Shown here: positions 1 to 32,737 of the stretch, piece by piece
Numbering within the stretch: the stretch's first letter is position 1
Layout of the letters: every line of letters begins with the position of its first letter
NCBI RefSeq assembly: GCF_001589285.1
Contig: NZ_JEMA01000473.1
Coordinates: 1-32,737 of the forward strand
From: Sorangium cellulosum
GTDB lineage: Bacteria > Myxococcota_A > Polyangia > Polyangiales > Polyangiaceae
Direction: 5' to 3'
Length of the DNA stretch: 32,737 nt
Made by a program: the position numbers and the translations under genes
The notes under the pieces: generated by a model
Database searches by the model: none
The model's input: the letters and a program-made list of their open reading frames with translations, nothing else
Told to the model about the DNA's origin: nothing

Positions 1-235
1 GCCCATGCCGCCCGGCGCACCGGGGCGCGCGAGCATCCCCCAGGGCACGGCGGACATCGCGGAGTTCGTTCCGCGTCCCGCCATGCCGTTCCAGGCCGGC
101 CAGGCGCAGGCAGCAGGCCAGAGCGCACCGGAAGGGAAGCGGGTCCAGCGGTTCGACCCACAGACCGGCATGCCCCTCGATCCATCGCTCCGGGTCGACG
201 CGCCGCCAGCGCCGGGCGACAAGGGGCGCGGCTGA
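1..235 (+). CDS. C-terminal end of a secretion-associated protein (partial, start outside window)
   Basis: The reading frame is open from the left edge to the TGA at 233-235, so only the last 77 or so residues are visible. The ATG at 5 is probably an internal methionine. The visible part is low-complexity, rich in Pro, Ala, Gly and Gln. It carries the motif GTADIAEFVPRPAMPF (41-91), which recurs as GT-(A/G)-PLP-x-(V/I)-P...PF twice in the repeat protein at 708-2237. The next gene is a PAAR-like spike protein, so this may be the tail of a type VI secretion accessory protein, for example of the DUF2169 kind. That is inference from context; the fragment has no recognisable catalytic domain. Confidence 0.55.
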   Translation, partial: PMPPGAPGRASIPQGTADIAEFVPRPAMPFQAGQAQAAGQSAPEGKRVQRFDPQTGMPLDPSLRVDAPPAPGDKGRG

Positions 236-288
236 CGCCCGCGCGCTCGACCGGCGCGAGCTCGCCGGACAGGAGAGCACGGAGGAAC

Positions 289-699
289 ATGCGATCTCCC
301 AGGCCAGGGAAGCCCGCCGCGAAGCAAGACGACAAGATCATCGGCATCGACACGCACGTGGTGATGGTCCCCTCGCCCGGCGGGCCTGTGCCCACGCCGA
401 CGCCGATGCCGTTCAGCGGGGCCCTGTCCGGCGATCTGAGCGCGGACGTCCTCGTCGAGGGAAAGCCGGCCGCGGTCGAGGGGAGCACCGCGACGAACGC
501 GCCGGCCCACGTGCCCGCCGGGGGCGCCTTCCAGCGCCCCCCGTCCAACAAGGCCCGTGTCCAGGCGGGCAGCAAGACAGTGCTCATCAACGACAGGCCC
601 GCCGCGCACCTCGGCGATCCGGCGCTGACCTGCAACGACCCGGCCGACGCGCCGAATGGGAGCGTGATCGCCTCCGGGACCGTGCTGGTGGGCGATTAG
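289..699 (+). CDS. PAAR-like (DUF4150) spike-tip protein
   Basis: This 136-residue protein has the features of the PAAR-like DUF4150 family: a conserved VVMVPSPGGPVPTPTPMPFSG segment near residues 25-45, a glycine- and alanine-rich middle, and VLINDRPAAHLGDPALTCND near residues 97-117. Family members sit on the tip of VgrG spikes in type VI or related contractile secretion systems and carry or connect effectors. The ATG at 289 follows a GGAGGA ribosome binding site (281-286). The gene lies 53 bases after the preceding partial gene and 8 bases before the next one, which suggests one operon. No toxin domain is fused to it, so any cargo would be a separate protein. The family call is from recognition of the motifs. 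Confidence 0.85.
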   Translation: MRSPRPGKPAAKQDDKIIGIDTHVVMVPSPGGPVPTPTPMPFSGALSGDLSADVLVEGKPAAVEGSTATNAPAHVPAGGAFQRPPSNKARVQAGSKTVLINDRPAAHLGDPALTCNDPADAPNGSVIASGTVLVGD

Positions 700-707
700 G
701 GCCGGGG

Positions 708-2237
708 ATGGCGGCAGGCACCAGGCCCGCAGCGGAGGCGCAGGAGGCGAGCGAAGGGCTCTCGCTGGCGCAGGTTGCGGCCGTCAGGGCGGCGCTGGCG
801 GAGGGGTTCCCGCTCGCGGACGTGCTGGCGGTCGAGGGGCTGAAGCCGCGCGCGTTCGCGCACGCTGATCTCGCCTGGAAGCAGCGGCTGGTCGCGGAGC
901 CGGAGCTGCTCGCAACCTACCGGCAGGAGCTGGCGCACGCGGAGGACTGGCTGGAGCGCTCGATCGATCCGCTCGCGGAGGATGCGACCGCCTGGGCGAG
1001 CTTCCTTGCTGCCTTCGAAGCGCATGCAGCGCCCTTCGAGCTGCTCAAGCAAAAGGATCTCGGCATGAACGACGTCGCCCGGCTCCGCCGCCGCTGGGCG
1101 CGGCGCGCCGAGGAGGACGCGACGGTCGGTGAGCTCCTCTTGAAGCTGCGCGCGGAGCCCGAGGAGCTGCGACCGTTCCGGGTGGGTCCTCGGGTGCTGA
1201 GGCCATCGAGGGTCGCCGAGGCGCGGGGACCGGCGATGGCACCGACACGCGAGCCGACCGCAGCGATCCGGCCCGAGCCCGGTCTGGGCCTGGCCGAGTA
1301 CGCCGCGCTGTGCGCCGAGCTCGCGGCGCTGCCCGAGCAGCGTGAGCGGGTGCTGCGACGCCACGGTCTCTCCGATGAAGCGGCGCTCGCCAGGCTGCAT
1401 GGTCGATGGCGGGAGGCGCTCGAGCGCGATGCGGCGCGGGCGAAGGACTTCGAACGGCTCGAGGCGCACCACGCGCGCCGACTGGAGATGCTCCTCGCCC
1501 GTGCGCGAGCGATGACGGACGCCGAACGCTCGACGGCGCCTCTCGCCGCCTCGTCCGTGCCTTACGCGCCTCCTTCCGGCGGGGTGATAGCTCCTGGGGC
1601 GCTGCAGGGCACGGGACCCCTGCCGCATGTCCCCCGGGGCGCGGTGGTCCCCTTTGTGCCCGCGCAAGGCGAGCTCACGACCGTCAGGGCAGAGCCGAAG
1701 CCTCCGCGCGCCACGGATTCGCTCACCGGCACTGCGCCCTTGCCCGACATTCCACAGCGGGCGGCGCTGCCATTCCCTCGATCCAGTGCGCCGGCAGCAT
1801 GGAGACCCTCTCCGCAACCTCCGGCTGAGCTCGGAGAAACGTCGCTGAGCCTCGAGATCCCCCGTGAGCTGCTGAGGCACACCGCGAGCGGACAGGCTGC
1901 CATGCCGGAAGCGACATCCAGGAGCTCCAACGTGTCGCCGCCTCCCTCGCCGCCCATCAAGACCACCAGAGACGTTCCAGCGCCCCTCTCCGAACCGCTG
2001 GAGACGATCCTGCCGCTCGCCCAGTACGCCGCCCTGTGCGCCGAGCTGGCCTTGTTCCCTGAAGCGGCCGAAGCGGTGTTCCAGCGGCACGGGCTGGGTT
2101 CCAGCGAGATGCGGTCAGCGATCGATACAGCCTGGAAGGAACGGCTCCGCGATCACCCGACGGAGTACGCGACTTGGCAGGACATGTACCGGCGCTACCA
2201 TGCGCACTTCGTGAAGCGGGGCGCGCCCGCGGGGTGA
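708..2237 (+). CDS. Repeat protein linked to the PAAR gene, function unknown
   Basis: This 509-residue protein starts at an ATG only 8 bases after the PAAR-like gene, so it is probably co-translated with it. I see four related helical repeats of about 65-70 residues, near residues 17-85, 90-150, 185-262 and 430-500. Two are nearly identical at their start (LAEYAALCAELAALPEQ and LAQYAALCAELALFPEA), and most contain a W-(K/R)-(E/Q)-x-L helix. A Pro-rich linker of about 150 residues joins repeats 3 and 4. It holds two copies of a short motif, GTGPLPHVPRGAVVPF (about residue 301) and GTAPLPDIPQRAALPF (about residue 341). The partial gene at the left edge has a related copy. No signal peptide, membrane segment or catalytic motif is visible. 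A scaffold, chaperone or adaptor for the spike is a reasonable guess, but it is only inferred. Confidence 0.75.
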   Translation: MAAGTRPAAEAQEASEGLSLAQVAAVRAALAEGFPLADVLAVEGLKPRAFAHADLAWKQRLVAEPELLATYRQELAHAEDWLERSIDPLAEDATAWASFLAAFEAHAAPFELLKQKDLGMNDVARLRRRWARRAEEDATVGELLLKLRAEPEELRPFRVGPRVLRPSRVAEARGPAMAPTREPTAAIRPEPGLGLAEYAALCAELAALPEQRERVLRRHGLSDEAALARLHGRWREALERDAARAKDFERLEAHHARRLEMLLARARAMTDAERSTAPLAASSVPYAPPSGGVIAPGALQGTGPLPHVPRGAVVPFVPAQGELTTVRAEPKPPRATDSLTGTAPLPDIPQRAALPFPRSSAPAAWRPSPQPPAELGETSLSLEIPRELLRHTASGQAAMPEATSRSSNVSPPPSPPIKTTRDVPAPLSEPLETILPLAQYAALCAELALFPEAAEAVFQRHGLGSSEMRSAIDTAWKERLRDHPTEYATWQDMYRRYHAHFVKRGAPAG

Positions 2238-2642
2238 TCCACCTCGATGTCGCCATACGGCCCGTAGGGGCGCCGCAGCCGCGTACATCCGGCGGGGAGC
2301 TCCGAACGGTCTGGCTCGTCAAGTGACAGTGAATTTTTACTGACGCTCTACAGCAGGAGCGAATGCGCGGAGCGAGCTATGATCCGCGGCACACCCGCGG
2401 CATACGCTACGTCGTGGCGCGACGCGCGTCGGCCAGGCCGCCTGCCGGTCTGGCTGGGGCGCGGAGCGACCGCCAGAAGCACTGCCCTCTTGGGTGCCTG
2501 CTCGTCGCCTCTTGCAACGTCTCGAAGCCGGGGAGATCAAGCGAGTGGACGCTGCTCAAGACCATCGGGGTTGGCGCGATCCCGCCCTGCCGGGGGTACC
2601 GGAGGCATGCCCATCAGGCTATTCTTCGGTCACCGCCGTCCC
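2238..2642 (+). other. Intergenic stretch with one repeat copy and no convincing gene
   Basis: This 405-base stretch contains the AT-rich hairpin repeat at 2325-2353. I see no other clear signal. The frame of the downstream acetyltransferase stays open back to 2379, but the added 88 residues are Arg/Ala/Pro-rich shadow sequence without similarity to any family I recognise. I treat it as non-coding leader. Confidence 0.5.
2325..2353 (+). repeat. Hairpin repeat, copy 1 (left boundary of GNAT-TIR module)
   Basis: The 29-base element begins GACAGTGAATTTTTACTG and ends with ACGCTCTACAG. It can fold as CAGTGAA/TTTACTG with one G-T wobble. A second copy lies at 4632-4661. The two share the outer GACAGT and the whole ACTGACGCTCTACAG half, and differ only in the A/T-rich centre. 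Such T-rich sequence stands out in this GC-rich DNA. The copy lies 88 bases after the stop of the repeat-protein gene. Confidence 0.75.
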
Positions 2643-3167
2643 ATGCGCTCGACGTTCGTGCGACCAGCCATCGAGGCCGATCTGTCTCGCCTTCCCGAGA
2701 TCGAACGCTCGGCCAGCGAGGCGTTCCGGGGGACGGACCTGAATTTCGAGGCCCTGACGAGCGTGACCCCGGCGGAGGGTTGGCGAGATGCGCTCCGCGC
2801 AGGGACGCTCTGGGTGGTCGACGACGGCGCCGGTCGGCCGATCGCGTTCCTGGGCGCCGAGGCGGTCGGCGACGAGCTTCACATCCGCGAGTTCGACGTC
2901 GACCTCGACCATCAAGGCCAAGGGCTCGGTCGACGCTTGCTCAGCCACGTGATCGCGTGGGCGCGGACTGCAAAGTTCCGGGCACTCACCCTCACGACGT
3001 TCCGGACCATCCCCTGGAACGGGCTGTTCTACGCCGCGATGGGCTTCCGAGAGCTGTCACCAGCAGCGACGTCCTCCCGGCTGGTCGAGATCCTGAAGAA
3101 CGAGGCGCGTCACGGCCTTGATCCGGCGCAGCGCTGCGCCATGCGGCTCGACCTCGGCGCGTCATGA
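2643..3167 (+). CDS. GNAT-family N-acetyltransferase
   Basis: From the chosen ATG the protein has 174 residues. It opens with the usual GNAT first strand (STFVRPAIEADLSRLPEI). The acetyl-CoA pyrophosphate-binding motif is DHQGQGLGRRLL (the Q-x-x-G-x-G/A pattern), preceded by strand IREFDVDLD. A late NGLFYAAMGFRE segment fits the last helix and strand of the fold. The substrate cannot be read from the sequence. The start is uncertain: an in-frame ATG at 2607 has GGAGG only one base away, while 2643 lacks a good ribosome binding site but fits the family N-terminus. Together with the TIR gene it lies between two copies of a hairpin repeat. Confidence 0.85.
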   Translation: MRSTFVRPAIEADLSRLPEIERSASEAFRGTDLNFEALTSVTPAEGWRDALRAGTLWVVDDGAGRPIAFLGAEAVGDELHIREFDVDLDHQGQGLGRRLLSHVIAWARTAKFRALTLTTFRTIPWNGLFYAAMGFRELSPAATSSRLVEILKNEARHGLDPAQRCAMRLDLGAS

Positions 3168-3516
3168 CGACGAGCGACACGTGTCGCCGCCATGATTCTC
3201 CCTGCGGCGCCGGCTACCTGTTCCCCATCGCGACGAAGGAGGAAGCGATACATGGTGTCACGCTCGGGCGATCGGCACGCCACGGTGGCCGACGGCACGG
3301 ATCGGAACGTCGCGCGCCAGCGGCAGAGGCCACCCTGGTGTCCCAGATTACAGCGCCTGGGTTGACGACTGTCCGGGGGGTCGACTGGGACGCCGAACCG
3401 TGCAGCCCGTCCACATACACCGGAGCCGCAAGTTCCTCCGGTGCGAGGTACACCGCGGGGCCAGGCGGAGCGTATACTCACCGCCAGCACTCAGCGCACC
3501 GGTCGAGCGGATCCCC
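3168..3516 (+). other. Non-coding gap before the TIR gene
   Basis: This 349-base gap has no convincing gene. Short open frames on both strands are Arg/Ser-rich and lack a ribosome binding site or family resemblance. It may hold the promoter of the TIR gene, but I cannot pick a clear -35/-10 pair. Confidence 0.4.
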
Positions 3517-4578
3517 GTGTCTCCTCTCACAGTCTTCCTCGCGTACGCCCCAAAGGATGAAGCGCTGCGCGAAGAGCTCGCGGCGCATCTGGCCGTGCTC
3601 CGCCACAGACGCCTCCTGCGCGACGTCCATGAAGGGAGCGTCGTGGCGGGCGAGGAGAGGGCGCAGGCGCTGCGCGAAGAGCTCAACGCGGCGCGTGTGA
3701 TCCTGCTCCTCGTGAGCGCGGATTTTCTCGCATCGCCCTCCTGCGCCGAGCAGACTTCCTTGGCGCTAGATCGGCAACGTGCGGGGCAAGCGCGTGTCGT
3801 TGCCGTCATCCTGCGCGCCTGCGATTGGCAGGGTGCACCATTCGACGGGCTCACCACCCTGCCGCGCACAGGTAAGCCGGTGACGAGTCACAAGAATCGC
3901 GACAAGGCCTGGAGTACCGTAACGCGCGATATCCGCGCGCTCTTGGAGGAGCTCGCGAGCGCACCGGGGTGCTCGGGTGCGCAGAGCTCCGACCTCACCG
4001 CGCCTGAGGACAGGCTGCGCTCGGGAGGGCTTCCCCCAGCACCTGACACGGCCCGGGGGCTCACGCCGCCAAGCCTCGCGCTCCAAGAGGACCGTCTCCT
4101 CGCGCCAAGGCACACGCCCCGCCACGCGCCGACACCTTCGAGCGCGAGTACACCAACGAGCGGCCCGAGGCGATCGGAGGCATCCGCGAGCCCCAGCACA
4201 GTCCGGCTTGCACGACAGAATCTCTCCGCGCCAGCCACGGCGCCGCGAACGCCGGCCGCTCACTCTGCCGGGGGCGACGTTCTGCTGGTTGATCCATCGC
4301 CGCTCACGCGTCGCGCGGGGCCGCTCATCGAAGTGAGCTATGACTCGCGCAAAACGTTCATCGATCTACTGAACACCATCTACGTCACTGCGGGAATCCG
4401 CCCATTCGTGCCGCCCTTCACGTACCAGGTGAGCTGGCTGCTTCGCGATGGCAAGAGCGGACGCGTGTTTCGAGTCGGCTCTCGCGAGAACCTGCGGCAC
4501 AGCGGCGGGAAGACACTCGGTGAGCTCGGCATTTTCCCAGGGATGACGCTGCAGGTCGTCGCAGCAAAGGACACGTAG
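3517..4578 (+). CDS. TIR-domain protein with C-terminal ubiquitin-like domain
   Basis: The N-terminal 150 or so residues form a bacterial TIR domain: LTVFLAYAPKDEALREEL (first strand and helix), ARVILLLVSADFLAS, then VVAVILRACDWQGAPF and GKPVTSHKNRDKAW, all typical of prokaryotic TIRs. A Pro/Ser/Thr-rich linker of about 115 residues follows. The last 85 residues (from about 269) look like a beta-grasp domain ending in LGELGIFPGMTLQVV, as in ubiquitin/YukD-like folds. Prokaryotic TIRs often cleave NAD. Here the helix that usually carries the catalytic Glu reads SPSCAEQTSLAL, so the Glu is shifted or replaced, and the usual WhDr segment is degenerate. The GTG at 3517 is chosen because the TIR fold begins there; the frame extends to an ATG at 3400. 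It could be a defence protein, a secreted effector or a binding module. Confidence 0.8.
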   Translation: MSPLTVFLAYAPKDEALREELAAHLAVLRHRRLLRDVHEGSVVAGEERAQALREELNAARVILLLVSADFLASPSCAEQTSLALDRQRAGQARVVAVILRACDWQGAPFDGLTTLPRTGKPVTSHKNRDKAWSTVTRDIRALLEELASAPGCSGAQSSDLTAPEDRLRSGGLPPAPDTARGLTPPSLALQEDRLLAPRHTPRHAPTPSSASTPTSGPRRSEASASPSTVRLARQNLSAPATAPRTPAAHSAGGDVLLVDPSPLTRRAGPLIEVSYDSRKTFIDLLNTIYVTAGIRPFVPPFTYQVSWLLRDGKSGRVFRVGSRENLRHSGGKTLGELGIFPGMTLQVVAAKDT

Positions 4579-4631
4579 GGCACAGCAGCCCGGTCAGTGT
4601 TCAGGTCACGGGGGCCGGTATCTGTCGATGC

Positions 4632-4661
4632 GACAGTAATTTTTTTACTGACGCTCTACAG
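4632..4661 (+). repeat. Hairpin repeat, copy 2 (right boundary of GNAT-TIR module)
   Basis: The 30-base element contains the perfect inverted repeat CAGTAA-TTTTT-TTACTG (4634-4650), followed by ACGCTCTACAG. It matches the copy at 2325-2353 over the outer bases, with a changed centre that still pairs. It lies 53 bases after the TIR stop codon. Confidence 0.75.
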
Positions 4662-4736
4662 CCCTCGAAGGCCGCTGAGACGCCGCCGGTGCAGGCTCCT
4701 GCGCGAGGCTCGGGCCCGCCCCTCGGGCGCCTCCGG

Positions 4737-4768
4737 AAAAAAATCGACCGACCCCCTGTCGGGTTTTT
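4737..4768 (+). terminator. Rho-independent, probably bidirectional terminator
   Basis: A stem CCGAC/GTCGG (4748-4752 with 4758-4762) with a CCCCT loop is followed by GTTTTT. On the other side a run of seven A (4737-4743) would give a U-tract for the opposite strand. It most likely ends the TIR transcript before the lipoprotein gene. Confidence 0.75.
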
Positions 4769-4793
4769 CTCCCGGCTTCCGGATGACGGGGTG

Positions 4794-4837
4794 AGGCGAG
4801 CGAACAGCGGGGTGAAGCACCCCGGGACCGCTCGCCT
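4794..4837 (+). promoter_or_regulatory. Nested perfect hairpins in the lipoprotein leader
   Basis: Two perfect inverted repeats are nested. The outer arms are AGGCGAGCG (4794-4802) and CGCTCGCCT (4829-4837). The inner arms are CGGGGTG (4808-4814) and CACCCCG (4818-4824) around an AAG loop. No U-tract follows, so it is not a simple terminator. It ends 41 bases before the lipoprotein ATG and could be an mRNA-stabilising leader or a regulator binding site. Confidence 0.6.
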
Positions 4838-4878
4838 GCGCTCAACACCTGACCTGAACGAAGACCCTGGGAGCCATC

Positions 4879-5547
4879 ATGAACCACATCGCCCTCTTCC
4901 GCAGCCTCTCGCCCCTCGCCCTCGCCCTGCTCGTCGCCGCCCCCGGCTGCATGGCCACCGCCGCCGAGCCGCAGACCGATCCCTCCGCGGAGGGCGCCCC
5001 GGCCACGGACGGCGCGGAGACCGGGAGCGCCGGCGACGAGCTGACTGCCACCCTGTCCCCCGCGGCGATCGATGGCGGCGCGGAGCTCTCGACGGCGAGC
5101 GTCGACGGGGACGCGATCCTGTCGACAAGCACGCTCGTCGGCCTCTCCACGGGGTTCTATGTCCCCCCGCGCGTCGGCGGAGACGCCGAGTTCGACGGCC
5201 ACGGTCCGAGCGTGTCGCTCCAGGTCGAGCTCAGCGTCTTCAACGGCAACGAGCTCTGGGCCGCCGTCTACATGGACGCGCTGGAGACCAAGAGCAACTG
5301 GACGCACGCGGAGGGGACCGCCTGGTACCGCCTGCACACAGCGAGCCGCCCGATCGCAGGCGTGGACGGCCCCATTTCCTTCAACCACACGTACACGGAC
5401 ACGGACCACGCCCACGACATCTTCACGTTCGCGCCGGATAACCTCGTCAACACGCTGGATTACGTGGGTGACACGAAGGGCAACGAGGCGGGGACGAAGA
5501 CGGGCGTGAGGGTCTTCTTCAATCCCATCACCATCGTGACCGAGTAG
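4879..5547 (+). CDS. Putative lipoprotein, function unknown
   Basis: This 222-residue protein starts with a hydrophobic signal segment (residues 9-24) ending in a lipobox, LVAAPGC, so Cys25 should be lipidated after cleavage. Residues 26-90 or so are acidic and rich in Ala, Thr and Ser, like a flexible tether. The rest alternates hydrophobic and polar residues (VSLQVELSVFNGNELWAAVY, ISFNHTYTDTDHAHDIFTF), which suggests a secreted beta-sandwich domain. I do not recognise a family. An outer-membrane or surface location is inferred from the lipobox. The ATG at 4879 has TGGGAG five bases upstream. The gene stands alone between a terminator and a convergent kinase gene that ends 30 bases away. Confidence 0.8.
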   Translation: MNHIALFRSLSPLALALLVAAPGCMATAAEPQTDPSAEGAPATDGAETGSAGDELTATLSPAAIDGGAELSTASVDGDAILSTSTLVGLSTGFYVPPRVGGDAEFDGHGPSVSLQVELSVFNGNELWAAVYMDALETKSNWTHAEGTAWYRLHTASRPIAGVDGPISFNHTYTDTDHAHDIFTFAPDNLVNTLDYVGDTKGNEAGTKTGVRVFFNPITIVTE

Positions 5548-5577
5548 CAGGGAAGCACGCGCATCGCGGGCGCGGCG

Positions 5578-7188
5578 CTAATCGAGGTGCCACGCGACGA
5601 TCGCGTTCGCGAGGGAGCCCAGCACGCCCGCGGCGTAGAGCGCGCGGGCGTGCTCGGGGAACACCGCGGCGGCCGCCGCGCACGCCGCGCAGATCGCGGC
5701 CGACAGCCAGCTCGCCTTCCGCAGGCCCGGCGCGGCTGTCGCGTGGATCGCCGCGAACAGGAGCAGGTTGGTCGCGAGCGCGCGCTCCACGGGCTCGTCC
5801 GTGATCACGGCGAGCGCCCGGTGCAGGAGCATCGCGCCGAACATCATCTTCACCACATGAACAATCCGCCGGTTCACCGCGTTCCTCGAGAGCGGCCGGC
5901 GGAATGCCCGGAGGAGCGAGAGGCCCAGGAGCGCCGTGAGGCAGCCCATCCCGAGGAGGTGCGCGGGGTGGACCACCGGAACGAAGCGGCCCACGCCGAC
6001 CGTCGCCATCACGACACCCACGGCGCCGATCGCGAGGCCGAAGCGGATACGCTCGCGCCTCGATACGGTGAGATCGATGTCCGAGCTCTTCGCGAGCTGC
6101 TCGGCGAGGAAGTCCAGCAGATCGTCGAGCGTCGGCCAGCGCTCCTCGGGGCGCGCGCGAAGCCCCCGCGCGAGCGCGTCCCGGACCCACAGAGGCACCT
6201 TCGAACCGGGCGTCGCCGGCCTCAGGAGATCTCGCCGCGCCCTGTCGAGCCGCGCATGGAGGTCCTCGCCCTCGAAGGGCAGCTCGCCGTAGAGCGCTTC
6301 GTAAAGCGTCGCGCAGAAGCTCCACTGATCGCTCCTCGACGTCGCCGGCACGCGCTCGGCCTGCTCGGGAGCCATGTAGGCCGGCGTTCCCATGAACGCG
6401 CTCCCGGCCGTGAGGGGCGCATGGAGCGAGCCGCCCCCACGGAGCGAGCCGCTCCCCGGGACACCAGCGCTCCGACCGCCGGCAAGGAGCCAGTCCGCCT
6501 CGTGCTGAGGGCGCGCGAGGCCGAAATCGGCGATGCGCGCCCGGCCGTCCTTGCCGATCAGGATGTTGTCCGGCTTGACGTCGCGGTGGACGAGCCCCTC
6601 CCGATGCGCCGCCGCGAGGCCGCGGCCCGCCTCGATCCCCGCGGCCAGCACGGCCTCCCACGCGCGAGGCGGCTCGCGGGACAGGTCGCGGAGCGTCCGG
6701 CCATCGACGAACTCCATGGCGACGAACACGCCCCGCCCGTGCTCGCCGATCTCGTAGATGGGAACGACGTTCGGGTGCGAGAGCCTGGCCATCGCCTGCG
6801 CCTCGCGCACGAGGCGGGACCGACCTTCCGGATCGAACGTGCCCGGCGCGATGAGCTTCAGGGCGACGCGACGGTCGAGCTCCGGGTCGTACGCCGCGTA
6901 GACGATGCCCATGCCGCCCTGGCCGGCCCTGTCGAGCACCGTGAACCGCCCGACGCGCGCGCCGGGGCTCAGCGCTTCATCGCGCGCGCGGAGGGCGACA
7001 GCGGCGCCGTTCAGGAACCCGTCCGGCTGCGCGCCATCGCACCGGAGGAGGCTCCACACCTCCCGGAAGAGCTCCGGGCGGCCCGCGCACCGGACCTCCA
7101 GGAACGCCCGGCGATCGTCGTGGCTCGGCCGATCGATCGCTGCCTCGAAGAGCGCCTCTACCTCGCTCGGATCAAGGGGCGGGCTCAT
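5578..7188 (-). CDS. PknB-type Ser/Thr protein kinase with multi-span membrane tail
   Basis: This 536-residue protein has a complete Hanks-type kinase domain: glycine loop GQGGMGIVY (residues 89-97), ATP-anchoring Lys111 in VALKLI, catalytic HRDVKPDN (from 201), metal-binding DFG (221-223) and the GTPAYMAPEQ activation segment. About 75 residues before the domain (LFREVWSLLRCDG) are typical of kinases that follow ECF sigma factors. After the kinase domain come five or so hydrophobic helices (from about residue 375), so the kinase domain should face the cytoplasm on a membrane-bound tail. The start overlaps the sigma-factor gene by 17 bases, so the two are co-transcribed and probably work as a pair, with the kinase likely controlling the sigma factor. 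That last point is inference from gene pairing. Confidence 0.92.
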   Translation of the reverse strand: MSPPLDPSEVEALFEAAIDRPSHDDRRAFLEVRCAGRPELFREVWSLLRCDGAQPDGFLNGAAVALRARDEALSPGARVGRFTVLDRAGQGGMGIVYAAYDPELDRRVALKLIAPGTFDPEGRSRLVREAQAMARLSHPNVVPIYEIGEHGRGVFVAMEFVDGRTLRDLSREPPRAWEAVLAAGIEAGRGLAAAHREGLVHRDVKPDNILIGKDGRARIADFGLARPQHEADWLLAGGRSAGVPGSGSLRGGGSLHAPLTAGSAFMGTPAYMAPEQAERVPATSRSDQWSFCATLYEALYGELPFEGEDLHARLDRARRDLLRPATPGSKVPLWVRDALARGLRARPEERWPTLDDLLDFLAEQLAKSSDIDLTVSRRERIRFGLAIGAVGVVMATVGVGRFVPVVHPAHLLGMGCLTALLGLSLLRAFRRPLSRNAVNRRIVHVVKMMFGAMLLHRALAVITDEPVERALATNLLLFAAIHATAAPGLRKASWLSAAICAACAAAAAVFPEHARALYAAGVLGSLANAIVAWHLD

Positions 7189-7789
7189 CTCCGCCGTGCA
7201 GCGCCCGGTAGAGCCACGCCTTCGCGAACCGCCACTCGCGCTCGACCGTGCGCGTCGTCACGCCGGAGAGCTCGGCGATCTCGTCCTCGGTCAGGCCCGC
7301 GAAATAGCGCAGCATCACGATCTCGGCCTTGCGCGGGTGCTCCTGGCCCAGCTTGCGCAGGGCCTCGTCGAGGGCGATGAGGTCCTCGAAGGGGAGGTCG
7401 ATCGCGAGGGGCAGCGCGTCGAGGGCGTCCTCGGAAGCGCGCTCCTGGTCGCCGCCTCGCTTCTGAGCGGCCTTGCGGCGCGCGTGATCGACGAGGAGGT
7501 CGCGCATGGCCTGGGAGGCGGCGCCGAAGAAATGGGCGCGGCTCTGGAAGCGGGCCTCGCCTTCGCGGAAGAGCTTCTCGTAGGCCTCGTGGACGAGCGC
7601 GGTGGGGCCGAGCGTCTGCCCGGCACGAAGGTGGCGGACGCGGGCCAGGGCGATGATCTTGAGCTCGGCGTAGACGGCGTGGAGCAGGGCGTCCGCGGCA
7701 TCCTTCTGGCCCTCCTGCGCCGCGTGGAGGAGGACCGTGATGCCCTCGCCGGCGCTCGGCCGGGGTGCGCGTCGATCGCTCGCGTTCAT
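7172..7789 (-). CDS. ECF RNA polymerase sigma factor
   Basis: This 205-residue protein matches the ECF sigma-70 subfamily recognised by TIGR02999. Region 2 includes ELKIIALARVRHLRAGQTL and LVHEAYEKLF, and FFGAASQAMRDLLVDHARR is a hallmark of this subfamily. Region 4 contains KAEIVMLRYFAGLTEDEIAEL and the helix-turn-helix GVTTRTVEREWRFAKAWL. There is no anti-sigma factor next to it. Instead it overlaps a Ser/Thr kinase gene by 17 bases, a pairing known from planctomycetes and myxobacteria where phosphorylation is thought to replace anti-sigma control. The gene is divergent from the histidine kinase at 8010, with about 220 bases between them for promoters. Confidence 0.93.
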   Translation of the reverse strand: MNASDRRAPRPSAGEGITVLLHAAQEGQKDAADALLHAVYAELKIIALARVRHLRAGQTLGPTALVHEAYEKLFREGEARFQSRAHFFGAASQAMRDLLVDHARRKAAQKRGGDQERASEDALDALPLAIDLPFEDLIALDEALRKLGQEHPRKAEIVMLRYFAGLTEDEIAELSGVTTRTVEREWRFAKAWLYRALHGGDEPAP

Positions 7790-8009
7790 GGGGGTGCGCC
7801 TCGCTCAGGCCGGAGCGTACACCAAACGGCCGGGCGGAGGAGCCCGACGGCGCGCCGCGCCGCGGCGGCCCGGAGCGGGACGCTCGGGCGCCTGCACGCC
7901 TCGTCCGGTGTTCTCCCGGGTGGCATATCAGGGTGCACCGCGATGGCGGGCTGCGCTTCGCCGCACGATGAAGCGCGCCTGCATCGCAGCGAAAACCAAG
8001 GGGGCTCAT

Positions 8010-9158
8010 GTGGCCCAGCCATTGTCGCGCGTCACGCTCCTGCTGCGTGAACGGAAGGACGAGCTCCTACGTGAGTGGACATCCCGCCTGCGGAAGGATC
8101 CGAAGATCCCCCAGGCCTGCGAGCTCGACGACGAGGATCTGAGAGACTACACCCCGAAACTCCTCGACGACCTCATCGATTCGCTCACGCAGCGCGCACA
8201 ACCAGGCACGCCGGGCGGAGCAAGCGGCCAGGAAATCGGCAGCTCGGAGTCCGCCAAGCTGCACGCCTCTCATCGACTCGCCCAGCGCTACACCCTCGCG
8301 GAGGAGCTGCGCGAGCTCGGTGCCCTTCGCGCCGCGATCGTCGACCTGTGCGAGCGAGAGAGGGTGCCCCTCGGCGGCGAGGAGGCCCAGCTCGTGCACT
8401 CGGCGCTCGACGAGGCGATGGTCACCGCGGCCGTCGAGATGGAGCGGGCGAGCTCCGCGGAGCTCCGCCGTGACGTCGTGCTCCGCGAGCTGTTCATTGC
8501 GATCCTCGGGCACGACCTGCGCAACCCGCTCTCCGCCATCCGGTTCGCCGCCGCCTCCCTGCTCAAGCGCGAGGACGTCGCGGGCGTCGTGGCACGACTC
8601 GTCCAGCGGATCGCGGCGAGCAACGAGAGGGCCCTGCGGATGGTCGAGGAGATGCTCGACCTGACGCGCATCCGCTGCCACGACGGCCTTCCGCTCGAAC
8701 CGAAGCCGGTCGATGTCCACGCGATCTGCCGGCAAGTGATCATGGAATTCGAGTCCTCCCACCCGGAATATACCATCCGCCTCGACGCCCAGGGCGACGG
8801 GCACGGCGTGTGGGATCCGGGCCGGATCGGGCAGCTCATGTCGAACCTGATCGGCAACGCTGTCGACTACAGCCCCCCGGAGGAGCCGGTGCAGGTGAAG
8901 CTGCACGGGCAGGAGAGGATCGTCGTGCTCGAGGTGAACAATCGTGGGATCCCGATCCCGCCCGATCTGCTGCCCGTGATCTTCGATCCGTTTCGTCGGG
9001 GCGAGCAGCAGCACGAGGACCTGCGACGATCGAAGGGGCTCGGGCTGGGGCTCTTCATCGCCAAGGCGATCGCCTGCGCTCACGGAGGCTCCATCCACGT
9101 CACGAGCGCGCTGGACGAAGGCACCACGCTCCGCGTCGTGCTCCCTCGTTCGTCGTAG
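8010..9158 (+). CDS. Soluble sensor histidine kinase
   Basis: The GTG at 8010 is preceded by AAGGGGG with a 5-base gap, so I prefer it to the upstream in-frame ATG at 7968. The 382-residue product has an N-terminal helical domain (VTLLLRERKDELLREWTSRL onward), like RsbR-type sensor domains. The H-box is LGHDLRNPLSAI with phospho-acceptor His168. The catalytic domain has an N-box (QLMSNLIGNAVDYS), an F-box (VIFDPFRRG) and a G2 box (GLGLGLFIAKAIA). The G1 region reads VNNRGIPIPP rather than the usual D-x-G-x-G, a substitution that occurs in related kinases. No membrane segment and no adjacent response regulator are visible, so it is a cytoplasmic orphan kinase with an unknown signal. Confidence 0.92.
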   Translation: MAQPLSRVTLLLRERKDELLREWTSRLRKDPKIPQACELDDEDLRDYTPKLLDDLIDSLTQRAQPGTPGGASGQEIGSSESAKLHASHRLAQRYTLAEELRELGALRAAIVDLCERERVPLGGEEAQLVHSALDEAMVTAAVEMERASSAELRRDVVLRELFIAILGHDLRNPLSAIRFAAASLLKREDVAGVVARLVQRIAASNERALRMVEEMLDLTRIRCHDGLPLEPKPVDVHAICRQVIMEFESSHPEYTIRLDAQGDGHGVWDPGRIGQLMSNLIGNAVDYSPPEEPVQVKLHGQERIVVLEVNNRGIPIPPDLLPVIFDPFRRGEQQHEDLRRSKGLGLGLFIAKAIACAHGGSIHVTSALDEGTTLRVVLPRSS

Positions 9159-9179
9159 CGCGGTCCGCTCAGGCAAGGT

Positions 9180-9227
9180 GCCGCCGGATCGAGGACCCGG
9201 CGGCCCGGCGCAGCGTGACCGTCACGC
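9180..9227. terminator. GC-rich hairpins between convergent genes
   Basis: GCCGCCGG (9180-9187) pairs with CCGGCGGC (9197-9204), and just after it GCGTGAC-C-GTCACGC forms a second perfect palindrome (9213-9227) that covers the stop codon of the DUF6817 gene. There is no U-tract. The position, between the convergent histidine kinase and RiPP operon, suggests transcription stopping or mRNA-end protection. Confidence 0.45.
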
Positions 9228-9782
9228 GTGCTGATGCTGGCTCGCCTGCTCGCCGAGGACGGACTGGCAGTGCGCCCAGGCGCCGTCGCTGAGCAGCGGG
9301 CGCGTGCGGCTGAACAGCTCGAACAGCTCGGCGCCGTACATGGCGCGGAAGCCGGGGTTGTGGCTGGCGATGTCGACCTCGTTGGCGGCGGTGATCTCCA
9401 TGAGGCCGCGGAGCCGATCGTCGCGGGGGGTCTTGACCTCGCTGGTGAAGCGATCACGCCACTGCTCCGACGGATCCATGAGCCGCGGATAGGTGTACTC
9501 GCGATCGCACGCGCCGTAGAAGTAGACGAGCTCCTCCGCGTAAGCGCCGATGATCGAGGCCACGCGCGGGCGCTCGTCGAGCGAGAGCATCGTGTAGAAC
9601 GGATCGGGCGAGCCGTCGGGCGCGAAGAGCGCATGCAGGAGCCCCGCCTCGCGGATCTCGTCGCTCGCGCCCCACTTCCGCAGCATCTGCTCGACCCGGA
9701 GGAGGTGGGCCAGCAGCGTCCCTCCCGGGTGCTTGACCGTTCCTGCTCCGAGGGACACCAGCAATGCGACGCTCTGTTCCAT
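9222..9782 (-). CDS. DUF6817-like (HD-related) protein, last gene of the pentapeptide RiPP operon
   Basis: This 186-residue protein has GTVKHPGGTLLAHLLRVEQ near the start, then AGLLHALFAPDG and IGAYAEELVYFYGACDR. The pattern of conserved His residues and helices resembles the DUF6817 family, which looks like a divergent HD-type metal domain. No biochemical role is established to my knowledge. A hydrolase or metal-binding maturation role is possible but inferred. The ATG at 9782 has GGAGGG six bases upstream. The gene follows the second P450 after 52 bases on the same strand and ends the gene run that starts with the MKYCW peptide, so it may act in the maturation, release or resistance of that product. 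Confidence 0.7.
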   Translation of the reverse strand: MEQSVALLVSLGAGTVKHPGGTLLAHLLRVEQMLRKWGASDEIREAGLLHALFAPDGSPDPFYTMLSLDERPRVASIIGAYAEELVYFYGACDREYTYPRLMDPSEQWRDRFTSEVKTPRDDRLRGLMEITAANEVDIASHNPGFRAMYGAELFELFSRTRPLLSDGAWAHCQSVLGEQASQHQHA

Positions 9783-9834
9783 GATCAACCCTCCAGACAA
9801 TGTCGATGCATCTCGATGATGAAATCCGGGCCTG

Positions 9835-11040
9835 TCACCACGCGACGGGCAGCCGGTACAGGCCAAAGGTGCGGCGGTCGTACTTGAACGGCAGCGCCTC
9901 GACATCGCCGACGATCCGCAGCGCCGGCAGCCGCTCGAACAACGTGCGGTAGCCGATCTCGAGCTCCGCGCGCGCCAGGTTCTGCCCGAGGCACCGGTGA
10001 ATGCCATACCCGAACGCGAGGTGGTGGCGCGCGCTCCGGTGGATGTCGAAGTCGTCGGGGCTCGCGAACGCCCGCTCGTCGCGGTTGGCGGACGCGCCGA
10101 GCACGAAGAGGCCCTCGCCGGCGCGCACGCGCTGGCCGCCGATCTCGATGTCCTCGAGGGCCACCCGATCGAACGCAACCCAGTCCACGATGGAGTGGTA
10201 CCGCAGGAGCTCCTCCACCGCGTCGGGCCACAGCGCGGGCCGGGCGCGCAGCTCGGCGAGCGCCCCTGGGTTCTGGAGGAGCGTGAACACCCCGAGCGAG
10301 AGCATGTTCGCCGTCGTCTCATGCCCGGCCACGAGCAGGAGGAACACCACGCCCACCAGCGCGTCGTGCGACAGCTCGCCTGTCGCGCGCCGCTCCGTGG
10401 CCAGGCGGCCAATCAGGTCGTCGCCGGGGCTGGCCTCGGCCGCCGTGACCAGATCATCGAGGTAGCCCCAGAGCTCCGTGCGCGCGCGGATCGCCTCCTC
10501 CGTGCTGAAGAAGCCGGCGATCATCCGGTTCGTACGCGACTGGAAGACCTCGCGATCCTTGTACGGCACGCCGAGCAACTGGCAGATGACCAGGGTCGCG
10601 ATCGGGAAGGCAAACGACTCCACCAGATCGGCCTCGCGGCCCCGCGATATCGCGTCGATGCGCTCGTTCACCACGTCCTGAATGAACGAGCCCAGCTCGC
10701 GGATGCGCCGCGCGCTGAACTCGCCCGCCAGCATGCGCCGGTAGACGTCGTGCTCGGGCGGGTCCATGTCGATGAACTGCCCCGCCTGCTCCTGCGCCGT
10801 CCCCGCCATCGCCGCGAACGGATGCCCCGGCCGCGTCGGATCGGTGCTGATGCGACGATCGGTGAGCACGTCGCGCGCCTCGGAGTGCCGCGTCACGACC
10901 CAGATCGGCGGTCCATCGCGGAACGACACGCGCACGAGCGGCGCCTTGTCGCGCAGGGATCCGTACTCCGGCGGCGGCGCGTACGGGCAGCGCCGCGGCA
11001 TGGGGAAAGCCGGGAGGTCCTCTTCTTTGATGCGATTCAT
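9835..11040 (-). CDS. Cytochrome P450 (second P450 of the pentapeptide locus)
   Basis: This 401-residue bacterial class I P450 has all the standard motifs: I-helix AGHETTAN with the oxygen-activating acid-alcohol pair, K-helix EELLRY (ExxR), and the heme-ligand loop FGYGIHRCLGQNLARAE with its Cys thiolate. The N-terminal part (RVSFRDGPPIWVVTRHSEARDVL, FIDMDPPEHDVYRRML) is also typical. It would need a ferredoxin and reductase encoded elsewhere. The ATG at 11040 has GGGAG seven bases upstream. An alternative in-frame ATG at 11076 overlaps the stop of the MFS gene as TGATG and would add 12 residues. In this operon it may carry out a second oxidation or cross-link on the MKYCW-derived peptide; that role is inferred. 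Confidence 0.93.
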   Translation of the reverse strand: MNRIKEEDLPAFPMPRRCPYAPPPEYGSLRDKAPLVRVSFRDGPPIWVVTRHSEARDVLTDRRISTDPTRPGHPFAAMAGTAQEQAGQFIDMDPPEHDVYRRMLAGEFSARRIRELGSFIQDVVNERIDAISRGREADLVESFAFPIATLVICQLLGVPYKDREVFQSRTNRMIAGFFSTEEAIRARTELWGYLDDLVTAAEASPGDDLIGRLATERRATGELSHDALVGVVFLLLVAGHETTANMLSLGVFTLLQNPGALAELRARPALWPDAVEELLRYHSIVDWVAFDRVALEDIEIGGQRVRAGEGLFVLGASANRDERAFASPDDFDIHRSARHHLAFGYGIHRCLGQNLARAELEIGYRTLFERLPALRIVGDVEALPFKYDRRTFGLYRLPVAW

Positions 11041-11075
11041 TGTGTGGCTCCCTGGAATCGAACGGTGAGCGCTCA

Positions 11076-12338
11076 TCAGGCGGGCTCCATCGACGCGCTG
11101 GGCAGGTCGCGCATGCGGACCAGCGGGGAGAGGAGCAGCGGCAAGAGGGAGAGCAGCAGGCCGCCGATCCCCATCCACAGCGCCGCGCGCACGCCGTACC
11201 GCTCGCCGAGCGCGCCACCGAGGAGCGAGCCGAGCGGCATGGTGCCCCAGACCAGGAATCGCATGGTCGCGTTCATCCGGCCGAGCAGGCGCTCGGGCGT
11301 GATCGCCTGACGAAAGCTGATCTGCGAGACGTTGTAGACCACGATGCCGATCGCCTCCACGAACGTGCCGGCGACGAAGAACGCGAGCCCGGCGCCCGGC
11401 CCGGTGAACGGGACGAGCAGCGCGAACGGCTGAAACAGGAGCGGACCGAGCCAGATGATCCGCGCCGAGCCGATGCGCCGGGTCAGCGGCCCGACAACGG
11501 CCCCACCGACGAGCCCGCCGAGCGCCCCCGCCGCCAGGAGCACCCCGTAGACCTCGGGCGAGAGGCCCAGCTCCCGGAGCAGGAACAGCGCCTGTACGGC
11601 CAGCGCGGCCGAGAAGGCCATGTTGGCGAGCGCCGACCGCAGCGCGATCATGCGCAGGATCGGGTGGCCGAGCACGAAGCGAACGCCCTCGCGGATCTCG
11701 TGGAGGAGGCCCCGGGCGCGGGCGCGCTGCGGCGCCGGCTCGTCGGCGTCGATGCGGCCGAGCAGCAGCGCCGAGCAGACGAAGCTCACCGCGTCGGCCA
11801 CGATCGCGACGGGCGCCGAGAGCAGGTTGACAAGCCAGCCTCCGACGCTCGGCCCCGCGACCTGCGCGCCGGAGTTGACGATCTCCAGCTTGCCATTGCC
11901 GTCCACGAGCCGATCCCGGTCGACCAGCGTGGGGACGTAGCTCTGGTAGGCCACATCGAAGAACACCCGGGCGACGCTCACGCCGAGGGCCACCACGTAG
12001 AGCTGCAGCAAGCTGAGCTTGCCGAGCCACCACGCGACAGGGATCGAGCCGAGCAGGGCGGCGCGGACCAGATCGGTGTGGATGAGGATCGAGCGCCGGC
12101 GCATCCGGTCCACCCACACCCCCGCAGGAAGCCCGATGAGCGCGAACGCCGACGTCTGCGCGGCGAACAGGAGGCCGACCTGGAACGGCCCGGCGTCGAG
12201 CGCCAGGATGGCCACGAGCGGCAGCGCCACCAGCGTGATCTGGGTGCCGACCTGGCTGATGGTGTCGGCGCCGAAGAGCAGCATGAAATTGCGATGGCGG
12301 AGCAGGCTCGGCGCCGCGATCGTGGCCGCCTCTGTCAC
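11076..12338 (-). CDS. MFS exporter (DHA-type), probable product efflux
   Basis: This 420-residue membrane protein has about 12 hydrophobic helices. The family motif between helices 2 and 3 reads GLPAGVWVDRMRRRSILI, and the related mid-protein loop reads GPLTRRIGSARIIWLGPLL. These are typical of Major Facilitator drug/proton antiporters of the enterobactin-exporter type (EntS/MFS_3). The GTG start overlaps the stop of the hydroxylase gene as GTGA, so the genes are translationally coupled. In this operon the most likely job is export of the mature peptide and self-protection. Confidence 0.9.
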   Translation of the reverse strand: MTEAATIAAPSLLRHRNFMLLFGADTISQVGTQITLVALPLVAILALDAGPFQVGLLFAAQTSAFALIGLPAGVWVDRMRRRSILIHTDLVRAALLGSIPVAWWLGKLSLLQLYVVALGVSVARVFFDVAYQSYVPTLVDRDRLVDGNGKLEIVNSGAQVAGPSVGGWLVNLLSAPVAIVADAVSFVCSALLLGRIDADEPAPQRARARGLLHEIREGVRFVLGHPILRMIALRSALANMAFSAALAVQALFLLRELGLSPEVYGVLLAAGALGGLVGGAVVGPLTRRIGSARIIWLGPLLFQPFALLVPFTGPGAGLAFFVAGTFVEAIGIVVYNVSQISFRQAITPERLLGRMNATMRFLVWGTMPLGSLLGGALGERYGVRAALWMGIGGLLLSLLPLLLSPLVRMRDLPSASMEPA

Positions 12339-13396
12339 GAGAGCCTCGCGCGCTCCGCGGGCAGATCGAGCACCCGGGTCTGGTCCCCCACGCGCGAGCG
12401 CAGCGTCACGATCGGCGCCCGGGTCGGGTCGAGCGTGACTTGCACGGTCCGCTCGAGGGTCCATCCGGCGAAGCGGAACTCGCCCTCTCCGACGTGCACG
12501 AGCGAGAACGCAGGCTCGCCGTCGATCACGAGGACGAGCCGGTCGCCACGAATGTCGATCGCGGCCCGCCGCGTGCGCGGCGCCGTGAGGAACGCGCCGT
12601 CCGGCTCCTCGAAGGAGTGGAACGAGCTGGGCATCTGGAAGCTGCACCGGCACGCGTCGCGCTCGGCGAGGGAGAGCCGCACGGCCGGCGCCGCGAACAG
12701 CGTGCTCGCCGCGACCGCGGGCGACCGGAACTCCGCAGGGAAGAGCTGCAGCAGCTCCGGCGTGGGGTGGCAGTCGATCACCAGGTGAATCCGCGTCACC
12801 GGATCGCTGTTGCGCACGATGTGCGGACGGGTGAAGTCGGCATACCAGACCTCACCCGGCTGCCAGCGGTGGGTCTCCTCCTGGATGGTGAGGATCGCTC
12901 CGGGGGTCGTGACGATCGGGACGTGCAGCCGGACGATCCCCCACGGCAGGCTGTGCTTCGTGTCGTTGTGCACCGGGCTCGCCGCGCCCGGCCCCAGCGA
13001 CTGCAGCCGCACGCAGCGCAGCGGCGCCGGGATACGCGCCAGCACCTCGGCCAGATACGGCGCCTCGCGCAGCCACGGCGTGTCGGCGAACTCCTCGAGC
13101 GACGGGCCGCCTGGGTCGGTCCGGTCCGGATCGCCGCCGATGCTGCGCAACGGCAGCTTGCGCCAGTCGACGTCGGCGCCGCGGCTCACGCCCTCGCCGG
13201 TGAGGATCGTCGGCTTGGACCACTCCCTTTCGCGCAGCGCGCTCACGTCGGCCAGCATCCGCTCGACGTCGAAGCCGAGCGAGAGGCGCGCTGTCGCGGG
13301 CAACCTCGCGAGGATGGGCGCCAGCGGCCAGGGGTCGAGATCGCCCGTGCTCTGGTCGGGCGGCAGCGTGTTCATGGGGGCAGCGCTCGTCATCAT
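12335..13396 (-). CDS. Aspartyl/asparaginyl beta-hydroxylase-family Fe(II)/2-oxoglutarate oxygenase
   Basis: The protein has 353 residues. The catalytic double-stranded beta-helix spans about residues 115-210. Metal ligands can be read as His143 and Asp145 (PVHNDTKH) and His192 (TRPHIVRN), with Arg202 (TRIHLVIDCHPTPEL) placed to bind 2-oxoglutarate. The family member AspH has Gly in place of the Asp, so an intact H-x-D...H triad is notable. About 135 residues follow the catalytic fold (LVLVIDGEPAFSLVHVGEGEF), a beta-rich region I do not recognise. The first of two adjacent ATGs overlaps the stop of the P450 as ATGA. It may hydroxylate a side chain of the pentapeptide or its product. The substrate is inferred from operon context only. 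Confidence 0.87.
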   Translation of the reverse strand: MMTSAAPMNTLPPDQSTGDLDPWPLAPILARLPATARLSLGFDVERMLADVSALREREWSKPTILTGEGVSRGADVDWRKLPLRSIGGDPDRTDPGGPSLEEFADTPWLREAPYLAEVLARIPAPLRCVRLQSLGPGAASPVHNDTKHSLPWGIVRLHVPIVTTPGAILTIQEETHRWQPGEVWYADFTRPHIVRNSDPVTRIHLVIDCHPTPELLQLFPAEFRSPAVAASTLFAAPAVRLSLAERDACRCSFQMPSSFHSFEEPDGAFLTAPRTRRAAIDIRGDRLVLVIDGEPAFSLVHVGEGEFRFAGWTLERTVQVTLDPTRAPIVTLRSRVGDQTRVLDLPAERARLS

Positions 13397-14565
13397 GCGG
13401 CCTGGAGGGTGAGGGGTAGACGATCGGGATAACGAACCGTGGCGCGGCGCTGCCGGCGCACGGGCCCCGCGAGGCGCAGCGGCGCGCGCAGCCGGAGCAT
13501 GCTGCCGAGGAGCGCCTGCAGGACGATCCGCGCGAGCTGGGTCCCGGTGCAGGCGTGCGGCCCCCGGCCGAAGGCGAGGTGTCGATTCGGCCGGCGGTCC
13601 AGCATGAGCTCGTCGGGCGCGGCGAACTGCTCGGGATCGCGGTTGGCCGCGCCGAACAGGAGGAGCACGACCTGGCCGCGCTCGATGCGCGTCTCGTCGA
13701 TCGTGGTCGCCTCGAGGCAAATACGGCTCGTGCCCTGGATGGGCCCGTCGTAGCGCATGAGCTCGTCGACGCCTGTCTCGAGCAGGCGATTGTCGCGCAG
13801 ACGATCGAGCGCGTCGGGGTGCTGGAACATCGCCAGGACCATGTTGGACGCCGCGGACACCGTCGTGCTGAAGCCGGCCAGGAACATCACCCGCGCCGTG
13901 CTCCACACCGCGGCCTCCGGGACGCCGGCGCCGTGCCGCTCGTCGAGGACCTGGGCGAGCAACCCGGGCCTCAGCCCGTCGCCGACCCACGACTTCATGA
14001 GCTCGTTCATCTGCCCCCGGGCCGCCAGCGCCGGGCCGATCGCCTCGGGGACGAGCGCCGCGTCCATGGCGCGCTCGACGGCGTCCGACAGCGCCACGAT
14101 CGACGCGATCGCGGGCGGCTCGACGCCGAGCAGCCGGGACATCGCGGTGAGCGCGATGGGGCGCGCGACGTCGGCGGTGAAGTCGAACGACGGCGCGTCG
14201 GCGAGGCGCGCGAAGGCCGCTGTCGCTTCCGCGGCGACGAGCTCGCCGAGCCCGGAGATCGCCTGTTCGCGCAGCGCATTGGCGAACAGATCGCGGATCG
14301 GCGTGTGCTCGGGCGGGTCGAGCCCCTGCAAGCTGGGGTGCTCCGCGCTGGGGGGCGCCTCGTGACCGGCGCGCCGCGCGTCGCTGGCGAACCTGGCCGG
14401 ATCGCGCAGCACGGCGATGCAGTCGCGGTAGCGAGTCAGGACCCAGGAGTCGAGTCGATCGTGCCATAGCACCGGGCACGACGCGCGCAGGCGCGCGTAG
14501 ATCGGGTATGGATCTGCGACGGCTTCGGGAGACAGCGGATCATAGTCGATCGGGCTGCGGGGCAT
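13393..14565 (-). CDS. Cytochrome P450, candidate biarylitide-type peptide cross-linking enzyme
   Basis: This is the first long gene after the MKYCW peptide gene, the same order as precursor and P450 in biarylitide loci (bytA-bytO). The 390-residue product has ELMRY (ExxR) and FGRGPHACTGTQLAR with heme-ligand Cys339. The I-helix reads LAGFSTTVSAAS: Ser233 replaces the usual Asp/Glu before the conserved Thr, which should change proton delivery during oxygen activation. I chose the ATG at 14565, which has AGAGGA six bases upstream, over the ATG at 14580. The predicted reaction is an oxidative ring closure between Tyr3 and Trp5 (or Cys4) of the pentapeptide. This is inferred from gene order and precedent. 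Confidence 0.9.
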   Translation of the reverse strand: MPRSPIDYDPLSPEAVADPYPIYARLRASCPVLWHDRLDSWVLTRYRDCIAVLRDPARFASDARRAGHEAPPSAEHPSLQGLDPPEHTPIRDLFANALREQAISGLGELVAAEATAAFARLADAPSFDFTADVARPIALTAMSRLLGVEPPAIASIVALSDAVERAMDAALVPEAIGPALAARGQMNELMKSWVGDGLRPGLLAQVLDERHGAGVPEAAVWSTARVMFLAGFSTTVSAASNMVLAMFQHPDALDRLRDNRLLETGVDELMRYDGPIQGTSRICLEATTIDETRIERGQVVLLLFGAANRDPEQFAAPDELMLDRRPNRHLAFGRGPHACTGTQLARIVLQALLGSMLRLRAPLRLAGPVRRQRRATVRYPDRLPLTLQAA

Positions 14566-14601
14566 CGGGTCCTCTCGCATCGGTTGCTCTCATCAAAGAG
14601 C

Positions 14602-14636
14602 GAGGGGGCCAAGCCGGGATGCGACTTGGCCCCCTC
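14602..14636 (-). promoter_or_regulatory. 12-bp perfect hairpin between peptide gene and P450
   Basis: GAGGGGGCCAAG (14602-14613) and CTTGGCCCCCTC (14625-14636) pair perfectly around an 11-base loop. It begins 14 bases after the pentapeptide stop codon and ends 36 bases before the P450 start. Only a short CTTTG follows in the direction of transcription, so it should act as a leaky terminator or RNA 3'-end stabiliser. That would give far more peptide mRNA than enzyme mRNA, a common RiPP arrangement. Confidence 0.8.
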
Positions 14637-14650
14637 TGGTGGCCTGTAGA

Positions 14651-14668
14651 TTACCAGCAGTACTTCAT
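14651..14668 (-). CDS. Six-codon gene for pentapeptide MKYCW, putative minimal RiPP precursor
   Basis: On the minus strand, ATG AAG TAC TGC TGG TAA encodes Met-Lys-Tyr-Cys-Trp. It follows a perfect AAGGAGG ribosome binding site (14674-14680) with a 5-base spacer, which is the best translation start in the window together with that of the repeat peptide at 20094. A hairpin and a cytochrome P450 gene follow directly. Known biarylitide precursors are pentapeptides such as MRYYH and MRYLH, in which a P450 joins Tyr3 to the aromatic residue 5. Here the Met-basic-Tyr-X-aromatic pattern is kept, but residue 5 is Trp and residue 4 is Cys. No other reading of this spot makes a credible gene. The cross-link chemistry is inferred; the open frame, ribosome binding site and neighbours are seen directly. 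Confidence 0.85.
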   Translation of the reverse strand: MKYCW

Positions 14669-14712
14669 GGGGCCCTCCTTTTTGCGAGGTGTCGCAAGCA
14701 AGAACGGAGTCG

Positions 14713-14741
14713 AAGGTAAGCGGCAGCAGGTCAGTCGTCAA
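14713..14741 (-). promoter_or_regulatory. Candidate sigma-70-like promoter for the pentapeptide operon
   Basis: On the minus strand, a -35 box TTGACG (14736-14741) is followed after 17 bases by TACCTT (14713-14718) as a weak -10 box. Transcription would start near 14706, giving a leader of about 38 bases before the pentapeptide ATG. The -35 box is the same as in the promoter of the repeat-peptide operon at 20240. The poor -10 match hints at activator dependence. Confidence 0.45.
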
Positions 14742-14819
14742 AGACAATCGCCATGTCGAACGACGGCATCGCAGCATCTCGACGATCGGGTGTGAGCCAC
14801 GTCGACATACGTGCGCTCC

Positions 14820-14834
14820 CATAATCAAATTATG
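14820..14834. promoter_or_regulatory. AT-rich palindrome, possible operator
   Basis: CATAAT-CAA-ATTATG is a perfect inverted repeat with 6-base arms, about 80 bases upstream of the candidate pentapeptide promoter. Such an AT-rich palindrome is striking in DNA of this GC content and could bind a dimeric regulator. Alternatively, the CATAAT arm could be a -10 box, but no good -35 box is placed for it. Confidence 0.4.
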
Positions 14835-14974
14835 TCACGCGGCCCCGGAACACAGATGCCTTATCGGGTCACGTGTTGATTTGTTAAGTTGCGTGACGCT
14901 CTGTGAAGAAGCGTCGTGCGTTCGTCCGGAACGAAAGATTTTTGGCGCCTCGCGCGGCGGCCCGGTCGATGTCC

Positions 14975-16735
<1,761 letters not shown>

Positions 16736-17905
16736 TCAGGCGCGGTGGACGTCCCAGGCGAGCGCCATCAAGCCCAGGACGAGCGCCAGGCCGAGGGTGA
16801 GCAGGCCGCTCCATCCGAGCGCCGACAGGAGGGCTCCGGACGTGAGCGACGCGACGCCGCTGGCAGCGAACACGCACAGGTCATTGACGCCCTGCGCGCG
16901 AAAGCGCTCCGGACCCGGGCGGCTGCGCGCGACGAGCGTCGTCGCTGTCACGAACACGTAACACCACCCGACCCCGACCAGCGCCAGCCCGACAAGGTGC
17001 CCTCCGAAGCCCGGGAGCCAGCTCACGAGGAACCCCACGAGCAGGAACAGCAGCCCCAGCCCCTGGACCTGCGCGATCGACGCCCGCTTCAGCAGGGCGC
17101 CCACCGAGAGCGAAGGCAGGTACATGCTCAGCAGGTGCGCCTGGGTGACCCAGCTCGCCTCCTGCACCGAGGTCCGCTCGACGCCGCACATCTGCAAGGG
17201 CGTCGGCACCATGATCAGGCTCATCACCAGGAAGGCGCCGGCGCCCATGGCCACCATCGGCCAGTACAGCGCGCGAGCGCGCGCGTCGGGCGCGGCCGAG
17301 GCCTCGGCGACGAGCGCCTCCTGCGGCCGGTACGCCACGAACGCGAGGGCCGCCAGCGCCTGGAGCCCCGCCAGGATCATCAGGGCACACGGCATGTAGC
17401 TGGACGTCCGCCCCTCCAGCAGGCCGAAGAGCGAGACGCCGGGGACGATGCCGGCGGCGCTGGCGAGCTGGATCATGGTCAGCAGGCGCGGCGCCCTGCC
17501 GCTCGGCTGCCCTTCCAGGATCGCGAACCGATACTGCTGCACGAAGGCGCCTTGCAGGCCGACGCCGCAGACAGCCGCGCAGAAGAGCCATAGATCCGAC
17601 AGCTCCACCGCCCGCGCCGCGAGCGACAGGCAGCCGGCGGACAGCAGCGCCGCGGCGATGAAGCAGGGCCTGCGCCCGAAGCGGCGCATCATCTGGCTCG
17701 CCGGCCAGGTGCCCAGGGCCGACGACAGCACCAGCACGGCCACCGGCAGGGTCGCGAGCCGCATGTCCATCGCGAGCCGCTCGCCCACCAGGCTGCCGGC
17801 GAACTGGATCGCGACCACGCCCGCGATCCCGAGGACCTGACACAGCAGCAGGACCAGCGTGTTGATCGACGTGGCCGGCGCAGCCCGCAGGGCCCGGCGG
17901 ATCAA
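16736..17905 (-). CDS. MFS transporter of the repeat-peptide locus
   Basis: This roughly 389-residue protein has about 12 hydrophobic segments. It contains ALGTWPASQMMRRFGRRPCFIAAALL, which matches the MFS motif between helices 2 and 3 (G-x-x-x-x-x-x-x-G-R-R). Residues around GVGWCYVFVTATTLVARS form a late helix pair. The chosen start is a TTG at 17905 that overlaps the previous stop as TTGA, which fits the coupled starts of the other genes here. No ATG or GTG lies early enough to include the first helix. It probably exports the peptide product or an intermediate. This is context-based; MFS proteins carry many substrates. Confidence 0.85.
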   Translation of the reverse strand: MIRRALRAAPATSINTLVLLLCQVLGIAGVVAIQFAGSLVGERLAMDMRLATLPVAVLVLSSALGTWPASQMMRRFGRRPCFIAAALLSAGCLSLAARAVELSDLWLFCAAVCGVGLQGAFVQQYRFAILEGQPSGRAPRLLTMIQLASAAGIVPGVSLFGLLEGRTSSYMPCALMILAGLQALAALAFVAYRPQEALVAEASAAPDARARALYWPMVAMGAGAFLVMSLIMVPTPLQMCGVERTSVQEASWVTQAHLLSMYLPSLSVGALLKRASIAQVQGLGLLFLLVGFLVSWLPGFGGHLVGLALVGVGWCYVFVTATTLVARSRPGPERFRAQGVNDLCVFAASGVASLTSGALLSALGWSGLLTLGLALVLGLMALAWDVHRA

Positions 17906-18447
17906 CGGACCGGCTCCGCGTCGGGCCGCGCGGCCTTGTCGTCCGCGCCGACCGCCGCGATGGCGTCGAGGGAGAGGCCGAGGTGCTGGTGGAGGAACCG
18001 CACCATCGTCCAGTGCGGCAGCGCGCCCTCGTCGAAGGGGCCGAACGCCTCGCTGTACAGGGGTATCCAGCGCAGCGCCTCCTCGATCGCCTGCTCCCGG
18101 CTCGGCTGCGTCTCCTGGTAGTCCTCGTACGGCAGGCTGCGGTGATGGATGAAGAAGCGCCCCGGCAGGCGCTCCTCGCAGAGCTCGCGGTACTCCCGGG
18201 TCTGCAGGATCAGGTAATGCCATATCTCGTCGATCGCCTGCTCCACGGGCAAGAACAGCCCTACAAGCGGCTCCGGGTGGCGCGAGATCAGGTACAGGTA
18301 CCTGAGGCACTCGATGACCTGGCGCTCGACGAACGCGGGCTCCTCGCCGGTGGTCTGCGCGAAGTGCCGCACAACGCCGGAGAAGAGCGCCTCATCGAGC
18401 AGCGCCTTCAGCGCGTCGGTCGTCACCCTCGGTTCTTCGGTCGTCAC
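17902..18447 (-). CDS. GRDP-like (glycine-rich-domain-family) protein
   Basis: This 181-residue protein has the signature of the GRDP-like family (PF07173): VEQAIDEIWHYLILQTREY, then an ELCEERLPGRFFIHH stretch, corresponding to the family pattern D-x-x-W-H-x-x-I-L-x-T-x-x-Y...C...G-x-F-x-H-H. The conserved His, Cys and Asp could bind metal, but no reaction is established. The GTG start overlaps the stop of the adenylating-enzyme gene as GTGA, so the two proteins should be made together, possibly as partners. In plants the family occurs in large proteins; a short stand-alone copy in a peptide biosynthesis locus is unusual. The role here is unknown. Confidence 0.7.
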   Translation of the reverse strand: MTTEEPRVTTDALKALLDEALFSGVVRHFAQTTGEEPAFVERQVIECLRYLYLISRHPEPLVGLFLPVEQAIDEIWHYLILQTREYRELCEERLPGRFFIHHRSLPYEDYQETQPSREQAIEEALRWIPLYSEAFGPFDEGALPHWTMVRFLHQHLGLSLDAIAAVGADDKAARPDAEPVR

Positions 18448-19751
18448 TGGCCACCTCGCTCCGTCGTCTCGCCGTCCTGGTTCAACCACGCATACTTGCC
18501 GGATTTGCCGATCGCGATGTGCGCGCGGTGCTCTAGGGCGCAATCGAGCCCGGCGCCCTCCAGGATCTGCTGGCGCAGCGCGCGCGCCGCGGCCGGGTCG
18601 ATGGGCCCGTCGTCGAAGGTCGTGTACAGGAGCCGCGCCTGCCGGGTGCCCTTCGGGTGAAGCTGATAGAGGAAGATGGACGGCGCGGCGGCGGCGATCC
18701 AGTCGTCGAGGTGGGCCTGGGAGATCGCGCCCCCGCGCTCGATCCACAAGAGCTCTCGCTCGCGCCCGCAGAACCGGCGGATCCGGAGCGGGTCGGGGGA
18801 GCCATCGACCGTCTCGGCGCAGTCGCCCGATCGATACCGGATCAGGGGCATGTACGGGTTGCGCACGCTCGAGACGATGATGCTGTGGATCGAGCTGCCC
18901 TCCGCGACCGGGATCAGCTCCAGGTGCATCCTGTCGAGGTAGGGCCAGTACCGCCCGTCACGATCGCTGTAGTACATGTATCCCAGCTCGGTGCTCCCGA
19001 ACAGGTCGATGACCGGACACTCGAAGTGCTGCTGCAGGAACCGCCGCACGTTGTTCGGCGTGAACTCGTAGGCGTGAATGATGCTCGCCGGCCTCGGAAA
19101 GCGGGGCCACGCCCCCCAGGCCTGCGCCTTTCGCACGAGATGCGCGAGGTGGAGGCTGTCGCAGTCGAGGTGGTACAAGCCCCGCGGATGCGCCTGCTGG
19201 ACGGCGGTCATCTCATCGAGCATGCGATCGACGTCGCCGCGGTCCCAGAGCGCCGGGTCGAGCCGCAGGTTCAGGTAGAGCGTGCGCGCGTCGAGCCGAC
19301 GCTCTTCCATGCTCGGCAGCGCCGGCATGCTCGGCAGCGCCGGCAGGCCCGGGAGCGCCGGCGCCTCGGCGCCGCGCCTCTTCGCGTTGAGCCGCGCCAC
19401 GTGCTCGGTCGCCAGCACCGTGGTGATCGAGACGCGCTGGCAGCCCTGCTGCCACGTGACGGCGACGTCGGGGTGCTCGCTCCACAGCCGGTAATACGAC
19501 CTGAGCAGGAAGAAGGGCGGCCGGATGATCTGCATCCGCGCGTGGTTGGTCCCGGTCGACAGGACGAACTCCGCCTCGCCGGCCCTCAGCGCCTCGGCGA
19601 GCCGCGGGGTCATCCAGTTGTCCGGAAAGCCTCTGGCGATCTCCGGCTTCTCGAGGATGGGAAAGGAGCCCTCCTCGATCGACCGGCGGTAGATGGGGAT
19701 GTCCCTGACCTGATCGATCATCTCGGCGAGCGTCTGTCGATGGGCGTCCAT
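18444..19751 (-). CDS. ANL-superfamily adenylating enzyme, phenylacetate-CoA-ligase-like
   Basis: This 435-residue protein carries recognisable ANL motifs in order: a divergent phosphate-binding loop LSTGTNHARMQ, the A5 motif FGSTELG, the A7 motif RYRSGD, the A8 region GRERELLWIERGGAIS, and an A10-like GKSGKYAW with the likely catalytic Lys near the C-terminus. The overall size and the RDIPIYRRS N-terminus resemble the PaaK/CapK/LuxE branch rather than NRPS adenylation domains. It should activate a carboxylate as an acyl-adenylate. In this locus that might be a peptide C-terminus or a small acid attached to the peptide. A repetitive PALPSMPALPSM insert lies near the middle. The start is uncertain (ATG 19751 or 19784); neither has a good ribosome binding site. 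Confidence 0.8.
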   Translation of the reverse strand: MDAHRQTLAEMIDQVRDIPIYRRSIEEGSFPILEKPEIARGFPDNWMTPRLAEALRAGEAEFVLSTGTNHARMQIIRPPFFLLRSYYRLWSEHPDVAVTWQQGCQRVSITTVLATEHVARLNAKRRGAEAPALPGLPALPSMPALPSMEERRLDARTLYLNLRLDPALWDRGDVDRMLDEMTAVQQAHPRGLYHLDCDSLHLAHLVRKAQAWGAWPRFPRPASIIHAYEFTPNNVRRFLQQHFECPVIDLFGSTELGYMYYSDRDGRYWPYLDRMHLELIPVAEGSSIHSIIVSSVRNPYMPLIRYRSGDCAETVDGSPDPLRIRRFCGRERELLWIERGGAISQAHLDDWIAAAAPSIFLYQLHPKGTRQARLLYTTFDDGPIDPAAARALRQQILEGAGLDCALEHRAHIAIGKSGKYAWLNQDGETTERGGQ

Positions 19752-19804
19752 GGTCGAGTCCAGGAGGACGGCCGAGCAGGCCATCAAGAAGCGTTGCACC
19801 CATG

Positions 19805-19880
19805 GTCCGGGCGGCCGCGAGCGAGGCGGGAGACCACCAGCAGAATCGGTGGGGTCTCCGCCTCGCTCGCGAGCCCGGAC
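19805..19880 (-). promoter_or_regulatory. Long hairpin between repeat-peptide gene and enzyme genes
   Basis: Three paired blocks form a 76-base hairpin: 19805-19812 with 19873-19880 (8 bp), 19816-19828 with 19859-19871 (13 bp) and 19830-19835 with 19853-19858 (6 bp), separated only by small bulges. It begins 7 bases after the peptide stop codon. No U-tract follows, so partial termination or protection of the short peptide mRNA is more likely than full termination. Confidence 0.85.
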
Positions 19881-19887
19881 GACCCTG

Positions 19888-20094
19888 CTAGCTGATGCAG
19901 CCAGCCTTCTTCGAGATGCAGCCGGCCTTCCTCGAGATACAGCCGGCCTTCTTCGAGATGCAGCCGGCCTTCCTCGAGATGCAGCCGGCCTTCCTGGCCA
20001 CGCCGCCGGCGCGCGCCGGCTCACCGGCCGAGTTGGCCGCGACCCACTGATTCCAGAGATGATCCTGGGCGATCCGCTGAATCAACTGCTTCAT
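19888..20094 (-). CDS. Multi-core RiPP precursor with five AGCIS repeats
   Basis: This 68-residue peptide has a leader-like N-terminus (MKQLIQRIAQDHLWNQWVAA, then residues to about 33) and five tandem heptads from residue 34 to the last residue: RKAGCIS, RKAGCIS, KKAGCIS, RKAGCIS, KKAGCIS. The basic pair varies between RK and KK while AGCIS is invariant. Cleavage at the dibasic pairs would release five copies of a Cys-containing pentapeptide. The ATG at 20094 follows AAGGAGG with a 5-base gap, and a good promoter lies about 120 bases upstream. A long hairpin separates it from the adenylating-enzyme, GRDP-like, MFS and monooxygenase genes. That it is a RiPP precursor is inferred from the repeats and the context; the peptide class is not one I recognise. 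Confidence 0.85.
   Translation of the reverse strand: MKQLIQRIAQDHLWNQWVAANSAGEPARAGGVARKAGCISRKAGCISKKAGCISRKAGCISKKAGCIS
19891..19995. repeat. Five tandem 21-base repeats encoding (R/K)KAGCIS
   Basis: Five in-frame 21-base units lie head to tail at the end of the peptide gene. They differ at only a few bases: AGG versus AAG in the first codon, TGC versus TGT for Cys in one unit, and GCT/AGC changes in the last unit. The near identity at DNA level suggests recent expansion by recombination or slippage. Confidence 0.95.
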
Positions 20095-20533
20095 TCGAGC
20101 CTCCTTGATGGTGGATGACGCATGGACGACGCACACCTCCACAGCCCGCGCGCTGCTGCGGTCGTGTGCCCCCGCGGCCCGACGGACACCATTGTGTTCC
20201 GCCCGACCGTCTCGCTGACTATATTGGGGCACCAACGACCGTCAAGCGATCTGCATCAGCGATTGAAGTCACATAACGAGCATCAATGGCTCGATTCCGG
20301 GATGCATCGCGCCACCACGCGATCCGGTGACAGCGCCGCTTCAGGCGCAGCGCGACGTTCTCGCCACGCGCGCCGGCGATCCCACGATTCACGCAACGCC
20401 ATCCCGATTCACCGCGAACCCCCGCACAGACGCCTTCATGATGGCGTGGCGACGTGCTCGGCCGCGGCCGGGGCATCTGCCCGCGCTCGACGGGGCATGC
20501 AGGCGCGGCGGCGTCGGCTCGGCGCAGGCCGCC
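20095..20533 (-). other. Control region upstream of the repeat peptide
   Basis: This 439-base gap lies between the oxidase stop codon and the peptide gene. It contains the promoter at 20218-20245 and a leader of about 117 bases. The stretch 20246-20533 has no gene I can support; open frames there are Arg-rich shadows. Confidence 0.5.
20218..20245 (-). promoter_or_regulatory. Sigma-70-like promoter of the repeat-peptide operon
   Basis: On the minus strand, TTGACG (20240-20245) is followed after 16 bases by TATAGT (20218-20223). Each box differs from consensus at one position. Transcription should start near 20211. It is the best promoter I find in the window and points directly at the peptide gene. 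Confidence 0.75.
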
Positions 20534-21904
20534 TCAGCGTTTGCCGGGCGGCGCGACCACCTTCCCCGGGTTGAGGAGTCCCGCCGGGTCGAAGGCGTCC
20601 TTGATGCGGTGGTGCAGCTCGAGCGACGCCGCGCCGAGCTGGCGGGCCAGGAAGCCGCGCTTGAGCGTGCCGACGCCGTGCTCCCCGGTGATCGTGCCGC
20701 CGAGCTCCAGCGCCTGCGCCATCACCGCCTCGAAGGCCGCTACCGCGCGCGCCTCGGCCGCGGCGTCGGCGCGATCGAAGACGACCAGCGGGTGCAGGTT
20801 GCCGTCGCCGGCGTGCGCCACCGTGCCGACCATGGTCTCCGACGCGGCGACGATCGCCTCGATGCGCCGGAACATCTCCGGCAAGAGCGGCAGCGGCACC
20901 GCGACGTCGTCGACGAGCACCGTGCCGAGCCGCTGGAGCGCCGTCAGCGCGAGGCGGCGCGCCGTGAGCAGCATCTGCCCCTCGCCCTCGTCCTCGGTGG
21001 CGGCGACCATCGTCGCGCCGGCCTCCTCGCAGGCCTCCTGCATCCGGGTCAGCTCGGCGGAGCCGGGCGCGTCGCTCTGCGCGATCAGCATCGCCGCAGC
21101 CTCGGTGTCGAGCTCGAGCCGCGCGTGGGCCTCGACCGCGCGGAGGCTCGTGCGGTCCATGATCTCGAGCAGCGAGGCGTCCACCGACCGGACGATCGCC
21201 GCGACCGCCCTCCCCGAGGCCTCGAGCGACGCGAACGTCGCGACGAGCGTTGTCGACGGCGGGGGCCGCCGCCGCAGGCGCAGCGTGACCTCGGTGATCA
21301 TCGCCAGGGTGCCCTCGGAGCCGACGAGGAGCCGCGTCAGGTCGTAGCCCGCGACGTCCTTGCGGCTGCGGCCGCCGGTGCGGACCACCGTCCCGTCCGC
21401 GAGGACGGCCTCCAGGCCGAGCACGTAGTCGGCCGTGACGCCGTACTTCACGCAGCACAGCCCGCCGGCGTTGGTGGCGACGTTGCCGCCGATCGTCGAG
21501 ACGGCGTAGCTCGACGGGTCGGGCGGGTACCACAGCCCCCGCTCGCGCACAGCGGCCTTGAGATCGCCGTTGAGCACCCCCGGCTGGACGACCGCGAGCA
21601 TCGCCGCCTCGTCGATCGCGACGATCCGGTTCATGCGCTCGAAGCTCACCACCACGCACCCGTCGCCGGCGGTCGCCCCGCCCGCCACCCCGGTCCCGGC
21701 GCCGCGCGGCACCAGCGCGACGCGGTGCCGCGTCGCCCACCGCGCCAGCGCCTGCACCTCCGCCGTCGACGACGGCCGCGCCACCGCGCGCGGCCAGCCG
21801 CCGGTCGCCCAGATCGCCTGATCGTGGCGATACCCCTCGATCACATCCCTGTCGGTGACCAGGCCGTCGCCCAGCGCGAGGGCGAGCTCGTCCAGCGCGC
21901 TCAT
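20534..21904 (-). CDS. glcD: FAD-linked oxidase, glycolate/D-lactate dehydrogenase (GlcD-like)
   Basis: This 456-residue protein belongs to the FAD-binding PCMH/GlcD family, which oxidises 2-hydroxy acids such as D-lactate or glycolate. The FAD domain shows VALVPRGAGTGVAGGA, DPSSYAVSTIGGNVATNAGG and LVGSEGTLAMITEVTL. The C-terminal substrate domain shows TVAHAGDGNLHPLV, GGTITGEHGVGTLK and a final DPAGLLNPGK, all typical of the family. The length is normal for GlcD. No GlcE or GlcF partner is nearby, so it could be a stand-alone D-lactate or 2-hydroxyacid dehydrogenase; the gene symbol is a family label. The ATG at 21904 is chosen because the family N-terminus (LALALGDGLVTDRDV) starts there. 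It does not appear to belong to the peptide loci. Confidence 0.9.
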   Translation of the reverse strand: MSALDELALALGDGLVTDRDVIEGYRHDQAIWATGGWPRAVARPSSTAEVQALARWATRHRVALVPRGAGTGVAGGATAGDGCVVVSFERMNRIVAIDEAAMLAVVQPGVLNGDLKAAVRERGLWYPPDPSSYAVSTIGGNVATNAGGLCCVKYGVTADYVLGLEAVLADGTVVRTGGRSRKDVAGYDLTRLLVGSEGTLAMITEVTLRLRRRPPPSTTLVATFASLEASGRAVAAIVRSVDASLLEIMDRTSLRAVEAHARLELDTEAAAMLIAQSDAPGSAELTRMQEACEEAGATMVAATEDEGEGQMLLTARRLALTALQRLGTVLVDDVAVPLPLLPEMFRRIEAIVAASETMVGTVAHAGDGNLHPLVVFDRADAAAEARAVAAFEAVMAQALELGGTITGEHGVGTLKRGFLARQLGAASLELHHRIKDAFDPAGLLNPGKVVAPPGKR

Positions 21905-22100
21905 GGCCGCACCGACGCTACCGGCGACGATCTCCACCGTCAACGTCCCCGCCTCGCCCCGCACGGACGTCCGCGCGCGAGGGCTGCCGCGGATCGCGGA
22001 GCGCGCCGGCGCCGAGCTCCTCGTGCCGGAGCAAGCGCCGCGATCTCGCACGTCAGCGCTTGACTAAGGCGACGCCGGTTGGTACTCCTCCGCCGCGCAG

Positions 22101-22178
<78 letters not shown>

Positions 22179-22201
22179 CAGTCTAGACCTTGCAGCGGAC
22201 G

Positions 22202-23221
22202 TCAGTCCGCGCCATCGCTCAGTGCGAGCAGGGCGAAGCTCGCGAGCCAGTGCTCGCCCATGTAGTCGCCCGCGATGTGCGGCAGGCTGGCGTCGAGGTG
22301 CCGCGCGGCGGCGTCGAGCGCGCGGGCGCGGACGGGGTCTCCCCCGGGCAGCGCCGCCGCGAGCGAGCGCCAGCACCAGGCGCGGCTCAGGTTGAGCCCG
22401 TCGAGGTGGGCGATCTTGCCGTCGCTCCTGTCGCTGACCGTCGCGGGCAGGAACAGCGTGGCCGGCTCGCCCTGCGCCGCGCGCGGCAAGAACCGCGCGA
22501 ACCAGCCGCGGAACTCCGGCCCGGGCAGGACGCGCCGCATGCACTCGGCCTCCGTGAGCGCGGGCGAGAGGAAGTCGTCCTGCGAGGGCTCCCACGCCTG
22601 GCAGTCCTCGTCGCGGCCGTACCACGCCCGCGCGGCCTCGGCGCAGCGCCGCGACAGCCGCGCGTCGCCCTTCACGGCGGCGTACTCGAGCGCGAGCGCC
22701 AGGGCGAAGGCGGTGTTCGTGTGCGCGCCGGCGCGGACCGGGTACGTGGCCCGGGGCAGGAACTCGAGGAAGCGCTCGGCGAACGCGTCGCCGAGCGGGG
22801 CCAGCGCCGCCGACCACCGGCGACCTTCCTCGGTGTCGTACCGCGCGAGCTCGGCCGCGAGCAGGAGCAGCCACGCCCACCCGTATGGCCGCTCGAAGCC
22901 GCGGCTGGACGGCCGCTGGAGATAGGCCAGCTCGGCGGCGACCTTCTCGCCCGTGAGCTGTGCTTCGAGCAGCGCGCGCACCTGCGCGGCGCCCGGCCCG
23001 CCGGGGAAGAGGCGGAGGGTCCGCGCGAGGAGCCAGTGGCCGTGCACGCACGAGTGCCAGTCGAAGCTGCCGTAGAAGATGGGGTGCAGCTCGCGCGGGC
23101 CCTTCACGTCCTCGGGGCCGGCCATGACGTGATCGAGCTTGTGCGGGTACTCCCGCGTCACGTGCCCGAGGGCGATGGCGGCGAGCTGCGAGGCGATCTC
23201 GGGGGTCAGGGCGTGCGTCAT
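22202..23221 (-). CDS. DUF2891 family protein
   Basis: This 339-residue protein has the conserved segments of DUF2891: HPIFYGSFDWHSCVHGHWLL near residues 46-65, FERPYGWAWLLLLAAEL, a repeated helical-barrel pattern and a C-terminal PHIAGDYMGEHWLASFALL. The regular helices and conserved aromatic and His residues suggest an alpha/alpha toroid like glycoside or peptide hydrolases, but no activity is established. It precedes the DUF979/DUF969 permease genes on the same side; this three-gene set recurs in bacteria, sometimes with pyroglutamyl-peptidase genes, which hints at uptake and processing of a small peptide or amide. That link is from memory of genome contexts and is only suggestive. Confidence 0.85.
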   Translation of the reverse strand: MTHALTPEIASQLAAIALGHVTREYPHKLDHVMAGPEDVKGPRELHPIFYGSFDWHSCVHGHWLLARTLRLFPGGPGAAQVRALLEAQLTGEKVAAELAYLQRPSSRGFERPYGWAWLLLLAAELARYDTEEGRRWSAALAPLGDAFAERFLEFLPRATYPVRAGAHTNTAFALALALEYAAVKGDARLSRRCAEAARAWYGRDEDCQAWEPSQDDFLSPALTEAECMRRVLPGPEFRGWFARFLPRAAQGEPATLFLPATVSDRSDGKIAHLDGLNLSRAWCWRSLAAALPGGDPVRARALDAAARHLDASLPHIAGDYMGEHWLASFALLALSDGAD

Positions 23222-23249
23222 GGGACCTCGGCGCGGGATCAGCGTGGAA

Positions 23250-24206
23250 TCAGCGTGGAAAGGCGAGCAGGTACAGGAGGAGCGTGTTCCCGACCAGCAG
23301 GAGCAGCGCGGTGGGGAGCTGCGCCTTGATCACGCCGTCGCGATCGGGCAGCCCGAGCAGCGCCGCGGGCACGACGTTGAAGTTCGCGGCCATGGGGGTC
23401 ATCAGCGTCCCACAGAAGCCGGACAGCATGCCGATGGCGCACACGATCGCCGGATCGCCGCCGAAGCGGCGCACGAGCAGGGGCAGCCCCACCGCGGCGG
23501 TCATGACCGGGAACGCCGCGAACGCGTTGCCCATGATCACGGTGAACACCGCCATGCCCACGGTGTAGGCCGCCACCGCGGCGAACCGGCTGCCTGGCGG
23601 GATCACGCCCCCGGCCAGGTTCCCGACAACGTCGCCGACGCCGGCCGCCGCGAACACGACGCCGAGCGCGGCCAGCATCTGGGGCAGGATCGCCGCCCAG
23701 CCCACCGTGTCGAGCAGCCGCCGGCCCTCCTGGAGCGGAGCGAGCAGCGGGGGGCGCAGCCACGCCACGGACGCCGCGAGCGCCAGCACCACGCCGAGGG
23801 CGAGCGAGATCAGCGTGGCCTGCCCCGGGTCGAGCAGCGGGGTCCCGAGGATCTCGATCCGCCGGAGGACCAGCGTGCCCAGGAGGGCGGTCGCCGGGAC
23901 GATCAGCGCCGGGACGAAGAGGCGGTCTCCGCGCCGCTCGGCGCTGGCGAGCCGCTCCTCGCGCGTCGTCGTGGCGGGGCGACCCTGCCCCAGGCCCCCG
24001 AGGCCGGCCAGGAGCACGAGCGCGATCACGAGCACCCCGTTGCCGAGATCCCCGAGGCGCGGGCCGAAGAGGAAGCTCGTCGCCAGGAGGCCCCAGAACA
24101 GGGCGTTCTTCCAGCGCTTCTGGTTCTCGCTGTCGGCCGCGCCCAGGAGCGCCGACGCCGCGAAGAACAGCCCTCCCGCGGCATAGCCGAAATCGAGCGT
24201 GATCAT
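23250..24206 (-). CDS. DUF979 membrane protein (permease subunit)
   Basis: This 318-residue protein has about nine hydrophobic helices and the DUF979 hallmarks: ENQKRWKNALFWGLLATSF near the start, the helix-breaking FTVIMGNAFAAFPVMTAAVG, and GFCGTLMTPMAANFNVVPAALL near the end. The two re-entrant-like segments with Gly-Asn and Pro resemble ion-transporter superfamily permeases. Its start overlaps the stop of the DUF969 gene by four bases, so the pair probably forms one transporter. The substrate is unknown. Confidence 0.88.
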   Translation of the reverse strand: MITLDFGYAAGGLFFAASALLGAADSENQKRWKNALFWGLLATSFLFGPRLGDLGNGVLVIALVLLAGLGGLGQGRPATTTREERLASAERRGDRLFVPALIVPATALLGTLVLRRIEILGTPLLDPGQATLISLALGVVLALAASVAWLRPPLLAPLQEGRRLLDTVGWAAILPQMLAALGVVFAAAGVGDVVGNLAGGVIPPGSRFAAVAAYTVGMAVFTVIMGNAFAAFPVMTAAVGLPLLVRRFGGDPAIVCAIGMLSGFCGTLMTPMAANFNVVPAALLGLPDRDGVIKAQLPTALLLLVGNTLLLYLLAFPR

Positions 24207-24922
24207 TCGCGCGCGTCCCCGGCATCTTCGTGGGCTGCGTGGGCTGCGTGGGAGACGCGGGCGAGCTCGCGCCGGAGCCGCCGGTCGAGCAGGAGGAGCC
24301 GTGTCCCGTGGATGAGGAGCGCCAGGACCGCCGTGGGGATGGCCCAGATCGACACCTGGAGCGGCTCGACAAGGATCCCGTTCTGCTCGAGAAACCCCTT
24401 GATGAGCAGGATCGACGAGATGGCGAGGAAGATGTCCTCTCCGAAGAACAGCGCCACGTTGTCGGCCGCCGCCGCGGAGGCGCGGATCAGCCAGCGCGTC
24501 CTGTCCGGCAGCGGCCCGTACCGGTTCTCCGCCGCGCCCTCGGCCATGGGCGCGATCAGCGGGCGGACCATCTGCGCGTGGCCGCCCAGCGAGGTCAGGC
24601 CGAGGGCCGCGCTGAGCTGCCGTATCATGAAATACGCCAGCAGGAGCCGCCCGGTCGTGGCGGTCTTCACCCGCGCTACCAGCGCGCGCGCCCGCTCCTG
24701 GAGGCCTGAACGCTCCAGGAGGCCGATGACCGGCAGAATCAGCCAGACCAGGCTGACATAGCGGTTGTCGTTGAAGGCCTTGCCCAGGGCGGAGATCGCC
24801 TGGATCGGGCTCATCCCCACCGAGAGGCTGGTCACGATGGCCGCCGCCGCGACGACCAGGAGCGGATGGATCCGGGCGACGAAGCCGACGACCACGACCG
24901 CGACCCCGAGGAGCGTGAGCAT
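24203..24922 (-). CDS. DUF969 membrane protein (permease subunit)
   Basis: This 239-residue protein has about five hydrophobic helices with the DUF969 features: MSPIQAISALGKAFNDNRYV, LPVIGLLERSGLQERAR, GLTSLGGHAQMVRPLIAPMA and AAADNVALFFGEDIFLAISS. It is the upstream partner of the DUF979 gene. Together they look like two halves of one permease of the ion-transporter superfamily. The ATG at 24922 follows an AGGGAAG stretch. The C-terminus ends in a His/Ala-rich tail (HAAHAAHED) that overlaps the start of the next gene. Confidence 0.88.
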   Translation of the reverse strand: MLTLLGVAVVVVGFVARIHPLLVVAAAAIVTSLSVGMSPIQAISALGKAFNDNRYVSLVWLILPVIGLLERSGLQERARALVARVKTATTGRLLLAYFMIRQLSAALGLTSLGGHAQMVRPLIAPMAEGAAENRYGPLPDRTRWLIRASAAAADNVALFFGEDIFLAISSILLIKGFLEQNGILVEPLQVSIWAIPTAVLALLIHGTRLLLLDRRLRRELARVSHAAHAAHEDAGDARE

Positions 24923-25128
24923 GCTTCTTCCCTGGTGCTCGCGGGCAACCTCGCACGCCGGCGAGGGCGTCGTCCACGGGCGCGCGCAGCACAGCCCGCC
25001 CGGCGGACTCTCCTTGACGCCGGCCGAGGCCTCGGATTGCCTGCCGCGAGGCGACGGCGGTAGAGATCGCTGACGAGGCCGCGAGGGACCGGCCCCGCAG
25101 CCTGCACGCGCAACGGAGGAGCGGCGGA

Positions 25129-25584
25129 GTGGACCACCACGCAAACGAAGATATCGTCATCTCGTCGGACAAATCACGCCTCGATCGCGAGCTGATCCAC
25201 GCCGTCCTCGCCACGACCTACTGGAGCAAAGGCATCCCCCGGGACGTGGTCGAGAGAGCGATCGAGGGCTCGCTCTGCTTCGGCGTCTACAAGGCGGGCG
25301 CGCAGATCGGCTTCGCCCGGCTGATCACCGACCAGGCGACGTTCGCGTACCTGGCCGACGTGTTCATCGTCGAGGCGGAGCAACGAAAGGGGTACGGCAA
25401 GGCGCTGATCGCCCACGTCACCGACGCGCTCGGCCCGCTCCGGCTGCGGCGGACGCTGCTCGCCACCGCGGACGCGCACGGGCTCTACCGGCAGTACGGC
25501 TTCACGCCGCTCGGGAAGCCGGACACGTTCATGGAGATCAACGTCAAGGACATCTACCAGCAGGGAAAGGCGGGGACCTCGTAG
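25129..25584 (+). CDS. GNAT-family N-acetyltransferase
   Basis: This 151-residue protein is a short, single-domain GNAT. It shows AQIGFARLITDQATFAYLADVFIVE followed by the acetyl-CoA loop EQRKGYGKALIAHV (Q-x-x-G-x-G/A) and HGLYRQYGFTPLGKP with the late Tyr often used as general acid. It resembles the YjdJ-like or arginine-N-acetyltransferase-type single GNATs. The substrate is unknown. The GTG at 25129 has GGAGGA eight bases upstream. It is a stand-alone gene, divergent from the permease pair and convergent with the immunity-like genes. Confidence 0.88.
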   Translation: MDHHANEDIVISSDKSRLDRELIHAVLATTYWSKGIPRDVVERAIEGSLCFGVYKAGAQIGFARLITDQATFAYLADVFIVEAEQRKGYGKALIAHVTDALGPLRLRRTLLATADAHGLYRQYGFTPLGKPDTFMEINVKDIYQQGKAGTS

Positions 25585-25700
25585 CGGCGGCGCGTCCCGG
25601 GGCCCTGTCCCCCGCGGGCGCGATCTCCACCGGCTCCAGCGCGATCTCGCCCGGCAACGCGGGCAACGCGAGCTGCGGAGCGCAGACTCTCACCGCGTGC

Positions 25701-25724
25701 CCCTCGGCGCCGGCGCGCCGAGGG
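25701..25724. terminator. 10-bp GC hairpin between convergent genes
   Basis: CCCTCGGCGC (25701-25710) and GCGCCGAGGG (25715-25724) pair perfectly around a 4-base loop, between the GNAT stop (25584) and the stop of the immunity-like gene (25749). No T-run follows on either side, so it may act as a processing or stability element as well as a terminator. Confidence 0.5.
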
Positions 25725-25748
25725 TCGGGGGCCGCTCCGGCGGGCGAC

Positions 25749-26926
25749 CTACCCCGAGAGGAGCGCGCGCGCCCTTGCCTCGGCCTGGGGGGTGAAGCAT
25801 TTCAAGAACGCTCGCTCACCAGGCCGCTGGAACGCCACGAGGTCGCTGGAGACGGCCAGGGTCGCCCAGTCATCGGTTCCGATCGGGTCGACGACGAGCC
25901 CGAGGCGTTCGCAGAGCGAGAGGATCGGGAGGTCTGACGCGTGCGTGGCCACAACCCTCGCGTCGAAACGAAGGATACGCTCAACGTAGGCCGCGTAGCT
26001 CGACGCGGAGACGGACCACAGGTCGTCCTCGAACGTGTAGCGGTAGATGCGGCCGTCCTCACCGAGGTAGAGGAACGCGTCCGATGTCCCGATGTCCCAG
26101 TAGCCGACGAGCAGGCGCGACGGCTCACCCGCCGGAAGCCAGGGGTCACCGGAGCGGAGGAGCGGCGATTCGAACGCCTGTGCGGAAGCGGCGCCCGCGA
26201 AGAACTCTGCGTGGCAGAGGACGGGACCACACATGGCGGTCCGATCGAACCGCCGGATGCCACGCCCGATGCCGAGCGCGTCCGAGACGGCACCGACGAG
26301 GCGCGATGACGGTCCCTGCGCATGCAGCCATTCGAGGAAAGCGGGGCAGCCCTCGTCGTTGATGACCACGAATGCCGGGACCGTGCGCACGCCGTCGAAC
26401 GACGACTGCCACGGGGTGTGCAGGCGCGCTGTCGCTCGTTTGTCGAGCCCCTGCGACATCCCCCCGCCAGGGAGGCGGTAGCGGACTGCCGCGCTGCCGT
26501 TGCGCACCAGGAAGGCCCCCTCGACGCCCGGCTCCCGATCATCGAACAGCAGCCCCTCGCCTTCCAGCGGCTCGCTCTCGGCGAGCACCGCCAGTAGGCA
26601 GGGAACCAGATCGGCTTGCGAGGCTGCCGCTCACCGAAAGCCCGGAGCCAGGGGACGAACTGCTCGGCGCTCCGCGCATAAAGGCACCACGTGTCCCGGC
26701 TCTCGGTGACCAGCACCGAGCCCTCGTACCACCTGAAGGAGCCACACGACTCCGGGGCAGGCGGCACGTCACCGCCCCGCGCGCGTACGGCGTCGAGGAT
26801 CTCGTCGCGAGCGACGGTGGGGGCGCCCGTGCAAGCGAGATAGCTGTCGTTCCACGCCGCGAAACGCGAGCGGAGCCGTTCGCGGTCCGTGGACGGGATG
26901 CCGGGGAGCGCGGCGAAGTCGAGCAT
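25749..26926 (-). pseudogene. Frameshifted gene downstream of the Rhs locus, possible immunity protein
   Basis: Two overlapping frames together make one plausible protein of about 392 residues. The first part, from the ATG at 26926 (AGAGG five bases upstream), reads MLDFAALPGIPSTDRERL and runs to about LRAFGERQP. The second part reads LVPCLLAVLAESEPLEGEG and runs to the stop at 25749. The frame must move by -1 between about 26630 and 26590, as if one base were missing. The second frame has an in-frame stop at 26631, so it cannot start further upstream. The second half (VGYWDIGTSDAFLYLGEDG) vaguely recalls SUKH-type immunity proteins, but I cannot assign it. It could be a true recent mutation, a sequencing error, or two separate genes, with an ATG at 26588 for the second. 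Confidence 0.6.
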
Positions 26927-27036
26927 GAAGCCTCTGCGATGAGCCCACAACTTCCTCGAGCCGCTGCTGACATCGCGTCGCCTGGGCCCAACAAGCGTCC
27001 ATCCGCGACCAGTTCGCGTCCACGGACACGCGGCCC

Positions 27037-27513
27037 TCAGGCAGGCGAGGTGACGTCGTCCCAGGCGAGCACCGCCTCGGGGCGAAGCTCCCGCATGCGC
27101 GTCACGGTTAGGCCCTGTAGCCTACGCTTGAACACGAGTGCCGCGTCGCCAGCGTAGAAGGTGCCAGTGGAGTCGCTGGCCTCTTCAACATCTTCCAGGC
27201 CGAGCGCCCGGGCGAGCTCACGGTCGTGCGACGACCGTGAGACATGAATCGACACTTCTTTGCGGTGTCCCCACAGCGCGACGCGGGTGACGAACACACG
27301 CACGGAGTCGCTCGTTCGCTCCCACTCGTCCCAGCCGAACCCATAGGCCCACATCCTGCCTTCCTCCGTCACGGACGCTAGCGTATCGGGGTTGTCGATA
27401 TCTCTCTCGCGCGACGCCGTGAGCTGTTTGGTTCCGCAGATGGATCGGAGCTCGGGATTGAACATGGCCTTCTCGATTGTTCCGAGGAGGGGATCGCTGA
27501 ATCGGGTCTTCAA
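27037..27513 (-). CDS. Unknown protein in Rhs immunity cluster
   Basis: This 158-residue soluble protein has no membrane segment or signal peptide. It shows FSDPLLGTIEKAMFNPEL at the N-terminus and alternating polar and hydrophobic strands (DSVRVFVTRVALWG, VSIHVS), a composition common among small immunity proteins. I do not recognise a family. It starts 31 bases after the previous gene of the Rhs-led operon. The start given is a TTG; an ATG at about residue 17 is the alternative, and neither has a strong ribosome binding site. An immunity or accessory role is inferred from position only. Confidence 0.55.
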   Translation of the reverse strand: MKTRFSDPLLGTIEKAMFNPELRSICGTKQLTASRERDIDNPDTLASVTEEGRMWAYGFGWDEWERTSDSVRVFVTRVALWGHRKEVSIHVSRSSHDRELARALGLEDVEEASDSTGTFYAGDAALVFKRRLQGLTVTRMRELRPEAVLAWDDVTSPA

Positions 27514-27543
27514 GTCGGGCCCATTGCGGGGTCGTTGATTTTA

Positions 27544-28818
27544 TTACCCAAAACGTCCTGCAATTGCTAGCACGTCCGATATACTGGACACGTGACGGGA
27601 CATTCGCTGAATGCCGCACTCCTCGACGAGCCACACGGCATCTCCATCCACGAAGACCTGCGCGGCCGCGTCGGAGAGGTCTTCGCGGAGACTGAGCCCG
27701 GGCGGCAGCGCCTCTTCCGAACGGCACGTCGCCTCCGACGCATAACCGTTCTCGAGGAGGTAGATATGACGTTCGAACCAGCGCTCGACGCTCGTGCCCA
27801 CCAGGCGCACTTGCACCTCGTCGTCGTCTGGCTCCTGCCATGAGGCCCACACCCCGCCCGCCTCGTCCACGTAGATGCCCGTGCGCACCGCCGTGTTCTC
27901 GATCCAGCCAATGAACCAGGCTCCGTTGTAAGGGTGAACTGGCGCAGACCAGATGCCGGAGGAGGTCCGTTCACGGATCACGCTCGCCGCCCACGGGGCA
28001 ACGATCGAGATCCCCCGTTGCCCACGGAACCCGCCCGCGAGCTCGTCCACGGCGAGCACCGCATTCGTGAGCGACGCCGATGCCCGGTATCTCTCGAGCT
28101 GGGCGCGCAGGCCATCCTGATCTCGCAAACCCGGCTGCCACTCGCCGAACGAGGTGGCTCGCGCGAGCTTATCGGCATGACGCGGAACCGTGACGATACA
28201 GCCGCCGGGCTTCATCTGGAGCTGCGTCTCGAAAGCGCCCTGGAGCACCCCGCGGACCCAGCAGCCGCCCTCCGTCTCGTGAAGCTCGAACGCCTCCGGG
28301 AAGTACCGATCCAAGTGGTCCATCGACCCGAGCAGCGCTCCGGGCTGCGGAAGACCGGCGAGCGGGATATAGGAGTACCTCGCTGGCGCGGGCGAGAGCC
28401 CGGGCGGCAGGGGGTGTGCGAGCAACGCCCGGAGCCGTTCGCTGGTCGCGCACGCCACGGTCAATGCGTCGGCCAGCAGCAGGACGATGGCGCCCTCGAA
28501 CCACAGCAGCTGCTCCGAAGGCCCGAGCGAGCGAACCACGCGCGGCGGCCCAAGCGCGCCCTCGACCCACCCGGTCATGAGCGAGGCCTGCGCCCCGTGA
28601 TGGTGGCGCTGGCGGAGGACGAGCCCCTCGGACACCAGCCGCGCCGCGTCGCGGAGGGCGGCAGGATCATCGGCTGGCACTGGAGGTCGCGGCTCGAACG
28701 GGTTTCCGGAGCGTGGAATGCGCACCACCGCTCCGTCGTGCGGTGCGAGCGAGCCCAGCGGTCCCAGGTCCTCGATTCCGGGGGCGCTCGGTAGATCGTC
28801 GCGCTCTGTGATGCTCAT
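27544..28818 (-). CDS. Putative immunity or accessory protein coupled to the Rhs toxin
   Basis: This 424-residue soluble protein starts with an ATG that overlaps the Rhs stop codon as ATGA, so it is made directly after the toxin. This is the usual place for the cognate immunity gene. It has no signal peptide or membrane span. It contains PSEQLLWFEGAIVLLLADALTVAC in the middle and an aromatic beta-rich C-terminal half (GAWFIGWIENTAVRTGIYVD). I do not recognise a family, and it is longer than most immunity proteins, so it may be a two-domain protein or an adaptor. The immunity call is by position. Confidence 0.7.
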   Translation of the reverse strand: MSITERDDLPSAPGIEDLGPLGSLAPHDGAVVRIPRSGNPFEPRPPVPADDPAALRDAARLVSEGLVLRQRHHHGAQASLMTGWVEGALGPPRVVRSLGPSEQLLWFEGAIVLLLADALTVACATSERLRALLAHPLPPGLSPAPARYSYIPLAGLPQPGALLGSMDHLDRYFPEAFELHETEGGCWVRGVLQGAFETQLQMKPGGCIVTVPRHADKLARATSFGEWQPGLRDQDGLRAQLERYRASASLTNAVLAVDELAGGFRGQRGISIVAPWAASVIRERTSSGIWSAPVHPYNGAWFIGWIENTAVRTGIYVDEAGGVWASWQEPDDDEVQVRLVGTSVERWFERHIYLLENGYASEATCRSEEALPPGLSLREDLSDAAAQVFVDGDAVWLVEECGIQRMSRHVSSISDVLAIAGRFG

Positions 28819-31800
28819 GGGCGTGGCCCCCAGGTCCCGGACGAGTTGTCGAAGACCCCTGGATTGAGCCCCGCCACTGAGCCCGTCCCCCCGGCTCGTC
28901 GATATGCGTCCTCATTGGCGGCCCTCATGGCGGGGTCGTTCATGCTCTGTGCGAGCGGCGAAGCTGGAAGCGTGATTGGCCCCGGTGCGCCGGCCGGGTT
29001 CACGACGCGCGGTCCCTCTGGGTTCTGGAGCCCACCCGGCACATTGGTAGCATCCCTCGTCGAGGCACGGCCCCCCGCGACCGTGGGTGACGGCGGGCGC
29101 GGATCGGCGAGCGCCCAGAGCCGGGGGATCGTCTGCGAGCAGTTCGGGCACGCCGCCAGATCCTTCGTTCCCGCTCGGCTCGAGATGCCACCAATCTCCG
29201 AGAGCGCCCTGCTGAGGTTCTGTCGTCCCTGCGGCGTGCCCGGGTCGCAGCTCTGCCCGGGGTTGCGACTCTCCCAGCTCCGGAGGTGCGACGAGAGCGC
29301 CGCTGGCTCCGAGCAGGAGGCGGCGTCCGTATCCCCGCCGCGCGCGTTCCGGATCGGCAGCGCCGCCGCCACGGCAGGGTGCAGGTCCGCCTCGCGGGAG
29401 GACGTGCCCGTCCCGATCGCGTTTCCATTGCGATCGGTGAGTGTTGTCACGCTCCGCGCGAGGCCATCGCGATCCATCCAGACGAGCGGCCGCCCGTTCA
29501 CATACCCGTACGCTTCGAGCCCTCCCTCGAGCCCCAGCGGCTCCGGGCTCAGGTACGTCGCGCTCGCCGGATCGAAATACCGCCATCGGTTGTAGTGGAG
29601 CCCCGTCTCCGGCTCGTACCAGTGCCCCGGGAACCGGCTCAGCGTGGCGGCGGCATCGCCCACAATGACCCGGCCGTACGCCCCGGTCTCGAAGACCTGG
29701 TCGACCGTCCCGTCGGCGCCCACGAGCGCCAACGGCACAGGCGCCCCGTCCCTGTGCACGAGGTACTTCCACGCGCCCGGGCCGGCCTCGGTGTCGATCG
29801 CCTGCGCGATCGGCGCCGGCGAGCCCGGCGCGTACGCGTAGCGCCGACGCTCCACCAGCGTGAACGGCGTGGCCGCGCCGGGGGTGCTCGCCTCGCGCTC
29901 CACCGTCTCCTCCAGGTGGTCCTCGCCATCCCAGCGGTAGCGGTGCCTCACGAGCGCCGCGCCTCGCCGCACGACGCGCTTCTCCAGGCGCCGCGCGAAC
30001 CCGTCGTACACGAACTCGAGCCGGGTGCCGTCGGGCAACGTCACGCCCGAGAGCAGGCCGAGCACGCTCCAGGCGTAGGTGGTCACCGCGGCGCCATCCA
30101 CCTTCTTCACGAGCCGGCCGCGCGCGTCGTACGTGAGGGTCGCGCCGTTCGTGGTCACGAGCCGCCCGCCGCCCAGGTGGGACTGCGCGCGGCCGTCGAT
30201 CCAGCGCACGTCGCCGCGCGGCGAGAGCACGTAGTCCTCGGCCCCGGCCCGCCGCTCGTGCCGCTTCTGCGCGATACGGCCGCGCGCGTCGTACGCGAAC
30301 GACTGCGCCCCGCGATCGCGATCGGCGAGCACCTGGAGTTCGTTGGCCGGCGACCACCCATAGTCGAACCGCAGGGTCTCCAGGCCGCCGAGCTTGCCGA
30401 CCCACGTGGGCTCGCCCGGGCGGACGACCGCGGCGCCACGGCCGATGACGGCCGAGCGGACGACGTTGCCATGCGCGTCCCTCGTGAGCTCGATCCCGCC
30501 CCCGCCCGCGAAGAGGCGCCCCACCTCGACGCTCGCCGGGTCGTACGCGAACGTCGCGATCGGCTGGTGCGCTCCCCCGGCATCCGAGAAGACGAGCGCG
30601 GAGCACCGCCCCGCGGCGTCGCGCGGCGTGGCGATCGCGAAGGCACCCGGGACGATCACCGCCGTGCGATTCAGGCCGGCGTCGTAGAGGTGGCGGATGG
30701 ACGTCGCGGACGATGGCTCGTTCACCAGCTCGGTGTCCTCGCGGACGCAGCGCCCTCGCGCGTCGTACGCGTATTGCGTGCGGACCGCCTCCGTCTCGAA
30801 GAGCAGGACGCGCCCGCGCTCGTCGTACTCCAGCTTGTGGAACGTGTCGTCGGAGAAGGCACGCCCGATGATGCGATCGAGATCGTCGTAGGCAAGCTCG
30901 ACGAACTCGCCGTCGTCGAAGGTGATCCTCGACAGCCGCCCGGCCCGGTCGTTCCTGTACCGCAGCGTGCGGCCGTCGAAGGTGCGCTCGGAGAGGATCC
31001 GCCCCTCGAGATCCCGCTCGATGGTGTGCACGTCGCCCTCCTCGTTGACGATGCGCACCATGTCGAGCTCGCGATCGTAGGCGTACGACACGCGCGAGCC
31101 GTCGCTCCGCTCGACCGCGATCACCTCGCGGAGACCCGCGTACACCAGCCGGTACCAGCGGCCGTCCGCGTCGCGCTCGCCGTTGAAGCGGCCGGCCTCG
31201 TCGTAGCTCATGAACGTGCGGGCGCCGAGCGGCGAGCAGTGCTCCACCACGCGCCCCATCGCGTCGTAGATCCACCGGTGGACCCCGTCCTTCTCGTCCC
31301 GCATCTCCACGAGCCGCCCGAGGAAGTCGTAGCGCAGCGCGCGCGTGCCGCCGTCCGGCTCGACGATCTCGACGCGATTGCAGAGCGCGTCGTACCTCAT
31401 CGACGTCTCGCCGCCGCCTTCGGTCTCGGCGTGGACCAGGCAGCCGCGCTCGTCGTAGCGGAAGCTCGCGACCAGCCCCATCGCGTCCGAGAGGTAGATC
31501 AGGTTGCCGTTCGGATCGCGCGCGTGCTGCGTCTCGAGGCCGTCGGGGCCGCGCGTGGTCACGACGTTCCCGCGTTCGTCGTACACGTACTCCGTCGCCC
31601 GCCCCAGCGGGTCGACGACGCGGTACACGCCGCCGGCCTCGCCCATCCTCCATGCGCGCCCGAGCCCGTCGCGGTATCCGACGAGCTCGCCCGACTCGTC
31701 GAAGGCGTTGTCGTGCACCTGCCCCGCCCAGACGATCCGGTCCGCCTTGCCGAAGGCGTTGGCCTCGACCCTTCGCAGGGCGCGCGACGTGATGACGTTG

Positions 31801-32737
31801 TTCTCGCCCGCGCCGTACTCGATCTTCGCGTGCAGGAACCCCTTGGCGCGGCTGCCGTCCGCGAGCGTCTCGGGCACGCTCTCGGCCAGGAGCGCGCGCT
31901 CGTCGGGATCGTTGCACCACGTCTCCACGCAGCGACCGTGGTTGTCGTGGCGGTAGTGCACCTCGAGGCCCGTGGGCCAGCGCTCCAGCACGAGCCGGTG
32001 GTCTGCGTCGTACGCGAAGGTCATCGCGTGCCCCAGCGCGTCGCGCGCGGCCACGAGATCTCCGCGATCGTCGTACTCGTACGTGCGGAAGGACGTCCAG
32101 GCGCCCCTCGCGGACGCGTTCTTCACCTCGAACGCTGCGATGCGGCCGTCGCGGTGCCGCCGCACGCGGAGCAGCCGGCCCACGCTGTCGTTCACGAACT
32201 GGAGCGGACCGGTCCCGTTCTCGTAGAAGAGCCGGGCCTGGTTGCCGTTGCGGTCCAGGAGCGCGCTGAGGCGGAGCTCGTTGTCGATGGCAAAGGCATG
32301 CTCGAAGAGCCGCGTGATGCCGTCGTCGGCCTTGAGGAAGTAGCCGTCACGGGTCCGCGTCAGCAGCCCGACGGGGAGCTTCACGGTCTCGCCCTCGTCG
32401 GGGCAGCGGCCCTCGCACGCGAGCGCTGTGGCCGTGACGACGCGCACCCTGCGGCGGCGAAGCTCGATGATGCGCCAGCCGAGCGAGTGGTTCCAGCCGT
32501 GGCCGAGGCCGTAATCGAGGTCGCGCTGCGCGGAGCTGTAGGCGCGCTCGATCACGAGCGGAAAGGCTCCCGGAAGCGCCATGTCGGTGACGGCAAGGGT
32601 GTAGACGCGGCCCGTGACCGGATCGATGGGGTGTCCGGCCTGCGTTCCTCCTCCGCCCCCGTGCGTCGGGTTGGGGCAGCCGCCGCCGCTGCCCTGGCCG
32701 CAGCTCCCGGCGTTGCGGCCACCGCCCTGGGCGCCGT
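28815..32737 (-). CDS. Rhs/YD-repeat protein with deaminase-like C-terminal toxin (N-terminus outside window)
   Basis: The frame is open to the right edge. The visible 1306 or so residues begin with a Gly-rich stretch and GHPIDPVTGRVYTLAVTDMALPG (32583-32640), the classic Rhs entry sequence, so the ATG at 32582 is internal. About 20 YD repeats follow (YDERGRV, YDALCNR and others), building the Rhs cage. The core ends near PEPLGLEGGLEAYGYVNG...DRDGL. The variable C-terminus (about 28815-29460) has CSEP (29304-29315) and CPNC (29139-29150), which fits a zinc-dependent YwqJ-like deaminase with Cys-x-Glu and Cys-x-x-Cys. After it come about 95 Pro/Ala/Gly-rich residues. The toxin would be released inside the shell and act on nucleic acids or nucleotides in a rival cell. 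The deaminase call is tentative. Confidence 0.88.
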   Translation of the reverse strand, partial: GAQGGGRNAGSCGQGSGGGCPNPTHGGGGGTQAGHPIDPVTGRVYTLAVTDMALPGAFPLVIERAYSSAQRDLDYGLGHGWNHSLGWRIIELRRRRVRVVTATALACEGRCPDEGETVKLPVGLLTRTRDGYFLKADDGITRLFEHAFAIDNELRLSALLDRNGNQARLFYENGTGPLQFVNDSVGRLLRVRRHRDGRIAAFEVKNASARGAWTSFRTYEYDDRGDLVAARDALGHAMTFAYDADHRLVLERWPTGLEVHYRHDNHGRCVETWCNDPDERALLAESVPETLADGSRAKGFLHAKIEYGAGENNVITSRALRRVEANAFGKADRIVWAGQVHDNAFDESGELVGYRDGLGRAWRMGEAGGVYRVVDPLGRATEYVYDERGNVVTTRGPDGLETQHARDPNGNLIYLSDAMGLVASFRYDERGCLVHAETEGGGETSMRYDALCNRVEIVEPDGGTRALRYDFLGRLVEMRDEKDGVHRWIYDAMGRVVEHCSPLGARTFMSYDEAGRFNGERDADGRWYRLVYAGLREVIAVERSDGSRVSYAYDRELDMVRIVNEEGDVHTIERDLEGRILSERTFDGRTLRYRNDRAGRLSRITFDDGEFVELAYDDLDRIIGRAFSDDTFHKLEYDERGRVLLFETEAVRTQYAYDARGRCVREDTELVNEPSSATSIRHLYDAGLNRTAVIVPGAFAIATPRDAAGRCSALVFSDAGGAHQPIATFAYDPASVEVGRLFAGGGGIELTRDAHGNVVRSAVIGRGAAVVRPGEPTWVGKLGGLETLRFDYGWSPANELQVLADRDRGAQSFAYDARGRIAQKRHERRAGAEDYVLSPRGDVRWIDGRAQSHLGGGRLVTTNGATLTYDARGRLVKKVDGAAVTTYAWSVLGLLSGVTLPDGTRLEFVYDGFARRLEKRVVRRGAALVRHRYRWDGEDHLEETVEREASTPGAATPFTLVERRRYAYAPGSPAPIAQAIDTEAGPGAWKYLVHRDGAPVPLALVGADGTVDQVFETGAYGRVIVGDAAATLSRFPGHWYEPETGLHYNRWRYFDPASATYLSPEPLGLEGGLEAYGYVNGRPLVWMDRDGLARSVTTLTDRNGNAIGTGTSSREADLHPAVAAALPIRNARGGDTDAASCSEPAALSSHLRSWESRNPGQSCDPGTPQGRQNLSRALSEIGGISSRAGTKDLAACPNCSQTIPRLWALADPRPPSPTVAGGRASTRDATNVPGGLQNPEGPRVVNPAGAPGPITLPASPLAQSMNDPAMRAANEDAYRRAGGTGSVAGLNPGVFDNSSGTWGPRP

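Follow-up and report, generated by a model that had tools for sequence, protein, structure and literature searches.

Organization of the locus

The locus lies on the minus strand of a 32,737-nucleotide stretch of DNA from Sorangium cellulosum (hereafter, the window), to which all positions refer. Its smallest gene (14651..14668, minus strand) reads ATG AAG TAC TGC TGG TAA and encodes the peptide MKYCW, and the Shine-Dalgarno sequence AAGGAGG (14674..14680, minus strand) stands in front of it with a spacer of 5 nt to the ATG. Both features are as described in the initial annotation, which had been made without database searches, and we infer that MKYCW is made by a ribosome. A gene of 18 bases ranks among the smallest, and biarylitide precursor genes have been called the smallest known (PMC13417212, which, like the other papers named below, is cited from excerpts). 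MKYCW has the five residues of a biarylitide precursor, with aromatics at residues 3 and 5, and its residue 5 is Trp, one of the three residues (Tyr, His or Trp) expected there. The candidate promoter that had also been proposed was not recovered, as a scan of positions 13360-15000 for the sigma-70 consensus returned 0 promoter-like sites.

On its 3' side, the precursor gene is followed by a GC-rich hairpin (GCTCTTTGAT; 14602..14636, minus strand), identified by folding and scanning, which resembles a terminator or attenuator with few T behind it. The hairpin had been noted before with a stem of 12 bp, and we find it to comprise 15 pairs, 11 of which are G-C. The next gene (13393..14565, minus strand) encodes a cytochrome P450 of 390 aa (PF00067, 72 bits), again as first described; the distance from the A of the MKYCW ATG to its own ATG is 103 nt, with an alternative ATG at 14580.

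The locus had been called minimal, a description that does not hold, with four more same-strand genes tightly packed after this first P450 gene. Because the four joints are formed by overlap or by gaps of at most 52 nt, the operon probably continues from the P450 gene through genes for an AspH-type hydroxylase, an MFS exporter, a second P450 and a DUF6817 protein. The AspH-type protein (12335..13396, minus strand; start at 13396 or 13375) is by its domain (PF05118) an Asp/Asn beta-hydroxylase-type Fe(II)/2-oxoglutarate enzyme, likely a tailoring enzyme, and keeps the HxD...H motif (HND...RPH). The MFS transporter (11076..12338, minus strand; scanned from 12341, one codon longer), whose GTG start overlaps the AspH stop, is by its domain a likely exporter. 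The second P450 (9835..11040, minus strand), a predicted tailoring enzyme of the hydroxylase type, is 28% identical to the first. The DUF6817 protein (9222..9782, minus strand) is assigned by its domain, and its structure model (pLDDT 93.7) suggests an HD-like fold.

Upstream, a flavin monooxygenase-like gene on the same strand (14975-16639) ends 307 nt before the precursor gene, and its product is closest to the neopentalenolactone/pentalenolactone D synthase PtlE (315 bits; cut-off 1100). Pentalenolactone synthase, in turn, is the nearest match of the second P450 (229 bits; cut-off 700), and these two genes possibly serve a separate, terpenoid-type function. Elsewhere, the window encodes a TIR-domain protein (3400-4575, plus strand) and an RHS-repeat protein with a YwqJ-like deaminase end (28818-32582, minus strand), an arrangement like that of polymorphic toxins.

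Short frames near related P450 genes

We searched for short frames around genes of related P450s, using the best 80 of 103 stretches that encode relatives of the window P450 and accepting five-codon frames of the form M-x-[YWH]-x-[YWHF] with a Shine-Dalgarno match of at least 4 bases. A frame, always of the form M-x-[Y/H]-x-[Y/H], lies nearby in 76 of these 80 loci (best 80 of 103), a number that does not count independent events, as many of the 80 loci are close kin. As controls, we used 29 ordinary P450s of the host's order, for which only the near-upstream and downstream spans were scanned; in the matching spans, 71 of the 80 related loci (best 80 of 103) have the frame, versus 0 of the 29 controls. 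The loci among the best 80 of 103 in which no frame was found by these criteria are L037, L043, L044 and L109. Around the bytO-like genes of L037, L043 and L044, the search covered 1.8 kb upstream and the stretch just downstream without finding a five-codon frame, and three further bytO-like loci (L128, L131 and L132) have none inside the scanned spans.

The position of the frame differs between loci: among the best 80 of 103, it lies at most 330 nt upstream of the P450 gene in 40, downstream in 31 and farther upstream in 5, with none found in 4. The order seen in the window is therefore one of several, not exactly the order of biarylitide loci in general, as had been stated. Frames placed as in the window (103 nt) are found in relatives with available DNA at 51-60% identity, where MRYAY or MRYDY lies 92-138 nt upstream (L032-L036, L058, L122, L126, L135 and L138). 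The relatives that could be read as DNA reach at most 61% identity. The 76 frame-bearing loci (from the best 80 of 103) hold 15 motif types, such as MKYWH, MSYDH, MRYLH and MRYAY, and neither Cys at residue 4 nor Trp at residue 5 occurs in any of these 15 types. Two other arrangements were seen in passing. In L099-L103, L106 and L107, frames just downstream of the P450 gene encode MRHIH, MRHVH or MRHAH, with His at both cross-link positions, and L098 (Streptomyces palmae) has three copies of MRYLH, 74 nt apart, at -305, -231 and -157 from the P450 match.

The hairpin is part of the near-upstream layout. An uninterrupted stem of at least 8 pairs is present in the spacer of 40 of the 41 near-upstream loci, the window included (shuffle means 5.7-7.9), and the fold of the whole spacer has z < -2 in 25 of the 41 (median z, -2.18); for the window, comparison with 100 dinucleotide shuffles gives z = -4.54. 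In the myxarylin locus, too, the bytA-bytO spacer is shown with a predicted secondary structure, according to the legend (PMC8708641). If the hairpin acts as an attenuator, partial read-through could yield precursor in excess over enzyme.

Family and active site of the predicted cross-linking P450

For phylogenetic analysis, 48 rows were chosen from the relatives; SlyP itself, the enzyme of the MRYAY precursor of Streptomyces lydicamycinicus, is outside the tree. The window P450 groups with loci that have a precursor, those of P450Blt (L094) and AchB (L104) among them, which makes it a bytO-family P450 close by its presumptive precursor. It falls in a clade of 15 rows (support 98/94), made up of Sorangium and some Streptomyces rows, in which one precursor, MKYCW, has been read. 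The sister clade has 12 rows (99/96), and all six with readable precursors have Tyr at residue 5 (five MRYAY, one MRYDY).

The active-site residues point in the same direction as the tree. V226, L229, S233 and T234 of the window P450 align to A231, H234, E238 and S239 of P450Blt, and this V/L/S/T set is common to the window, to 7 of 7 MRYAY/MRYDY rows listed and to further MRYAY/MRYDY rows. The enzymes of His5 precursors that we compared have His, Gln, Asp or Asn at P450Blt position 234. Some rows of the window clade depart from this set: Val and Leu are present in most, P0008 has Met and Asn, and a few rows differ at the third and fourth positions. Leu or Val at the site of P450Blt His234 has been tied to C-C linkage, with Leu224 in SlyP (PMC12951456), and Leu229 places the window P450 with this C-C subgroup, which comprises SlyP and the enzymes of YYH and YFH. 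In addition, the P450Blt double mutant A231V/H234L, which gains activity on YxY (PMC10929621), has at these two places the residues of the window P450.

Two further positions set the window clade or the window itself apart. Position 169 of P450Blt, described as affecting residue 5 of the peptide (PMC12186263), aligns with Glu164 of the window P450. Glu is found there in 15 of 15 window-clade rows and also in P0042, a protein outside the tree, versus 0 of 12 sister-clade rows (which have Val, Thr or Asn) and 0 of 18 further loci. Position 69 of P450Blt, described as near Arg-2, is Trp in 12 of the 15 window-clade rows, and Ala in the window, in its nearest two relatives (P0005 and P0006) and in the distant P0048. 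We hypothesize that the pockets for residues 5 and 2 may have been altered together with Trp5 and Lys2.

Finally, the two P450s of the operon differ in their I-helices. Because the ordinary oxygen-activating motif is present in the second P450 (AGHETT), whereas the cross-linking P450 has AGFST, without the acid, we infer that the second would act as a hydroxylase and the first as a coupler.

Putative tailoring genes and distribution of the locus

Genes resembling the other members of the operon recur, in part, at related loci. Downstream of the bytO-like gene, 30 of the 80 loci (best 80 of 103; 31 tblastn rows, with one locus split) have a same-strand AspH homologue, whether the precursor has Asp4, Ala4, Trp4 or Ile4, and P0188 from Saccharothrix variisporea, presumably SavH, is 51% identical to the window AspH. 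Homologues of the MFS transporter are found at 47-48% identity in L035 and L036, and more weakly in L033, L034, L043 and L058. Relatives of the bytO, AspH and DUF6817 proteins appear to share one short contig in each of two records (14,287 and 6,775 bases), as judged by equal size and source. As an aside, two DUF6817 relatives, P0250 and P0248, are fused to ferredoxin, the former belonging to the 6,775-base record.

The named proteins that match at 86-97% identity belong to Sorangium (P0006, P0126, P0127 and P0245-P0247), in line with the origin of the window. Five other genomes of the genus gave no P450 match above 36% among the matches listed (best 10 candidates per genome) and no DUF6817 relative at 1e-15, and the locus therefore appears to be patchy within the genus.

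Predicted product and alternative explanations

Taken together, we consider it likely that the MKYCW gene encodes a biarylitide-type precursor and that the adjoining P450 cross-links Tyr3 to Trp5, most likely through a C-C bond, with Cys4 left unlinked in the ring. The C-C linkage is predicted because of the V/L/S/T set, the sister clade of MRYAY/MRYDY enzymes and the published Leu rule. The 18-base gene with its ribosome site, the hairpin, the enzyme family and the active-site signature are observed directly, and the product and its linkage are a prediction from them. In the predicted route, the P450 would take hydrogen from the phenol of Tyr3 and couple Tyr3 to the indole of Trp5, whose N-H might be held by Glu164, aligned with the P450Blt residue near residue 5 of the peptide. 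Met-Lys would be removed by a protease encoded outside the locus, the AspH-type enzyme and the second P450 may hydroxylate the peptide, and the MFS protein would export it. The analogy to the sister clade has its limits, as SlyP turns over a Trp5 peptide poorly (7%; PMC13417212), and the radical could be lost to a free thiol in the ring, which counts against a Tyr-Trp ring with an unlinked Cys4. Of the initial interpretation as a biarylitide locus, then, the pairing of precursor and P450 is borne out by homologous loci, tree and active-site residues, while the gene order, the novelty of a Tyr-Trp link, the thioether, the minimal extent and the promoter are not.

The thioether, which had been offered alongside the Tyr-Trp link, belongs to a group of outcomes in which the first or second P450 engages Cys4, either by a thioether to Tyr or Trp or in a bicyclic product that combines a biaryl with a sulfur link. 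Such an outcome is suggested by the unusual Cys4 (absent from the 15 motif types above, best 80 of 103), by the second oxidase in the operon and by the flavin monooxygenase-like gene upstream. Even so, the cross-linking P450 has the residue set of enzymes with Tyr-x-Tyr precursors, so that the thioether lacks positive support; the AGxET motif of the second P450 is that of a normal hydroxylase; and general chemistry leads one to expect strain in a bond between neighbouring residues. The scan of the five operon proteins and of the neighbours covered named neither a radical SAM protein nor any other known thioether-forming enzyme. Overall, we regard engagement of Cys4 as improbable. The P450 could alternatively nitrate or otherwise mark Tyr3, which would be released as a building block, as in the rufomycin route. 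Indeed, the solved structures closest by sequence to the window P450 include RufO (9duj), a nitrating enzyme, at 303.5 bits and P450Blt (8u2m) at 248.0 bits. Nitrating P450s of this type, however, combine Asp169/His/Glu/Val with a nitric oxide synthase gene. The RufO-like rows L066 and L067 have N165/D169/H234/E238/V239, where the window has S/E/L/S/T (with Glu164, Leu229, Ser233 and Thr234), and no nitric oxide synthase was found among the nine proteins scanned (operon and neighbours), making this route extremely unlikely.

The frame itself might also have another meaning. A short frame with a Trp codon and a terminator-like hairpin behind it would suit a leader peptide for ribosome-mediated attenuation, sensing Tyr, Cys or Trp, with the hairpin as terminator. 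We think this very unlikely, given that related frames lie downstream of the P450 gene in 31 of the 80 loci (best 80 of 103), where they cannot lead it, and that relatives keep the aromatics at residues 3 and 5 as such, and not Trp5 or Cys4. MKYCW could, moreover, be a six-codon string that arose by chance, with the P450 acting on something else. A single genome has so far yielded MKYCW. When 183 genomes of the host's order were searched for GGAGG-N3-10-ATG-x-TAY-x-TGG-stop, the MKYCW gene was the 1 match, and reversing the pattern as a control likewise gave 1 match, in a different genome; the bare frame is therefore at chance level. Its placement beside a bytO-family P450 exceeds chance, and the frame sits at the place and spacing seen in relatives, with a full AAGGAGG before it and a hairpin after it, so that a chance origin is highly improbable.

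Relation to known biarylitides

A recent survey (PMC13417212, July 2026) describes 277 biarylitide loci and nine Trp motifs, including MKYLW and MKYIW, and reports Tyr-Trp cross-links formed in vitro. The suggestion that a Tyr-Trp link would be new chemistry is thereby superseded, and with Trp5 precursors and such links already known, MKYCW is not wholly new. In the same work, SlyP (precursor MRYAY), which forms a Tyr-Tyr C-C bond, accounts for the 7% conversion of a Trp5 peptide mentioned above, and AciB (MRYWY), another YxY enzyme, converts a Trp5 peptide fully (100%) to two products. MKYCW was not found in the literature searched; the full motif table of the survey (Table S1) may list it. 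What looks new is the combination of Cys4 with Trp5, the Glu-type clade and the tailoring set.

The closest known system by precursor type is that of SlyP, as MRYAY loci form the sister clade and agree with the window in layout and in having Leu at the site that decides the linkage. The window differs from it in Trp5, in Cys4 and in having Glu, instead of Val or Thr, near residue 5. It also differs from the MRYAY loci in its second P450: four of five long MRYAY loci (L032, L034, L035 and L058) and the MRYDY locus L033 have a second P450 of the bytO family, to which that of the window is unrelated, and the fifth long MRYAY locus, L036, has none at 36% identity or more. These tandem bytO-family P450s (at about 9160-10345 in each locus) are 36-39% identical to the window P450; the three placed in the tree form a clade of their own, and in the four that were read the I-helix is unusual (NGFT/NAFT).

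The MKYLW and MKYIW loci of Actinomadura (PMC13417212) share with the window an M-K-Y-x-W precursor predicted to be a cross-linking substrate. They are actinobacterial and have Leu or Ile, not Cys, at residue 4, in a comparison made by precursor; our pattern search, which covered 65 Actinomadura-group genomes, did not recover these loci. Myxarylin from Pyxidicoccus fallax (MNYLH; PMC8708641) is likewise a myxobacterial biarylitide and has the predicted spacer structure mentioned above, but its link is Tyr-His C-N, its extra gene encodes a methyltransferase and its P450 has His226 in place of the Leu of the window. The sav locus of Saccharothrix variisporea (MRYVH; PMC13417212) also has an AspH-type tailoring gene, together with an amidinotransferase; its link, in contrast, is Tyr-His C-C, and unmodified YVH was the only form detected there.

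A broader, speculative possibility is that the Glu-type bytO clade as a whole (15 rows, from Sorangium and some Streptomyces) naturally makes Tyr-Trp C-C cyclophanes. In Sorangium, the ring Cys might then be modified by the AspH-type enzyme or the second P450, to beta-hydroxycysteine or through a second bridge that contains sulfur, and an 18-base gene would yield a three-residue macrocycle armed with a thiol; we consider this unlikely as a whole. The Glu at the place of P450Blt position 169 would be a testable marker of the choice of residue 5, and the set of AspH, P450 and DUF6817 proteins may offer tailoring steps beyond those assigned in the excerpted biarylitide literature. If the preferred reading of a C-C link between Tyr3 and Trp5 is true, the locus would encode a natural Tyr-Trp biarylitide whose ring carries a reactive thiol.
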